64,000 bases of DNA from Opitutales bacterium (GTDB lineage: Bacteria; Verrucomicrobiota; Verrucomicrobiia; Opitutales; UBA953): positions 1-64,000 of the forward strand of contig JAGBIL010000036.1 of assembly GCA_017935025.1 (NCBI GenBank), given 5' to 3'. Both the position numbers and the translations under genes were made by a program. Below are positions 1-64,000 of the stretch, piece after piece (the first letter of the stretch is position 1; each line of letters begins with the position of its first letter). The notes under the pieces are model-generated. The model had not been told where the DNA came from. It saw only the letters and a list, made by a program, of their open reading frames with translations, and did not search any database.

Positions 1-366
1 AGCTCTGCTCGCGTTGCTCGCTTCGCATGGGGTTACGGAGGTAACGCTCCGTCGGAGCGCTGGCGTTTCCCGTAAAAAATAAAAAACTTCTTTCTCTTCC
101 TTTCCGGTAAAAAACTTTGCATCCTCTGCGTTGAAAAAAAATCCGTGAGATTTGGTGAGAATCCGTGGGTTCAAAAAACTTCGTGTGTTCCTCGAAAGCG
201 GCAAGATGCCGCTTTTCCCATTTAAAAACTTTGCGTTGAAACAAAAAGGGACAGCCGGGACGGCCGTCCTCCATGACAGAATCCGTGAAATTTGTGTGAG
301 TTAGCGGAAAAACAAAAAGTAATTCCGTGGGGTCGTTGCGTTCCGTGGTTCAAAAAACGCGCGGTT
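1..366. repeat. Non-coding repeat-rich stretch
   Basis: I see no gene here. The stretch is a mosaic of short words that recur in other intergenic regions of the window: a CTTTGCGTTGAA-type word (also near 40430), AATCCGTG words (also near 13535), a hairpin with stem AAAGCGGCA/TGCCGCTTT at 195-215 (relatives at 40500 and 41021), and a segment around 247-300 that is the reverse complement of the one at 63004-63058. A separate inverted repeat of GGAG/CTCC words lies at about 33-60. It probably forms the downstream flank of the convergent HAD gene. Confidence 0.7.
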
Positions 367-1047
367 TTAGCGTTCCCGCAGGAGGGCGTCGATGAGTCCG
401 ACACCGGCTTCCGTCAAGCGCTCGATAACGTAATGGGCTCGGGTGCGCCGGAGGAGTTCTGCTGGATTGGTTGTTGCTACGGCGATGACTTTGAACCCGC
501 CGGCGATTCCCGCTTCGATGCCTGCGAGAGAATCTTCAAAAACGACGATCTCGTTCGGGTCGCGGTCGATCACGCGCGCCGCTTGCAGAAAAACATCCGG
601 ATTCGGTTTGCCTGCGCTGACACATTCTTCCGTGATAATTCCGGAAAAATTTGCCTGCAAATCCATGATTTCGAGGGCGAGTTCAATATTCGGGCGGCAG
701 GTGGAAGAACCGACGGCGCAGGGGATTTTGCGCTGTTTCAAATCTTCCAGAAGGCGGCGCACGCCGGGAAGCGGATCCAGCCCTTCTTGCGAGATGATTT
801 TTCGGAAAATTTCCTCTTTTCGTTCGGAAAGTTCACGGATTTCGTCCGGGTCATGGCTCCAACGCAAAATGCGCGGAATGATTTCTTCATTGCGTTTGCC
901 GAAGCCGAGTCTGAAGTGATTTTCCGACAAAAGCAGATTGCGCTCTTCGGCAAGGATTTCCCAGCTGCGCAGGTGCGCTCGGGAGGAATCGACGATGACA
1001 CCGTCCCAGTCGAAAATGACTCCGGGCTGTAGCGGTTTTTTTATCAT
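367..1047 (-). CDS. HAD-superfamily phosphatase, beta-phosphoglucomutase-like
   Basis: This is a predicted cytoplasmic phosphatase or phosphomutase of HAD subfamily IA (226 residues, usual length). Motif I is DWDGVIVDS at residues 13-21, giving nucleophile Asp13 and acid/base Asp15. Motif II is the SST at 114-116, motif III the Lys147 of AGKPNPD, and motif IV the ED pair at 171-172. The helical cap between motifs I and II is the type found in enzymes acting on small sugar phosphates, such as beta-phosphoglucomutase and 2-deoxyglucose-6-phosphatase. The exact substrate cannot be read from the sequence. It stands alone on the minus strand, and its start ATG is followed by a Lys/Pro lead-in typical of this family. 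Confidence 0.85.
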   Translation of the reverse strand: MIKKPLQPGVIFDWDGVIVDSSRAHLRSWEILAEERNLLLSENHFRLGFGKRNEEIIPRILRWSHDPDEIRELSERKEEIFRKIISQEGLDPLPGVRRLLEDLKQRKIPCAVGSSTCRPNIELALEIMDLQANFSGIITEECVSAGKPNPDVFLQAARVIDRDPNEIVVFEDSLAGIEAGIAGGFKVIAVATTNPAELLRRTRAHYVIERLTEAGVGLIDALLRER

Positions 1048-1269
1048 AGAAAATCAGAAGGTTGAGGCGGAGGAAAGAATGCCGAAAGAGCGGCACGGGA
1101 AATCAGGTGGGGGCTCCGAACGATTAACTACCCGAATCATGACACGCTGTTGATTCCTTGTAAAATGTGTTTTTCTCCGGACGTTCATTACGTATTTTTT
1201 TTTCTGTCGTAAATTTACTTCTTCTTATGTAGCCTTTAGCCCTCTGTTCAATTATCCCTAAAGAAGAAA

Positions 1270-2673
1270 ATGAATTCGTTAAAATTTTTCCTGACTATTG
1301 CGTCAGCTCTCGCGGTTGCTCCGTTTTTAACGGGGCAGGAGACGGAGATCGTTTCCGAAAACATTATTGAAGAGTCCCCGGCTATTGTCGAAGCGCAGGC
1401 CGCGGTTGAAACGGCGGAGGAAGAAGCCGTTCCCGTAGAATCGGAAACGCCGATTGCCGTATCCGGAGAAAATGCGCTCCCCGCGCAGCAGGCTCCGGAG
1501 TCGCCCAAGCCTCCGGTACTCACTCCGGAACAGCGCAAGCAGCTGGAAATCCGCTTGCTCAATGCCAGAAAAGCGCTGCTGGACGCGGAACTCGGACTCG
1601 CTCGCGCACGTGTCGCCGAATCCCTTGCTCCTCGAAACGCGGAGCGCACACGCCTCGAAACGGAAACGGCATTGCGCATGGCGCGTTCCGCTGCAAAACT
1701 TTCCGAAATCGATGCCGAAAAACGCAAGTTGGATGCAATCGGTGCCCGTGACAAAGCGCGCGACGATTTGGCGCTTCTCGAACGCGGGAACGCTTTGCGC
1801 GCTGCCGATTTGGATTTTAAAATTACGCGAGCTAAGCAGGAACTGACGCTTGCTCACTGCTCTCAGGAAATAGAGAAAGTGAAGTCCGCGGAACAACTTC
1901 GCGAGCTGACGCCTGCGGCGCTGGGAGCACAAAAACCCTATCGCAAAGATCCGCTTGAAAACGGAAAACTGTACATTTCCGACCGTCGTGTGGAATTTAA
2001 CGGTCCCGTTACGCCGGAGCTCGCCAAGCACATCACGGAACGCATTTACTTTTACAACAATCAGAACTCGGAATACCCGATTTTTCTCGTGATCGACAGC
2101 TCACCCGGAGGAAGCGTTGCCGCTGGATATCAGATCATTAAGGCCATGGAGAGCAGCAAGGCACCGGTCTACGTCGTTGTAAAAAGCTACGCTGCATCAA
2201 TGGCGGCAATGATCGCGACGACCGCCGAACGCTCTTTCTGCTACAGAGATTCCGTGCTTCTCCAGCACCAGCCGTCCTCCGGGGTGATGGGCAATCTTAC
2301 ACAGATGACGGAACAGCTCAAACTCGTGACAGAGTGGTCTCGCTACATAAACGATAAGCTCGCGGCAAAGATGGGGCTGAGCTACGAGGACTACGTCAGG
2401 GAAATGTACAAAAACAATTCCCAGGGCGATTGGACGGAGTTCGGCGAAGGCGCGAAAAAATGGAATTGGGTTACCGATATTGTCGATACGATTGACGAAT
2501 CTTCTTTCGTGCGTGCCGAGCGTCCCGCCGAACCGAACAATCCTCCGACCATAATTATCCGGCAACACAAGGTGGATGAGCGCGGGAAACCGTATTTTGA
2601 GTTGCCGACGCTTCCGGCGGGCGATGCTTGGATGATTTACGACCCGAATAACCTTTATCGCACCGGTGCGTAA
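1270..2673 (+). CDS. Exported ClpP-fold serine protease-like protein with coiled-coil N-terminus (copy 1)
   Basis: A signal peptide covers residues 1-22 (hydrophobic core near 6-20), so the protein leaves the cytoplasm. Residues 25-85 are acidic and Pro/Ala-rich, and 88-215 are charged and helical, probably a coiled coil. The C-terminal half (about 230-410) has the ClpP/crotonase fold. SPGGS at 278-282 forms the oxyanion strand, Ser310 in YAASMA is the nucleophile, His333 in LLQHQ is the base, and Asp387 in QGDWTE aligns with the third triad member. The Ser-His spacing of 23 is close to the 25 of ClpP. The adjacent gene is a paralogue, so this is a tandem duplication. The role is unknown; envelope proteolysis is an inference. 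It could act on membrane proteins as SppA or NfeD-type ClpP relatives do. Confidence 0.75.
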   Translation: MNSLKFFLTIASALAVAPFLTGQETEIVSENIIEESPAIVEAQAAVETAEEEAVPVESETPIAVSGENALPAQQAPESPKPPVLTPEQRKQLEIRLLNARKALLDAELGLARARVAESLAPRNAERTRLETETALRMARSAAKLSEIDAEKRKLDAIGARDKARDDLALLERGNALRAADLDFKITRAKQELTLAHCSQEIEKVKSAEQLRELTPAALGAQKPYRKDPLENGKLYISDRRVEFNGPVTPELAKHITERIYFYNNQNSEYPIFLVIDSSPGGSVAAGYQIIKAMESSKAPVYVVVKSYAASMAAMIATTAERSFCYRDSVLLQHQPSSGVMGNLTQMTEQLKLVTEWSRYINDKLAAKMGLSYEDYVREMYKNNSQGDWTEFGEGAKKWNWVTDIVDTIDESSFVRAERPAEPNNPPTIIIRQHKVDERGKPYFELPTLPAGDAWMIYDPNNLYRTGA

Positions 2674-2718
2674 TTTTAACGATTGCAGAAACCTCTGAAA
2701 AATTCAGGAGAAACAAAA

Positions 2719-4134
2719 ATGAATTTTGAAAAACAATATTTCACACGTTCCGCTTTGACTATTGCCGCATTGATGTTTGCCGGATGCGCCGCGGGAACGC
2801 CGCCCGCTTCCGCTGACGTTTCCGCGAAGACGGATGGAGAGGCCGCTCCGGCAGTCGCCGAAGCCGTTCCCGCGACGGCGGCTCCCGAAGCTGTTGTCGC
2901 GGAGGAAATCGCCGTCGTCGTTCCCGTACAGGATTTCACTCCTGAGTCGACGGATTTATCCGAACTTACTCCCGAGCAAATCGAAGCCGAATTGAAAAAG
3001 CTCTCGGAGGCGACGGGGAAAATTCATTTGGAAAAAAAGTTGATAGAATCGCGCCTCGGGCTCGCAATGTCCGAAAACGAAAAAGCGTTGCAGGCGCTTT
3101 CTCTCGAAAAAATGCAGTTGGATGCCGAGCGCGCAGATTTTTCCGCGAAAATCGCAGAGGAAATCGCCGGAATCGAAGAGGAGCGCACGGAGCTCGAACG
3201 TCGCCTTGCGCTTGAAACGTCCCGCGCAAATGCTGCATTCCGCCAGAAGCAGAAAGAGCTGAACCTGCTTGAGATGGTTCTGCGTGAGCAACAGATGAAA
3301 GTCAACAGTGCGAGCATGAATACGCAGTACGCCCTGACGATGGCGGACAAGCGCGACCAGCTCTCCCGCCTCGCGCCCGAAGCCGTGGCACCGAAATACC
3401 TCAAGGACCCGTTCGTGGACGGTACGCTCTACATTTCTGACCGCCGCGTTACGCTGAACGGACCGGTGACGGCGGCGTCGGCGAAAGCGGTTTGCGATCG
3501 GCTGTATTTCTTCAATAACCAGAATCCGGAATACCCGATCTTCCTCGTGATCGACCATTCTCCGGGTGGAAGCGTTGCCGCAGGCTACCAAATTCAGAAG
3601 GCGATGCAGAGTTGTACGGCACCGGTTTACGTTGTTGTGAAAAACATGGCCGCATCAATGGCTGCAGTTATTGCAACGACGGCGGAGCGCTCTTTCTGCT
3701 TTGCAAACACACGTATTTTGCACCACCAGATTTCTTCGGGCGTGGAAGGGAATCTGACCGTTATGCGAGAAGGTGTTGCGATGGGCGAACTTTGGTACAA
3801 GCGTTTCGGCGAACCCGTTGCCAAAAAAATGGGCATTACGCTCGAAGAATTTACAAAGCAGATGTACGAAAACAACTCCGACGGGGATTGGATGGAAGCC
3901 GGACATCGGGCGGTTGAGCTGAAGTGGATCGACCACGTCGTCGACCGAATCGAGGAAACGGGAATCATTTCCGTCGCGGGAAAAACCACCCAGCCGCAAC
4001 GTCCGCAAATGCCGGCCGGATTGACGGAGGAAACCGATGCGCAGGGCAGACGCTACGTCGAGCTTCCCGTTCTTGAGAACCCGCTCGATTTTTGGGCGAT
4101 TTACGACAAAAACAATTATTACAGAACACGCTGA
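2719..4134 (+). CDS. ClpP-fold serine protease-like lipoprotein with coiled-coil N-terminus (copy 2)
   Basis: I chose the ATG at 2719 because AGGAG lies nine bases upstream and the protein then opens with a clean lipoprotein signal (lipobox FAGC, lipidated Cys23). An upstream in-frame ATG at 2683 would spoil this. The mature protein (471 residues in all) has an Ala/Pro/Glu linker, a long charged helical region rich in Glu and Leu (about 80-215), and a ClpP-fold domain. That domain contains SPGGS, nucleophile Ser313 in MAASMA, and His336 in ILHHQ. It shares the block LYISDRRV and much of the catalytic domain with the gene just upstream, 45 bases away. Copy 1 has a cleavable-type signal while this one is membrane-anchored, so the pair may form mixed rings or a soluble/anchored pair. 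That last point is inference. Confidence 0.75.
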   Translation: MNFEKQYFTRSALTIAALMFAGCAAGTPPASADVSAKTDGEAAPAVAEAVPATAAPEAVVAEEIAVVVPVQDFTPESTDLSELTPEQIEAELKKLSEATGKIHLEKKLIESRLGLAMSENEKALQALSLEKMQLDAERADFSAKIAEEIAGIEEERTELERRLALETSRANAAFRQKQKELNLLEMVLREQQMKVNSASMNTQYALTMADKRDQLSRLAPEAVAPKYLKDPFVDGTLYISDRRVTLNGPVTAASAKAVCDRLYFFNNQNPEYPIFLVIDHSPGGSVAAGYQIQKAMQSCTAPVYVVVKNMAASMAAVIATTAERSFCFANTRILHHQISSGVEGNLTVMREGVAMGELWYKRFGEPVAKKMGITLEEFTKQMYENNSDGDWMEAGHRAVELKWIDHVVDRIEETGIISVAGKTTQPQRPQMPAGLTEETDAQGRRYVELPVLENPLDFWAIYDKNNYYRTR

Positions 4135-4186
4135 TTCTTTGCGGAAAAAGTTTCCGCGGGAACGCGTATTTTGAACTTCACGAATT

Positions 4187-5368
4187 ATGAGTTTTGCTGA
4201 CTTAGGTCTTCCCGAAAATATTCTTTCGACTGTCGAAAAAATCGGTTTCAAAACGCCGACTCCGATTCAGGAAAAAGCAATTCCCGTCGCATTGCAGGGG
4301 CGCGATATTATCGGAGCCGCTCAGACGGGAACGGGAAAAACTGCCGCCTATGCGCTCCCGACGCTTGCGCGCCTCGGTGCGCCGCAGGGAAAACCGCGGT
4401 GTCTCGTTCTCGTGCCGACGCGCGAGCTCGCGATGCAGGTGGACGAAGCGTTCCGCCTGTTCGGCGAGACGACGAAAATCGCGTTGCTTTATGGCGGCGT
4501 GCGTTACGACCAGCAACTGAAGGCGTTGCGCGACGGTGCCGAGGTGGTTGTCGCCACGCCGGGACGCCTGATTGATCTTTGGCACCAGCGCTTTGTCGAC
4601 CTTTCCGGAGTCGAAGTGCTGGTGCTCGACGAAGTGGATCGTATGCTCGATATGGGTTTTATCGAAGATGTTTCTTCGATTATCCGTATGTGCCCGAAAA
4701 ATCGCCAAACCTTGCTTTTTTCGGCAACGGTAAACAAAACCATTCGGGAAATTGCGGACTGGGCGTTGTGCGATCCCGTCGAAATCGACGTGCGCACGGG
4801 AGCGATTACCGCCGACACGATTTCGCACGCTTTGTATCCGGTTGCCGGATACCAGAAATACGATTTGCTCCTCGCGTTGCTTGAACGTACGCATTACAAA
4901 AGCGTTATTGTTTTCACGCGGACGAAGCGCGATGCCGACCGTATTACGGAATGGCTCGAAGCCAACAATATCGCGGTTGCCACGATGCACGCCGACCGCA
5001 CGCAGCGGGAACGCGTCGAAGCGCTTTCCGGCTTCAAAACGGGCAAGTACAGCGTGCTTGTCGCGACGGATATCGCTTCGCGCGGGCTCGACATTTCCGG
5101 CGTTTCGCACGTCATCAACTACAACGTTCCCGAGCATCCCGAGGATTATGTTCACCGCATCGGGCGCACGGGGCGCGCGGGAGACGAGGGCGAAGCGTTT
5201 ACGCTGTTTTCGCCGGACGAACTGCTTCAGCTTCAGGCGATTGAGCGGCTCATCGGAAAGGCGATTGAGCGCAAGAAACTTGAAGGATTCAACTATCGCA
5301 CGGAACCGCTGATGCTGATGCCGGGGAACGGTATCGGTGCCGCGCGTCCGCGCCGTCGGAACCGGTGA
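4187..5368 (+). CDS. DEAD-box ATP-dependent RNA helicase, RhlE-like (DEVD variant)
   Basis: This 393-residue helicase unwinds short RNA duplexes in ribosome assembly or mRNA turnover. The Q motif (FKTPTPIQ) is followed by Walker A AQTGTGKT, motif Ia PTRELA, motif Ib TPGR, motif II DEVD in place of DEAD, motif III SAT, motif V TDIASRGLD and motif VI HRIGRTGR. The C-terminus is short and ends in a basic tail (PRRRNR), unlike RhlE proteins with long basic extensions. The DEVD substitution keeps both acidic residues needed for Mg-ATP, so activity should be retained. Its stop codon overlaps the GTG start of tsaD, so the two are probably translated together. Confidence 0.9.
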   Translation: MSFADLGLPENILSTVEKIGFKTPTPIQEKAIPVALQGRDIIGAAQTGTGKTAAYALPTLARLGAPQGKPRCLVLVPTRELAMQVDEAFRLFGETTKIALLYGGVRYDQQLKALRDGAEVVVATPGRLIDLWHQRFVDLSGVEVLVLDEVDRMLDMGFIEDVSSIIRMCPKNRQTLLFSATVNKTIREIADWALCDPVEIDVRTGAITADTISHALYPVAGYQKYDLLLALLERTHYKSVIVFTRTKRDADRITEWLEANNIAVATMHADRTQRERVEALSGFKTGKYSVLVATDIASRGLDISGVSHVINYNVPEHPEDYVHRIGRTGRAGDEGEAFTLFSPDELLQLQAIERLIGKAIERKKLEGFNYRTEPLMLMPGNGIGAARPRRRNR

Positions 5369-6408
5369 AAATTTTTGCCGTAGAGAGTTCTTGCGACGAA
5401 TCCGCGCTTGCCGTTTTCGATTCCGGCAAAGGCATTGTTTCGGAGCTCGTGAACACGCAGGTCGCTCTGCACGGGCAGTTCGGCGGCGTGGTTCCCGATC
5501 TTGCTTCGCGGGAGCACCTTGCGAATTTTCCGGCGTTATTGGAACGCGTTGTCGGAGAAATCGTTCCCGCAGAAATTGATGCCGTTGCCGTTACGCGCGG
5601 TCCCGGGCTGGCGGGTTGTCTGGCGCTCGGAATCGCCTACGCGCGTACGGTGGCGCAGGTTTGGGAAAAGCCTTTGCTCGCCGTGAATCATTTGCGCGGG
5701 CACCTTTTTTCGCCGTTTATTCCCTTGCACGAAGAAAATCCGGCGGCGTTTCCGGAGCGGGTAAAAACGCTTTTCCCGCACCTGGGACTTGTGGTTTCCG
5801 GCGGGAACACGCTTCTGGTTTCCGTGGACGAAAACCGGCGTGCGGAAATTCTTGCGCAAACGGTGGACGACGCGGCGGGCGAGGCTTTCGACAAAGGCGC
5901 GAAACTTCTCGGTATGCCGTATCCCGGCGGAGCGCTGATCGAAAAACACGCGGAGTCGGCACGGGAACGCGGAAGATTCGTGTTCCCGCGCGGCGAAAAC
6001 TTGAAGAAAGGCGAGCGTTTCAGTTTTTCCGGGTTGAAAACGAGTCTGCGCTACCGTTTGGAAAAGATGTCCGATGACGAACTTGAATCTTCGTTGCCGG
6101 AAATCTGTGCGGATTACCAGGAAGCGATTATTGCGCAACTCGCCGGAAAGGTCGTTTCCGTCCTACGGGAACGCCGTTTTGCGAGCCTCGGTCTTTCCGG
6201 CGGCGTTTCCAACAATAAATCCTTGCGAGCGGCGTTTGCCGAAATTGCGAAAAAACACAAAATGCCGCTCCTTACCGCGCATCCGAGGCACACGGGCGAT
6301 AATGCTGCCATGATTGCGTTTGCCGCGTGGTTTGACGCGCAACTTTCCGCGCCTGCGGTCGAGCTTCCGATTACGTTCGAGCCGTCTCTTACCATCGACT
6401 GCGCGTAG
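5365..6408 (+). CDS. tsaD: tRNA N6-adenosine threonylcarbamoyltransferase TsaD
   Basis: TsaD transfers the threonylcarbamoyl group from TC-AMP to A37 of tRNAs that read ANN codons, together with TsaB and TsaE, neither of which is in this window. The protein (347 residues, usual length) has the N-terminal ESSCDE ATPase-like strand at 7-12, the metal-binding His109 and His113 in NHLRGH, and the VVSGGNT phosphate-binding loop further on. The start is GTG, placed so that GTGA overlaps the helicase stop; no ATG start fits the family N-terminus better. The overlap implies translational coupling with the RNA helicase upstream. Confidence 0.95.
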   Translation: MKIFAVESSCDESALAVFDSGKGIVSELVNTQVALHGQFGGVVPDLASREHLANFPALLERVVGEIVPAEIDAVAVTRGPGLAGCLALGIAYARTVAQVWEKPLLAVNHLRGHLFSPFIPLHEENPAAFPERVKTLFPHLGLVVSGGNTLLVSVDENRRAEILAQTVDDAAGEAFDKGAKLLGMPYPGGALIEKHAESARERGRFVFPRGENLKKGERFSFSGLKTSLRYRLEKMSDDELESSLPEICADYQEAIIAQLAGKVVSVLRERRFASLGLSGGVSNNKSLRAAFAEIAKKHKMPLLTAHPRHTGDNAAMIAFAAWFDAQLSAPAVELPITFEPSLTIDCA

Positions 6409-6462
6409 TTTTTATAAAAACTTGCGTTCCCGCAGGAACCGGCGTAAAAGGGCGGAACTGCG

Positions 6463-7674
6463 ATGAGAATTCCCGATGCATTGGCGCCGTTTCGTTCCCG
6501 AAATTACAGATTGTTTTATTCCGGGCACGCAATTTCGCTGACGGGAAGTTGGATGACTCAGACGGCGATCGGCTGGCTCGTTTACGCGCTGACGGGCTCG
6601 ACGACGATATCCGGATTGGCGATGTTTTTGAGTCAGGTCTCGCACTTTTTCGTGACACCGATCGCTGGCGTGATGATCGACCGCGTAAACCGCCGCACGA
6701 TGTTGCTTGCCGTGCAATTCGGCGCGTTGGCTTCCGCCGTGGGGCTGACGCTCTTTCAGGTTTTTGACGGGAACGCGGTATGGCTTTTGCTGACACTGTG
6801 TTTTCTGCGCGGGCTTGTCGGCGCGGTGGAAATTCCGACGCGGCAATCGCTGATCGCGAAATTTATCGACGATAAAAAAGATTTGCCGCAGGCGATCGGG
6901 CTCAATTCCACGTTGTTTAACTTTACGCGTATCGTCGCGCCCGCCGTTGCCGGAGAAGTTTACGCGCTTTTCGGTGCGGCGTGTTGTTTTGCCGCAGATG
7001 CGGTTTTGATGATTCCGACCATTTTTCTGCTCGCGTCGATGCGTTTCGATGCCAAGCCCGTTCCCGCAGGGGCGAATTGCGGTCCGATTTGCTCGTTGCT
7101 TGAAGGCATCCGTTATATGTGGAGTGTTCCCGTATTGCGCACGGTGATTTGCTGTACCGCTCTGCTGAGCACGTTCGGTTTCAGCTACACGGTTTTGCTG
7201 CCGATGTTTGCCGACAAAATCTACGCGGGAACACCGGAGCTTTACGGGCGTATGCTGACGGTTACGGGCGCGGGCGCGATACTTGCGGCGCTTTTGATTG
7301 CCTTTTTGAAAAGAGCACGATTTTTGCCGCGATTTCTGATTTTGGGAAATTGCCTCCTCGGGGCGTCGCTGCTGGTGATTTCGACGGCACCCGCGTTGTG
7401 GCTGTTTTTCGTGATGCTTTTTACGGCGGGCTTCGGGAGCGTGCTGGTCGGTGCGTCATCGAACACGCTGGTGCAAATGAACCTCTGCGAGCGTTTTCGC
7501 GGGCGCGTGATCAGCCTTTACACGATGGCGTTTACGGGAACGTTTCCGTTCGGGACGCTCCTGCTCGGCGGGTTTAACGAAGTGGTCGGGTTGGAGCCGT
7601 GTCTCGGACTGAGTGCCGCCGTTTGCTTCGGGCTTGCGGTTTGGTTTTTCATTCGCCGGAAAATTTTCGCTTAG
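6463..7674 (+). CDS. MFS transporter, EntS-like
   Basis: This is a 403-residue major facilitator protein with about twelve hydrophobic segments, of the MFS_3 type that includes the enterobactin exporter EntS. The opening block RNYRLFYSGHAISLTGSWM is characteristic of the family. A second typical signature, FRGRVISLYTMAF, lies in the second half (near residue 345), the usual place for the repeat of the loop 2-3 motif. Likely role: export of a small molecule or drug at the inner membrane. The substrate cannot be predicted. It lies 54 bases after tsaD on the same strand and may be read from the same transcript. Confidence 0.85.
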   Translation: MRIPDALAPFRSRNYRLFYSGHAISLTGSWMTQTAIGWLVYALTGSTTISGLAMFLSQVSHFFVTPIAGVMIDRVNRRTMLLAVQFGALASAVGLTLFQVFDGNAVWLLLTLCFLRGLVGAVEIPTRQSLIAKFIDDKKDLPQAIGLNSTLFNFTRIVAPAVAGEVYALFGAACCFAADAVLMIPTIFLLASMRFDAKPVPAGANCGPICSLLEGIRYMWSVPVLRTVICCTALLSTFGFSYTVLLPMFADKIYAGTPELYGRMLTVTGAGAILAALLIAFLKRARFLPRFLILGNCLLGASLLVISTAPALWLFFVMLFTAGFGSVLVGASSNTLVQMNLCERFRGRVISLYTMAFTGTFPFGTLLLGGFNEVVGLEPCLGLSAAVCFGLAVWFFIRRKIFA

Positions 7675-7698
7675 CGGGTTTTCGCCGTGCGCATTCCT

Positions 7699-7724
7699 TA
7701 CGCGTGCGCACGCACGCACGCGTG
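7699..7724. promoter_or_regulatory. 26-base alternating purine-pyrimidine tract upstream of gyrB
   Basis: Every base from 7699 to 7724 alternates pyrimidine and purine, mostly CG and CA/TG steps, which is the sequence class most prone to form Z-DNA under negative supercoiling. The same tract carries an inverted repeat ACGCGTG/CACGCGT (7700-7706 and 7717-7723). It sits 76 bases before the gyrB start, in the only spacer between the MFS gene and gyrB. A regulatory role as a supercoiling sensor is inference. Confidence 0.5.
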
Positions 7725-7791
7725 ATTATTATAAAAGAAAAGGTTGCGCCGCCCGTTTGGGAATGGCAAAATTTGTGCTTTGTATTCTTGA

Positions 7792-10368
<2,577 letters not shown>

Positions 10369-10413
10369 CCGTTCCCGCGAAGTTTTTAACCTTTAAAAAT
10401 TTGTAAAAAACAA

Positions 10414-12885
10414 ATGGATACAACCGAACGTCTTTCTCCGACAAACATTACGGATATTATGCAGACCGCGTACATCGATTATTCGATGTCGGTCATTGTT
10501 TCCCGCGCGCTTCCCGATGCGCGCGACGGCTTGAAACCGGTCCAGCGCCGCGTGCTTTACGCGATGCTGCGCGAAGGACTGCGCCACAACACGGCTTACG
10601 ACAAATGCGCCGGCGTTGTCGGGGAAGTTCTGAAAAACTACCACCCGCACGGCGACATCTCTGTTTACGACACGCTCGTGCGCCTCACGCAGGATTGGGT
10701 GATGCGCTATCCGCTTGTGGACGGGCAGGGCAACTTCGGCTCAATCGAAGGCGACTCGGCGGCGGCTTACCGTTACACCGAGTGCCGACTGCAGGAACTT
10801 TCTGAAGATTTGTTGCGCGATATTGACGAAGACACCGTCGATTTTCATCCGAACTACAAAGAGTCCACAACGGAACCGAGTGTGCTCCCGAGTGCGCTCC
10901 CGAACCTGCTTCTGAACGGTTCGACCGGAATCGCCGTCGGCATGGCGACGAATATTCCGCCGCACAATCTCGGAGAACTCGTCGAAGTTTGCTGCCGCCT
11001 CATCGACAACCCGATGCTTTCTTTCGACGAAATCGAAGAAATTATCAAAGGTCCGGACTTTCCGACCGGCGGTTGCATCTGCGGAACGGACGGCATTAAA
11101 CAATATCTGCGCACGGGGCGCGGGATCGTGAAAGTTCGCGGGATCGCGCACATCGAAGAAATCAAAAACGGTTTTGAACAAATCGTTATCACGGAAATTC
11201 CGTACAACGTGAACCGCGAAGCGCTCGTGAAACGCATTGCGGAACTCGTGAACGACAAGGTGCTTCCGGAAGTGCGCGACCTGCGCAACGAATCCGACGC
11301 GAACACGCGTATTGTGATTGAGCTCAAGCGCGGCGAATCCGAACGTGTCGTGATGAACAAACTTTACAAGCACACGGCGCTCGAGTCCTCGTTCGGAGCG
11401 ATTTTGCTCGCGCTCGACCACACGCGCCCGAAGCAGATGAACATCCGCGAAATGCTCGAATGTTTCATCGAGCACCGCCGCGACGTTATCACGCGCCGCA
11501 CGCGTTTCCGTCTGCGCAAAGCCGAAGCCCGCGCGCACATACTCGAAGGTTTCAAAATCGCGTATCGTAACCTCGATGATTTTGTCCATACCATCCGTTC
11601 CTCGAAGGATCGTGACGAAGCCGCGCAAAAGCTCATGTCGAAATACGGCTTGTCCGAAATTCAGGTCAAAGCGATTCTCGATATGCGTCTGTACCAGCTC
11701 ACAGGCTTGGAAATCGACAAGATTGAAGCGGAATATATCGAGCTCATGGGCTACATTGACGAATGCCGCGAAATTCTTTCCAACGAGAAGAAGTTGCTCG
11801 ACCTCGTGAAAACGGAATTGCGTGCGATGGGCGAAAAATACGCGTCCCCGCGCAAAACGGAAATCCGTCCGGCGGAAGGCGAATTCCGTCCGGAAGACGT
11901 TATTCCGAACGAAGGCTGCATGATTTCCGTTTCGCACGAAGGCTTCATCAAGCGGACATCGCTTGATCTTTATCGCACGCAGAAACGCGGCGGCAAGGGA
12001 CTTATCGGCTCTGAAACGCACAACGAAGATTTCATTGAGTATCTTTTCTCCGCGAAAACGCACGATACCATCATGTTCTTCACGAACAAAGGTCGCGTTT
12101 ACGTTCAGAAAGCCTACGAAATCCCGGAAGGTTCCCGCACGTCGAAGGGGCGCTCCATCGTGAACGTCATCGAAATGCAGGAAGGCGAAAAACTCGCCAC
12201 GCTCCTTTGCATCCCGGAATTTACCGACACGAAAAACGTCTTCTTCTGCACGAAAAACGGTGTGGTTAAGAAAACGACGCTTTCCGAGTACAAAAACTGC
12301 AACCGCCGCGGCATCATCGCCATCAATCTCCGCGAGGGCGACGATCTCATTTCCGTCAAACTTACGAGCGGGCACGATCAGGTCATCCTCGTTACGGAAC
12401 ATGGTATGACGATTCGTTTTGACGAAACTGACGCACGCAATCTCGGGCGATCCGCTGCCGGTGTGACAGGTATGAAACTCCGCGAAGGCGATACGGTTGT
12501 CGCGATGGAAGTTGTCGATCCCGCGTGCACGCTTCTCATTGCCGGGAAAAACGGTATCGGCAAGCGCACACAGTATGATGACGAAGAAGGCGAAGTCTTC
12601 CGCAAGCAGAATCGCGGCGGCGTCGGAGTCATCGGCATCAAAAACAAATCCGGTGTCGCGGGAGCGCTCAGCGTCCTCGATTCCGACCAGGTGATGCTTC
12701 TGACGAGGGGCGGGCAGGCGATCCGTATGCCGGTTAAGGGCATTCGCCGCACGGGTCGCGCCGCGCAAGGCGTGAAGCTCATGGACATTGACACCAAGGC
12801 GGGCGAAGAAGTTATCGGTATCTGCAAGGTCATTGTCGGCGATGATGAATCCGATGCTACGCCGTCGATTCCGCCCGCAGGATAA
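10414..12885 (+). CDS. gyrA: DNA gyrase subunit A, Ile at the Ser83 position
   Basis: GyrA cuts and rejoins DNA in the gyrase tetramer. The catalytic Tyr is residue 121 in RYTECR (E. coli Tyr122). The gyrase signature QKRGGKG (GyrA box, needed for DNA wrapping) lies near residues 523-529, and six-bladed wrapping-domain repeats follow, so this is gyrase and not topoisomerase IV. The length of 823 residues is normal. In the quinolone pocket the sequence is HPHGDISVYD: E. coli Ser83 is Ile82 here and Asp87 is Asp86. Substitutions at Ser83 are the classic cause of fluoroquinolone resistance, so low susceptibility is expected. It is followed by a strong terminator built of the iterated motif. Confidence 0.96.
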   Translation: MDTTERLSPTNITDIMQTAYIDYSMSVIVSRALPDARDGLKPVQRRVLYAMLREGLRHNTAYDKCAGVVGEVLKNYHPHGDISVYDTLVRLTQDWVMRYPLVDGQGNFGSIEGDSAAAYRYTECRLQELSEDLLRDIDEDTVDFHPNYKESTTEPSVLPSALPNLLLNGSTGIAVGMATNIPPHNLGELVEVCCRLIDNPMLSFDEIEEIIKGPDFPTGGCICGTDGIKQYLRTGRGIVKVRGIAHIEEIKNGFEQIVITEIPYNVNREALVKRIAELVNDKVLPEVRDLRNESDANTRIVIELKRGESERVVMNKLYKHTALESSFGAILLALDHTRPKQMNIREMLECFIEHRRDVITRRTRFRLRKAEARAHILEGFKIAYRNLDDFVHTIRSSKDRDEAAQKLMSKYGLSEIQVKAILDMRLYQLTGLEIDKIEAEYIELMGYIDECREILSNEKKLLDLVKTELRAMGEKYASPRKTEIRPAEGEFRPEDVIPNEGCMISVSHEGFIKRTSLDLYRTQKRGGKGLIGSETHNEDFIEYLFSAKTHDTIMFFTNKGRVYVQKAYEIPEGSRTSKGRSIVNVIEMQEGEKLATLLCIPEFTDTKNVFFCTKNGVVKKTTLSEYKNCNRRGIIAINLREGDDLISVKLTSGHDQVILVTEHGMTIRFDETDARNLGRSAAGVTGMKLREGDTVVAMEVVDPACTLLIAGKNGIGKRTQYDDEEGEVFRKQNRGGVGVIGIKNKSGVAGALSVLDSDQVMLLTRGGQAIRMPVKGIRRTGRAAQGVKLMDIDTKAGEEVIGICKVIVGDDESDATPSIPPAG

Positions 12886-12911
12886 TTTTTCTGCGAAGTC
12901 CGAAAAAGAAG

Positions 12912-12954
12912 AAAAGCGTTCCCGTGGGAAAATCCCTACGGGAACGCTTTTTTT
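12912..12954 (+). terminator. Rho-independent terminator after gyrA, made of an inverted pair of the iterated motif
   Basis: A perfect 14-base stem (12912-12925 with 12938-12951) encloses a 12-base loop and is followed by a T run. Each arm contains one full copy of the iterated word: GCGTTCCCGT on the left and ACGGGAACGC on the right. The A run on the left would make it work in both directions. Confidence 0.88.
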
Positions 12955-13039
12955 ATGCGATGGTCCGTCGCCCTTACAAAGTCGACACGAAAGAACTCTC
13001 CCCTTTAAATTTTTCCGGAATGAGGTTAATCTCCGAGAC

Positions 13040-13480
13040 ATGACAGAAGAAGTATTACAAGCCATTCCGCACCGTCCGCCGTTTTTGTTCGTTGACAAGG
13101 TGATTGAAACCCGCGAGGACGGTATTGTGTGTTCCCGCACGTTTCGTGCCGACGAAAAGTTTTACGAAGGGCATTACCCGAACGCGCCGCTCACGCCGGG
13201 CGTTTTGCTCTGCGAAAGCGTTTTTCAGGCGGCGGCAATTTATCTGGTGAAAAAAGCGCAGGCAAGCGGCGATGCGGATTTTGCAAGCCGTACACCCGTG
13301 CTTTGCCGCATCGAAAATGCAAAGTTTAAAGGTATGGTGTTCCCGGGCGACGAAGTCATTATTGACGTGAAAGACAGCGAAACGCTCGCCGGATTTTATT
13401 ATCTTTCTGCAAACGTCAAATGTAAGGGCAAGACGGTTCTTCAAATCAAATTCGCCCTCGCCATGATCGAAAAGAAATAA
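13040..13480 (+). CDS. fabZ: 3-hydroxyacyl-ACP dehydratase FabZ
   Basis: FabZ removes water from 3-hydroxyacyl-ACP in each turn of fatty acid elongation. The protein of 146 residues has the single hot-dog fold with the catalytic His45 in GHYPNAPLTPG and Glu59 in LLCESVFQ. It lacks the C-terminal block that marks FabA. I chose the ATG at 13040 because reading further upstream would run through the gyrA terminator and into gyrA. fabI follows on the same strand after 84 bases, so the last two steps of the elongation cycle are encoded together. Confidence 0.92.
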   Translation: MTEEVLQAIPHRPPFLFVDKVIETREDGIVCSRTFRADEKFYEGHYPNAPLTPGVLLCESVFQAAAIYLVKKAQASGDADFASRTPVLCRIENAKFKGMVFPGDEVIIDVKDSETLAGFYYLSANVKCKGKTVLQIKFALAMIEKK

Positions 13481-13564
13481 AAAAAAACGAAAACAAACAA
13501 TCACGGACGAAAACGGACAAAAAGTCCGTGCTAATCCGTGTTTCTCCGTGTTTTAAGAATTTTT
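13481..13564 (+). promoter_or_regulatory. fabI leader containing a dispersed CCGTG-rich repeat and hairpin
   Basis: The spacer between fabZ and fabI contains an A run, a hairpin ACGGAC-AAAAA-GTCCGT at 13513-13529, and then quasi-periodic words AATCCGTG, CTCCGTG. These words match the class of non-coding repeats found at 1-366 and elsewhere. The repeat runs to within a few bases of the fabI start and leaves no Shine-Dalgarno sequence. Confidence 0.5.
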
Positions 13565-14362
13565 ATGAGTGATTTTTTGAAGTTGGAAGGTAAAAAAATT
13601 GTCGTTACGGGCGTGGCGAATCGCAAGTCTGTGGCGTGGTTTACGGCAAAAACGCTGGAAGAGGCGGGCGCGCAGGTGATTTACTCCGTGCGCTCGCGGG
13701 AACGGGCGGAATCGCTTGCGAAGTTGCTCGAAGGTAAGCCGGTTTACATTTGCGATGTCGAGCGCGAAGACGAAATTCCCGCGCTCGCAGAGGCCGTTTC
13801 CCGCGATCACGGGAACGTGGACGGTTTGTTGCACAGCATCGCGTTTGCCAACTACGCGGACGGTTTTAAGCCGTTTCACGAAACGAAGCGTGCCGACTTT
13901 TTGCAGGCGACGGCGATTTCCGCGTTTTCGCTCGTGGAGCTTTCCCGCGCGTTTGCGCCGCACATGAACGCGGGTTCGGCAGTCGTTTCCGTCGGCATAT
14001 CCTCGCAGGTTACGGCGGCGAATTACGGTTATATGTCTCCGATTAAAGCGGCGCTCGAATCCGCTTCGCGTTTTTTGGCAAAATCGTTTTCCGAGCAGGG
14101 AATACGCTTCAATTCCGTAAATGCGGGACCGTTGAAAACTTCGGCCTCGGCGGGCATTCCCGGCTATTTGAAGAATTATCTTTTTGCGGAAAAGCTCACG
14201 ATGCGCAAAGCGAACATCACGACGCAGGAGGTGGCGGATGCAATCGTGTGGCTGCTCTCGCCGCGCTCGTCCGGTGTGAACGCGCAATCAATCGTTGTTG
14301 ACGCAGGAATGGGATGGAACTTTTTCGAAGAAAGCGTTGTGGAAAAAGCAACGCAACTCTGA
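13565..14362 (+). CDS. fabI: Enoyl-ACP reductase (NADH) FabI
   Basis: FabI reduces enoyl-ACP in the last step of fatty acid elongation and is the target of triclosan. The sequence is a short-chain reductase of the divergent FabI type: N-terminal GVANRKSVAW for the cofactor, LLHSIAFA in the middle, and the catalytic Tyr154 and Lys161 (Y-x6-K spacing of FabI, in YGYMSPIK). The C-terminal substrate loop and the usual helix-ending SGVNAQSIVVDAG are present. I took the ATG at 13565, which starts SDFLKLEGKK as the family does (265 residues); an ATG further upstream lies in repeat sequence. Confidence 0.93.
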   Translation: MSDFLKLEGKKIVVTGVANRKSVAWFTAKTLEEAGAQVIYSVRSRERAESLAKLLEGKPVYICDVEREDEIPALAEAVSRDHGNVDGLLHSIAFANYADGFKPFHETKRADFLQATAISAFSLVELSRAFAPHMNAGSAVVSVGISSQVTAANYGYMSPIKAALESASRFLAKSFSEQGIRFNSVNAGPLKTSASAGIPGYLKNYLFAEKLTMRKANITTQEVADAIVWLLSPRSSGVNAQSIVVDAGMGWNFFEESVVEKATQL

Positions 14363-14375
14363 GAGAAGAGATAAA

Positions 14376-14414
14376 AAAAAGTCGGGCATCTGCTTTCGGA
14401 TACCCGACTTTTTT
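14376..14414. terminator. Bidirectional terminator between fabI and the convergent unknown gene
   Basis: An inverted repeat with arms AAAAGTCGGG and CCCGACTTTT, flanked by A and T runs, lies exactly between the two convergent stop codons and would stop transcription from either side. Confidence 0.85.
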
Positions 14415-15129
14415 AGTTTGCAGTTTTGTTGATTTCGTTGCGTGCGTCGCGAAGGATGCGCAGACAAATGTCGCGCAAATCCATGAGTGCGCAACGCAAT
14501 TCTCGGATGAGATTGGTATAATCGTCGTCGTTGACGGCTGTCGGCAGGCATTCCATTTCCGCGAAGTGGCAATTTAACGCGGAGTGCACATTTTTCATCA
14601 GGCAGATTGCCAATCCGAACTCCATGGCATCTTCCGCATCAATGGCGAGGAGCATATCGCGTTGGGCAAAGGCGAGGGACTCCGCGAGCGCGGAAGCGGA
14701 GCGGGCGGAAAGTTTGCCGGCGTAGGGTGTTTTCCAGAGACGTTGCCAGCGTGCGCACGCAAAGTGGTAAATAGCAGAAACGGCAATACTTTCAGGAAGG
14801 TTGTGCAGAGAGTAAACAGCGGGGAATTCCTGTGAGGGAGAGGGCTCTGCGGAAAACTCTTCTGCGGGAACGTCCTCCGCCCCGTCGCTTGATTCCACAC
14901 TCAAATGCCAACCCATGGAGAGGGCGCAATGATCAAGGCGGTCGCCGTTAAAATTACGTTCTTCTTCGGAAATCTGAAACGAGGCTTCGTAGAATTTCAG
15001 AAAACGGGCGGTTTCTCGTTCGGCACGGTCCAAAAGTTCCCGCCAATCGCGTTCCGTGCGTAAAACCTGGCGGCGGTCCTTGCCGTTTTCTCCGCCGTTG
15101 GCATCCTGTCTGTTTTCCGATTCGTTCAT
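14413..15129 (-). CDS. Uncharacterised cytoplasmic protein
   Basis: I do not recognise this protein. Read from the ATG at 15129 it has 238 residues; an in-frame ATG at 15228 would add 33 residues but comes very close to the tRNA-Cys gene. The first 35 residues are polar and charged. The rest looks mostly helical, with a Pro/Ser/Glu linker at about 100-125 between two helical parts. There is no signal peptide or membrane segment. The helical parts carry conserved-looking Leu/Ala heptads, which would suit a four-helix bundle. The gene is alone on the minus strand and is closed by the terminator shared with fabI. The codon use is like that of its neighbours. Confidence 0.65.
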   Translation of the reverse strand: MNESENRQDANGGENGKDRRQVLRTERDWRELLDRAERETARFLKFYEASFQISEEERNFNGDRLDHCALSMGWHLSVESSDGAEDVPAEEFSAEPSPSQEFPAVYSLHNLPESIAVSAIYHFACARWQRLWKTPYAGKLSARSASALAESLAFAQRDMLLAIDAEDAMEFGLAICLMKNVHSALNCHFAEMECLPTAVNDDDYTNLIRELRCALMDLRDICLRILRDARNEINKTAN

Positions 15130-15271
15130 CAAAAAAAAAGGGTTGTGTGAAGATTCTTCTTTTCGGGAGAGCTCTGCAAGCACCAAAAGGCGTTTGCGAA
15201 TAACTTTTTGAAGAAATGAGGCTTGCAACGACTCAGAAAAAGAGTATCATTCTTCCTATTGTTCTTTTTTA

Positions 15272-15346
15272 GGCGTGGTAGCCAAGTGGGAAGGCCGAGG
15301 TCTGCAAAATCTCTATGAGTCGGTTCGATTCCGACCCACGCCTCCA
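15272..15346 (+). tRNA. tRNA-Cys (GCA)
   Basis: The cloverleaf folds completely: acceptor arms GGCGTGG and CCACGCC, anticodon arm GAGGT/ATCTC around loop CTGCAAA (anticodon GCA), T arm GTCGG/CCGAC with loop TTCGATT. The discriminator base is T (U73), as cysteine tRNAs require, and the CCA end is encoded. Confidence 0.95.
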
Positions 15347-15350
15347 ATTT

Positions 15351-15444
15351 CTTCCCAATCCAATAGAGCCCATAAGGTTCTCCTCCTTCCCCTTATGGGC
15401 AGCCCCGGTGAGTTTCCTCCTTTCTTCTCACCGGGGCTTTTTTT
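15351..15444 (+). ncRNA. Candidate small RNA with two hairpins whose loops copy the anti-Shine-Dalgarno sequence
   Basis: Two perfect stems follow the tRNA. The first has arms GCCCATAAGG (15368-15377) and CCTTATGGGC (15391-15400) with a 13-base loop. The second has arms AGCCCCGGTGAG (15401-15412) and its complement (15427-15438) with a 14-base loop, then a run of T, so it is also a terminator. Both loops contain CCTCCTT, and the second reads CCTCCTTTCT, the same as the usual 3' end of 16S rRNA. It could be only the tRNA terminator, but the duplicated loop sequence suggests a regulatory RNA that pairs with ribosome binding sites, as CCUCC-loop small RNAs of other bacteria do. Confidence 0.5.
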
Positions 15445-15530
15445 CTAATTTTGGGGCGGGAATGCGTTTGCGTGGTGAAAACGGCGGGAACGTTGACAGC
15501 TCGAAAAACCTTTTTCATAATCCGAGGCGT

Positions 15531-17264
15531 ATGAAACAATACCTCTGTTTTCCGCTTTGTGCGGCGCTTGCCGTATCGGTTTTCGGCGTGAATGCCGTAG
15601 CTCAAGCCGAAGCTCCCGCCCGGAAGAAACCGCTCAACGTAATTTACATCATGAGCGATGATCATGCCGTTCAGGCGATTTCCGCCTACGGGCATCCGAT
15701 CGGGAAACTTGCGCCGACACCGAATATCGACCGTATTGCCGCAAACGGAGCGTTGCTTATGCGCAACTATTGTGCGAACTCAATTTCCGGACCTTCCCGA
15801 GCGTGTGTTCTGACCGGAAAACACTCTCACGCGAACGGCTACATGAGCAATGAATGGGGTACGTTTGACAATCGCCAAAACAACGTTGCTAAAGTTTTCC
15901 GCGAGAACGGTTACCAGACGGGAATTATCGGAAAATTTCACTTGCCGAGTGATCCTACGGGCTTTGACTGGTGGCAGGTTTTCATAGGGCAAGGGCATTA
16001 TATCAATCCGGATTTGATTTGCGGTGATATCAACGGTCGTTTCAAAGGTCCGCAAGGGCACATCATCGCCAACGGCTACTCCACGGAAATAGTTACCGAC
16101 CGTGCCATTAATTGGCTCGAGAATCTGCGTGACAAATCCAAGCCGTTTTTCTTCATGGTGCAGTACAAGGCTCCGCATCGGAATTGGATACCCAAGGAGA
16201 AATATTACAATCTTTACGACAATGTGAAATTTCCGGAACCGTCGAATTTCTTCGACGATTACGAAGGGCGCTTTGCTGCAAAAAGTCAGGATATGTCGTT
16301 GATGTGGACGATGCGTTGGGCGGCGGATCTAAAGCTGTTCCCGTCGCGAGACCGTCATTCGTTCCCGCGTTGGATGTTTCCTCCGCGGATGTCCGATACC
16401 CAGTATCAGAATTTTGTCAAAGCGTACACGGCAAAGAACACGGCGTTTTTTGATCAAAAAATTTGTACGGAGGCCGAATTTAACGAGTGGCGTAAGCACC
16501 GCCATGATGAAGCGTGGCTTATAGCAAACAGGGAAAAGCTCCAAAAGTTTCAGAGCTGGGCGTATCAGCGCTATATGCAGGACTACCTCGCGACGATCCG
16601 CGGTGTGGATGACGGCGTGGGCGAACTGCTCGATTATCTGAAAAAGAGTGGTTTAGAGGAAAACACTGTCGTTTGTTACGCCTCCGACCAAGGATTCTAT
16701 CTCGGTGAGCATGGTTGGTTTGACAAACGCTTCATGTACGAAGAATCGTTCCGTATGCCGATGATGATGTCCGGACCCGGAATTTTGAAGGGGAACAAAG
16801 TCAACCAGCTTACGCAAAATATCGACTTCGCACCGACGTTTCTTGATATGTGCGGAATTGCCGTTCCCGCAGAAATGCAGGGAGAGTCCTTTAAGGCGCT
16901 TTTGGAGACGGATAAGCCGATCGACACCTGGCGCGATTCGCTTTACTACTGCTATTACGAGTATCCGGCGGAACACAGCGTGCGCCGACACTGCGGTGTG
17001 AATTACCGAACGCCGGACGGTTCGCAGGATTGGAAACTTATCCACTTCTACAAAGAAGACAGGTGGGAGCTCTTTGATTTGAATACCGACCCGACCGAAG
17101 TGAATAACGTTTACGGTAAGCCGGGCATGGAGGAAATCACTGCCAAGCTCAAAGCCAAGCTCAGGGAATTACAGAAAAAATACAACGTTCCCGAGGAATA
17201 CATGAAACCGGGAACGCCGTTGCGCAACGATGACAAGGTGCAGTTGCAACCGGCGATTACCTGA
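15531..17264 (+). CDS. Secreted sulfatase, serine-type
   Basis: This sulfatase removes sulfate esters from glycans outside the cytoplasm (577 residues). A signal peptide ends near residue 24. The metal site begins with MSDDH, and the maturation motif is SGPSR with Ser86 in the formylglycine position, followed by the usual TGKHSHANG. A second metal block lies in ASDQGFYLGEHGW. The C-terminus has the DUF4976-type end found in bacterial glycan sulfatases of family S1 (for example GlcNAc-6-sulfatases acting on mucin or heparin). Serine-type enzymes need an anaerobic radical-SAM maturase, which is not in this window. I chose the ATG at 15531 because the upstream part of the frame lies in the hairpins and tRNA. 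Confidence 0.9.
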   Translation: MKQYLCFPLCAALAVSVFGVNAVAQAEAPARKKPLNVIYIMSDDHAVQAISAYGHPIGKLAPTPNIDRIAANGALLMRNYCANSISGPSRACVLTGKHSHANGYMSNEWGTFDNRQNNVAKVFRENGYQTGIIGKFHLPSDPTGFDWWQVFIGQGHYINPDLICGDINGRFKGPQGHIIANGYSTEIVTDRAINWLENLRDKSKPFFFMVQYKAPHRNWIPKEKYYNLYDNVKFPEPSNFFDDYEGRFAAKSQDMSLMWTMRWAADLKLFPSRDRHSFPRWMFPPRMSDTQYQNFVKAYTAKNTAFFDQKICTEAEFNEWRKHRHDEAWLIANREKLQKFQSWAYQRYMQDYLATIRGVDDGVGELLDYLKKSGLEENTVVCYASDQGFYLGEHGWFDKRFMYEESFRMPMMMSGPGILKGNKVNQLTQNIDFAPTFLDMCGIAVPAEMQGESFKALLETDKPIDTWRDSLYYCYYEYPAEHSVRRHCGVNYRTPDGSQDWKLIHFYKEDRWELFDLNTDPTEVNNVYGKPGMEEITAKLKAKLRELQKKYNVPEEYMKPGTPLRNDDKVQLQPAIT

Positions 17265-17336
17265 GGGTGTTTGCTTCGTATAGCACGCTAAAAACGCGTT
17301 GCCATTATCGCGTGATTCGCTAATTTTGTGCGTGCT

Positions 17337-18389
17337 ATGTCCGACAGCTTTTTCTCGAAAAACGACCCCTTAGAAGATTTCGTTTCCGATTTTTCCGGAC
17401 GCGACGAGGTGAAGGCGGAGCGCATTGAAACCGTGCACCGTCAGCGTCAGGTTACGGTGCGCGATTTTTATGAAAGCGCGCGGGAACGCCTGGACATGGA
17501 ACTTGTCGCGGGCGAAAAGGGATTGGATAACGTGATCGGCGAAAAATCGCTGAATCGTCCGGCGCTCGCGCTCACGGGCTATTTCAAGCATTTCGGAAAT
17601 CGGCGCCTGCAGCTTTTCGGTGCGGGGGAAATTTCTTATCTGAGCGATTTACGTCCGGAAACGCAAATGGTTTTGCTCGAAGAAATTTTTGCGAAAGGGA
17701 TTCCGGGAATTATTGTGTCGCGGGGACTGCGTCCGACCCCGTCGATGATTGATCTTTCCAATTCGTTCGGCGTTCCCGTTTTGCGTTCCCGTCTGAAATC
17801 GAAAGACTTTACGGCGGAAGCAACAATGTTGCTCGATCAGGAATTTGCGCCGGAGACCAATATTCACGGGACGCTCATGGAAGTTCGCGGGAAGGGCGTT
17901 TTGATCCGTGGAGAAAGCGGTGTAGGAAAGAGCGAATGCGCGTTGGCTTTGATTGAACGAGGCTATTTGCTTGTTGCGGATGACTACGTGACGGTAAAAC
18001 TTGTCGGAGATAATACGCTGATCGGTTCGTCCAAAGAACTCAACTACGGCTTCATGGAGTGTCGAGGAATCGGCATAATCAACGTTGCGAGTATGTTCGG
18101 GGTGCGTTCCGTTCGTCGCTCGAAGCGCATTGACCTGGTTGTTTCGCTCGTACATTGGAAGGACGGAATGGAGGAGGAGCGGACCGGTATGGAAACGCAG
18201 GTTTTTGAAGTTTTGGGAAAACGAATTCCGAAAATTCAGCTCGCTGTGCGTCCCGGGCGCGATATGGCGCGCCTCGTCGAGGTCGCCGTTATGGTACATA
18301 CGTTGCGCGAAATGGGGCACGATCCCGCGCAGGAGCTGAACGAGCGCCTGATTTCGACCATGGAAAAGCATCTGCAAGAGGATGCTTGA
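17337..18389 (+). CDS. hprK: HPr kinase/phosphorylase
   Basis: HprK phosphorylates Ser46 of HPr and reverses the reaction, linking carbon supply to gene control. The protein (350 residues from ATG 17337; a GTG nine bases upstream is possible) has the N-terminal HPrK domain to about residue 170, then the P-loop GESGVGKS at 192-199. The family signature [11 protein letters not shown] with its Arg and Glu lies near 240, and the C-terminal block around PGRDMA follows. HPr itself and sugar PTS genes are not in the window; in many Gram-negative bacteria HprK serves regulation rather than sugar uptake. It follows the sulfatase by 72 bases on the same strand, which fits a link to glycan use, though that is inference. 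Confidence 0.92.
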
Positions 18390-18430
18390 TCCGGTTTTAT
18401 AAAGGGCGGTTCCGCTTTCTGCGGGAACAC

Positions 18431-18459
18431 AAAAAATCCCGTGTGTTGACACGGGATTC
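18431..18459 (-). terminator. Terminator of the tRNA-Gly gene
   Basis: On the minus strand, arms AATCCCGTGT and ACACGGGATT enclose a four-base loop and are followed by a run of T, eight bases after the tRNA-Gly CCA end. It would also hold back read-through from hprK on the other strand less efficiently. Confidence 0.85.
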
Positions 18460-18466
18460 AGGAAAG

Positions 18467-18542
18467 TGGAGCGGGCGAGCGGGTTCGAACCGCCAACATC
18501 CACCTTGGCAAGGTGGTACTCTACCAATTGAGCTACGCCCGC
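18467..18542 (-). tRNA. tRNA-Gly (GCC)
   Basis: On the minus strand the acceptor arms GCGGGCG/CGCCCGC pair. The anticodon arm CCACC/GGTGG holds the loop TTGCCAA with anticodon GCC, the T loop TTCGAAC is standard, and the CCA end is encoded. Confidence 0.96.
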
Positions 18543-18585
18543 TTAGATTGCCAAAGCAATAAAATTGAGAGCTATGAAACTCTTT

Positions 18586-19506
18586 TTACTTAATATTGTC
18601 AATGCCTTTTTGGAACTGTTCGCGAAGTTTCGGTTCCAAAGGCAGGAATCCGGCTTCCGCGAGTTTTTCTGCCATCTCCTGTGAGTAGAGGTAGGAGAGA
18701 ACAGGTTTGAGCATTTGGCGGTTTTTCACGGGGTAGACGAGGTAGAGCGGAATTGCAAGCGGGTAGTCGTTGTTGTAGACGTTGGTGAAAATCGGTGAAT
18801 ACGCCGTGGCGTTCGGGTTTCCATGGTTGTCGGCAACGGCGAGCATCTTGATCGGGACACCGGCGGGCATTTGCTTGCCGACGATGGCGATCGTTCCCGG
18901 ATTGTTGATGATTTCCTTAAAAGCGTTTTCGTCGGAGGCGAGTCCGCGAACGGCGGAGCGCAGAGCGAAGTTCGGGAGTACTTTTCGCTGGAAATACGTA
19001 ACGGCGTTTGTTCGGGAAAGATCTCCGGTGCACGGCGTAAGAGGGGGAGAAAATTCCGTCGCGCCGAGCTCTTCCCAGTTTTTCGCAGTTTTTTTGGCGA
19101 AGTTTCCGAAAACGGAAGCAAGTTGTTCGAACGTAATTTCGTTGAGCGGATTGGCGGAGGCAACGGCGACATAGGCAACCTGATAGGCGATCGGGAAGAC
19201 TCTCCACGTGCCGTTTTTCACTTCTTCGATATTTTTGCCTCCTCCGGGAAGCATGAGCAGAGCGAAATCCGCCTTGTCCACGCGCAATTCCTTTTCGGCG
19301 GAAATACTCCCGCGCAACTTGCTTTGAGGGGCTTCGCCGGTGGCTTTTTCGATGGCGGAATTAAGTACTTTTTCCGTTTCTCCGACGAGGAAATCGGAGC
19401 CGGAGTAGCGAACAGGGGCTGCGAAAAGAGCAAGCGTTCCCGCGAGGAGCAAGGAACCGGCGAGAAGTGTTTTCTTGGAAATAAAAGATGCGGCAGAAAA
19501 ATTCAT
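18586..19506 (-). CDS. Periplasmic phosphate-type substrate-binding protein
   Basis: This is a 306-residue exported protein with a signal peptide (residues 1-29) and a PBP-like domain of the PstS class. Typical features are the SGSDFLVG opening strand, the block NPLNEITFEQLASVFG, which is the usual hinge region of phosphate-binding proteins, and TNVYNNDYPLAIPLYLVY near the end. No permease or ATPase gene is next to it, so it may be an orphan receptor or serve a distant phosphate or anion transporter. The start at 19506 gives the signal peptide directly; earlier in-frame ATGs overlap the response regulator gene. It lies 22 bases after that regulator and is probably co-transcribed with it. Confidence 0.8.
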   Translation of the reverse strand: MNFSAASFISKKTLLAGSLLLAGTLALFAAPVRYSGSDFLVGETEKVLNSAIEKATGEAPQSKLRGSISAEKELRVDKADFALLMLPGGGKNIEEVKNGTWRVFPIAYQVAYVAVASANPLNEITFEQLASVFGNFAKKTAKNWEELGATEFSPPLTPCTGDLSRTNAVTYFQRKVLPNFALRSAVRGLASDENAFKEIINNPGTIAIVGKQMPAGVPIKMLAVADNHGNPNATAYSPIFTNVYNNDYPLAIPLYLVYPVKNRQMLKPVLSYLYSQEMAEKLAEAGFLPLEPKLREQFQKGIDNIK

Positions 19507-19528
19507 GCCGCATCTTTTAGCACAGAAA

Positions 19529-21034
19529 TCAATACTTGTCAGCATCGGACCTCCTGCCGCGTTTTGTCCGGTAGCCTTCGGTGATGCTCGGATCCTGAAG
19601 AATTTTGCGGTGAAGCGTGCGGCGGGAAATGCCGAGGTATTCCGCAGCGGCGGAACGGTTCCCGTGAGCCTGAATGAGAGCTTCGCGGATGAGGCGTTTT
19701 TCGTTTTCTTTTTTGGAAAGCGCGCGTTTGCGGACCTGTTTGATTTTTTCAAACTGCGTCTCGCGGTCTTTTTTGATGGCTTTGCGCAATTCTCGTTCGG
19801 AGAGCGGCTTGCCGTCGTCGTTTACGCCGGAGTGAGAGGGAAGCGGCATCGTCGGTTCGATACGTTTTCGCAGGAATCGCGGATCAAGGTCAAATTCTCC
19901 GACTTCCGCTCCGGGCTGCATGACCACCAGATTTTCGCACAGGTTGCGCAATTCCCGGATGTTTCCCGGCCAGAAATATTTTTTCAAAATATCCATGGCG
20001 CTTTTGATGACTTTCGGGGCCTTGAGCGCATTTTCCGTAGCGAATTTTCGAATGTAGTGTTCGATGAGAACCGGAATATCTGCGTCGCGTTCCCGCAAGG
20101 GCGGGAGAATGAGAGCGACGACGGAAAGTCGGTAGTAAAGATCTTCGCGGAATTTGCCTTCGGCAACCATTGCTGCGAGGTCTCGGTTCGTCGCACAAAC
20201 GAGGCGGACATCAAGTTGAATTTGTTTTTGAGAGCCGAGTCGCTCGATCGTGTGCGTTTCGAGAAAGCGGAGAAGTTTAACCTGTGTCGCGAGGTCTATT
20301 TCACCGATTTCGTCGAGGAATAGCGTGCCGCCGTTGGCGGATTCAAAGCGCCCTATGCGGCGTTCGTTCGCTCCTGTAAAGGCTCCTTTTTCGTGTCCGA
20401 AAATCTCGCTCTCCAGCAGGGTTGTGGCAATAGCCGCACAGTGTACGGGAACGAACGGACCTTTGGCGCGTGGGCTGTTTTGGTGGATGAGTTGGGCAAA
20501 AAGTTCCTTGCCCGTTCCCGTTTCGCCGAGCAGAAGCACGGTGGCTTTAGAGGCGGCAACACGCTTGGCTTTGTCTACGCAGGAAATCAGGGCGTCACTT
20601 TTGCCGATGAGTCCTTGGAAGCTGAATTTGTTATCCAGGCGCACGCGCATTGCGTGGTTTTCTTTTTCGGTAGCACGGCTTTTGAGGGCGCGTTGAATGA
20701 CGATTTCGAGTTTTTCAATATTCAGCGGCTTGGTGAGAAAATCGTAAGCGCCGCGTCGCATGGCTTCAACGGCGGTTTCGACGTTCCCGTAAGCCGTCAT
20801 CATGATGCAAACGGGTTTTTGCGGCAGAGCCAAGGCCTTATCAATGACGGAAAGCCCGGACTGCCCCGCCATGCGCAAGTCTGTGATAACGACGTCAAAA
20901 TTTTCGACATCCATCAGTCGGAACGCTTCGTCGGCGTTACTCGCCGTTGAAATTTCGTATTGTTCTTCGAGCGTGGCGGCAAGCCCCTCTCGGGTGTTTT
21001 TCTCGTCGTCGACTATAAGAATCTGCGGTCTCAT
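19529..21034 (-). CDS. Sigma-54-dependent response regulator, NtrC family
   Basis: This transcription activator has 501 residues in three parts. The receiver domain (1-120) has Asp9/Asp10, phosphorylated Asp52 in TDLRM and Lys102 in TKPL. The AAA+ domain (about 140-375) has Walker A GETGTGKE at 170-177, the sigma-54 contact loop GAFTGA at 217-222 and Walker B TLFLDE. The C-terminal Fis-type helix-turn-helix contains NRSAAAEYLGISRRTLHRKI. No histidine kinase is adjacent, so it is an orphan. I took the ATG at 21034, which starts the receiver directly. The divergent spacer to the OstA-like gene is 253 bases long. The downstream phosphate-type binding protein may belong to the same transcription unit. 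Confidence 0.93.
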   Translation of the reverse strand: MRPQILIVDDEKNTREGLAATLEEQYEISTASNADEAFRLMDVENFDVVITDLRMAGQSGLSVIDKALALPQKPVCIMMTAYGNVETAVEAMRRGAYDFLTKPLNIEKLEIVIQRALKSRATEKENHAMRVRLDNKFSFQGLIGKSDALISCVDKAKRVAASKATVLLLGETGTGKELFAQLIHQNSPRAKGPFVPVHCAAIATTLLESEIFGHEKGAFTGANERRIGRFESANGGTLFLDEIGEIDLATQVKLLRFLETHTIERLGSQKQIQLDVRLVCATNRDLAAMVAEGKFREDLYYRLSVVALILPPLRERDADIPVLIEHYIRKFATENALKAPKVIKSAMDILKKYFWPGNIRELRNLCENLVVMQPGAEVGEFDLDPRFLRKRIEPTMPLPSHSGVNDDGKPLSERELRKAIKKDRETQFEKIKQVRKRALSKKENEKRLIREALIQAHGNRSAAAEYLGISRRTLHRKILQDPSITEGYRTKRGRRSDADKY

Positions 21035-21287
21035 GTTATATCTACTAACTACTGAATTAATCGTAAAATACTGTCTCAGTCTAAGCGGTTCCTGCTTTTG
21101 TTTAAGCGTCCTGAGAGACAAAAATTGCGCGGCATTACACACAGAACGATTTAATTTTACAAGTGAAAATCGTTTTTTCGGGAACGGTGGATTTTAGCCT
21201 CCGTTTTTCCCCTGTTTCTTTACCCGGTTTTGCCGAAAAATATCGAAAACGTCGCAGAACCCTCCTATGCTCGGAGCGTTAAGAAAA
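21035..21287. promoter_or_regulatory. Divergent intergenic control region
   Basis: This 253-base spacer separates the response regulator (minus) from the OstA-like gene (plus) and must hold promoters for both. I see a weak inverted repeat AACGATT/AATCGTT followed by a T run at about 21147-21178 and another weak one, ACGG-GG/CC-CCGT, near 21185-21207. No clear -24/-12 sigma-54 site is visible. Confidence 0.4.
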
Positions 21288-23852
21288 ATGAATAATTTAC
21301 TCCGCAGTCTTTCTTTTTTGGCAATCGGATTCCTCATCTCGGGCGTCACCCTCGTTTACGGGAACGACAAAAAATCCCGCAGCGTAAGTATTGAAACGAT
21401 TCAGGACCTCAAACTTTCCGGATACAACAAGGATGACGGCGGCGAATTGCAGTGGCGGCTCGAAGCGGATTCCGCCGATACTGCCGGTGAGACAAAATCT
21501 GCCGATATCAAAAAGGCGCTTTGGAATCTCAGTAATCTGCGCCTTTTTACGTTCGGAAAATACGGGCGCGCATTCGCTAAAATGACCAGTCCCAAGGGGC
21601 AATTCAGTCCGGAAAAACGGGAGGCGGATAGCGATTCGGAGGTTGAAGTGCGCGGCGATACGTTCACTGTGCGCGGAAAAGGTTGGTCGTGGAGCGGGCA
21701 AGGGCACGATAACCTGATTCGCGTCCACTCCGACGTGTTCGTTTCGCTGCCGCAGGAGCACTTGACCGTGCGTGCCAAGCGCCTGACGATTAAAGGGACA
21801 GACGACAGGACGGAGTTGCTTTTTTCAGGCGGAGTGGAAGTCGTTTACAACGAAATTTTCATGACCTGCGAAACGCTCGAGATCGTTGTCTTCGCCAGCG
21901 GAAACCGTGCGCGGGAACTCGGCGAAACTTCGGGCGAAAAGAAAAAAGACTGGCGTAACGCCGTTTCCCGCATTACCGGACGCGGAGAGGTTATCATGCG
22001 TCGCAAAACGACGACGCTTTCGGGGAATTCTGCCGAATTTTTGCCGCAGGAAAATCTTTTCTACGTGCGCGGGAATGCAAAGCTGGACGACAGCGCAGGC
22101 GAAATTGCCGTGCGCGGGGACGAAGCCGTCGGGAAAATCGAGGAGCACTTCGTCGAAGTTACCGCCACGCAACCGAACAACGAGCTCCCGCAGTCCCCGA
22201 TTGCCGTTTCCGTAAAAATGCCTTCTTTGGTAGAACGCCAAAAATCCTCCGTCGCGGGAACACCGGATGCCGCGCATTCCGTCGTTTCCGGAAAACGTAT
22301 GACGGTGAGCCTAACCGAAAAAGAAAATGTGCTTTCTCTTTTCGGTTCCGTGCGAGTTGCGGACAGTGATATCCGTATCGACGCGGACAAACTCGTCGTG
22401 ACGACCGATCCGTCGGGCGAAAACGACCTGCTCGATATTTCCGACGAAAAAAGCGATTCGGTTTCCGTGCATTCCGCTGTCGCCGAAGGTAACGTTCGCG
22501 CGGATTATTCCGGGCGTGTACTCACTTGCGCCCGCGCCGACGTGTTCCCGCAAAAAAAACGCATTTTGCTGACGGGAACGCCGCGCGTCGAGTCTCCGCA
22601 GGAAAATTCCGCACTCTCGGGAGACCGCGTCGAAGTTTTCCTCGACCGCGATGTCATTGAAGTTTTTTCGGAAGAAACGGCAGACGCAAAGCGCAAACGA
22701 GTCGATGTCGAACTTCCGGGCTTTTCCGAAATCTCCTCTTCCCGCAACAACGGTAAAGGCGTTCCCGCAGGTGTCGACAAAACAAAAATTTCCGGCGACC
22801 ACCTCACGTTGACACGCAACGGCGGCGACAATTTGAGCACGTTTGATATTTTCGGAAACGTGGAAATGAGCTCCGCAGAACTTAGCGGAACTTGCGGGCG
22901 CATTCTCGTTTTCGCGGACGCTTCCGCGCTGAATCGCGATAAAAATGCCAAGAGAACGGCATCGAAATCCGGAATTTCCCAAATTCGTAAAATCATCGCT
23001 GCCGAAGATGTCGTCCTCAAACAAAACGGCTACGAACTCACGGGCGGGCGCGCGACAATTACGCCTGCCGTCGAGCTGCACGAGTGGGTCGCTTCCGACC
23101 GTAGCGACGACGACGGTGAGATGCCGTGCTGGGTCGTTCTCGAGCCGGATCCGGACACGGGGACGCGCCCGCGCATTACGTTCCCGGGCGATGCGGAGGG
23201 CTCAAGGCTCGCGTTTGCGCTTCCGATGAAACCCGAGGAAAAGAAAAAAGGCGTGCCGAAAGTCATTGTCCCGAAAAAGGACGAGGATTTGCCGCTCACG
23301 AAAAAGAAGAAAGCGGAGCCGCCGAAACCCGCCGGCGTTCCCGCGAAGAAATCGTATTTGGAAAGCGACGCGATGGAACTTATCGCCGGGAAAGCGCGCG
23401 CACGCTTTTTCCTGCGCGGAGAAGTGATTCTGGCAACGGAGGGCGGCGCGCACGGAATGTGTGATCATGTCGAAGGGCTTTTGTCGCCCGACGGCGACGG
23501 CAAGGAATTTGAAGCAAAGAAAGTGGTTTGCCGGGGCAATGTACGCCTCGTTCACGACGGCTCCGAAGGCAAGGGCGACACCCTCGAAATTTTTCCGCCG
23601 GAAAATCGCGCCGTACTCAGCGGTAATGCGGCGATTCGCGACAAGAGCGGTGTTTCCCTGCATCCCGGAAATGATCGCTTCGTGTTCGATCTCGAAAAAC
23701 GTCAGCTTATCACCGGCGCGGCGGCGGGAACGGGCGACAACGTTCCCGCGCAGGTTTCGCGTCCGCGTATCGTCATTCCGAAAGGAAGCGACCGCATTTT
23801 CGTGATTCCGAAATCCGTGCGCGGGAATGATTCAGACGACGAAAAGAAATGA
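21288..23852 (+). CDS. Large exported protein with repeated OstA/LptA-like segments
   Basis: A signal peptide (residues 1-25 from ATG 21288) leads into an LptC-like part near 35-150. Many beta-strand segments of the OstA/LptA kind follow, each a pattern such as GEVIMRRKTTTLSGNSAEF, GSVRVADSDIRIDADKL, FGNVEMSSAELSG, GEVILATEGGAHG. I count about seven such segments, which is far more than in LptA of E. coli (185 residues); this protein has 854. Two Lys/Pro-rich linkers break the chain near 650-700. Likely role: a periplasmic bridge for lipopolysaccharide or another lipid, by analogy to LptC-LptA. Fold prediction would be needed to confirm. The stop overlaps the next ATG (ATGA), so the next gene is translationally coupled. 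Confidence 0.65.
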   Translation: MNNLLRSLSFLAIGFLISGVTLVYGNDKKSRSVSIETIQDLKLSGYNKDDGGELQWRLEADSADTAGETKSADIKKALWNLSNLRLFTFGKYGRAFAKMTSPKGQFSPEKREADSDSEVEVRGDTFTVRGKGWSWSGQGHDNLIRVHSDVFVSLPQEHLTVRAKRLTIKGTDDRTELLFSGGVEVVYNEIFMTCETLEIVVFASGNRARELGETSGEKKKDWRNAVSRITGRGEVIMRRKTTTLSGNSAEFLPQENLFYVRGNAKLDDSAGEIAVRGDEAVGKIEEHFVEVTATQPNNELPQSPIAVSVKMPSLVERQKSSVAGTPDAAHSVVSGKRMTVSLTEKENVLSLFGSVRVADSDIRIDADKLVVTTDPSGENDLLDISDEKSDSVSVHSAVAEGNVRADYSGRVLTCARADVFPQKKRILLTGTPRVESPQENSALSGDRVEVFLDRDVIEVFSEETADAKRKRVDVELPGFSEISSSRNNGKGVPAGVDKTKISGDHLTLTRNGGDNLSTFDIFGNVEMSSAELSGTCGRILVFADASALNRDKNAKRTASKSGISQIRKIIAAEDVVLKQNGYELTGGRATITPAVELHEWVASDRSDDDGEMPCWVVLEPDPDTGTRPRITFPGDAEGSRLAFALPMKPEEKKKGVPKVIVPKKDEDLPLTKKKKAEPPKPAGVPAKKSYLESDAMELIAGKARARFFLRGEVILATEGGAHGMCDHVEGLLSPDGDGKEFEAKKVVCRGNVRLVHDGSEGKGDTLEIFPPENRAVLSGNAAIRDKSGVSLHPGNDRFVFDLEKRQLITGAAAGTGDNVPAQVSRPRIVIPKGSDRIFVIPKSVRGNDSDDEKK

Positions 23853-26473
23853 TTAAAAAAACGAAAAAAGTGAGGATCGGTGCGGCGGTGCTTTGTGCGC
23901 TTGCCGCTTCGTTTTGTAATATTGATGCGACGGAGGGAAATTCCGCAGTCGATGCCGATTTGAATCTTTCCGGAATCCGGTTTCCGGACCCGTTTGAAAT
24001 TGAGCCCTTGCGGGAACGCTTTCTCGCGCGTAACGGGCGTGTTTTCGGGAAAATTTTCCTTTCGGCAACGCAGACAGAACCGGGCGATATGTCTGCCGCA
24101 TTTGATCTTTCCGCGTGGCTGACGCGCGTGGCGGGCGCTTCGGAGGAAGTTCCCGTGGAAATGGAAACGGAAAATCCGAGGTCGCTCGCGGAGCTCCAAA
24201 CGGGAATTTACATCGGCAACACGCAGGCGGCGGAAAAGCTCGGCATTTTCGCGCCCGTCGGCGACGGTGAAACCTACGTTATCGAAACGCGCGGGAACGC
24301 CGTTTTTATCGTCGGGAAAACGCCGATGGCGACGCGTATCGCCGTCGGGGAGTTTTTGCGGCAGGTGCTCGGAGTAGAATTTGTTTGGCCCGGCGACGAT
24401 GGCGCGGAATGGTCACCGCGCGACGAAATTCCGTTCCCGCGCGTGCGTATCGAGCACGTTCCCGCGTTCGCGTGGAGGCTCATCGGCACGCGCGATGCCG
24501 ATTGGAACATTCATCTCGGTTTCGGAGAGCTTCCTCGTTATTCGCACAACCTCGGGAACATTTTCACCAAAGCGGTTTACGCGGAAAAACCGGTTCTCGC
24601 TCCCGAAGTTTTCGGGAAAAAATTTACGGATTACACGGGCTATTATGCGCCGCAGCCGAATTTGAAAAATCCCGCCGCCGTCGATGTCACGCTCGCTGCG
24701 GCGAAGGAATTTTTTGAAAAAAATCCCGAGGCACCGATGTTTGCGCTCGGGATTAACGACACGACGAATTGGGACGAATCGCTCGAGTCTGAAAAGGCTT
24801 ACGGCAGAATTTCATTTTACCGGAATTTGCCCGACCGCTCGAATTATTACTACGATTACGTCAACCGTACGGCAGATGCGATGCGCCGTTTTAACGGAAA
24901 AAGCGTCGGCGCAATTGCGTACATGGACGTGCAAAATACGCCGTCGTTCCCGATGCGCAAAAACGTCGTTCCCGTGCTTTGCGCCGACCGCTCGATGTGG
25001 ATTTTTCCCGAATTTAAGGCGGACGACAAAGCCCTGATGCGCCGCTGGGCGCGTTCCGGCGTGGAAACTTGGGGCGTTTACGATTATTACTACGGCACGC
25101 CGTTTTTGTTCCCGAGGCTTTTTTTTAAGGAACAGGCGGAGGCGATAAAATATGTTCACGCACTCGGCGGAAAAATTTTTTACGCGGAATGCGGAGCCGT
25201 CATCGCGTTTGACGCACCGAAAGTTTGGCTTGCGTCCCAACTCTTTCGCAACCCCGGAGCGGATCCCGACAAAATTCTCGTCGATTACTACGCGAAAGCG
25301 TTCGGCTTAGCGGCACCGGCGATGAAGAAATTTTACGATTTCTGCTGCGAAGTTTGGAAAAATCAGGGCGGACAATGCCGCTGGATTAAAGGTTGGAACA
25401 ACGAAAACAGCATCGAGCTTTTCCCTCCGGAAAAACTGTTGCACGCGCGAATTCTGCTGAATGCGGCGTTTGATGCGTTGCCGAAAATCGCTGACGAAAA
25501 TGCAATTTCGCCGCGGGATCGCCGTATTCGTTCCCGCCTGAACGAGATTTCCTATGCGTTGGCTCGCGCCGAAAAATTTTCGCAATCGTATTTCGCGAGG
25601 AAGGCGCTTTCCGTCGCGCCGGCGGATTCGTTTGAGAACGTGATTTCTATGCTGAAAAATCCCGCGTGGCGCTACGAGGAAATTTACGACGACGCAGAAT
25701 TTTCCCGTTTGCCGCACCGTGCAAATATCGGTGCGTATTCGATTTCCGATCCTCGTCCGGCGGCCCTCTGCCGTGTGGCGGATTTTCTGAAAAAATCGGA
25801 AACTCTTCCCCGTGAAGAGCAGAAGCAGCTGAATCGTGCGCTGGAACGCGTTTTCAACAGCGCCCAGCGTTCCCGCGCGGATCTCACTCCGGAAAGTTCC
25901 GTCTCGCTTTCCGCCTCCGATAAACGTTTGCGACTGATGCTCGAAAGCCTGCCCGCCGCCTCCGCCGTGCCGGGTGTGACGGAAACATTCGAGCCTGAAA
26001 ATTTCGTTCCGTATGCTCCGGGCGATTGGCGTGCCGGGAAAAATCTTTCGCACCCCGACGGTTGGCGCTGCATCGTTGCCGCCGCCGAAAAAACGGAAAT
26101 TTCTCCCTCGCGGAAATCGCCGCACGGCGGGAACGCCGCGTTTCGCGTCGCGGGAGAATCCGAGCGCGTCGAGCTCGTGCGCACGTCGCGGATTATTCCC
26201 GGGAAAAAAGTGCTGGCGCAGGTTTGGGCGCGCGGGACTGTTTCCGTCGGTTCCGTTTCGTATATTTGTATCGATTTTCTGGATGCGCGCGGAAAGTCAA
26301 TTTCGCACACGATCGCATCCTTGCCCGTCGGAGCGACGGAAAATTGGCTCCGGCTTGTCGCGCTCGACGAGGCCCCGAAGGGCGCGTGTTTCTCGCGAAT
26401 CAGCCTCTATGTCGGCTTGCAGGGACCGGGCGATGAGTCGTTTTTCGATGACTTGACGGTTACCGTTTTTTAA
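23849..26473 (+). CDS. DUF4838-type exported glycoside-hydrolase-like protein
   Basis: A signal peptide (about 1-28) leads into an 874-residue secreted protein. The first part resembles the alpha-glucuronidase N-terminal domain (IGNTQAAEKLG, then ATRIAVGEFLRQVLGVEFVWPG). The middle matches the DUF4838 barrel (HNLGNIF, FALGINDTTNW, SGVETWGVYDYYYG, and a conserved KIFYAECGA). The C-terminal 180 residues look like a carbohydrate-binding beta-sandwich. Proteins with this architecture are common in Bacteroidota, Planctomycetota and Verrucomicrobiota and are thought to act on polysaccharides; the activity is not established. It overlaps the OstA-like gene by four bases. Confidence 0.75.
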   Translation: MIKKTKKVRIGAAVLCALAASFCNIDATEGNSAVDADLNLSGIRFPDPFEIEPLRERFLARNGRVFGKIFLSATQTEPGDMSAAFDLSAWLTRVAGASEEVPVEMETENPRSLAELQTGIYIGNTQAAEKLGIFAPVGDGETYVIETRGNAVFIVGKTPMATRIAVGEFLRQVLGVEFVWPGDDGAEWSPRDEIPFPRVRIEHVPAFAWRLIGTRDADWNIHLGFGELPRYSHNLGNIFTKAVYAEKPVLAPEVFGKKFTDYTGYYAPQPNLKNPAAVDVTLAAAKEFFEKNPEAPMFALGINDTTNWDESLESEKAYGRISFYRNLPDRSNYYYDYVNRTADAMRRFNGKSVGAIAYMDVQNTPSFPMRKNVVPVLCADRSMWIFPEFKADDKALMRRWARSGVETWGVYDYYYGTPFLFPRLFFKEQAEAIKYVHALGGKIFYAECGAVIAFDAPKVWLASQLFRNPGADPDKILVDYYAKAFGLAAPAMKKFYDFCCEVWKNQGGQCRWIKGWNNENSIELFPPEKLLHARILLNAAFDALPKIADENAISPRDRRIRSRLNEISYALARAEKFSQSYFARKALSVAPADSFENVISMLKNPAWRYEEIYDDAEFSRLPHRANIGAYSISDPRPAALCRVADFLKKSETLPREEQKQLNRALERVFNSAQRSRADLTPESSVSLSASDKRLRLMLESLPAASAVPGVTETFEPENFVPYAPGDWRAGKNLSHPDGWRCIVAAAEKTEISPSRKSPHGGNAAFRVAGESERVELVRTSRIIPGKKVLAQVWARGTVSVGSVSYICIDFLDARGKSISHTIASLPVGATENWLRLVALDEAPKGACFSRISLYVGLQGPGDESFFDDLTVTVF

Positions 26474-26519
26474 TCAAAAATTTCCCGCGTTTTAAATTTC
26501 CCCCAAAAAAGTAATCACT

Positions 26520-28274
26520 ATGAAAAACCCAATCAAAATACTCGTCGTTGCGACGCTTTCCTCCCTCGCCCTTGCTCCGTTTTCCGCGGCAGCGCTCGAA
26601 AATTTTTTGCCGGGCGATACCCTCGCTTTGGCGAAAATCGAAAATATCGAAAAACTCGAGCAACAGTCCAAAACCAATCCGCTTGCGGCGGAGCTTAACG
26701 CCAAGATTTTCACGCCGTTTTTGGCGGAAGTGAAAGCGTCCGATGAAGGTACTTCTAAGGAGTTTTCGGAATTTTCCGCTACTTGCGCCGAACTTGCCGA
26801 GATTTTTTCGGGCGAAGTTTTGTTCGCCGTGGTGAACCGCAAGGGAACTTTGAATCCGGTGATTCTCGCCGATTGTTCCGGCGTTGCCGATTTGGAAAAA
26901 GTCGCCGAGCTTTACAAAAAAAGCAATCCGGACGCGACGCTTGAACCCGTCGGCGTTGCCGGTGTGGACGCAATGAAGTCGGGCAAAGATTGCTTCACGG
27001 TGGTCGGAAAGACTTTCATCCTTTCGGACGATGTCGATGCGCTTAAAGAATTCGTCAAATCGATAATGACGTCTTCGTCCGTGAAACAGAAAAAGGCGAA
27101 AGGCAAATTGCTTGCGGATTCCGCCGAATTTAATAAGGCGCGGGAACGCATCGGCGATGCCGACTTCTGGGTTTACGCGGACGGAAAGACGATCGCGAAA
27201 GTCATTTATGCCGCCGCAGAGGAGTTTGATAAGAAAGAACTCGAAAAAGCGCAGGACAATCCGGGCGCGTTGATGTTTTCCGTGCTGATGACGCCGATCG
27301 CCAAAGCGTTTGCGCCGGAAGCCGTCAATTCGATTTGGAGCTCCGCATCGTTTACCGCGGACGGCGCAGTTTCCGATTCCGCAATTTCGTGGAACGCAAA
27401 CAAGGGAATCGTAACGCTTTTGACGGCATCGGCTAAGGACGGCTTTGAAAAACCGACGCTGTTCCCGCCGAGCGACGATCCCGCGAGTGTGTCTTCGTCG
27501 AATTTCTCCTTCGGAAAATTTGCCCTTCAGCTCATGTCGCTGGCGCGTGAAGCGACTCCGCTTTTCGGAATCGCCGAAATGCAAATCATGAATTTGAAAG
27601 CGGCGGAAAATCTGGACGTTCCCGCGACGCTTACCGCGCTCGACAACGGACTTTTCACCTACTCGCTTTCCGCGCAAAAACCGAAAGAAACCGTTTGGGT
27701 CCAAAATGTTTCCGACGAAAAATTAGTCGGTTTTGCCCTTGAAAAAATCGGGGAAAAACTCGCACCGGAGGTCTCGCTCGTCAAAGTCGCGGGAACGCCG
27801 GAATTTTATAACTTTGTCGTCGACGGCGAAAACGTCGTTTCCGCAGTTTTCCTCAACGGAAAACTTTGCGTAGGCGCCCCGGATATGCTCAAAAAAATCG
27901 TAGCGCAGGCGGCGAAAGGCGAGGGCGCGCCGTCCGTTTGGGACAACGTAAACCTCAAGGCGGGAGAAGCTCTGCTTCCCGCCGGCGGTTGCGGAATTTC
28001 CTATGCGCATCTCGGCAAGATGATTGCGGCGACATTTGCGGAAATTCAGGGAGCGACGGTTTCGGCAGTGTGCGCAGCGGAAGCTCGCGACGTGGGAGAC
28101 GACGGCGAGCTCGTCGTCGTAGATGAAACGGACGCTTCTTCCGTCGAAAATATCAAGAATTTCTTCTCGAAATTCAAAGTGGAAAAGGGCGATTTCGATT
28201 ATTCCGTGCTTTCCAAAACCTACTTGGAAGAAAACGGAATTTCGGCGAAAACCGTCATTTACAAAAATAAGTAA
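26520..28274 (+). CDS. Uncharacterised exported protein
   Basis: I do not recognise the family with certainty. The protein of 584 residues has a signal peptide (1-25). Two similar-looking halves follow, each containing a segment such as FLPGDTLALAKI or KLVGFALEKIGEKLAP and a strand with VVGKTFILSDDVDALK or FLNGKLCVGAPDMLKK. This layout is like DUF3352-type secreted proteins of planctomycetes and Verrucomicrobiota, whose role is unknown. There are no catalytic motifs I can name. It follows the DUF4838 gene by 46 bases on the same strand and precedes murI by 15 bases, so all may be one transcript. Confidence 0.6.
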   Translation: MKNPIKILVVATLSSLALAPFSAAALENFLPGDTLALAKIENIEKLEQQSKTNPLAAELNAKIFTPFLAEVKASDEGTSKEFSEFSATCAELAEIFSGEVLFAVVNRKGTLNPVILADCSGVADLEKVAELYKKSNPDATLEPVGVAGVDAMKSGKDCFTVVGKTFILSDDVDALKEFVKSIMTSSSVKQKKAKGKLLADSAEFNKARERIGDADFWVYADGKTIAKVIYAAAEEFDKKELEKAQDNPGALMFSVLMTPIAKAFAPEAVNSIWSSASFTADGAVSDSAISWNANKGIVTLLTASAKDGFEKPTLFPPSDDPASVSSSNFSFGKFALQLMSLAREATPLFGIAEMQIMNLKAAENLDVPATLTALDNGLFTYSLSAQKPKETVWVQNVSDEKLVGFALEKIGEKLAPEVSLVKVAGTPEFYNFVVDGENVVSAVFLNGKLCVGAPDMLKKIVAQAAKGEGAPSVWDNVNLKAGEALLPAGGCGISYAHLGKMIAATFAEIQGATVSAVCAAEARDVGDDGELVVVDETDASSVENIKNFFSKFKVEKGDFDYSVLSKTYLEENGISAKTVIYKNK

Positions 28275-28289
28275 AATTCTTACGCGGGA

Positions 28290-29138
28290 ATGACTTCGCC
28301 CATCGGAATTTTCGATTCCGGCTACGGCGGACTCACGATTTTTCAAAAAATCCGTGAGGCGCTTCCCGCGTATGACTTTCTTTACCTTGGCGACAACGCG
28401 CGTGCGCCTTACGGACCGCGTTCGTTTGAAGTCGTTTACGAGTTTACGCGGACAGCCGTGGCGAAACTTTTCGCCTGCGGCTGTCCGCTTGTCATTCTCG
28501 CCTGTAATACGGCATCGGCAAAAGCGTTGCGCACGCTTCAGCAGGAAGATTTACCGAAATCGGCCGATCCCGCGCGGCGCGTGCTTGGCGTGATTCGCCC
28601 GACCGTCGAGGCGGCGGACGCGCTCAGCCGGACGAAGCGCGTAGGCGTGCTCGGCACGGAAGGTACGATCGCTTCGCATTCCTACGAGTTGGAAATGGCA
28701 AAACTTTTTCCGGAGATTCGCGTGTTTTCCGAGGCTTGCCCGATGTGGGTTCCGCTCGTCGAAAACGGCGAAACGGAAACGCCCGCCGCTGATTTTTTCG
28801 TGAAACGGCATCTGGATGCGCTTTTGGCGCGAGACGCGGAAATCGATACGCTCATTCTCGGATGTACGCATTATCCGCTGTTGCTTCCCCGAATCCGCCG
28901 TTTTTTGCCGCCGCGCGTGCGCGTGTTCCCGCAGGGCGAATGCGTCGCCGCGAGTTTAAAGGACTATCTTGCGCGGCATCCGGAAATGGACGCGCGGCTT
29001 TCCCGCGGCGGGAAGGCGCGATTTCTCACGACCGAATCGGCGGAGCGTTTTTCGCGCGCCGCATCGGTTTTTCTTGGCGGGAACGCCGAAATCTCCGCCG
29101 AGCATATCGATCTGTGCGACGAATGCCTACGCGTGTGA
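28290..29138 (+). CDS. murI: Glutamate racemase
   Basis: MurI makes D-glutamate for peptidoglycan. The 282-residue protein has FDSGYGG at 8-14 with catalytic Asp9, the first catalytic cysteine Cys72 in ACNTAS and the second, Cys192, in GCTHYP with the neighbouring His. The length is normal. The start ATG lies 16 bases after the previous stop without a clear Shine-Dalgarno sequence. The next gene makes meso-diaminopimelate, so two amino acids of the peptide stem are supplied from adjacent genes. Confidence 0.95.
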   Translation: MTSPIGIFDSGYGGLTIFQKIREALPAYDFLYLGDNARAPYGPRSFEVVYEFTRTAVAKLFACGCPLVILACNTASAKALRTLQQEDLPKSADPARRVLGVIRPTVEAADALSRTKRVGVLGTEGTIASHSYELEMAKLFPEIRVFSEACPMWVPLVENGETETPAADFFVKRHLDALLARDAEIDTLILGCTHYPLLLPRIRRFLPPRVRVFPQGECVAASLKDYLARHPEMDARLSRGGKARFLTTESAERFSRAASVFLGGNAEISAEHIDLCDECLRV

Positions 29139-29141
29139 ATC

Positions 29142-29166
29142 ATTTTACATTTTTGTAAAATTTTTC
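29142..29166 (+). terminator. A/T-rich hairpin with T run after murI
   Basis: Arms ATTTTACA and TGTAAAAT with a four-base loop are followed by TTTTC. The stem lacks G+C pairs, so termination would be weak. Confidence 0.4.
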
Positions 29167-29221
29167 TTTACAATCCGTGGCTTTGAAAAGAACCTATGCG
29201 GTAGTTTTTTCAACACAAACC

Positions 29222-30211
29222 ATGCAAAAAATTAAACTCGGAATCTTGGGTTACGGAAATCTCGGTCGCGGCGTAGAGCTCGCCATCGCGCAGAATGACG
29301 ATATGGAACTCGTCGGCGTTTTCTCCCGCCGGAAACCGGAAAACGTGAAAACCGCGCTCGCGGGAACGAAGGTTTATCCGCTCGATACGATGAACGATTT
29401 TGTCGGAAAAATCGACGTGATGATTCTCTGTGGCGGAAGCGCGACGGACTTGCCGAAACAAACGCCGGAATGTATCTCCAAGTTTAACTGTATCGACAGT
29501 TTTGATACGCACGCGAAAATTCCGGAGCACTTCGCCGCCGTGGATGCCGCTGCGAAACAGGCGGGAACGGTCGGAATTATTTCCGTCGGGTGGGATCCGG
29601 GTATGTTTTCGCTGAATCGCCTTTACGGGAACGCGTTGCTTCCGCAGGGGAAGGATTACACGTTCTGGGGCAAGGGCGTCAGCCAAGGCCACTCCGACGC
29701 GATCCGCCGCGTGGAAGGCGTTGCCGACGGCAAGCAATACACCGTTCCCGTGACGGACGCGCTCGACGCCGTTCGCGCCGGAAAAAATCCCGACTTGACC
29801 ACGCGCCAAAAGCACACACGCGAATGTTTCGTCGTTGCCAAGCCCGGAGCGGACCTCGCGCGTATCGAAAACGAAATCAAAACGATGCCGAACTATTTTG
29901 CGGATTACGATACGACGGTGCATTTCATTTCGCAGGAAGAACTTGACCGAGACCACGCGGGAATCCCGCACGGCGGCTTCGTTTTGCGTAGCGGAGCGAC
30001 CGGAGTGAACGGCGAAACGGCGCACGTTATCGAATACGGGATCAAGCTCGGGTCGAATCCGGAATTTACGGCGAGCGTGCTCGTCGCTTACGCGCGCGCC
30101 GCCGCGCGCCTCGTTGCTCACGGCGGGAAGGGCGCTTACACGGTGTTTGACATTCCGCCGGCGTGGCTTTCGCCGAAATCCGGCGCCGAACTCCGCGCGG
30201 AGCTGCTCTGA
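29222..30211 (+). CDS. ddh: meso-Diaminopimelate dehydrogenase
   Basis: Ddh makes meso-diaminopimelate from tetrahydrodipicolinate in one NADPH-dependent step, bypassing the succinylase or acetylase branch. The protein (329 residues) has the nucleotide-binding start LGILGYGNLGRG, then FSRRKPENV for the NADP phosphate, LCGGSATDLP, DSFDTHAKIP, SVGWDPGMFSLNR with active-site residues, and FWGKGVSQGHSDAIRR. These blocks are specific to this family. I chose the ATG at 29222 because it starts directly at the Rossmann strand; the frame is open 45 bases further upstream but that part does not fit. A terminator follows. Confidence 0.93.
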   Translation: MQKIKLGILGYGNLGRGVELAIAQNDDMELVGVFSRRKPENVKTALAGTKVYPLDTMNDFVGKIDVMILCGGSATDLPKQTPECISKFNCIDSFDTHAKIPEHFAAVDAAAKQAGTVGIISVGWDPGMFSLNRLYGNALLPQGKDYTFWGKGVSQGHSDAIRRVEGVADGKQYTVPVTDALDAVRAGKNPDLTTRQKHTRECFVVAKPGADLARIENEIKTMPNYFADYDTTVHFISQEELDRDHAGIPHGGFVLRSGATGVNGETAHVIEYGIKLGSNPEFTASVLVAYARAAARLVAHGGKGAYTVFDIPPAWLSPKSGAELRAELL

Positions 30212-30232
30212 GATTTTACGGAGCATTTTTCT

Positions 30233-30271
30233 CACGAAAAGCGGATTCAACGTCCGCTTTTCGTGTTTTTT
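30233..30271 (+). terminator. Rho-independent terminator after ddh
   Basis: A perfect 13-base stem, CACGAAAAGCGGA with its complement at 30253-30265, encloses a seven-base loop and is followed by TTTTTT. A copy of the iterated word lies just behind it at about 30273. Confidence 0.9.
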
Positions 30272-30284
30272 ACGGGAACGAAAA

Positions 30285-30833
30285 ATGATTGTACGAGAGG
30301 CAAAAATTGAAGATGCGCCGCTGATTGCGTGGACGGTCGCGGAGGCGATCGGCACGGAAACGCTCGAACGCTACTGCGGGAGCGACGGGCTTGCCGTTTT
30401 GGAAACACTGGTGCGTGCGGAAGTTTCGCAATACAGCTTCCGAAACGCGTTGGTCGCGGAAATCGACGGCGTTCCCGCGGGCGCGATTGTCGGCTACGAC
30501 GGCGCGTTGTTGCGGGCATTGCGCCCGATTACTTTTGCGCTCATTCGCGAAAAAACGGGCAAGGTTTTGGAAATCGAAGAAGAAACGCAAGCCGGCGAGT
30601 TTTATCTCGATTCCGTCGGCGTGCGACCGGAATTTCGCGGGCGCGGTGTCGGACGGGAACTCATTTTGAAAATGTGCGAGCGCGCATTTGCCGCCGGACA
30701 CGACAAGGTCGGGCTTTTGGTCGATGCGGAAAATCCGCGTGCCGAAAAACTTTACGTCATGCTGGGTTTCGTGCGCGTTGCCGAAAAACGTTTCTGCGGG
30801 AACGCCATGCGCCATTTACAAAAATCGGCGTAG
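30285..30833 (+). CDS. GNAT-family N-acetyltransferase
   Basis: This 182-residue protein has the GNAT fold: an N-terminal IVREAKIEDA strand, the central FYLDSVGVRPEFRGRGVGREL containing the acetyl-CoA pyrophosphate loop (R/Q-x-x-G-x-G/A, here RGRGVG), and the closing ENPRAEKLYVMLGF. The substrate, a small molecule or a protein amine, cannot be read. I chose the ATG at 30285 because the upstream part of the frame crosses the ddh terminator. It is separated from ddh by that terminator and is probably its own transcript. Confidence 0.85.
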   Translation: MIVREAKIEDAPLIAWTVAEAIGTETLERYCGSDGLAVLETLVRAEVSQYSFRNALVAEIDGVPAGAIVGYDGALLRALRPITFALIREKTGKVLEIEEETQAGEFYLDSVGVRPEFRGRGVGRELILKMCERAFAAGHDKVGLLVDAENPRAEKLYVMLGFVRVAEKRFCGNAMRHLQKSA

Positions 30834-30874
30834 TCGGCGACTCTGAGTTTGTTTTACGAAATTTTCGGGAAAAC

Positions 30875-32335
30875 TTACGCCAAGAGTTTGCGCATGATTT
30901 CGTCGACTTTCGCGGGATTGGCTTTGCCGCGTGAGGCTTTCATGACCTGACCTTTGAGAACGTTGATGACTTTTTCGTTCCCGCCTTTGAACGAGGCAAC
31001 GGCATCGGCGTTTTTCGGGTCGGCAATCACGGCGGAAATCATGGCTTCGAGCTCGCCGAAATCGGAGCTTTGCGCCAAGCCTTTTTCCTTGATGATGTCG
31101 GCGGCGGATTTGCCGGAGTTCCACATTTCGGCGAAAACTTCCTTCGCCTGTTGCTTGGAAATCGTTCCCGCTTCGACGGCTTCGACGAGCCCGGCGAGCG
31201 CTTCCGGCGAAATTTTGCTGTCGGCAATCGTCGCTTCCGTTCCCGCGGCGGCGATTTCGCGCAGAATTTCGTTCACGATAAGGTTTGCCGTTTGTTGCGG
31301 AGCCTTCGGGAACGCGGCGACGGATTTTTCAAAAAAGTCGCAAAGCGCACGGTCGGGAATGAGCACCGACGTAATCGTGTACGGCAAGCCGAAATCCGCC
31401 ATGTAGCGGCGCTGGCGGTCGAAAGGTTTTTCCGGCAAATCGGCGCTGAGGCGCGCGAGCCACGCGTCGTCGATTTTCACCGGCATCAGGTCCGGGTCCG
31501 GGAAGTAGCGGTAGTCGTGCGCGTTTTCCTTCGAGCGCATCGAGTAGGTGTGTCCGGTTTCGGCGTTCCAGCCGCGCGTTTCCTGAACGATTTTTTCGCC
31601 GTTTTCGTAGGCGCGAATCTGGCGTTTGATTTCAAAATTGATACAGTTGCGCACGCCCGTGAGCGAGTTGACGTTTTTCATTTCGGTGCGCGTGCGCAGT
31701 TCGTTCGTTCCCGCCGGACGCACGGAAACGTTCGCGTCGCAGCGGAGCTGACCTTTTTCCATGTCGCAGTCGGAAAGCCCGGCGGCGTTCAAAATCATGC
31801 GAAGCGCGTTCAGAAGTGCGACGGCTTCCTCGGCGGAGTGCATATCGGGCTCGGTTACGATTTCGAGCAGCGTCGTTCCCGCGCGGTTGTAATCGACGAG
31901 CGAGGTTGTGCCGCCGTGCGTGAGTTTGCCGACATCTTCTTCCAGGTGAGCGTGATTAATGCGGATTTTTTTGTGTTCGCCCATCACGTTGCGGGAAGGA
32001 CCGGGAAGTTCGATTTCGACTTCACCGGGACCGACGATGGCTTCTTCGGCGAGCTGCGTGATTTGGTAATTTTTCGGGCTGTCCGGATAAAAATAATTTT
32101 TGCGCGACCAACGGGAAATTTTCGGCATTTTCGCGTCGATCATCAGACCGAATTTCATGGATTTTTCCACGGATTCGCGATTGAGCACGGGAAGCGCGCC
32201 CGGAAGCGCGAGCACGGTCGGGTCGATCAGCTTGTTCGGCGGTTCGCCGAACCCTGCGGGCGTTCCCGCAAAAACTTTGCTCTTGGCTTTGAGCTGAACG
32301 TGAATTTCCAAACCGATGACTGCTTCGTATTCCAT
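30875..32335 (-). CDS. gatB: Asp-tRNA(Asn)/Glu-tRNA(Gln) amidotransferase subunit B
   Basis: GatB is the tRNA-binding and kinase subunit of GatCAB, which converts misacylated Asp-tRNA or Glu-tRNA to the amides. The 486-residue protein has the GatB signature blocks: YEAVIGLEIHVQL, LPGALPVLN, KNYFYPDSPKNYQITQ, HLEEDVGK, SLVDYNRAGTTLLEIV and CDANVSV, and the C-terminal YqeY/GatB tail domain (about 330-486). The metal-site cysteines found in some GatB proteins are absent, as they are in several Gram-positive GatB sequences. gatA and gatC are not in the window. Its start lies 186 bases from the divergent pgpH-like gene. Confidence 0.95.
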   Translation of the reverse strand: MEYEAVIGLEIHVQLKAKSKVFAGTPAGFGEPPNKLIDPTVLALPGALPVLNRESVEKSMKFGLMIDAKMPKISRWSRKNYFYPDSPKNYQITQLAEEAIVGPGEVEIELPGPSRNVMGEHKKIRINHAHLEEDVGKLTHGGTTSLVDYNRAGTTLLEIVTEPDMHSAEEAVALLNALRMILNAAGLSDCDMEKGQLRCDANVSVRPAGTNELRTRTEMKNVNSLTGVRNCINFEIKRQIRAYENGEKIVQETRGWNAETGHTYSMRSKENAHDYRYFPDPDLMPVKIDDAWLARLSADLPEKPFDRQRRYMADFGLPYTITSVLIPDRALCDFFEKSVAAFPKAPQQTANLIVNEILREIAAAGTEATIADSKISPEALAGLVEAVEAGTISKQQAKEVFAEMWNSGKSAADIIKEKGLAQSSDFGELEAMISAVIADPKNADAVASFKGGNEKVINVLKGQVMKASRGKANPAKVDEIMRKLLA

Positions 32336-32521
32336 GAGAAAAAATTATTGCGGGAAACGATACGCTTTTGCCCGCGTTCCCGCAAACGATTTTATCCGTA
32401 TTCGGAAACGGCGAGCGGGTCGCTTTTCCCGTTTCGGGGAGGCGAAATAAAATTTTCGTGTTTATTTTGTGTTCATTCGCGATTCCTTTTCGCGTAGAAT
32501 CACGGTTTCAACTTTTTTAGG

Positions 32522-34897
32522 ATGCAAATTTTTCAAGTCGGACAAAAAAAGAAACTTCGGGATTCCACGCCGGAACAGCGGCGCGGCGGTATCGGGCGTT
32601 GGCTGTATTCGGCGGTCTGCGTGCTCGTGTTTGTCGTGCTCGTCGCCGTGGTTGCGTTTTGGGGGCGTCCGCCGCACACGCCGATTATTTTCAAAGGTAT
32701 GCAGCTGACGTTTCGTTTCGACGCACCGTTTGATTTTTCCTACGAGAGCGCCGTGCGCAAGCGCGCGAAAGAGGAAGAAGCGCTCTACAACGTCGTTCCC
32801 GTGTACCGCCCGGACATGGAGCAAATCAACAAAACGCTGGAAAAATATATGGCGGCGGGCGACGCCGTAGTCGAAAACTTTGACGAACTTTACAGCACGA
32901 CGGACCGAGCCGAGCGCTTGGACGCGATTCTTTCGATTTTTGATGAACTGAAAGTCTCCGACAGCGACGAAGCCTTGCACAATATATTGAACCGCTTGGC
33001 GATGGATGTTTCCCGCCTGATTGACAGTTGCGTAACTGCCGAGCGTTACAAATTGCTGACGGATGAGAGCATCCGTATTTTCAGAAACTTGGCGGAAGAC
33101 GGAATTGCTGATGAAAAAAATCGCGGCACGACGTATTCGACGTTCCTGCAACACGGCGGGTTGACGCCGACGGAATTTCGCAGAAAATTTTCGGAAGAGG
33201 TCGAAGTTTTTTGCTGGCGAAAAGTTTTTAACGGTTTTCCCGTGGAGCGGCTGACGCAGTGTGTTCCCGTAGTCGTGGATTTATTTTCGCCGCTGATGCG
33301 TCCGAACGTTGTGTTTGACGCAGAGACGACGACGAAGCAAAAAGACGCGGCCGTCGCGGCGGTCGCTCCTGTTGTGGTGCGCGTGGAAGAGGGCACGCCG
33401 CTCCTGCTTCCGGGAATGCGCGTGGATGAGGAAATCGCGGAGCGCTGGTTTGCGTATCGTTCGGCGCAGTCGGAGCACGAAACGCGGCGCCTTGGCGTGT
33501 CGATTTCGTTTTTGACGAATTTGCTCTACGTTTTCTGCGTGGTCGTCATTGCGGTTATTTATCGTAGCCTGCTGATTCCTTCCGGCGGAAAACCTTTGCG
33601 CCGCCGTCTGCTTTTCACGGGCGTGATGTCGGTCATCAATATTTTGCTGATTCGCGTGATTTTGGAACTGACGGAATCCGAAACCGCAATTCAGGCGTTC
33701 GGCTCGCTGGGCGATGCGCTGGTGTGGCTTTCGTCGCCGGCGATTGTGGCGATTTCGGTTTCGGCGATTGCGGGAGCGCCGCTGGGAATTCTTGCGTCGC
33801 TTTTTGTCGGCGCGATGGCATCGCTGATGCTCGGCGGGAACATCCAGATTCTGATGATGATTTCGGTTGCCTCGCTGATTGCGGTGAAGATTTCGCGTAA
33901 CGCGATGAAGCGTTCGACGCTGGTGCGCGCGGGTTTTTATTCCGGTTTGGCGATGGCGATCACGGCGATTTTCATCGGCTACTACGCGGAAACGTCTTGG
34001 CTTCAAGTGCTTGCGAACACGATTTCCGCGATTTTGATCGGACTTTTCTACGGCGTTGTTTCCGCCGGTGTCCTCAGTATGCTTGAAGGCGTTTTCCGCG
34101 CTCGGACGAACATTACGTTTATCGAACTTGCGGACTACAATCACCCGCTGTTGCGCAAGTTGCAACTCGTCGCCCCGGGAACGTTCCACCACTGCGTGAT
34201 GGTTTCCAACTACGCGGAGCAGGCGGCGCACGAAGTCGGCGCAAATACGGCGCTCTGCAAATGCGCGGCGCTGTTTCACGATATCGGAAAAACGTTTAAG
34301 CCCGAATATTTTACGGAAAATCAGGGCAACGACCGCAATCCGCACGATGATATCACGCCGCAAATGTCGGCGCTGATCATCAAAAGCCACGTGCGCGACG
34401 GTGCCGAGCTCGCGGCGGAATACCACTTGCCGGAACGCGTGCGCGATGTCATCGAGCAGCACCACGGAACGAGCCTCGTCGGTTACTTTTTCAAAAAAGC
34501 AAAAGATCTTGCCGTCGCCGAAGAAGGCGAGAGCGCCGTCGTCGACGAAAAACATTTCCGCTACGACGGACCGAAGCCGCGCTCGCTCGAAGCCGCCATT
34601 ATCATGATGTGCGATATCGTCGAAGCCGCTTCGCGTTCCCTGAAAAAAATCACGCCGCAAGCCGTGGAAGACCTCGTGAGCTCGCTTATCCGTGCGCGCA
34701 TTTACGACGGAGAATTTGACGAATGCTCCATCACGATGTCGCAAATTTCCGTGATTCGCGCAAGCCTCGTCAAATCCGTCCTGCACACGTTCCACCACCG
34801 CGTGGAATATCCGAAAGACGCGGGCGGCGTAACGCCTTCGGACAGCGTTCCCGCAGACAAACGCCCGAAGGTACGCGTGGTCAGAAAGGACGTTTAA
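32522..34897 (+). CDS. 7TM-HD phosphohydrolase, PgpH-like c-di-AMP phosphodiesterase
   Basis: The 791-residue membrane protein has one N-terminal membrane helix (about 27-47) and a periplasmic domain of about 290 residues. Seven membrane helices (about 335-525) and a cytoplasmic HD domain follow. The HD domain has H-C-V-M near 559, the central HD pair at 586-587 in ALFHDIGK, and EYHLPERVRDVIEQHHGT for the remaining ligands. Family members such as Listeria PgpH break down cyclic di-AMP. No diadenylate cyclase is in the window. The start ATG directly follows TTTTTTAGG, a weak binding site. ybeY follows five bases after the stop, an arrangement often seen in other bacteria (pgpH-ybeY). Confidence 0.88.
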   Translation: MQIFQVGQKKKLRDSTPEQRRGGIGRWLYSAVCVLVFVVLVAVVAFWGRPPHTPIIFKGMQLTFRFDAPFDFSYESAVRKRAKEEEALYNVVPVYRPDMEQINKTLEKYMAAGDAVVENFDELYSTTDRAERLDAILSIFDELKVSDSDEALHNILNRLAMDVSRLIDSCVTAERYKLLTDESIRIFRNLAEDGIADEKNRGTTYSTFLQHGGLTPTEFRRKFSEEVEVFCWRKVFNGFPVERLTQCVPVVVDLFSPLMRPNVVFDAETTTKQKDAAVAAVAPVVVRVEEGTPLLLPGMRVDEEIAERWFAYRSAQSEHETRRLGVSISFLTNLLYVFCVVVIAVIYRSLLIPSGGKPLRRRLLFTGVMSVINILLIRVILELTESETAIQAFGSLGDALVWLSSPAIVAISVSAIAGAPLGILASLFVGAMASLMLGGNIQILMMISVASLIAVKISRNAMKRSTLVRAGFYSGLAMAITAIFIGYYAETSWLQVLANTISAILIGLFYGVVSAGVLSMLEGVFRARTNITFIELADYNHPLLRKLQLVAPGTFHHCVMVSNYAEQAAHEVGANTALCKCAALFHDIGKTFKPEYFTENQGNDRNPHDDITPQMSALIIKSHVRDGAELAAEYHLPERVRDVIEQHHGTSLVGYFFKKAKDLAVAEEGESAVVDEKHFRYDGPKPRSLEAAIIMMCDIVEAASRSLKKITPQAVEDLVSSLIRARIYDGEFDECSITMSQISVIRASLVKSVLHTFHHRVEYPKDAGGVTPSDSVPADKRPKVRVVRKDV

Positions 34898-34902
34898 GCA
34901 CG

Positions 34903-35439
34903 ATGAGTAGCGAAACCGACGTTTTTTGCGGGCGGGAAAACTTTTCCGTCGACGAAACGGAAATTTCCGCCGTCGTCGATTGCCTGCGGGAACACGCTCC
35001 GTGGGCTTTTCCGGCGGGAACGCTTTCCGTCGCGTTTCTCGGCGATGACGAAATCTGCCGGATGCACGAGGAATTTCTCTCCGATCCGTCAAAAACCGAC
35101 GTGATCACTTTCCCGGGCGACGAGGTTTTTTCCGCGCCGCGGGAACGCGTCGAAAGCGCCGGAACGGCGGAGGATCCGGCTTCGGACGATTCCGCGTCGT
35201 CGTTTGCGGGCGAAATCTGTGTCTGCGTGGATCAGGCTCTGCGCATGGCGAAGGAACTGAATGTTGCTCCCGCCGACGAAGTCTTGCTCTATCTCGTTCA
35301 CGGTTGGCTACATCTTGCCGGGCTCGACGATATTGCGGAAAACGACCGCCAAGCCATGCGCGCGGCGGAAGCGCTCGCGCTGAATTTGCTTCGGGAAAAA
35401 AATCTCGCGCCGCTCAAAACGGCTGTTTTCCCCCGGTAA
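34903..35439 (+). CDS. ybeY: Endoribonuclease YbeY (rRNA maturation), third ligand Asp
   Basis: YbeY is a single-strand endonuclease needed for 16S rRNA 3'-end maturation and ribosome quality control. The 178-residue protein has SVAFLGDDEICRMH, then DVITFPGD, then the metal motif HGWLHLAGLDD (His133, His137, Asp143), where the usual third His is Asp, as I recall for Bacteroidota YbeY. An insertion of about 25 acidic/Ser-rich residues lies between DVITFPGD and the GEICVCVD strand, which is longer than in E. coli. The start is close to the pgpH stop, so the two genes are coupled. Confidence 0.9.
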   Translation: MSSETDVFCGRENFSVDETEISAVVDCLREHAPWAFPAGTLSVAFLGDDEICRMHEEFLSDPSKTDVITFPGDEVFSAPRERVESAGTAEDPASDDSASSFAGEICVCVDQALRMAKELNVAPADEVLLYLVHGWLHLAGLDDIAENDRQAMRAAEALALNLLREKNLAPLKTAVFPR

Positions 35440-35462
35440 AATTTTTCTTCGGGTAAGAAAAA

Positions 35463-36446
35463 ATGCACGATTTTTCAAAATATTTGGGTGAAGACGCGCT
35501 TCGCGATTCCGAGCTGAAAAAAGGCGGCGGTACGCGGCGCTTTTTCCGGGCGGATTTTCGCGGCGCTCCCGCCGTGTTTTGCTTTTACGATGACGCGAAG
35601 GAGGAAAATCGCTACTACGCCGGGCTCGCGGCATTTTTGAAGAAAATCGGCGTTCCCGCACCGGGGGTTTTGCTCGACGTTCCCGAAGAAAAACTACTCG
35701 TGATGGAAGATCTCGGCGCAACGGATCTTTGGACGCTTCGGCGGGAAAACGCGCCGGATTGCGCCTGCGCGTATCGCTCCGCGCTCGAAGGGCTCGCGCG
35801 CCTGCACGCGTGCGGCTTGGAAAATCTCGGTGCGGAAACGCCGATTATGCGTGACGGGTTTAATCTCGCTTACTACAAGTGGGAACGCGATTATTTCTTG
35901 AAAAACGCGCTCGACGAAGGTTTGCAAATTCCGCTTACTGCTCCGGAACGTGCCGCGCTCGAAGCGGAGCTCGCCGCGCTCGCCGAGGATTTGCTCGTGC
36001 TCCCGCAGCAACTCGTTCACCGCGATTGTCAGTCGCAGAATATTTTGTGGAAAAACGGAGCGGCGCATTTCATCGATTTTCAGGGAATGCGCGTCGGAAC
36101 GGGCTGGTACGACGTCGCTTCGCTTTTGCTTGATCCGTATGTCGAAATTTCCGCGCGGGAACGGCGTGCGTTGTTTGAGTTTTACTGCGAAAAAATCGGC
36201 GTTCCCGCCGATGCGTCCGCCGAGCGGAATTTTTCCCGTGCCGCCGCGCAACGCCTGATGCAAGCGCTCGGCGCGTATTTTTTCCTTTCTGCCAAAATGG
36301 GGAAGCCGCATTTTCGCGCGCACGCGCTTCCGGCATTGGAAAATCTTGTTTCCGTTTCTGCGGAAACGCTTCCGCAACTTCACGCTCTCGCCGAAAAAAT
36401 GCTCGCACGGGAACGCCTCTCCCAAAGTATTCTTCCTAATTCCTAA
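35463..36446 (+). CDS. Phosphotransferase of the aminoglycoside/choline kinase fold, AmgK-like
   Basis: This 327-residue kinase-fold protein has the catalytic block LVHRDCQSQNILW, with Asp as base and Asn for metal, and IDFQG for the second metal Asp. A VMEDLG hinge and GVPAPGVL near residue 65 complete the pattern of the COG3178 family. That family includes AmgK, which phosphorylates N-acetylmuramate or N-acetylglucosamine at the anomeric position in cell-wall recycling. The usual partner MurU is not adjacent, so the exact substrate is open. It follows ybeY by 23 bases. Downstream lies an AT-rich repeat of TAATTCC words (36436-36510). Confidence 0.8.
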   Translation: MHDFSKYLGEDALRDSELKKGGGTRRFFRADFRGAPAVFCFYDDAKEENRYYAGLAAFLKKIGVPAPGVLLDVPEEKLLVMEDLGATDLWTLRRENAPDCACAYRSALEGLARLHACGLENLGAETPIMRDGFNLAYYKWERDYFLKNALDEGLQIPLTAPERAALEAELAALAEDLLVLPQQLVHRDCQSQNILWKNGAAHFIDFQGMRVGTGWYDVASLLLDPYVEISARERRALFEFYCEKIGVPADASAERNFSRAAAQRLMQALGAYFFLSAKMGKPHFRAHALPALENLVSVSAETLPQLHALAEKMLARERLSQSILPNS

Positions 36447-36510
36447 TTTCTCATTTCTAATTCTTCATTCACTCATTCCTCATTTCTAATTCACAATTCT
36501 TTATTTCACA
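36436..36510. repeat. AT-rich TAATTCC/TTTCTAATT dispersed repeat, copy 1
   Basis: The spacer between the kinase gene and rph consists almost only of short words like CTAATTCC, CTAATTTC, TCATTTC and TCTAATTC. The same word family fills the spacers at 37257-37330 and 55364-55449. The last part precedes the rph start without a Shine-Dalgarno sequence. Confidence 0.7.
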
Positions 36511-36515
36511 AAATC

Positions 36516-37238
36516 ATGGTAATTCGACCCGACAACCGAGAAGCCGACCAGCTTCGCCCGATTTCCTTCCAACCCGGCATCGCTCCGCACGCCGCCGGCT
36601 CCGTGCTCGCCTGCTTCGGCAACACGCGTGTCATTTGTGCCGCGACGCTCGAAGAAAAAGTCCCCACATGGATGCGCGTGCAGGGCGTGAAGGGCGGCTG
36701 GCTTACCGCCGAATATTCGTTGCTTCCGTACTCGACGCTCGACCGCAAGGCGCGCGATATTTCCCGGGGAAAACTCGACGGGCGCACGGTGGAAATTCAG
36801 CGCCTCATCGGACGCGCGCTTCGCGCCGTTATCGATCTCGAAAAACTCGAAGGCATGACGCTCTGGATCGATTGCGACGTTCTGCAGGCGGACGGCGGCA
36901 CGCGCACGGCATCCATTTCCGGCGCTTACGTCGCCGCGAAACTCGCGATTAAAAAATTTATCGAAGCGGGCAAACTTGCCGAAGATCCGTTCACGGATTC
37001 CGTCGCCGCCATCAGCGTCGGTATGTATCAGGAAACACCGATTCTCGACCTGTGTTATGTGGAGGACAAAGACGCGGCGGTCGATGCCAACGTCGTCATG
37101 ACGGGAACGGGCCGATTCGTCGAGCTACAATCCTCGGGCGAGGAAGCGACGTTTTCTCCCGAAGAACTTGCCGCGATGATTGCTCTCGGGAAAAAAGGTA
37201 TCGGCGAAATTTCCGCCATTCAGAAGGAACTCCTTTGA
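36516..37238 (+). CDS. rph: Ribonuclease PH
   Basis: RNase PH trims the 3' ends of tRNA precursors using phosphate. The 240-residue protein has the family blocks RPISFQPG, SVLACFGNTRVICAAT, the phosphate-binding GGWLTAEYSLLPYST and DRKARDISRGKLDGRT. It also has EIQRLIGRALRA with Arg residues for phosphate, DCDVLQADGGTRTASI and the C-terminal DEDKDAAVDANVVMT-type strand (here VEDKDAAVDANVV). The length is usual. Both flanks are AT-rich dispersed repeats. Confidence 0.96.
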   Translation: MVIRPDNREADQLRPISFQPGIAPHAAGSVLACFGNTRVICAATLEEKVPTWMRVQGVKGGWLTAEYSLLPYSTLDRKARDISRGKLDGRTVEIQRLIGRALRAVIDLEKLEGMTLWIDCDVLQADGGTRTASISGAYVAAKLAIKKFIEAGKLAEDPFTDSVAAISVGMYQETPILDLCYVEDKDAAVDANVVMTGTGRFVELQSSGEEATFSPEELAAMIALGKKGIGEISAIQKELL

Positions 37239-37256
37239 TTAGCGCCAAGCATCAGG

Positions 37257-37330
37257 CATCGGGCAGCAGGCAATAAGAATCCTTTCTAATTCCTCACCCT
37301 TAATTTCTAACTTCTAATTTTTTATTCAAT
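37257..37330. repeat. AT-rich TAATTCC/TTTCTAATT dispersed repeat, copy 2
   Basis: This spacer begins with a short GGCA-rich section (CATCAGGCATCGGGCAGCAG) and then carries the words CTAATTCC, TAATTTC, CTTCTAATT, as in the spacer before rph and the one at 55364. Confidence 0.7.
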
Positions 37331-37332
37331 CT

Positions 37333-37815
37333 ATGTCTTCAGAAAAAAACATCGTTTCCGCCGTAGACGCGCTGGTTTCCGGTATGAATTGCCGTCCGAG
37401 TTGGGACGAATATTTCATGGCGGCGGCGGTACTGATCAGTATGCGCTCGGCCTGCGACCGCCTGCACGTCGGTTGCCTCGTCGTTTCCGCAGGCGAACAC
37501 CCGAACCGCATCATCGCGGCGGGCTACAACGGATTTTTGCCGGGAACACCGCATTGTTCCTGCGTGCGCGACGGGCACGAGCAGGCAACCGTTCACGCCG
37601 AGCAAAACGCCGTCGCCGATGCCGCCAAGCGCGGCGTGAGCCTCATGGGGGCAACCGTTTACATCACGCATTTTCCCTGCATTAATTGCGCAAAAATCCT
37701 CGCCGCCGCCGGGGTCGGCTCCGTGAAATATCTCCACGATTACCATAACGACGAACTCGTCCGCCCGCTCCTCGAAACCGCCGGAATCACCATCGAACGC
37801 CTCGCGTTTCGATGA
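37333..37815 (+). CDS. dCMP deaminase (ComEB-like)
   Basis: This 160-residue cytidine/deoxycytidylate deaminase converts dCMP to dUMP for thymidylate supply. The zinc site is His88 and Glu90 in VHAEQNA with Cys116 and Cys119 in PCINC. The N-terminal RPSWDEYFMAAA and the long insert with ILISMRSACDRLHVGC match the ComEB/dCMP deaminase group rather than cytosine or tRNA deaminases. ComEB is the name in Bacillus, where the gene lies in the competence locus; that does not prove a role in competence. It is flanked by the AT-rich repeat upstream. Confidence 0.9.
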   Translation: MSSEKNIVSAVDALVSGMNCRPSWDEYFMAAAVLISMRSACDRLHVGCLVVSAGEHPNRIIAAGYNGFLPGTPHCSCVRDGHEQATVHAEQNAVADAAKRGVSLMGATVYITHFPCINCAKILAAAGVGSVKYLHDYHNDELVRPLLETAGITIERLAFR

Positions 37816-37968
37816 GAACCGGGATGTTTTTATTTCCCGTTCCCGCAAGACAAAATGCTCTTGTGTTTTAGAAATATTGTTCAATAATTGGGGCGATTCG
37901 CAGAGGTATTCCGTTCGGGATTTTGCGGATTGCCCTTATTTTTTACAAAAACAAAAACTCGATTGCTT

Positions 37969-39366
37969 ATGAAACCCGACTTGGATTCCGACGAAATTTA
38001 TACCCCGCAGGCGGACGTTCCCGCCGGGGCGCGCGACGGCGTTCCCGTGGTTGAAGAAAACGGCGAAGATCCGCTGAAACGCCGCGAGAAGTTTTCGTGG
38101 AAGAGCTTCGGAGGCGACGGCTTTATCGTTTCCGTGATAATTCATGCCGTTCTGATTCTCTTCGCGTTTTTCTATGTTATGGCAACCGTGAAACCGGAAC
38201 CGGATCCGGTGCCGACCTTTCTCTCCGGTAGCGGCGGAGGCGGGAACGGGGAAAATCCCTCCAAAACGCGCCAAATGCGTCCGAAACCGCGTGAAATGGC
38301 GACGCAGAACAAAATCGTTTCTAAAAACGCGTCGTCATCGCTCACGCTTCCGGAAATGCCGAAAATGGACACATCGGGCTCGATGGGCGGGATGAAAGCG
38401 GGCGGACCTTCGTCCGGATTCGGAGACGGTGGCAACGGCGGCGGAATCGGTCCCGGGCAGGGTGTCGGCATCGGCGGCGGGCGCAATTTCGTTTCCGGTC
38501 CGTTCGGTATTAAACACACCACTCTTCCGAGCCTCAAAGGAACGCTCTTTGACCTGAAGCGTTCCCGCGACGGAAAAATCACCTACTGCACGACCGAGGC
38601 AGACAACGCCGGCAAGCGCAAGGACGAGCTCCACAAAGCGATCGGTATGCTCGACAACAGTTTCGACGTGAAAAAACTCACCCAGCGCTACTTCGAGGCG
38701 GGAACAAAGCTCAACGCCAACCAAGTTTACATTTACAAAGATTTTGAAACGAAAAACGCGATTCGCGCGGAAGCGGCGACCGCTGCGTTTGCCGACGAGG
38801 AAGGCAAGCCTCCGTTCGACGCACCGGGCTGGCTTGTCGTTTACACCGGCGACATCACGCCGCCGGAAACGGGCGAATATCGTTTTGTCGGTATGGGCGA
38901 CGACGTGCTCATCGTCGGTCTCGACAGAAAAACCGTTTTCTACGCCTACTGGCCGGGCGAAGGTCACGGGAGCGCCGTGCGCGAACCCGCCGGATCGAAT
39001 TGGGAACCGAAAAACCACACGAAGACCGACGGAAAAGGCTCCGGAAACGGCGGAACCGTGCAGAACCACCTTTTCAAAGGTTCTTGGATGAAGCTCCAAA
39101 AGGGAAGAAAATACAAAATCTGCATCGCGTTCGGCGAGGGCGCAGGCGGCTACGCGGGAGCGGTTTTGGGTATCGAAAAGAAGGGCGAACGCGACGAAAA
39201 TTCGCCCGACGCGCCGTATTCGATTTTCAAACTCGGTCCCGTGAATCCGGAATTTTTGGAGATGCTTTTCATCGAAGGGCGTTACAAACAGGAAGGTCCG
39301 AATTTCGGCACGAAGACGAGCAAAGGTCGCTCGGATCCGAAGCCGGGCGAACGCCGTTTTCTTTAA
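37969..39366 (+). CDS. Membrane-anchored Gly-rich protein with a PA14-like domain
   Basis: This 465-residue protein begins with an acidic cytoplasmic part and one membrane helix (about 48-68, FIVSVIIHAVLILFAFFYVM), like TonB- or energy-transducer-type anchors. A Gly/Ser/Pro-rich linker (80-180) is built of GGGGNG and GGNGGG stretches. The C-terminal 260 residues look like a PA14 beta-barrel (PGWLVVYTGDITPPETGEYRF, then DDVLIVGLDRKTV). PA14 domains bind carbohydrates or act as adhesins. Its role and cargo are unknown. I chose the ATG at 37969; upstream sequence of the same frame lies in the spacer. Confidence 0.65.
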   Translation: MKPDLDSDEIYTPQADVPAGARDGVPVVEENGEDPLKRREKFSWKSFGGDGFIVSVIIHAVLILFAFFYVMATVKPEPDPVPTFLSGSGGGGNGENPSKTRQMRPKPREMATQNKIVSKNASSSLTLPEMPKMDTSGSMGGMKAGGPSSGFGDGGNGGGIGPGQGVGIGGGRNFVSGPFGIKHTTLPSLKGTLFDLKRSRDGKITYCTTEADNAGKRKDELHKAIGMLDNSFDVKKLTQRYFEAGTKLNANQVYIYKDFETKNAIRAEAATAAFADEEGKPPFDAPGWLVVYTGDITPPETGEYRFVGMGDDVLIVGLDRKTVFYAYWPGEGHGSAVREPAGSNWEPKNHTKTDGKGSGNGGTVQNHLFKGSWMKLQKGRKYKICIAFGEGAGGYAGAVLGIEKKGERDENSPDAPYSIFKLGPVNPEFLEMLFIEGRYKQEGPNFGTKTSKGRSDPKPGERRFL

Positions 39367-39371
39367 TTCCG

Positions 39372-39929
39372 ATGGCAAGCTCGAAAATTTACACGGAAAT
39401 AGAAGGGCATTTTCTGCTCGCGCGTCTCAACGTGAAGGGAATTTTTGCCCGGTCGGTCGTTTGGGTCGTGGAGTTCTCCGAAGGAAAGGGTGCTCGCGGT
39501 TTTATTTTGAACCGACCGACGGGAAAAACGCTCGGTGTGTGCTCGCCGAATTTCGCGGGAACGCCGCTCGGTGATGTGCCCGTGTTGGAAGGCGGTCCCG
39601 TGGGTTCGGGGCAACTCTGCTTCGTGTTGCGTTCCCGCGCTTCCGCCGACGGGAAACATCATGTCCGCGTCGGCGTGCGTACGGAGGAAATTCGCGACGT
39701 GATTTTCAATCCCGGTGTGCGCGCGTACGGTTTTGTCGGTCGCGCCGAATGGGCACCCGGTCAGCTTGAAGACGAGATTTCCCGCAACACGTGGATGCGC
39801 GTGCGCATGGATGCCGACGCGTGGGATGCCGGCGGGGCGGAGGATTTCTGGCGTCGGCTCGTTGCGAAAATCCGCAAGCCGGAAGCCGAGTTGATGCTGA
39901 GTGCGCCGTCGGACCTGGCCGCAAATTAA
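39372..39929 (+). CDS. YqgE/AlgH family protein
   Basis: The 185-residue cytoplasmic protein belongs to the YqgE/AlgH family (DUF179). Visible blocks are GHFLLA at the start, ARGFILNRPTGKTLG, LEGGPVG, and the strongly conserved GRAEWAPGQLEDEI (usually GYAGWxxGQLE). Family members are linked to Psl/alginate regulation in Pseudomonas but have no defined molecular role. It starts five bases after the PA14-type gene. Its end overlaps the convergent NUDIX gene by four bases. Confidence 0.9.
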   Translation: MASSKIYTEIEGHFLLARLNVKGIFARSVVWVVEFSEGKGARGFILNRPTGKTLGVCSPNFAGTPLGDVPVLEGGPVGSGQLCFVLRSRASADGKHHVRVGVRTEEIRDVIFNPGVRAYGFVGRAEWAPGQLEDEISRNTWMRVRMDADAWDAGGAEDFWRRLVAKIRKPEAELMLSAPSDLAAN

Positions 39930-40333
39930 GCCGATAATTTTTTGACAATCGGGAGATCTGCCGCCGCCCAATCGAGTGCGGAAAGTTCGCTTGCCGCGAG
40001 CCAACGCGCTTCGACGTGTTCCCGCAAAACGAATTGCGCATCGGCGTTTGCGGGAACGCAGAAAAATGCATCCATTTCGATTTCGCAATTCGGGTAGGAG
40101 TGGCAAACCGTTGTGATTTTTTCTCCTACGATTACCGGAAAATCCATTTCTTCGAGAAGCTCCCGGGCGAGTGCGGCAGCCGCTGTTTCCCCCGCATCGA
40201 TTTTCCCGCCGGGAAATTCCCACTTCCACGCGACGCAGGGATTTTTGGCGTTCCCGCGCCGTGCGCAGAGAATTTTTCCGTCGGCGCGAACAACGACGGC
40301 GGCAACCACACGAATTTTCGGAATTTCGGTCAT
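39926..40333 (-). CDS. NUDIX hydrolase, MutT-like
   Basis: This 135-residue protein has the NUDIX box from GGKIDAGE to RELLEEMD. The G-x5-E-x7-R-E-L-x-E-E core is intact, but the Gly that usually follows the last Glu pair is Asp. The arrangement matches MutT-type 8-oxo-dGTP hydrolases (VVAAVVVRADGKILCARR, then WEFPGGK). The N-terminal strand is normal in length. It is followed on the plus strand by a long repeat-rich spacer (40334-41095). Confidence 0.9.
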   Translation of the reverse strand: MTEIPKIRVVAAVVVRADGKILCARRGNAKNPCVAWKWEFPGGKIDAGETAAAALARELLEEMDFPVIVGEKITTVCHSYPNCEIEMDAFFCVPANADAQFVLREHVEARWLAASELSALDWAAADLPIVKKLSA

Positions 40334-41095
40334 CTTCGGTTAATTAAAATTTTTTTAACGCAAAGAACGCAAAAAAATAAAAAACCTTCTTTCGCTTCTG
40401 TTCGTTTCCGGTAAAAAAATCTTTGCGTTCTTTGCGTTGAAAAATTTCCGTGTTTTTCGAGAATTCCGTGGTTCTAAAAAGCTTCGTGCGTTCCCGTGAA
40501 AGCGGTTAAAAACCGCTTCCCCCAATGAAACTTTGCGTCTTAGTGTCTTTGCGTGAGGTTTTGTTTCGCCTTTTCAAGGCTCGTTGTTTTTTTATTTCCT
40601 ACCCTACGCTCACGCGTAGGGTTTTAGGACATAACGCCTCTCCGAGGCTTTGGGTTGCGTGCGGTGAGCTCATCCTCCGTCTGTTTTAGAACATAACGCC
40701 TCTCCGAGGCTTTGAGTTTCCTAAAAAGAAAGAAAAAATCACGTGGCGATGAGTGCGAGCGCTACGAGCACGGGAGGCTTTGAGTTTCCTAAAAAGAAAG
40801 AAAAAAATCACACGTTCGGACCATCTCTCGCATAAAATAAACACTATTTCCGCACCGCCAAAAACGTTTAGGACAGTAATGGCAAGAGTATCTCTCCTCT
40901 AATTAAAAACTTCTTTTTCTTCTGTTCCTCTTGGTGAAAAACTCTGTGTTTCTCTGTGTTGAAAATAAATCCGCGGGAATCGGCGCGAATCTGCGTGCAA
41001 AACAGCTCGAAAGTCCCACGGAAGCGGCCGGAGTCCGCTTCTCCCGATAAAGCCTCCGTGGTTTTGCGGATCCGTGAGAGTTTTCTTTCCCGATT
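40334..41095. repeat. 762-base non-coding repeat island
   Basis: No gene is supported here. The content in order is: an inverted pair CGCAAAGAACGCAAA/TTTGCGTTCTTTGCG about 55 bases apart (40360-40437), CCGTG words, an AAGCGGTT/AACCGCTT hairpin at 40500-40518, and a 33-base direct repeat (40622-40654 and 40684-40716) with the core ACATAACGCCTCTCCGAGGC. Next comes a 36-base direct repeat (40707-40742 and 40774-40811) with GAGGCTTTGAGTTTCC, and a second related hairpin GAAGCGG/CCGCTTC at 41021-41041. It is the flank of the convergent oligopeptidase gene. Confidence 0.75.
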
Positions 41096-43141
41096 TTACT
41101 CCGCCAAGCCTTCGCGTTTGAGGAGGGCGGCGGGATCGGGAGCGCGTCCCATGAAGTCGCGGAAGAGCGTTTCTGCGGGAGCGGCGTTCCCGCGTGCGAG
41201 GATTTTTTTGCGAAAATCGCGTCCCGTTTCCGGGTTCAGAATACCCTCATTCAAAAAGCGCGTGAAGCAGTCGGCTTCGAGCATTTCCGCCCATTTGTAG
41301 GAATAGTAGCCCGCCGCGTAGCCGGTCGGCTCTGAGAACAAATGCAGGAATTTGCGCGCCATGGAAACCTGCGGGGACGCGGTCGGCACGAGGTAGTCGG
41401 CAAGCGTTTCGTTCCAATAGTTTTCCAAATCGCAGTCTTTGTACTTCGCGGTTTCGATGTGGAAATCCAAGTCCATTTTCCCGAAGGAAAGCTGACGCAC
41501 GCAAGCGCTTGCGGCGCGGAAATTTTGCGCGCGCAGGAGTTTTTCCAAAAGTTCCTGCGGGAGCGGTTCTCCGGTCTCAAAATGCTTGGCGAAAAGGCTT
41601 AGCGATTCCGCGTGCTTGCACCAGTTTTCCATGATTTGCGAGGGAAGTTCGACAAAATCCCACGCGACGTTCGTTCCCGCGAGTTCGGGAATTTCGACTT
41701 CGCTCAAAACGTGGTGAAGCAGATGTCCGAACTCGTGGAAAATCGTCAGCACTTCGTCGAACGAAAGCAAGGCGGGTTTGCCGTCTACGGCGGGCGACAT
41801 ATTTCCGCAAATCAGCCCGAGGTGCGCGGGAACGCCTTCGCCGCGCGTCGCGAGAAAATTCATCCACGCTCCGGCGCGCTTGGTTTCGCGCGGATGCCAA
41901 TCGGTGTAAAACGCGCCGAGCAGCTTTTCGCCGTCGAAAACCTCGTAGGTTTTCACTTCCGGATGCCACGCGGGAACGCCCGTTTTTTCGACGATTTTTA
42001 CGCCGAAAAGTTTTTCCGCAATCGCAAAGGCTCCGGCGATGACGGCGTTCACTTCAAAGTACGGACGCAGGCATTCTTCGTCGAAATCGTAGCGTTCGCG
42101 GCGAAGCTTTTCCGCCCAAAAACCGACCGCCCACGGCGCGAGTTTTCCCGTTTCGGCGGCGCAGGCATCGCCGCGTTCCCGCGCGAATTTTGCGAGGTCT
42201 TCCGTTTCGGTTTTGAAAAAAGAATCTACGCGAGAGCGCAGGTTTTCGACAAATTCGCGGGCGTTTTTCCCGCTTTTCGCCATACGGCGGGAAGTCGTGT
42301 AATCGGCGAAGTCGGCGAACCCGAGGAGCTTCGCTTTTTCGTCGCGCAGGGCGAGAATTTCGCGGATGAGCGGCGCGTTGTCAAACTTCGCGTCGGCGCG
42401 GGCAACGGCGCTGGAGGCTTCCCAAAACTCGCGGCGCAGCGCGTCGTTTTCCGCGTATTGCATCACGGGAACGAGCGAGGGCGCCTGGAGCGAGAAACGG
42501 AATTCGCCGTCGCGGTTTTTCGCCTTGGCGGACGCGGCTGCGGCGGCTTTCGCGCTCGCGGGAACGCCGGCGAGAAGCGCTTCGTCGTCGACGAATTTTT
42601 CCCACGCGTTGGTGGAATCGAGGACGTTTTCGCCGAATTTTGTCGTGAGTTCGGCGAGCTTGGCGTTGATGGCGGCGAGGCGGGATTTTTTGTCGTCGGG
42701 CAAGTCGGCGCCGTTTTCGCGGAAATCGGCGAGCGTTTCGTCGAGAAAACGTTGCTGCACGGCGTTGAGCGTTCCCGCGGGAACGTTTTCGGCGGCGGCT
42801 TTGATTTTTTCCCAAAGGCGAGCGTTGAGCGTGAGCGAGCTGAAAAACTCCGTTACTTTCGGCAAAACGGTGTTGTAGGCTTCGCGGAGTGCGGGCGTGT
42901 TTTCGACACTTTCGAGGTGGGAGACGCGTCCCCACGCGCGACCGAGTTCCCGCGTGGCGCGGGCGAAGCCGAGCAAAGTTGCGTCGAAGGAAATTTCGCC
43001 CGGGGCCTGCGTGCAGATTTTTTCGATGTTTGCGCGGGCGCGTTCAAGCGCAAATTCGATGTCGGGAACGATGCGCTCCGGCGTCAGTTGCGCCCAATCG
43101 ACATAAAAATCTTCCGAAAGAAAAGGATGTTCCGTATTCAT
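41096..43141 (-). CDS. prlC: Oligopeptidase A (M3 family)
   Basis: This 681-residue zinc metallopeptidase degrades short peptides in the cytoplasm, including cleaved signal peptides. The zinc site is HEFGH, with His469 and Glu470 in TIFHEFGHLLHH, and the third ligand is in the following helix (VELPSQIMENW). The N-terminal region matches M3A oligopeptidases. I chose the ATG at 43141, which starts NTEHPFLSEDF like the family; a longer frame begins 45 bases upstream. It is alone, with divergent icd 152 bases away. Confidence 0.93.
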   Translation of the reverse strand: MNTEHPFLSEDFYVDWAQLTPERIVPDIEFALERARANIEKICTQAPGEISFDATLLGFARATRELGRAWGRVSHLESVENTPALREAYNTVLPKVTEFFSSLTLNARLWEKIKAAAENVPAGTLNAVQQRFLDETLADFRENGADLPDDKKSRLAAINAKLAELTTKFGENVLDSTNAWEKFVDDEALLAGVPASAKAAAAASAKAKNRDGEFRFSLQAPSLVPVMQYAENDALRREFWEASSAVARADAKFDNAPLIREILALRDEKAKLLGFADFADYTTSRRMAKSGKNAREFVENLRSRVDSFFKTETEDLAKFARERGDACAAETGKLAPWAVGFWAEKLRRERYDFDEECLRPYFEVNAVIAGAFAIAEKLFGVKIVEKTGVPAWHPEVKTYEVFDGEKLLGAFYTDWHPRETKRAGAWMNFLATRGEGVPAHLGLICGNMSPAVDGKPALLSFDEVLTIFHEFGHLLHHVLSEVEIPELAGTNVAWDFVELPSQIMENWCKHAESLSLFAKHFETGEPLPQELLEKLLRAQNFRAASACVRQLSFGKMDLDFHIETAKYKDCDLENYWNETLADYLVPTASPQVSMARKFLHLFSEPTGYAAGYYSYKWAEMLEADCFTRFLNEGILNPETGRDFRKKILARGNAAPAETLFRDFMGRAPDPAALLKREGLAE

Positions 43142-43293
43142 ATTTTTCTTAGGGGAAAATCTAATCCTGCCTTCCCGCCGAAACAAAACAAATTTCGGTA
43201 GAGCTTAACCGCGATTTTTTGCGGGGGATTAATAGGCGTTGAATTAATACCCGTTCTCCGTAAAATTCTGCGCTTTCAATTTTTTTTTACGCT

Positions 43294-44541
43294 ATGACAC
43301 CTGAAAAAATTTCCGTGAACGCGGACGGCTCGCTCGCCGTTCCCGCCAATCCGATTATTCCGTTTATCCGCGGCGACGGGAGCGGCCCGGACATTTGGGA
43401 CGCCGCCGTGCGCGTGCTCGATGCCGCCGTTGAAAAAGCCTACGTGGGAACGCGCAAAATCGAATGGCGCGAAGTTTTTGCCGGAGAAAATGCGTTTAAG
43501 AAACTCGGAACGTGGTTGCCCGACGAAACGGTCGATATTTTCCGCGAATACCTCGTCGGCATCAAAGGACCGCTGACGACGCCGGTCGGCAAAGGCGTGC
43601 GCTCGATCAATGTTACGCTCCGCCAAACGCTGGATTTGTTCGTTTGCCTGCGTCCGGTGAAATATTTTCGCGGAATCGAAACCCCGGTGAAAGATCCGTC
43701 GCAGGTCGACATGGTTGTTTTCCGCGAGAACACGGAGGACATTTACGCGGGCATCGACTGGACGGCGGGAACGCCGAAAGCGCTCCGCATGATTGAATTT
43801 CTCAAAACCGAATTTCCGGACGATTTCAAAAAAATCCGCTTCGGCGCGGAAACGCCGGATGAAATCGGGTTCGGCGTGAAGCCCGTTTCCAAGGCGGGAA
43901 CGCAGCGCCTCGTCCGCGCCGCGCTCGAATACGCAATCGCGCAAAACCGCAAATCCGTGACGATTGTCCACAAAGGCAACATCATGAAATTTACCGAAGG
44001 CGCGTTTCGCGATTGGGGCTACGCCGTGGCGAAGGAAGAATTCGGCGCGGAAGAAATCGACGGCGGTCCGTGGCTCAAAATTCCGGCGGGAAAACCCGGT
44101 GCGGGAATCGTCATCAAGGATTGCATTTGCGACGCGTTTTTGCAGGAAATTTTGCTTCACCCGCAGGATTTCGACGTGATCGCGACGCTGAATCTGAACG
44201 GCGACTACGTTTCCGACGCGCTCGCGGCGCAGGTCGGCGGAATCGGCATTTCGCCCGGCGGGAACATCAACACGAAGTCCGGGCACGCGATTTTTGAAGC
44301 CACGCACGGCACGGCACCGAAGCTCGCGGGGCTCGACAAGGCGAATCCGTCGTCGCTTCTGCTTTCCGCGGAAATGATGTTCCGCCACATGGGTTGGAAC
44401 GAAGCGGCGGACTTGATTGTTAAAGGCGTCGAAGGCGCGATTTCCGCGAAAACGGTAACCTTTGACCTTGCGGCAATGATTCCCGACGCGACTGAGTTGA
44501 AATGCTCGGAATTTGCCGATGCCGTCATCGCGAATTTTTAA
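43294..44541 (+). CDS. icd: Isocitrate dehydrogenase (NADP)
   Basis: Icd oxidises isocitrate to 2-oxoglutarate in the TCA cycle. The 415-residue protein has [13 protein letters not shown], the substrate-binding [19 protein letters not shown] with its regulatory Ser, and [16 protein letters not shown]. Later blocks for the nicotinamide and metal sites ([30 protein letters not shown]) follow. The closing HGTAPKLAG and the coenzyme site indicate the NADP-dependent, E. coli-type form. leuB follows after 13 bases. Confidence 0.95.
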
Positions 44542-44554
44542 CACGGAAAACATT

Positions 44555-45655
44555 ATGGAATTGAAAATTGCCGTTTTGCCGGGCGACTACATCGGTCCGG
44601 AAGTCATGGAAGCCACGCTGCCGATTCTCGAAAAGGCGCTCAAAAAACACGGGCACACGCTGGAATATTCCGTGCATCCCGTCGGCGGAGCCGGAATCGA
44701 CGCTTGCGGGAAGGCGCTTCCCGACGAAACGCTCGCGGCTTGCCGTGCGGCGGATGCAATTTTGTTCGGTTCGGTCGGAGGACCGAAGTGGAAGGATGTC
44801 CCGCGCAACGAACAGCCGGAGCGCGGCGCGCTTTTGCCGCTTCGCAAAAATTTTGAACTTTTCGCGAACGTGCGTCCGGGCTTGCTGCTTCCCGCGCTGA
44901 TGCAGTCTTCGCCGATCGCTCCCGCGCGCATCCCGAACGGAATCGACATGGTTTGCATCCGCGAACTCACGGGCGGAATTTATTTCGGACAGCCGAAGCA
45001 AACGACGACGCTCCCGAACGGCGAACTCGAAGCCGTCGACACGATGCGTTACCGTACGAGCGAAATCGAGCGCATCACCGACGTCGCCATCGCCACGGCG
45101 CGCGGACGGGAACGCAAAACCATTTGCCTCGTCGATAAATCCAACGTGCTCGAAACCTCCGTTTTGTGGAACAAAATCGTCACGGAACGCGTCGCCGCAC
45201 TCGCGCCCGACGTTACGCTGACGCATTTGCTCGTCGATAACGCCGCGATGCAGCTCGTCGCCAATCCGGGGCAATTCGATGTTTTGCTTACGGAAAATAT
45301 GTTCGGCGATATTTTGTCGGACGAAATGGCGGTCGTTTGCGGCTCGCTCGGAATGCTTTCCTCCGCCTCGCTCGGCGCGCAGAAAAACCGTTACGGTTTC
45401 CCGTTCGGGCTTTACGAGCCCTCCGGCGGGAGTGCACCCGATATCGCAGGGCAGGACAAGGCGAATCCGTGCGCGCAGATTCTTTCCGCCGCGCTCATGC
45501 TTCGCCACAGTTTCGGTTTGCACGACGTCGCGGGAGAAATCGAAGCGGCGGTTCGCGCGACGATTGACGCGGGAACGCGCACGGCGGACATCGCTTTCGG
45601 CGGGAACGCCGTCGGAACGAAAGCGATGGCTGCGGCGATCCTTTCGCGAATTTGA
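44555..45655 (+). CDS. leuB: 3-Isopropylmalate dehydrogenase
   Basis: LeuB oxidises 3-isopropylmalate in leucine synthesis. The 366-residue protein has AVLPGDYIGPEVM (usually GDGIG), LFGSVGGPKW, LPLRKNFELFANVRP and ELTGGIYFGQP. It continues with KSNVLETS and TENMFGDILSDE, all in the order of the family. The chain is longer than Icd-type tartrate enzymes and lacks the Icd substrate block. I took the ATG at 44555 because the upstream part of the frame overlaps icd. leuA, leuC and leuD are not here. Confidence 0.93.
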   Translation: MELKIAVLPGDYIGPEVMEATLPILEKALKKHGHTLEYSVHPVGGAGIDACGKALPDETLAACRAADAILFGSVGGPKWKDVPRNEQPERGALLPLRKNFELFANVRPGLLLPALMQSSPIAPARIPNGIDMVCIRELTGGIYFGQPKQTTTLPNGELEAVDTMRYRTSEIERITDVAIATARGRERKTICLVDKSNVLETSVLWNKIVTERVAALAPDVTLTHLLVDNAAMQLVANPGQFDVLLTENMFGDILSDEMAVVCGSLGMLSSASLGAQKNRYGFPFGLYEPSGGSAPDIAGQDKANPCAQILSAALMLRHSFGLHDVAGEIEAAVRATIDAGTRTADIAFGGNAVGTKAMAAAILSRI

Positions 45656-45680
45656 AAATAAATTCGCAATTTATAAAACG

Positions 45681-45720
45681 CGAAGAACGCAACGGTGAGT
45701 GAAAACCTTTGCGTTCTTCG
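45681..45720. terminator. Hairpin between convergent leuB and DUF2147 gene
   Basis: Arms CGAAGAACGCAA (45681-45692) and its complement (45709-45720), with an AAAA/TTTAAA flank, lie in the spacer between the two convergent stops. The core GAACGCAA is part of the same word family seen at 40360-40437. Confidence 0.6.
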
Positions 45721-45762
45721 CTTTAAAAATCGGGCGCTTGCAATTCTTCGCGTGGCGGAGAA

Positions 45763-46212
45763 TCAGTCTTTGACCGGGATTTCCGGGGTGAGCGGCTTGC
45801 CGTCGCCTTTGAAGGTTTTGTTCGGCAACCACGTTTGGTTGCGACCGAAGAAAGCGATTTTTCCGCGAACGATGAGGTTTTCGCCGTCGCGCCAAATTTC
45901 GCAGCCGTAGACTTTGCCTTTTTGCGGGTCGAGAATTTTTCCGCCGCTGTATTCGTCGCCGTCTTTTTTCAGGTTCCAGATAATGTCCAGCCCGATGATT
46001 TTCGGAGCGCCGGGCAGTTTTGCCGTCGCGTTTTTATCTTTCAAAACATCGACGACGCGACCGTAAATTTTTCCTTTGTATTCGTAGATTTGAACGACGC
46101 TTTTCGCTTCCTTGGTTTCGTCGTCAATCGTTGTCCAGAAACCGATGACATCGCTTGCGAAAACGAAAGTTGCGCTCAGTGCGAAGAGGAGGGCAGTGAT
46201 CAGAGTTTTCAT
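45763..46212 (-). CDS. DUF2147 family exported protein
   Basis: A signal peptide (about 1-20, ending near FAS) leads into a 149-residue beta-rich protein of the DUF2147 family. Its signature is the start IGFWTTIDDETKEAKSVVQIYEYKGKIYG and the later KGKVYGCEIWRDGENLIVRGKI. Members are small periplasmic lipocalin-like proteins without a proven function. The start is preceded by an A-rich leader with no Shine-Dalgarno sequence. argA lies 25 bases upstream on the same strand. Confidence 0.88.
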   Translation of the reverse strand: MKTLITALLFALSATFVFASDVIGFWTTIDDETKEAKSVVQIYEYKGKIYGRVVDVLKDKNATAKLPGAPKIIGLDIIWNLKKDGDEYSGGKILDPQKGKVYGCEIWRDGENLIVRGKIAFFGRNQTWLPNKTFKGDGKPLTPEIPVKD

Positions 46213-46236
46213 TTTTTTTGTAGGTTGAGGTTATAA

Positions 46237-47547
46237 TTACAGTTTCTTGAAAAGAGCTTTGGAATTGCGTCCGTTTTCGCAAAGTTCCTCGCGGCGCGAC
46301 GGCGGAAGGTTTTCCGGACGTGCGTCTTCAAACCCGCAAACGCTTTTGAAAAATCCGTAGGTTTGCGTTGTGCAGGTAATCAGTGTTTTGATACCGCGTT
46401 CCCGCGCCTGAAGTTCGGCGTAGGCGACGAGTTTTTTTCCGACACCGCGATCCTGGTAAAACGGCTGAACGTAAACGCTGCAAAGTTCCGCCGTGAGCGG
46501 TGCGTCGTCAAAGTGGCGCAGGCACGCGCAACCGATGATGCTCTCGTCGATTTCGTAGACGAAATAATCCTCCGTGTGCGATTCGATAAGCTGGCGGGAA
46601 CGCTTTGCGAGGCTTTTGTTTTTTACGGCGTTTTTTGTAATGTTGTAAATGAACTGAGCGTCTTTTTTCTTCGCAGGACGAATGCTGTCGTAATCGTTCG
46701 CGTGAATCATGGAGCCGGTGCCGACTTTGTCGAAAATTTCCGCGAGCAGACCGCCGTTGGTGCGTCCGTCGAGAATGTGTGCGCGCTGAGTCCCGTTGTT
46801 GAGCGCGCGAACGGCAAACTGCGCTTTCCCTCGCAGTCGCTCCTCGATTTCGACGGATTTTTTCTGCAAAGCTCTTTCGAGTGCGGAAAGGCTGAGGTTG
46901 ACCTGAATTTTTCCGTCGAGAATCAACCCTGCAAACGGCGTGAGGTAAATGAGCTTGGATGCGCCGAGCTCGACGGCGAGATCTGCGGCAACGGAATCGC
47001 TGTTTACGCGGAGCGAGTTCCCGTCGCGGTCGCACAAAATCGGCGTGATGAGCGGAATAATTCCTTGGGAAAGCAGAGATTTCAAAAGCGGCGTATCAAT
47101 CTTTTCGACTTTTCCCGTAAGCAACTGATCCACGCCACCGATGACACCGACCTGCGTTGCACGAATTGCGTTGGTAATTGCGCATTTCAGGTTTGCGTGG
47201 GTGAGTCCCTCTATGATGGTTTGCGAAACGATTCCGGAGGCTTCGCAAGCGATTTCCATCGTGTCCTTGTCCGTCACGCCTTCTCCGTAAACGTCGGAGA
47301 GCTTGACACGCTGACGTGAAGACATATCGCGGAGTTGCTTGCCGATGCCGTGCACGATAACGACGTTGATGTTCAGACTGCGCAAAACGGCGATATCCGT
47401 GACGAGATTCTGAAAATTTTCGTGTTCGACGATGCTTCCGTCGAGGGCAATCACGAAAATGTGGTCTCGAAACATCGGGACGTATTTGAGAATCCCGCGG
47501 AGATCCGTGGGCTTGAGCGGACGTTCGGAACTGCGTGAGGTTGCCAT
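46237..47547 (-). CDS. argA: N-acetylglutamate synthase
   Basis: ArgA starts arginine synthesis by acetylating glutamate. The 436-residue protein joins an N-terminal amino acid kinase-like regulatory domain (VIVHGIGKQL, GVIGGVDQLLTG, VNSDSVAADLAVELGASKLI) to a C-terminal GNAT domain (LCSVYVQPFYQDRGVGKKLVAYAE). This fusion is the classical E. coli ArgA form, in which arginine inhibits through the kinase-like domain. The tail CGFEDARPENLPPSRREEL is typical. Length is usual. Confidence 0.94.
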   Translation of the reverse strand: MATSRSSERPLKPTDLRGILKYVPMFRDHIFVIALDGSIVEHENFQNLVTDIAVLRSLNINVVIVHGIGKQLRDMSSRQRVKLSDVYGEGVTDKDTMEIACEASGIVSQTIIEGLTHANLKCAITNAIRATQVGVIGGVDQLLTGKVEKIDTPLLKSLLSQGIIPLITPILCDRDGNSLRVNSDSVAADLAVELGASKLIYLTPFAGLILDGKIQVNLSLSALERALQKKSVEIEERLRGKAQFAVRALNNGTQRAHILDGRTNGGLLAEIFDKVGTGSMIHANDYDSIRPAKKKDAQFIYNITKNAVKNKSLAKRSRQLIESHTEDYFVYEIDESIIGCACLRHFDDAPLTAELCSVYVQPFYQDRGVGKKLVAYAELQARERGIKTLITCTTQTYGFFKSVCGFEDARPENLPPSRREELCENGRNSKALFKKL

Positions 47548-47687
47548 TTTTCTTGCGCGTATTTATGTAACTTTTCGGGCGTTCCTGCAAGCGCGCATCA
47601 CCATATAAAGCGGGAACGGCTTGATTTGTTTTTTTTTTCGTACAAGAGGGGTGTTTCTTTTTCTTTTGCAAAGAAACGCAGCTTGGT

Positions 47688-47707
47688 CATAATCGCTTAT
47701 GATTATG
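47688..47707. promoter_or_regulatory. Inverted repeat CATAATC-N6-GATTATG over the sialidase start
   Basis: Perfect seven-base arms flank a six-base gap, and the dyad covers both possible ATG codons at 47699 and 47705. It may be an operator or an RNA hairpin that hides the start codon. This rests on the symmetry alone. Confidence 0.4.
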
Positions 47708-49294
47708 ACTATCCGAAAATCTTGTATCTTCTCCCTGTTTGCAACGACGTGCGCCGCACTCGCGCTCTCCGCTTTTACTGCAAGCGCTGCGGTAAGCCAA
47801 AGCGATATTGAACTCAAATCCGGCGTTTGGCCCGTAATGGTCCGCATGGAGTACAATCCGATTTTGCAAATCAAGGTTTCTCCCTCGAAATCCTCAAAGC
47901 CGGACAAGCTCGAAGCCGTCAAAATTGATTTTTCAAAAACGACAAATTTGAACGAAGTCGAAGCCGTGGACGTTTACGTCGGCGGGAGCGATGTTAAGGC
48001 GGGCGATCTTTTCGGCACGGCAAAACTTTCCAAGGCAAACTCAATCGTTACTGTGCGCGGCAAGAAGTCTGTCGAGCTCGGGCAGGGGAAGCAGAACGAC
48101 ATTTGGGTCAGCGTGCGCATGAAGAAAAAAGCGGACATTTCCGGAAAAATTGCAGCCGTGGGTTCGCAGATGATCATCAACGGAAAACCGTACGTCATCA
48201 ACTCCGTTCCCGTGACGCAGCGCATCGGCTACGCGGTTGCAAAGCGCGGAGACCTCGGTTCGAAAAACTACCGTATTCCCGCAATCGTCCGAAACCCGAA
48301 GACGGGAACGCTTATTGCCACTTTTGATATTCGCTACAATCATGCGGGCGACCTTCCCGCAAATATTGATGTGGGCGTGTCCCGCTCAACCGACGGCGGG
48401 AACACGTGGACTCCGGTCGAGTCCGTTTTGTCTTCCAAGGAAATGGAAGTGAAAAAAGGCATCGGAGACCCGGGTATTCTCGTTGACGAGAAAACGGGAA
48501 CGGTTTGGATCGCTGCACTTTGGGCACCGCAGAGCGGACACCCGATTTTTTCGAGCTCCAAGGGAACGGATTCCCCTCAGGCATGCGGGCAGATGGTGCT
48601 CATCGTTTCCAAAAATGACGGGAAAACTTGGGGCAAGCCGATCAATATCACTCCTGACGTGAAGCGCCTCGGCGACAGCGACACCAAGGACTGGGGGGTG
48701 CTCTTCCAGGGCCCGGGCGCCGGAATCTGCACAAAAGACGGAACCCTGATTTTCCCTGCGCAAATCTGGGGACACAAAGGGAAGGGCACTTGGGGCGTTC
48801 TCGTGTATTCCAAAGATGGCGGAAAAACTTGGAATTCTTCCAAAAAAATGCCGTGGGGCGGTTCGGAATCAACCTGTGTTGAGCTCAAAGACGGGTCCGT
48901 TATGCTCAACGTGCGCCAGGGCTCGGCGGGCGCACGCGTCGTCGCAACGACCAAGGATTTGGGCGAGACGTGGAAAAGATTCGACGGCGAAAACCTGCGC
49001 CAGCCGGGAAATCTCTGCCAAGCGGCTTTGCTGACGGCAGACGGGAGAAATCTCTATTTTTCGAATCCGAATTCCGGAGTGCGCAATAACATGACGCTGA
49101 AATACTCCAAGGACGGCGGAAAAACCTGGTCCGACGGTTTGCTTTACGACGAACGTCGCTGTGCCGGTTATTCCACCACGGCGTTTAGTGATGACAAAAA
49201 CAAAACCATCGGCGTACTCTACGAAGGTTCTCCGGACGCGGAAACACTCTTCTTTCTGAGTATTCCGACCGAAGATATCAGGAAAGCGAAATAA
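47699..49294 (+). CDS. Exported sialidase (exo-alpha-sialidase)
   Basis: The sialidase cuts terminal sialic acid from glycans such as mucin. The 531-residue protein (529 from the second ATG) has a signal peptide to about residue 30, and an N-terminal beta-sandwich (about 35-175) of the sialidase accessory type. The six-bladed catalytic domain follows, with the YRIP arginine motif near 190. I count five Asp-boxes: STDGGNTW, KNDGKTW, KDGGKTW, KDLGETW and KDGGKTW. The order matches GH33. Together with the sulfatase at 15531 it suggests growth on host glycans. No sialic acid transporter or lyase is in the window. A terminator follows. Confidence 0.93.
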   Translation: MIMTIRKSCIFSLFATTCAALALSAFTASAAVSQSDIELKSGVWPVMVRMEYNPILQIKVSPSKSSKPDKLEAVKIDFSKTTNLNEVEAVDVYVGGSDVKAGDLFGTAKLSKANSIVTVRGKKSVELGQGKQNDIWVSVRMKKKADISGKIAAVGSQMIINGKPYVINSVPVTQRIGYAVAKRGDLGSKNYRIPAIVRNPKTGTLIATFDIRYNHAGDLPANIDVGVSRSTDGGNTWTPVESVLSSKEMEVKKGIGDPGILVDEKTGTVWIAALWAPQSGHPIFSSSKGTDSPQACGQMVLIVSKNDGKTWGKPINITPDVKRLGDSDTKDWGVLFQGPGAGICTKDGTLIFPAQIWGHKGKGTWGVLVYSKDGGKTWNSSKKMPWGGSESTCVELKDGSVMLNVRQGSAGARVVATTKDLGETWKRFDGENLRQPGNLCQAALLTADGRNLYFSNPNSGVRNNMTLKYSKDGGKTWSDGLLYDERRCAGYSTTAFSDDKNKTIGVLYEGSPDAETLFFLSIPTEDIRKAK

Positions 49295-49310
49295 TTTTCG
49301 TTCCCGTATA

Positions 49311-49343
49311 AAAACTCCCGCGTAGAGGCGGGAGTTTTTTTTT
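49311..49343 (+). terminator. Rho-independent terminator after the sialidase gene
   Basis: Arms ACTCCCGC and GCGGGAGT enclose a short loop and are followed by a long T run. One copy of the iterated word sits just before it at about 49299. Confidence 0.9.
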
Positions 49344-49926
49344 TATGCGAAACCTTCCTCGCTTCGGAAACATTGGCACATTCAGCTCACCCGGAAAAAA
49401 TCTCCTGAGCGCATCATTCGCCAATCCGTTTGAATAAAGTTCCTGTGCATTACCTCTCCCTGCCTTTTTTTAATGTCTACGTTTTTTGTAGATATTTTGC
49501 TTGCTTTGATTTCCCGCTTTTGAGAGAGTTTATTTACGAAATTGATAACGAACACAAACGCGGTTTGCTGGCGTGTCAATTTCTCTACTAAACAAAACTC
49601 AGTTGAAAGTGTTCCTTATCAGCTTTTGTAGATTTACAAGAGCCAACCTTTGAGGGGTACCGGATTTTTGAGGTGTTCGGTATCTCTTATCATTGATGTA
49701 TTAAGTAATAGTTATGGTTACCTTCCCGCAGGATTATCCTGCGGGAAGGGTTTTTTACCGGAACGCGGTTTGGGGAGCGTTCACAATAAAAGCGGCATCA
49801 AATAGCTTTTTTTTTCTACAGAACGGAAAGTCTCGTTTCAAAACGGAGTAATCCATGAAAGATTGTTTTTGATCTTTCCGGCACGATCGATTAAAGATCA
49901 GGACTCATCTTAAAAACTACTAATAA
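49344..49926 (+). other. 583-base intergenic region with a possible structured RNA before the PEP-CTERM gene
   Basis: No gene is convincing here. The base composition is lower in G+C than in flanking genes. A weak hairpin GGTACCG/CGGTATC lies at about 49658-49686, a very strong terminator-like hairpin at 49721-49756, and a GATCTTT/AAAGATC hairpin at about 49872-49892. The PEP-CTERM gene follows with no Shine-Dalgarno sequence. The terminator has no gene in front of it on its strand, so it may end a small RNA or act as an attenuator for the gene behind. Confidence 0.45.
49721..49756 (+). terminator. Orphan terminator hairpin upstream of the PEP-CTERM gene
   Basis: A perfect 13-base stem CCTTCCCGCAGGA/TCCTGCGGGAAGG with a three-base loop is followed by TTTTTT. 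Its arms hold the near-motif TTCCCGC/GCGGGAA. No gene ends just before it. Confidence 0.8.
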
Positions 49927-50796
49927 ATGAATAGAAATACATATACTTCCCTATACAAAACATTAATTGCCGCCAGCGTGTTTTTCGTTTTCGGAACGGA
50001 GATTTTTGGATACGGAGGACCGCAAGCCTCCGGCTACCGCGAACCCAGGTTAATCTATACCGATGCGGCGGGAGAATCCACAACCATAGACGCCCCCTCA
50101 GGCTTTTTTCTCGTGGAAGAAAATGTTTCGAATGTTTTTTTCGACTCGGGAGCTCGTTACGTGTGGAGCAAAGATGTTTACTTCAACGGAGAGACGGTTA
50201 GAGGGTTGAGCGTTACTGCGACCGGGGCGGAAGACTCTGCTTATATTTGGAACAAGGCGACAATTTCGGGAGAGGTTTCTATTTCAGGAACTACCGCGCA
50301 TTTCTACCAAAGTGCGGGCGGAAAGATTGCCTCGGGAACGAAATTTTCCCTTCAAAACAACGCGACGTTCGACTTCGGAAGTTCCGCGACGCATATTTGG
50401 AATATTTCTTCGGCTGAAACGGACTCTTCGTTCGCGTTGATTTCCGGTACGGGAACTGTGACTATCCGTAATACAACGCTCAACGGCTTGCCGTATACAT
50501 CTTTTCTTCAGCTCAATTTTGAAAATGAAGAAATTTTGAAAAATACAAAAACGCTTACGCTTGCGGATTCTGCGAATATTTCGACATCAAGTCTCGGTTT
50601 TATGGGCTTGGAAGTTCTCGTCGGAGGAGTGAGCGCACCCGACTACTCCGCGTCTCTCGATTGGGATCCGAATAGCTCGACTTTCGGGAAAATTACGATA
50701 ACAAATCCGTACATTCCCGAACCGTCGGCATTTGGTTTGCTCGCGGGAACGGTTGCGCTCGGGTTCGCGGTGGCTCGCCGCCGTCGCAAAGCCTAA
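49927..50796 (+). CDS. PEP-CTERM sorting-domain protein
   Basis: The 289-residue protein has an N-terminal signal (about 10-28) and a long beta-strand, Gly/Ser/Thr-rich middle typical of repetitive surface proteins (SISGTTAHFYQSAGG, SLQNNATFDFGSSATH). It ends with the PEP-CTERM tripartite tail: IPEPSAFGLLAGTVALGF, a hydrophobic helix and a cluster of Arg (RRRRK). Such proteins are cut by exosortase and anchored or released at the outer surface. No exosortase gene is in the window. Codon use and base composition are more A/T-rich than the neighbours. The end overlaps the convergent helicase gene by four bases. Confidence 0.88.
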   Translation: MNRNTYTSLYKTLIAASVFFVFGTEIFGYGGPQASGYREPRLIYTDAAGESTTIDAPSGFFLVEENVSNVFFDSGARYVWSKDVYFNGETVRGLSVTATGAEDSAYIWNKATISGEVSISGTTAHFYQSAGGKIASGTKFSLQNNATFDFGSSATHIWNISSAETDSSFALISGTGTVTIRNTTLNGLPYTSFLQLNFENEEILKNTKTLTLADSANISTSSLGFMGLEVLVGGVSAPDYSASLDWDPNSSTFGKITITNPYIPEPSAFGLLAGTVALGFAVARRRRKA

Positions 50797-52901
50797 GGTG
50801 CTTCAAACGGCGGAATCGCGTCGCGAAAATTTTCCGCCGTAAAAACGCAGTATTCGGTGTGCGGGAGTGCGGCGATAAAGCGTTTTCCGTAGGTTTTGTT
50901 GAGCATACGGGAATCAAGAATGACGACGCGCCCGCGATCGCCGGATTTGCGAATAAGCCGCCCGATACCTTGTCGGAACTGTAGCACGGCATCGGGGACG
51001 GACATTTCGAAAAACGGTTTCCCTCCGTTTTCGGCAATCCATTCGCCGCGTGCTTCCACGAGCGGTTCGCGCGGATTGGCAAAAGGAAGGCGCGTGAGAA
51101 TGACCTGCGAAAGTGCGGCGCCGGGAACGTCTATTCCCGTCCAAAAACTGGAGGTTCCGATGAGGACGGCGTTCCCGCGCGCGACGAATCGCGCCATGAG
51201 TTCCTGGCGGGAAAAATCTTCGCCCTGAACGAGAATTTCTCGTGTTCCTCCGTCGAGGCGTTCCCGCAGTCCGAGGGCGAGCGTGCGGCAGATTTCGTAA
51301 CTTGTGCAAAGAATAAGCGTACCTCCGGAGGGCAGGTTTTCCGTGCAGTGGGCGCAAATTTCGGCGAGGTGTTCGGTCGAGAGAACGCCACTTTCCTTAT
51401 CCGGCTCAGGCAGATTTTTCCCGAGGAAAATTTCCATGTTCGCCTTGTAATCGAAGGGCGAATCTTCCTTGAGGGAAAGGATTTTTCCCGGGGCAAGTTC
51501 CGCGCCGCAGCGTTTGCGGAAACGCGCCATAGACGTGCCGTCGGAAAGAGTCGCGGAGGAAAGTACGATGCCGGTTTTTCTCGAAAAAAGCGTTTCGGCG
51601 AGTTGCGGAGCGACATCGACGGGCTTTCCGCAGAGAGTAACGGTACGGAATTTTCCGGTGCTGACGGTCGCCCAATAAACGTTTTGCGGCGCGTTGCGGA
51701 GTTCGAGACATTCGCGAATTGCGAGGCGGTGTGCTTCGATGCGCTTGGCGAAGTCGTTGATTTCGTCTTTCGCGTGCGAGCGCGTCTCCACTTGCGCGAT
51801 TTGCTTGAGTTTGTTTTCAAGCCTGCCGAGGGGAATTTCGCAAACGTTTTGCGCCCAATCGCGTTCCCGGAAACGGAAAGTCCGGTTTTTTTCGAGAAAA
51901 CGGAATCGCAGATCCGAGAAAAAATCTTCCGTTGCGGCTCGGGCTTCGGAAATCAGCCCCATACCTTCGGATTTTCCGTATTCGCGGAGCACACCACCGC
52001 GTTTGTAGGCGTTGGCGATGCGCGAAAGCAGGCGAAGCAGTCCGGTTGAGGAAATTTCCACTCCGAAGTAATCCGTTGCGACATCGGGAACGCGGTGCGC
52101 CTCGTCGATAACGGCAAAATCGTTCGGGTAAAGCACGCCTACTTCGTCGCCCTGCGGTGCCGCTCCCGCTCCGATGAGCGAAAAGAGCAGGTGGTGGTTG
52201 ACTACGACGAGGTTTGCCGAATCAAGCGCGGAGCGGGCGCGTTGGTAAAAGCAGTTTTCGTGCGAGCAGTTTTTGCGGGAACACGCGGAGGAATCGGCGT
52301 TGACCATTTCCCAGACGTCGTCGCTCACGCGTTGCGGGAGGTGTTCCCGCAGCCCGGTGCAGTCCGGTTGTGTCGCCCAATCGCGAATGGCGAGCAGTTC
52401 GCGTGCGGTGTCGGATCCGTCGTTCCCGTCAAAAAGTCCTTCGTGTCGCTTGAGTGCCTGCGCGAGGCGTGTCCCGCAAAGGTAGTTTGCTTTCCCGACC
52501 ATGAGCACGACCTTGAAATTTTCGTATTTTTTCAGCTCGGGAACGCGGGAAAAAAGTTTCCGGCAAATCGGCAAATCCTTTTTCAGAATTTGCTCTTGAA
52601 GCGGAATCGTGTTGGTGGAAACGACAAATTTTTTTCCGGAAAGCAGGGAAAAAATGATTCCCGGAAGCAGGTAGGCAAGACTTTTGCCGACGCCTGTTCC
52701 CGCCTCAAAAAGAAGCGCGGAAGAATCCGCAAACGCGCGTGCGGCGGCGAGCGCCATATTGGTTTGCTGCGGGCGGGATTCCATGCGTAGGCATTTTTTC
52801 AGCCACGCCGTTTCTCCGGAAAAAATCCGCTCCGTGAGCGCGATTGCCTCCGTCCCTCCTGCGGGAACACCCGCTTCAAAACTTTCGCTGAAATCAAACA
52901 C
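50793..52901 (-). CDS. DinG-type ATP-dependent DNA helicase
   Basis: This 702-residue superfamily 2 helicase of the XPD/DinG type moves 5' to 3' and resolves blocked or RNA-containing structures. Walker A is FEAGTGVGKS, and the DEAH box is VIDEAHRV. The iron-sulfur cluster Cys are one in YLCGTR and three in CSRKNCSHENC. The later motifs QGIGRLIRKSGDRG and ILDSRMLNKTYGK are typical. It lacks an exonuclease domain at the N-terminus, unlike Gram-positive DinG. A MATE gene lies 63 bases upstream on the same strand. Confidence 0.9.
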   Translation of the reverse strand: MFDFSESFEAGVPAGGTEAIALTERIFSGETAWLKKCLRMESRPQQTNMALAAARAFADSSALLFEAGTGVGKSLAYLLPGIIFSLLSGKKFVVSTNTIPLQEQILKKDLPICRKLFSRVPELKKYENFKVVLMVGKANYLCGTRLAQALKRHEGLFDGNDGSDTARELLAIRDWATQPDCTGLREHLPQRVSDDVWEMVNADSSACSRKNCSHENCFYQRARSALDSANLVVVNHHLLFSLIGAGAAPQGDEVGVLYPNDFAVIDEAHRVPDVATDYFGVEISSTGLLRLLSRIANAYKRGGVLREYGKSEGMGLISEARAATEDFFSDLRFRFLEKNRTFRFRERDWAQNVCEIPLGRLENKLKQIAQVETRSHAKDEINDFAKRIEAHRLAIRECLELRNAPQNVYWATVSTGKFRTVTLCGKPVDVAPQLAETLFSRKTGIVLSSATLSDGTSMARFRKRCGAELAPGKILSLKEDSPFDYKANMEIFLGKNLPEPDKESGVLSTEHLAEICAHCTENLPSGGTLILCTSYEICRTLALGLRERLDGGTREILVQGEDFSRQELMARFVARGNAVLIGTSSFWTGIDVPGAALSQVILTRLPFANPREPLVEARGEWIAENGGKPFFEMSVPDAVLQFRQGIGRLIRKSGDRGRVVILDSRMLNKTYGKRFIAALPHTEYCVFTAENFRDAIPPFEAP

Positions 52902-52964
52902 CGTTAAAACGCCGACACTATAAAAAACGTTCCCGCACGGCGAAAGCCGTTTTTTTCGTAGGTT

Positions 52965-54275
52965 TTAGGCAAGGTCTTTGCGGACGCGCCAGCCGAGAAT
53001 GACGGCGATGCTCGCCAAGCCCGCCGCGAGTCCGATCCAAACGCCGACACCGTCCATTCCGAGCCCGAAAGCGAAACCGAGAGCCGTCGGACAGCCGATA
53101 ATCCAGTAACTTACGAATGCGCCGACGGCGATAATTTTGACATCGCCGATCCCGCGCAGAATCCCCGCCGCAACGGTCTGGAAGCCGTCAAAAAGCATAT
53201 ACGCGCAGGCGACCAGCAGGAATGAGGACGCAAGCAACGAGGCTTCTTCGCCGAGGTTGAAGAGCGCGGGAACTTCGTGCCGGAAAAGAATCAGTACGGC
53301 GGAAATGACGCACATGGCCGCGAGAATGAAAATCGTCGCTCCCGCAAAAATCACGCGAATCCTCGGGAAATTTCCCCTGCCGTAGGCTTCGCCGACACGA
53401 ATGGAAAGCGCTTGTGAGATGCCGAGCGGAAGCATATAAACGAGCGAGGAAATCGTGATGACAACCTGATTTGCCGCGATGGAGGCTTCGTTGATCCAGC
53501 CCATGAAAAACGGCGCGATGATGAAAAGCCCCGCTTCAAACAGAATGTGGAGCGAGCTGGGCAGGGCAATACGGAGATTTTTTTGAATTTCCGAAAGCGA
53601 AAACCCTTTGCGGAACTCGCAAACGAGTTTTTTGTGAAAAATAATTCCGGCGAGCGAAATGAGCCGCGAAAAGAGCGTTCCCGCCGCCGCGCCTTCAAGG
53701 CCCCAATTCGGGAATCCGAGCGCGCCTTTCATCAGCACCCAATTCAGAAAAATATTGGCGAGTAGCCCGACAATCGTCCAAAGCAGCGAAATCCATTGCC
53801 CGCCGCTGGCGTCACGAAACGATTTTATCGTTTGGAAACCCGCCGCCGCAGGAATGGAGAGCGCGATAATGCAGGAAAAGTTTTTTGCGTATTCGGAAAC
53901 GCTTTCCGGTTGGTCAAGCCACAAAAGTCCGTCGGCGAGAATGAACGCGCAGACCGCCGCCGCACCGATTAAAGAAACGCAAAAACTGACGAGCAAACCG
54001 TGGCGGAGAATGCCCGGAATTTCCGCCGGCGTTCCCGCGCCGCGCGCCTGCGCCGTCAGCACGGGAACGGCAACCGTGATTCCGATGACGAGCAGAAGCG
54101 GCACCCAGTTGATGTTGTTGCCGAGCGTCGCGGCGGCGAGTGCGTGTTCGCCGAGCATATTCCCGATCATGACGGTGTCGATCACGCCGAAAAGTCCCTG
54201 TCCGAGAAGCCCGATGGTAATCGGTACGGAGAGGCGGAACGTGCGCTTAAATTCTTTCCGGAGGGCGGAAAACAT
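52965..54275 (-). CDS. MATE family efflux transporter
   Basis: This 436-residue membrane protein has twelve predicted helices in two related halves and the MATE pattern: PITIGLLGQGLFGVIDTVMIGNMLG at the start, GQWISLLWTIVGLLANIFLNWVLM, and PLGISQALSIRVGEAYGRG near 290. Members pump out cationic drugs or secondary metabolites using a sodium or proton gradient. The substrate is not predictable. I chose the ATG at 54275; 13 more residues are possible upstream and would run towards the prepilin gene terminator. Confidence 0.88.
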   Translation of the reverse strand: MFSALRKEFKRTFRLSVPITIGLLGQGLFGVIDTVMIGNMLGEHALAAATLGNNINWVPLLLVIGITVAVPVLTAQARGAGTPAEIPGILRHGLLVSFCVSLIGAAAVCAFILADGLLWLDQPESVSEYAKNFSCIIALSIPAAAGFQTIKSFRDASGGQWISLLWTIVGLLANIFLNWVLMKGALGFPNWGLEGAAAGTLFSRLISLAGIIFHKKLVCEFRKGFSLSEIQKNLRIALPSSLHILFEAGLFIIAPFFMGWINEASIAANQVVITISSLVYMLPLGISQALSIRVGEAYGRGNFPRIRVIFAGATIFILAAMCVISAVLILFRHEVPALFNLGEEASLLASSFLLVACAYMLFDGFQTVAAGILRGIGDVKIIAVGAFVSYWIIGCPTALGFAFGLGMDGVGVWIGLAAGLASIAVILGWRVRKDLA

Positions 54276-54312
54276 TTGAAAAAGAAAACGGAAATTTTGG
54301 AATTTTTCAGGC

Positions 54313-54341
54313 AAAAAAAAAGCGCGGCGAACACCGCGCTT
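54313..54341 (-). terminator. Terminator after the prepilin-like gene
   Basis: On the minus strand, arms AAGCGCGG and CCGCGCTT, with a six-base loop, are followed by a T run. It separates the prepilin-like gene from the MATE gene. Confidence 0.85.
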
Positions 54342-54356
54342 GGTTTTCGTAGAAAT

Positions 54357-54776
54357 TTATTCGGAGTGGGAAAGCTCTCCCTTATCGCTGAAAGTGTAGG
54401 AACCGCCCTTGGAGTGCTTGAGTGTGAAAGAGGATTTGTTGTCGAAGGTGATTTTCAGCTCGTTCCCGGGGATGATATAGCCGGGCGTAACTTTGTTCCC
54501 GTCTTGGAGGCGGAAAGTGTCCGGACCGGTAATCGCTCCCGTAACCGGGTTGTACTGCACGACGACGGAGCGTTCCAACGTTTCCGCAAAGTGCGCCTGC
54601 GCAGCGTTTCCGATACGCGCACCGTCGTTAATCGCTTCCGTGAGCGCCGACGAAGCCTGATACTGCGGGAAAATCCAAACGGCAACGGCGACAACGATAC
54701 CGATGAGCACGGCGGCGATCAGCGTTTCAATGAGCGTGAACGCTTTGCGCGCGGAAAAGGGAAAAATCTTCTTCAT
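54357..54776 (-). CDS. Prepilin-like protein (type IV pilin/type II secretion pseudopilin N-terminus)
   Basis: The 139-residue protein has a class III prepilin leader: a short basic start, then KAFTLIETLIAAVLIGIVV with cleavage before Phe13, Glu at mature position 5 and a hydrophobic helix to about 33. The residue before the cut is Ala instead of the usual Gly, which prepilin peptidases sometimes accept. The rest is a small soluble domain (about 100 residues) rich in Thr/Gly/Asn. It resembles minor pilins or pseudopilins such as GspG/GspH or PilA-like proteins. No other pilus or secretion genes lie here. Because the iterated word may be an uptake signal, a DNA-uptake pilus role is worth a look, but nothing in the sequence shows it. 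Confidence 0.8.
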   Translation of the reverse strand: MKKIFPFSARKAFTLIETLIAAVLIGIVVAVAVWIFPQYQASSALTEAINDGARIGNAAQAHFAETLERSVVVQYNPVTGAITGPDTFRLQDGNKVTPGYIIPGNELKITFDNKSSFTLKHSKGGSYTFSDKGELSHSE

Positions 54777-54858
54777 AGTTCGGGTAAAGTGTTTTCGTAG
54801 GAGGTTTGCTTTATAACTTGCTCGGAGATTCTATGGAGTTCCCGCAGAATGTCAAAAC

Positions 54859-55362
54859 TTACTCCTCGGAATTTCCGCGTTTGAGCTTGAAATACGCTTG
54901 GAGAATGGTACGGCATTCGTCTTCCATGATGCCGGAAGCGACATTGAGGCGGTGATTAAGTTTCGGTAGCTCGTGCACCGGAAACGCTCCGCCGAGACAA
55001 CCCATTTTGGGGTCGCCCCACGCAAAAACCACACGTCCGAGCCGCGCCATAATGCTTGCGCCGGAGCACATCGGGCAGGGCTCTTTCGTGACGTAGAGCG
55101 TGCAGTCGTTGAGGCGCCAGTCGCCGATGGTGTTTGCCGCTTGCGTGATGGCGAGAATTTCCGCGTGCGCCGTCGGGTCCTTGGTCGTGACGGTACGATT
55201 GTGCGCGGAGGCAATAATTTCTCCTTCGCGAACGATGACGGCACCGATCGGTACTTCGTCTTCTTTCCACGCTTCAATCGCCTGATTAAACGCGTGCGTC
55301 ATGAAGTAGCGGTCGTCGCGAACGAGTTCCGAGGGAAAAATTTTTTGAAAAGGGCAAAGCAT
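54859..55362 (-). CDS. tadA: tRNA-specific adenosine deaminase TadA
   Basis: TadA changes A34 to inosine in tRNA-Arg(ACG). The 167-residue protein has the zinc site His66 and Glu68 in PTAHAEILAI with Cys96 and Cys99 in PCPMCSGA. It also has the substrate-contact VPIGAVIV and the C-terminal WGDPKMGCLGG typical of TadA rather than dCMP deaminase or guanine deaminase. The start at 55362 or an internal ATG (at residue 21) are both possible. Its 5' spacer is one of the AT-rich TAATTCC repeats. Confidence 0.9.
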   Translation of the reverse strand: MLCPFQKIFPSELVRDDRYFMTHAFNQAIEAWKEDEVPIGAVIVREGEIIASAHNRTVTTKDPTAHAEILAITQAANTIGDWRLNDCTLYVTKEPCPMCSGASIMARLGRVVFAWGDPKMGCLGGAFPVHELPKLNHRLNVASGIMEDECRTILQAYFKLKRGNSEE

Positions 55363-55363
55363 T

Positions 55364-55449
55364 TTCGGAGGAATTAGAAATCAGAAATTAGGAATGAGAA
55401 AAGCAGTGTCCTTTCTAATTCCTCATTCCCAATTTCTAATTTTTTTATC
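55364..55449. repeat. AT-rich TAATTCC/TTTCTAATT dispersed repeat, copy 3
   Basis: This spacer between tadA and the beta-CASP gene carries AATTAGAAATCAGAAATTAG and then the complementary-type words CTAATTCCTCATTCCC, TTTCTAATTT, so it can fold on itself. It belongs to the same family as 36436 and 37257. Confidence 0.7.
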
Positions 55450-56808
55450 TTAGATTTCTTCGGGAACGCCGGGTTCGAGGTTGACGGTTTTGGTTTTCGG
55501 AAGTTCGATGGCGAATTCCTCTTCAAACCATTCCCGCGCTTCGGGATCGCCGTGCGTGAGCACCGCTACGCGCGGTTCTACGCTGTAAACAAATTCCATC
55601 ATGCGTTCCCGCGTGGTGTGACCGCTGAGGTCGTATTTGGAAACCGTCGCCAAAACGCGGGAGATAAAATTTAGGTCGGCAAAGCGTAATTCGTCGATAT
55701 TCGTGCGGGTGAGCAGGCGTCCGCCCGGCGTGTCGGGATCGCAGTAGCCGACGAACGCGACGAGGTTGTGCGCGTGCCCGAGCATATTGGCGGCGATGTG
55801 CCACGCGGGCGTGTGCTCGACAAGCATTCCGCTCGAAAGCAGGTAAATCCCTTGTACGGGAACGTCCGTTCCGGGTTCTTCCCAAGTGCGCAACGCCTGA
55901 ACGCCGAGGTCTTTCATCAGCGAGCGGTGAAATTTCACGTCCCCGGTTTTTCTCGACATCGTGTCGAAATAATCCGCCAAATCCAAGCCCAGCCCCGTGC
56001 AGAAAACCGGAATTTCTTTCGGAATACGTCCGTCGTTTTTGGCTTGGTTGAAAATGTGAACGAGTTCCTGCATACGCCCGAAGGCAAACGCGGGAACGAG
56101 CACGCTTCCGCCTCCGGAGAGCGTTCCCGCGACATCGCTGACGAGGCGTTCGACTTCCTCGTCGCGCGTGGCATCCTCCGCTTCCGTCGCACCGCGCGTC
56201 GTTTCCAAAATCAGCGTATCGATTTTTTCGGCGGGAAAATCCGCACCTTCCACCGTTTCCTGATCATGGAAACAAACGTCTCCCGTGAAGAAAATTTTGC
56301 GGTGGCGGTATTCAACCATGCACCCGACCGCGCCGGCGACGTGCCCCGACGGGTAGAGTGTGAACGTGATTTCGTCGTCGTTTTCGTGAAAAGTCTTCGG
56401 TACGCCAAGCGGGAGCGCCGTCAGTGCCGCGTCCACGCGATCGAGTTCGCTGTAAGTATAAAGCGGATACTCGTTGATGTGTTTTTCGTCACGCTGGCGG
56501 AGCATTACGCCGATACAGTTGCGCAAGATCCGCGTGGCGACAATGCGGCTCGCCGGGGAGCAAAGCACGCGGGTTTGCGGGTGTTCCCGTAAAAGCACGG
56601 GCAGGGCGCCGACGTGGTCGAGGTGGCAATGCGAGAGAATGACGAAGTCGATGGACAAGTCGCGCACGAGATTGAGCTGCGGCAACGCGTCGCGTCCCCA
56701 TTTTTTCGGATGAAGTCCGCAGTCGAAGAGAATACGGAACGGACCGATTTCGGCGAGAAGGCAATTCGCACCGATGTCTTTTGCGCAATTTAAATCCGTG
56801 ATGTGCAT
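55450..56808 (-). CDS. MBL-fold beta-CASP hydrolase (RNA-processing type)
   Basis: The 452-residue protein is a metallo-beta-lactamase-fold protein with a beta-CASP insertion, like bacterial CPSF73 homologues and Ysh1-type proteins. The metal site is SHCHLDHVGALP (HxHxDH), then GDVCFHD and the later SGHTTRERMMEF and THGD blocks. The beta-CASP part carries GGSVLVPAFAFGRMQELV. It probably cuts RNA; DNA is possible. It is not RNase J, which has a different C-terminal domain, and it lacks N-terminal KH domains found in archaeal homologues. Confidence 0.88.
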   Translation of the reverse strand: MHITDLNCAKDIGANCLLAEIGPFRILFDCGLHPKKWGRDALPQLNLVRDLSIDFVILSHCHLDHVGALPVLLREHPQTRVLCSPASRIVATRILRNCIGVMLRQRDEKHINEYPLYTYSELDRVDAALTALPLGVPKTFHENDDEITFTLYPSGHVAGAVGCMVEYRHRKIFFTGDVCFHDQETVEGADFPAEKIDTLILETTRGATEAEDATRDEEVERLVSDVAGTLSGGGSVLVPAFAFGRMQELVHIFNQAKNDGRIPKEIPVFCTGLGLDLADYFDTMSRKTGDVKFHRSLMKDLGVQALRTWEEPGTDVPVQGIYLLSSGMLVEHTPAWHIAANMLGHAHNLVAFVGYCDPDTPGGRLLTRTNIDELRFADLNFISRVLATVSKYDLSGHTTRERMMEFVYSVEPRVAVLTHGDPEAREWFEEEFAIELPKTKTVNLEPGVPEEI

Positions 56809-56859
56809 GTGGCTAAAAACTATGTGTTCCCGCGTGTTCCCGCAAATTGAAATTTATGT

Positions 56860-57720
56860 TTAAGAGGCGGCGACACCGAGAAGTGTGTTCGCATTAAAAA
56901 GCGCGTGAATACAAATCGGCGCGGCGAGGCGTCCCGCTCTTTCGTAAGACCAGCAAAAAACGCAGCCGAGCACCGCAAGCGGCAAGTAAGAGGCGGGCGC
57001 ATCGTGCATCAGCGCGAAAATCACGCTCGAAAGCACGGCGGCGGGAACGGCGCTCATTTTGCTTTTCAGAAAACGATACAGCCCCGCTCGGAAGATGATT
57101 TCCTCGATAATCGGCGTGAGAATCGCAATCGCGGGAACGCAAAGCGCAACGAGTAAGGGGTTATCCGTCTGCCTCAGCGCCGTTACGAGCACCTGGTCAT
57201 CCTGAAAACTTTCCGGTAAATACGGAGTCAGGAGTTGCGTCAAAAGCATGATTGCGAGTGTTGCACAAAATCCCATTGCGAACATCGCAGGAACGCCGAA
57301 TCTGTTATTCGGCGAAAGCCAAGCACGCGCCGATTCGCGAAGCTCGGCGGAATCCGCGTCAAAATTTTTCGGAAACGCTTCCGGGAAAATTTTGACGGCA
57401 AGAAGCAAGGTCGCGAGCGATAGTATTTGCATCACGGGAATGAGATACAAAATCCCGCTTCCCGAGGAAAGTTGATCCGGAAAAACCGCGCGCGCCGCCG
57501 CCGAGCAAATCAGCCCGACGGCAAGCAGGCAAAACACTGCAACACCCGAGAACGCGCAAAACTGCGATGCCGACGCGCACCACGGCGCAAGCCGTTCCCG
57601 CCGCAGTGCAGGCTCGCGTTTCAGCGCGCGAAACTGCGCGACTCCGACGCCTGCTCCGGTGAGCGCGAGTAGCGCCCAGCCGAAGAAAATAATTTGGGCG
57701 GCGACGGGTCCTTCACTCAT
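56860..57720 (-). CDS. CPBP-family intramembrane metalloprotease
   Basis: This 286-residue membrane protein has about eight helices. The CPBP (Abi) motifs are present: EEIIFRAGLYRF for the glutamates and Arg, SSVIFALMHD with His, and ICIHALFNAN with His and Asn. Bacterial members include type II CAAX prenyl-protease relatives and bacteriocin-immunity proteins; the substrate is unknown. The start overlaps the stop of the exported gene upstream (ATGA), which points to joint function. Confidence 0.85.
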   Translation of the reverse strand: MSEGPVAAQIIFFGWALLALTGAGVGVAQFRALKREPALRRERLAPWCASASQFCAFSGVAVFCLLAVGLICSAAARAVFPDQLSSGSGILYLIPVMQILSLATLLLAVKIFPEAFPKNFDADSAELRESARAWLSPNNRFGVPAMFAMGFCATLAIMLLTQLLTPYLPESFQDDQVLVTALRQTDNPLLVALCVPAIAILTPIIEEIIFRAGLYRFLKSKMSAVPAAVLSSVIFALMHDAPASYLPLAVLGCVFCWSYERAGRLAAPICIHALFNANTLLGVAAS

Positions 57721-59261
57721 TTTTTCGTGCCGGGTTTCGTGGAGATTTTCAGCGTTTCGCCTTCCTTGAGCTCAAGTCCGCGGAAAATCACGAAGTTTTC
57801 CGTCAGAATATCCGGCTTAACTTCGGTTTTTTCGTTCCCGCCGACAATGCGAGCTGTCGTTTTGGCAACGAAAATGCGCTCCGGAAACCACAGGCAGAAA
57901 TCGCCTTTGTAGGCGTTCCCGTCCGTCGGTTTTACGGTAAACTTCTGTGCGCCGGAGTCGCGGCTCACCGTACAATTCCACGGCTGCGTGCTCGGCGCGT
58001 CCGGATTGAAGCGCGTGCGGTAGAGAGGGTCGCCGTAAAACGCGACGGTGTCGCGGTCGTGAATGCGGCCCATGAGTTCGCGCGTCGGCTCCATCTGTTT
58101 CGCGAGAACCGCCATGGCGATTTCTTCCATGTTGAGCGAGTCCATCCCCTCGGGATTGAGCCTGACGGGAACATGAACGAGCGCTTCCGGAAGGTTTTTC
58201 AGCAAAATCTGATTATTGAAAAACCACGCTTGCCCGACACTTGTCGCCTGGTGCCCGCCGAAGAATTGTCCGGAGGTGCCCCAGCCGCCTTCGCCGAACC
58301 AAGTCGGCACCGTGTACCCGACGAATTGTTTGACGTTGGCGGCGGAAATCGCGGTTATGACCATCGAAAACGGCGTGCGTAACGCGTCGCCGAAAAGGCA
58401 GTTTCCGGAGGCGATCCAGACTTTTTCGTCCGGCGTTTTCGGGAGTTTTTTCAGATTTTCTTTTTTGAAAAGTTCCTTGGCCTTTTCTTCCTTGCCGAGG
58501 GTGTAAACAAAGTTTGTTCGTTGCTTTCGAGGCACGAGATAAAAGTCCGTTCCCGCAGACGCGATCAGCCCTTCGCCAAACGGCATTTCGAGGTTAAATT
58601 CTGTGGCGTGCGAGGCGGAAATCAGGAATTGCGGGCGTTTTTCCTCCCAGAATTTTGCAAAAATATCGACCATTTCCGCGTCGGCGGGGGCGTTGGTTTT
58701 TTCCGAGGAAACGTAGTTTTCCGTTTCGATAAATTCGCGCGGTCCCCAGTCTGTGATGAAGGCGCTTTTCTTGAAACGTTTCTGGTCAAAATTCGTGGTG
58801 CCGAGCGCGCGGTCGAGAATCAGCGGTTTGTCTTTTCCGAGTAGCGTTCCCGCTGTCGCTCCGTCTTTCCCCGTGACGATGCCCCAGAGAAAATCTCCGT
58901 AAATGTCGTCGTTCATTTCGCGGGAAAGTTTGTGTAGCTTGGCGACGAAAACGCGGTCGATTTCTTCCGGAGCGGCGACAACGGCGACGTAGCGCGGTGC
59001 TGTTTTTTTCAAGACATTTTTCGCGGAGGAAACATCGTTCCCGCGCCACACGATGAGTTTTCCGTTGTAGCGCTTGACGAATTTCGCGGCGGCGGCTTTC
59101 CAGTCTTTTTGTTTCAGCGTTTTTTCCGAGATCAAAACGGCGTATTCGCCTTTTGCGGGAACGACTTCGGCATCGTCGGCTCTCGTCCCGGCGGCGAAAA
59201 CCGACGGAGCGACAAACGATGCGGAAGCAAGAAGGAGGAGTATTTTTTTCATGTTTTTCAT
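57717..59261 (-). CDS. Uncharacterised exported protein, possible gingipain-like (C25) cysteine protease
   Basis: The protein has a signal peptide ending near residue 24 and 514 residues in all. I do not recognise a close family. The region PRYVAVVAAPEEID and DDIYGDFLWGIVTGKDG (about 89-133) is like the start of the caspase-type domain of gingipains, where a Leu-Val-Gly-Asp strand is followed by Tyr-x-Asp-x-x-x-Gly. A possible His/Cys dyad is His218 in SASHATEF and Cys288 in ASGNCLFGD, 70 residues apart, which is wider than in gingipain R. The C-terminal 130 residues are beta-rich. The overlap with the CPBP protease gene suggests a common process. The start at 59261 is likely; an ATG nine bases downstream would also give a signal peptide. 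Confidence 0.5.
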   Translation of the reverse strand: MKNMKKILLLLASASFVAPSVFAAGTRADDAEVVPAKGEYAVLISEKTLKQKDWKAAAAKFVKRYNGKLIVWRGNDVSSAKNVLKKTAPRYVAVVAAPEEIDRVFVAKLHKLSREMNDDIYGDFLWGIVTGKDGATAGTLLGKDKPLILDRALGTTNFDQKRFKKSAFITDWGPREFIETENYVSSEKTNAPADAEMVDIFAKFWEEKRPQFLISASHATEFNLEMPFGEGLIASAGTDFYLVPRKQRTNFVYTLGKEEKAKELFKKENLKKLPKTPDEKVWIASGNCLFGDALRTPFSMVITAISAANVKQFVGYTVPTWFGEGGWGTSGQFFGGHQATSVGQAWFFNNQILLKNLPEALVHVPVRLNPEGMDSLNMEEIAMAVLAKQMEPTRELMGRIHDRDTVAFYGDPLYRTRFNPDAPSTQPWNCTVSRDSGAQKFTVKPTDGNAYKGDFCLWFPERIFVAKTTARIVGGNEKTEVKPDILTENFVIFRGLELKEGETLKISTKPGTKK

Positions 59262-59265
59262 ATGC

Positions 59266-59925
59266 TTAGTGTAAAAGTTTTTGTGCGCGGAACGTTTCGA
59301 TTTCGGCAATGAGCAACTTGCCGATTTCGGTTTTGGGCGCCGGACCGAGCACTTTGCGGAAACCGTCGTTTCCGAGCAGGAAAATCGTGTTGTCATCCGC
59401 GCCGAATGCTCCGACGTTCCCGCGTCCGACAAGATTTGCCGCAATGAGATCGAGATTTTTTTCGACGAGTTTTTTTCGTGCGTAGGTTTCGATGTCTTGC
59501 GTTTCGGCGGCGAAGCCGACCACGGTTTGGCGCGGCGTTTTCGTCGTGGCGACGGTTTTTAAAATATCGGCGACCGGTTCAAATTCGACAACCATGCCGG
59601 CCCCGTCTTTTTTGCGTTTGTGCGGCTCGTAGTGTTTCGGTCGGAAATCGCAAACGGCGGCGGTTTTTATCAAAACGTCGCACCGCGGGAACGCGTCGCG
59701 CACGGCGGCGAGCATTTCTTCGCCTGTCGTTACGGGAACGAGGTTCACGCCTTCCGGGACGGGCAGCGAAACGTTTGCACTGACGAGAATGACGTTTGCG
59801 CCGCGTTCCCGCGCGGCGGCGGCGATTGCATAGCCCATTTTTCCGCTCGAAGGATTGGAAATAAATCGTACGGGATCAAAAAATTCTCGGGTTGCGCCCG
59901 CGGTAATAAGCACGGTTTTCATCAT
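59266..59925 (-). CDS. coaB: Phosphopantothenate-cysteine ligase, stand-alone CoaB
   Basis: CoaB joins 4'-phosphopantothenate to cysteine in coenzyme A synthesis. The 219-residue protein has only the CoaB half: ITAGATREFFDPVRFISNPSSGKMG, AAVCDFRP and, in the place of the usual KIKK loop, KKDG, then FAAETQD and ANLVGRGNVGAFG. In most bacteria this domain is fused to CoaC (the decarboxylase); here CoaC must come from elsewhere. It lies four bases upstream of the exported gene on the same strand. Confidence 0.9.
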   Translation of the reverse strand: MMKTVLITAGATREFFDPVRFISNPSSGKMGYAIAAAARERGANVILVSANVSLPVPEGVNLVPVTTGEEMLAAVRDAFPRCDVLIKTAAVCDFRPKHYEPHKRKKDGAGMVVEFEPVADILKTVATTKTPRQTVVGFAAETQDIETYARKKLVEKNLDLIAANLVGRGNVGAFGADDNTIFLLGNDGFRKVLGPAPKTEIGKLLIAEIETFRAQKLLH

Positions 59926-60229
59926 TTATCGAGGTGGCGAAATTCAACGCGGAATTTTTCTCCGATTCAATTGCAAATTAAAGATTTAACGAAGAGTCGG
60001 ACCCACGAATAAACACCAATAAACACGAATTATTTTATAACACAGGTGTCGCAGATTAAAGCAGATGAAAAAAAAACTTTCTGTTTTTACGGCTTTACCC
60101 GATTTTTTTTTGACTGCAACGGAACGGAAGTAAAAGAAGAAAGTTTTATAAAGAATATCTGATTTTATCTGTTTAATCCACGTTAAATAAAATTGGTGTT
60201 TATTTGTGTCATTCGCGGTTTCTTAACCC
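59926..60229. repeat. 304-base intergenic repeat with long imperfect inverted arms
   Basis: No gene is seen. Left words CACGAATAAACACCAATAAA (from 60004) and CAGATTAAAGCAGAT (from about 60050) face right words ATCTGATTTTATCTG (from about 60158) and ATTGGTGTTTATTTGTG (from about 60191). The whole forms a long imperfect inverted repeat of about 220 bases. The words are of the class seen in other spacers of the window. It may act as a terminator for uvrC. Confidence 0.6.
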
Positions 60230-61705
60230 TCAAACATTTTTCAAAAAGGAGAAAAGTTCTTCTGCGAATTTTTCTCCGATGCCTTCGACAGAGCGAAGTT
60301 CATCGAGCGTGGCGGCTTTGAGGCGCGGAATCGTGCGGAAGCGCGCGAGCAGAGCTTCCTTGCGGCGCTCGCCCAAGCCGGGCATTTCGTCGAGCACGGA
60401 TTCTCGGATTTTTTTCGAGCGCAAATCCGCGTTGTAGGAATTGGCGAAGCGGTGAGCTTCGTCGCGCAGGCGTTGCACGAGGCGGAGCGCGGGACAATCG
60501 TCCGGCATTTTCAGCGGGTCGCGTCCGTCGTGAAAAATGATGTATTCTTCGCGTTTTGCCATGCCGACCATCATCGGCGGTTCTATGCCGATTTCGGCAA
60601 ACGCTTCAAGCGCGGAGTGGACTTGCCCGATGCCGCCGTCGATGACGATTAAGTCCGGGAAGGAGCGGTTTTCGCGGTGCAGGCGCGAGTAGCGACGGAA
60701 AATCGTCTCGCGCATTGAGCGGAAGTCGTCGTTTCCGACATAGCCTTTGATGCGGAAGCGGCGGTATTCGTTTTTGTCGGGAACACCGTCGCGAAAATGC
60801 ACGCAGGAGGAAACGACAAACGTTCCCGAAATGTGCGAAATGTCGAAACATTCCATCGTGCGCGGCGGCGTTTTCATGGCGAGAATTTCGCCGAGTTGTT
60901 TTACGGCGTCGAGCGGCGAAGTCGGGTCCGGAAGCGGGTTCCCGCGTGCGAAACGGCGGGATTTTTCCAGCGTCGCTTCAATCGCGGCGATTTGGTCGCG
61001 GAGCATTGCCGCGCGTTCGTAATCGCGGATTTCGGCGGCGTCCGCCATCGCGGCGCGGAGGCGTTCGACTTCCTCGCGGTCGCGTCCTTCGAGAAAATCG
61101 CAGGCGGCATCGACGCGGGAACGGTATTCTTCGGCGGAAACCTCGTTGGCGTGTCCGTAAATTTCGGCCCGCACGTCGTTGTAAAGCCGCCAGCGGCCGT
61201 CGGGAAGTTTTTGCGGATGCGTGTCGCCGAGAATGATGCCGAATTTTTTGCGGAGTTGCGCAAGCGTGCGGCGCACGCCCGTGGAGTGCGGGAACGGACC
61301 GAAGTAGCGCGCTTTGTCGGTCGTGCGCACGCGCACGAGGCGGAACGCGGGAAGCTCGGCGTTTAAATCGACGCGGATTTGGATGAACTGTTTGTCGTCG
61401 GTAAAAAGCGTGTTGTATTTCGGTTTGAGCTCTTTGATGAGGCGACCTTCGAGCAAAAGCGCTTCCGTTTCCGAGCGCACGACGTGAAATTCAAAATCCG
61501 CAATCAGCTCGACGAGCATACGGATTTTCGGTCCGAGCATCGGGCGGCGTCCGGGTTGAAAGTAGGTGGAAACGCGGTTTTTGAGGTTTTTCGCTTTGCC
61601 GACGTAAATAATCGAGCCGAGGCGGTCCTTCATCAGGTACACGCCCGGTTTGCGCGGGAGCGCCCGCACTTTCGTTTTCAGCGATTCCTCGTATTTTTCC
61701 TGCAT
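60230..61705 (-). CDS. uvrC: Excinuclease ABC subunit C lacking the cluster cysteines
   Basis: UvrC makes both cuts in nucleotide excision repair. The 491-residue protein has the GIY-YIG domain (PGVYLMKDRLGSIIYVGKAKN, residues 20-45). A region follows where the usual four cysteines (Cys154, 166, 174, 178 in E. coli) are missing: LRKKFGIILGDTHPQKLPDG and the next 30 residues hold no Cys. The UVR motif (YERAAMLRDQIAAIE) binds UvrB. The RNase H-like nuclease shows Asp in MECFDISHISG, VIDGG and RDEAH, and a helix-hairpin-helix tail (LDEMPGLGERR, LRSVEGIGEKFAEEL) closes the protein. It is shorter than usual (about 600) mainly in the middle. Cutting residues are all present. Confidence 0.92.
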   Translation of the reverse strand: MQEKYEESLKTKVRALPRKPGVYLMKDRLGSIIYVGKAKNLKNRVSTYFQPGRRPMLGPKIRMLVELIADFEFHVVRSETEALLLEGRLIKELKPKYNTLFTDDKQFIQIRVDLNAELPAFRLVRVRTTDKARYFGPFPHSTGVRRTLAQLRKKFGIILGDTHPQKLPDGRWRLYNDVRAEIYGHANEVSAEEYRSRVDAACDFLEGRDREEVERLRAAMADAAEIRDYERAAMLRDQIAAIEATLEKSRRFARGNPLPDPTSPLDAVKQLGEILAMKTPPRTMECFDISHISGTFVVSSCVHFRDGVPDKNEYRRFRIKGYVGNDDFRSMRETIFRRYSRLHRENRSFPDLIVIDGGIGQVHSALEAFAEIGIEPPMMVGMAKREEYIIFHDGRDPLKMPDDCPALRLVQRLRDEAHRFANSYNADLRSKKIRESVLDEMPGLGERRKEALLARFRTIPRLKAATLDELRSVEGIGEKFAEELFSFLKNV

Positions 61706-61855
61706 TCGGGAAAAGATTAAACCACGGATTCAGCCCGATTCCTACGGTTTTTTTTTTCAACCTAAAATGCGTAAAGATTTCATATAAATCATATAAGAAC
61801 GCGCCTTTGCGTTTCCTTTTTTCATGAGGAAACGTTATTTTGAGTTCCCGCGAAG

Positions 61856-62953
61856 ATGAAAAAAATAATCCACATCGACATGGACGCGTTTTTCGCGTCT
61901 GTGGAGCAGCGCGATAATCCGGAGTTGCGCGGCAAGCCGATCGCGGTCGCGCGCGACACGGTGCGTAACGTCGTTTCTACGGCGAGCTACGAGGCGCGCC
62001 GCTACGGCGTGCGCTCGGCGTTGTCGGTTGCGAAGGCGAAGCGGCTTTGCCCGCGCCTGATTCTCGTGCCGCCGCGCCACGATGTTTACAAAAAAGTTTC
62101 CGCGCAAATCCGGGAAATTTTTCTGCGTTACACGGATTTGGTGGAGCCGCTTTCCCTGGACGAAGCGTATTTGGACGTAACCCGCTCGCCGAGCGGGAAA
62201 ACAGCAACGCAAATCGCGCGGGAAATTCGAGCAGCAATTCGCAAGGAGCTCGGGTTGACGGCGTCGGCGGGAGTTTCGTTCAACAAATTTTTGGCAAAAA
62301 TCGCGTCGGATTTGAGAAAACCGGACGGACTTTCGCGGATTTTGCCGAAAGATGCACCGGCATTTTTGGATTCTCTGAACGTGGAAAACTTTTTCGGCGT
62401 AGGACCCGCAACCGCGAAAAAAATGCACGCACTCGGGATTTTTACGGGAAAAGATCTGCGGGAACGCACACGGGAGGAACTGACGGAGCATTTCGGAAAA
62501 ACGGGCGCGTGGTTTTACGAAATTGTGCGCGGGAACGATTTGCGCGAGGTCGAGCCGAACCGCGAACGCGTTTCGCTGGGTGTGGAAGACACGTTCCCGC
62601 ACGATTTGATAGGCACGGAAGCGTGCGCGGAGGAACTTCAAATCATCGCAAAGGAATTGGAGCGCAGGCTTTCGCGGGCGAATTTTTCCGGCTACACGCT
62701 GACGCTCAAGATTAAATTTTCGGATTTTACGCAAATGACGCGATCGCGAACGCGGGAACACGTTTTTTCCGATACGGAGGATTTGTGGCGCACAGCGAAA
62801 GCGTTGCTCGAAGAACATCTGCCGCCGAAAAAACCCGTGCGACTCCTCGGAATTACGATTTCCAACGCGGCGCCGCTTGTTCCCGAGGCTACGGCAAAAA
62901 AGACAAATCCCCGTTCCCGCACCGACGAACGCCAACTGACGCTCCCGCTCTAA
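61856..62953 (+). CDS. dinB: DNA polymerase IV (DinB)
   Basis: This 365-residue Y-family polymerase copies past lesions. The catalytic Asp is in HIDMDAFFASVEQ and the second acidic pair in LSLDEAYLDVT. The thumb has GVGPATAKKM, and the little-finger region runs to about 340. The end QLTLPL is a good beta-clamp binding motif. The steric-gate residue is the second Phe of DAFFASVE. No LexA box is obvious upstream. uvrC is divergent, 150 bases away, so two repair genes share a promoter region. Confidence 0.95.
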   Translation: MKKIIHIDMDAFFASVEQRDNPELRGKPIAVARDTVRNVVSTASYEARRYGVRSALSVAKAKRLCPRLILVPPRHDVYKKVSAQIREIFLRYTDLVEPLSLDEAYLDVTRSPSGKTATQIAREIRAAIRKELGLTASAGVSFNKFLAKIASDLRKPDGLSRILPKDAPAFLDSLNVENFFGVGPATAKKMHALGIFTGKDLRERTREELTEHFGKTGAWFYEIVRGNDLREVEPNRERVSLGVEDTFPHDLIGTEACAEELQIIAKELERRLSRANFSGYTLTLKIKFSDFTQMTRSRTREHVFSDTEDLWRTAKALLEEHLPPKKPVRLLGITISNAAPLVPEATAKKTNPRSRTDERQLTLPL

Positions 62954-63438
62954 CCGCAACGAGCGCGGGAACGCACGAAGTTTTTTTGGGGTTTATCCAC
63001 GAATTTACACAAATTTCACGGATTTTGTCATGGAGGACAGCCGTCTCGGCTGTCCTTTTTTCTTTTGTCCTTGCAGGACAAAGCGACATGGTTCCACGCT
63101 TCGCTTACTTGTCGCTTCCGTGGGGTAGACGAAGTTTTTTAGAACCACGGGATGCACAGAACCCACGGAATTATTTTCAATGCAAAGCACGCAAAGTTTT
63201 TTAAGAACAGAGAAAGAATCTGATTTCCAATTCATAATTTTTCAAAAAAGGTAAAAACACGCACTGAAAGCGCAACAAGACCATAGCCCGGGGCAAGCGA
63301 GCGATATGCCTTTTTGCGCTTTCTCCGCTTGCTTTTGTTGTGCCGGGTGGAGAAAATTCAATTGATTCCGGTTTTGTTTTTGGTATGACTTTTTAGGTAG
63401 CAATTAACCCCAAGTCATCATCTTTCATTGAACCTGTT
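62954..63438. repeat. 485-base intergenic repeat region before the ankyrin lipoprotein
   Basis: I see no gene. Contents: at 63000-63058 a segment that is the reverse complement of the one at about 247-300, including a GGACAGCC/GGCTGTCC inverted repeat and a following T run; a CCACGG-rich part to 63200; and a second inverted repeat GAAAGCGCAA/TTGCGCTTTC at 63266-63323 with a further GCAAGCG/CGCTTGC pair. The lipoprotein gene follows after A/T-rich sequence. Confidence 0.65.
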
Positions 63439-64000
63439 ATGAAACTGACCGGAAATTCCCCTCGGAAGTTTTTTGTTCTGGCGGCAACGCTCGTGTCGTC
63501 GGTGTTTTGCGGATGCGCGTCTGAGCCCGTTTCAAAAAATGTTGCGCTTGCCTCGGCGGTTCGCGGCGCGGCACCGAATTGCGAACTCCACTCTGTGGTT
63601 TTGCAGCGCGTTTCCGGTGAAAATGTTTACGCGAATTTACTCGTATCGCGTCCCGGGAAAAGGGCGGAGGAGGTTTCCGTGGAAATGGTCGCGGGAACGC
63701 TTACTCCGGCTTCACAGAACAAACTTCGTCCCTACGCCGATGTTGCGAAAAAGCGCGTTGCTCCCGCGTCGCCGGGCGAGGATGAAGCGTTGGATAAGCA
63801 GCTTTTCCGCGCCGTACGTTCCGGTAATGTTGCCGCCGCACAGAAACTGATTGGCGCGGGAGCGAACCCTAACGCACCGGAAAGCGGTAAGGAAACACTC
63901 TTGAACCCGCTCGCCATAGCCGTATTGCGCAACGATTATTCTGCGGCTCGTATACTTTTGCAGAACGGAGCAGATCCCAACATCCGCTTGCGCTTTGAAA
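63439..64000 (+). CDS. Ankyrin-repeat lipoprotein, truncated by the window end
   Basis: The gene runs past the window end, with 187 codons visible. A lipoprotein signal (MKLTGNSPRKFFVLAATLVS, lipobox VFCGC with Cys26 or Cys28) is followed by a beta-rich segment of about 60 residues. A linker of about 35 residues leads into ankyrin repeats starting near residue 125: LFRAVRSGNVAAAQKLIGAG, ANPNAPE, then NPLAIAVLRNDYSAARILLQ and NGADPN. The consensus of the repeats is good. Likely an outer-membrane-anchored or periplasmic binding protein. The partner is unknown. Confidence 0.85.
   Translation, partial: MKLTGNSPRKFFVLAATLVSSVFCGCASEPVSKNVALASAVRGAAPNCELHSVVLQRVSGENVYANLLVSRPGKRAEEVSVEMVAGTLTPASQNKLRPYADVAKKRVAPASPGEDEALDKQLFRAVRSGNVAAAQKLIGAGANPNAPESGKETLLNPLAIAVLRNDYSAARILLQNGADPNIRLRFE

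Follow-up and report, generated by a model that had tools for sequence, protein, structure and literature searches.

A hairpin downstream of gyrA in an Opitutales genome carries the same asymmetric 8-mer, a word iterated throughout the genome, complete in each of its two arms. The DNA analysed (64,000 nucleotides, hereafter the window) comes from contig C10 of a genome of 2.03 Mb that is 98% complete. The gyrA gene (10414..12885, plus strand; TIGR01063 (NCBIfam)/NF004043) has its stop at 12885, and the first copy of the word, CGTTCCCG, starts 32 bases downstream. The sequence 3' of the gene, AAAAGCGTTCCCGTGGGAAAATCCCTACGGGAACGCTTTTTTT, is predicted to form a hairpin at 12909..12954 (plus strand) with a 20-bp stem and a 6-nt loop. 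As the earlier note had described, both arms hold the complete word: the 5' arm at 12917..12924 on the plus strand (GCGTTCCCGT including flanks), and the 3' arm at 12939..12946 on the minus strand, where the plus strand reads CGGGAACG inside ACGGGAACGC. An A-tract, AAAA (12912..12915), would serve as the T tail of the minus strand, and seven T residues (12948..12954) as the U tail of the plus strand. The RNA hairpin has a folding energy of -33.2 kcal/mol (z = -8.2 against dinucleotide shuffles, none of 200 being as stable). With its GC-rich stable stem, its T run and its position just past the stop codon, it has the features of an intrinsic terminator, and from its sequence the word-pair hairpin is very likely a bidirectional one. 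The next gene is FabA/FabZ-like (13040..13480, plus strand; PF07977). A simple terminator scanner did not call the site, probably because it treats the T run as part of the stem, and an Rfam search with the hairpin gave no family match.

The word is very abundant. The window has 164 copies of CGTTCCCG (8.1 +/- 2.9 expected), and 450.6 kb of the source genome have 1227 (74 expected under a second-order model); the density across the 2.03 Mb is ~2.7 per kb. About 27% of this genome was read base by base, supplemented by whole-genome pattern counts; all genomes compared are MAGs. In the 450.6 kb, the word is as dense in coding (2.72 per kb) as in intergenic DNA (2.75 per kb), and 1019 of the 1227 copies are situated within genes, most of them single. 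CGTTCCCG differs from its own complement and hence is not a palindrome. Its 3' flank is constrained, with Y at +1 in 89% of copies and T at +2 in 6% versus 20%, and its 5' flank is almost free, which gives CGTTCCCGYR as the complete consensus. The longest word-free stretch, 4.1 kb (L092, 14249-18349), is a row of small genes on one strand, which we presume may be a ribosomal protein operon; gyrA likewise lacks the word across 2.5 kb (word gap 10369-12916).

The word is limited to one genus, that of Candidatus Spyradosoma. The 9-mer GCGTTCCCG is present in 2300-3500 copies in six of the eight genus members and in 567 and 213 copies in the other two, and is at background level in 49 genomes from sister genera and families. 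Two species, G001 and G006, are word-poor, with 0.66 and 0.32 words per kb. Relatives with 94-98% GyrA protein identity are mostly ruminant-gut MAGs labelled Opitutales or Verrucomicrobia; the GyrA of Candidatus Spyradosoma merdigallinarum, from a chicken-gut lineage, is 83% identical.

A word this frequent will sometimes fall near its complement, and pairs could arise in this way by chance or base composition. Pairs were defined as CGTTCCCG..CGGGAACG (plus-minus order) with a gap of 0-40 in 450.6 kb of the source genome, and words were re-dealt at random 300 times within the coding or intergenic DNA of each segment. Intergenic plus-minus pairs number 28 against 5.1 +/- 2.0 expected (5.5-fold; the largest of the 300 shuffles gave 11), whereas minus-plus pairs are not enriched (4 against 5.4), and plus-plus and minus-minus pairs number 8 and 2 with ~5 expected. 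Placement, based on gene calls from a small purpose-written caller, follows gene ends: among 30 non-coding plus-minus pairs, 10 lie in convergent regions (of which there are 30), 15 in tandem regions and 5 at contig or segment ends, and the 42 divergent regions contain none. A/T tails accompany the pairs at gene ends. Inverted pairs are thus commoner at gene ends than word density predicts, and the check proposed in the earlier note came out in favour of its reading. Within coding DNA, plus-minus pairs are no more frequent than chance predicts (14 against 25.6 expected), as an accidental origin would allow, but the intergenic excess in one order only, its link to gene ends and the sharing of one word by species of 51 to 63% GC leave that origin a negligible probability. 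In whole-genome counts with gaps of 4-24, the source genome has 151 plus-minus, 49 minus-plus, and 63 and 67 plus-plus and minus-minus pairs; plus-minus exceeds minus-plus by 205 to 72 in G003 and by 157 to 48 in G007.

Predicted terminators point in the same direction. The 5' arm contains the word in 29 of 135 in the source genome and in 39 of 89 in G003, G005 and G007 together, so that word-using terminators make up 21-44% in four word-rich genomes; none of 21 predicted terminators of sister genera has the word in this arm. Terminators in the reverse, minus-plus order number 0 in the source genome, 1 in the three relatives and 0 in the sister genera. On these sequence features, the hairpins very likely terminate transcription. 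A family of duplicated terminators or REP-like elements, with the single words as debris, might account for some loops that are alike (GAGGAAAATCC). Such an origin is highly improbable, as most words are single and within genes (1019/1227), loops and outer flanks of the pairs vary between loci, and single words are retained at orthologous positions in different species. At the gyrA site itself, word-pair hairpins with different loops are also present in L004 and L006.

Two further hairpins of the window had been compared to the gyrA site. The hairpin at 49721..49749 (plus strand), described as having near-motif arms, does so: CCTTCCCG and CGGGAAGG are each one base off the word, in plus-minus order and followed by a T tail. 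The pair reported after hprK is present at 18405..18428 as GGTTCCGC..GCGGGAAC, an imperfect half-pair, but it does not look like a terminator because it is imperfect and has a T tail on neither strand. A minus-strand tRNA-Gly (GCC) gene, probably terminated by the hairpin at 18435-18458, is situated just past hprK (18467-18542). Other repeats also occur in this genome. A second recurrent gene-end hairpin, GGACAGCCG..CGGCTGTCC, is present at 249-269 and 63032-63058 of the window, and GGACAGCCG has 21 copies in the sampled intergenic DNA against 0.4 expected. Intergenic repeats of the TGAATAATGAATAGTGAATAACGAATA type and AGGAATGAG hairpins, at 55387-55433 of the window and at other intergenic loci, are strongly over-represented.

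The preference for plus-minus order is explained in part. A general stem preference was rejected, since the non-word terminators of the source genome favour G-rich 5' arms (53:13), the opposite arrangement. An A-rich 5' extension, as in Neisseria, was also rejected, because words in coding DNA lack such a flank. Of 54 arms, all but 3 have the 3' YR extension within the hairpin. Plus-minus order keeps YR inside the hairpin, and a T tail immediately following the word would disrupt this extension; both considerations help to explain the bias, only partially, because a minus-plus stem could include YR too.

Comparison between species shows that the word is actively conserved. Aligned word sites (257 words) are intact in 83% of cases in G005/L004, against 48% of control 8-mers matched to the word in composition (odds ratio 5.3, p = 3e-29). 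The corresponding values are 77% versus 27% in G003 and 67% versus 13% in the most distant species, G004; further word-rich comparisons gave 67% versus 25% and 60% versus 29%. The flanks are slightly less conserved than average, and the same pattern of a conserved word in less conserved flanks has been described for the DUS of Neisseria (Treangen 2008, PMC2397512). In the word-poor species, only 5% (G001) and 7% (G006) of word sites are intact. These two are sisters inside the genus (94.8/88 support) in a tree built from joined ComEC, DprA and pilus proteins; gyrA alone left the genus tree unresolved. Both main clades of the genus include word-rich species, with the single word-poor pair nested within, implying that the word arose before the genus split, with a later loss.

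What remains in the word-poor sisters is largely paired. G001 has 73 plus-minus and 7 minus-plus pairs, with ~5 expected from density alone, and G006 has 15 and 1 (expected counts for these two genomes being simple density products). All 8 intergenic plus-minus pairs sampled in G001 are at gene ends, and 14 of its 57 predicted terminators still use the word. The survival of paired copies suggests that the hairpins are kept for termination. At the gyrA site of L003, a word-poor genome record, the hairpin is GCGTTCACG..CGTGTGAACGC: matching changes have removed the word from both arms and left the hairpin intact. The sequence comparisons so point to two forces, one that would spread the word and another, pairing for termination, that would retain it at gene ends. 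A search for altered forms of the word among sister genera and word-poor species found no true dialect, only erosion. The top words of G008, G011 and G025 proved to be repeats in coding DNA that lie mainly on one strand; GTTGGTGG, the candidate from G006/L005, was rejected because it sits in 17-18-bp minisatellites. G006/L005 (L106-L110, L144-L148, L005) contains many short tandem arrays with a 17-18-bp unit including GGGTTGGTGGTG, together with C runs; the GGGTTGGTGGTG arrays of G006 are not among the top words of the sampled word-rich species.

The force that spreads the word is likely to be sequence-specific DNA uptake. In order bias, in conservation of the word amid permissive flanks and in its share of terminators, the system agrees point for point with uptake sequences. 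The role is put no more firmly than this because no ComEA was found, and because sister genera have ComEC, DprA and pilins without the word. ComEC (a short form), DprA and type IV pilins are present in all eight species, as is a gene cluster for two PilB-like ATPases, a PilT-like ATPase and a PilC-like protein. A stand-alone ComEA was not found, strong PF12836 (HHH_3) matches being limited to ORFs of ~820 amino acids that we read as Tex-like. ComEC, DprA and the pilins are intact in the word-poor species and sister genera as well, indicating that the machinery does not co-vary with the word. Each word-rich genome has seven pilin-like genes, none of which stood out as a ComP-like receptor candidate; a basic pilin was considered as receptor and dropped, its high pI having come from the leader, with a near-neutral mature protein. 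The product of a single pilin gene with word pairs nearby (L083, 8836-9671) is near neutral in word-rich species and acidic (net -11) in G006. The word-poor G001 and G006 have 10-11 pilin-like genes versus 7 in word-rich species. Extra GspE-like ATPase and pseudopilin genes in G001 (C66, C36) and G006 (C75, C62; L142, L145) suggest a type II secretion system that is missing from word-rich species.

Two other roles for the word have to be weighed. A Chi-like recombination or replication signal could likewise be an asymmetric 8-mer that is common in coding DNA, and within segments the two strands carry unequal numbers of copies (chi-square p = 1e-9). This bias tracks gene strand (rho -0.56, p = 0.003) rather than GC skew (rho -0.28, p = 0.16), and overall the strands are balanced, with 730 plus and 721 minus copies. 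Moreover, we know of no Chi sites that form terminators, and such a role seems quite unlikely. Iteration for a reason other than uptake, with the pairs still co-opted as terminators, is a possibility we regard with more doubt than favour. It would resemble HIP1, which is associated with orphan DNA methyltransferases and demonstrates that massive iteration does not of itself make a word an uptake signal (PMC4390886), and it would suit the high density here, one word per 250-400 bp, and the negative ComEA search. HIP1 is palindromic, however, and CGTTCCCG is not. Two methylase families were searched: the word-rich G004 lacks PF02384 methylases, and PF01555 matches, 1-4 per genome, have no pattern that fits the word.

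We consider it probable, from the sequence evidence, that this Opitutales genus has an uptake-sequence-like word system whose plus-minus pairs have been co-opted as terminators. CGTTCCCG (CGTTCCCGYR) would be its self-recognition word: word-bearing DNA from relatives would be preferentially taken up and recombined, keeping the density at 2.7-4 copies per kb, and selection for transformability may maintain it instead or in addition. With the word and its complement ubiquitous, close plus-minus pairs would supply ready-made stem-loops at gene ends, which an A-tract and a T-tract would turn into bidirectional intrinsic terminators. The gyrA terminator would then be one among about 150 close plus-minus pairs in the genome. 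A density 2- to 4-fold above that of Neisseria and Haemophilus counts against uptake. According to a published statement, only two families, both within the Proteobacteria, are known to have uptake words (PMC12616744), and a literature search for such words in Verrucomicrobia(ota) found nothing. On balance, we favour a third, independent origin of self-recognition by an uptake word, in a phylum (Verrucomicrobiota) for which no such word has been reported, with terminator co-option parallel to that in Neisseria and Haemophilus and with one sister pair in which the pressure has stopped and terminators alone keep the word. If true, an unrelated word with the same terminator habit would make the link between uptake words and terminators a general consequence of word iteration. 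The word-poor sisters would be a natural experiment in which single words decay and gene-end pairs persist, separating the two forces and making the force that maintains such words directly testable. It would further suggest that uncultured gut Opitutales undergo natural transformation.

The likeness to Neisseria and Haemophilus drawn in the earlier note holds for the dispersed asymmetric word, its balanced strands, and the favoured plus-minus pairs with A/T tails at gene ends. Cyanobacterial HIP1 (PMC4390886) is also very dense, genome-wide and lineage-restricted. It is palindromic and tied to methylases, whereas the Opitutales word is asymmetric and makes terminators only when two copies face each other, and no methylase pattern matched it in the PF02384 and PF01555 searches. 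The 9-mer USS of Pasteurellaceae (AAGTGCGGT) is iterated, with many single copies inside genes, and is carried by 16-29% of terminators (PMC1852404); its sequence is unrelated, and its plus-minus bias is weak (50:25), unlike the strong bias in Opitutales. The DUS of Neisseria (GCCGTCTGAA) belongs to another phylum and is also unrelated to CGTTCCCGYR. The Opitutales word is two- to three-fold denser and extends 3' (YR), without 5' A residues. The Neisseria receptor is ComP, whereas in Opitutales the ComEA search was negative and no pilin was singled out. On the other hand, the DUS is likewise an asymmetric word iterated on both strands, with A/T-tailed plus-minus pairs at tail-to-tail and tail-to-head gene ends (PMC1852404; Frye 2013, PMC3630211). 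Its order bias is strong, with 226 plus-minus and 5 minus-plus pairs in N. meningitidis (Kingsford 2007, PMC1852404), compared with 29:0 in the source genome and 39:1 in its relatives. Published word shares of terminators are 16-57% (PMC1852404) and up to 22% and 37% (PMC13020248), and the Opitutales word shares with the DUS both a large part in terminators and better conservation than its surroundings.
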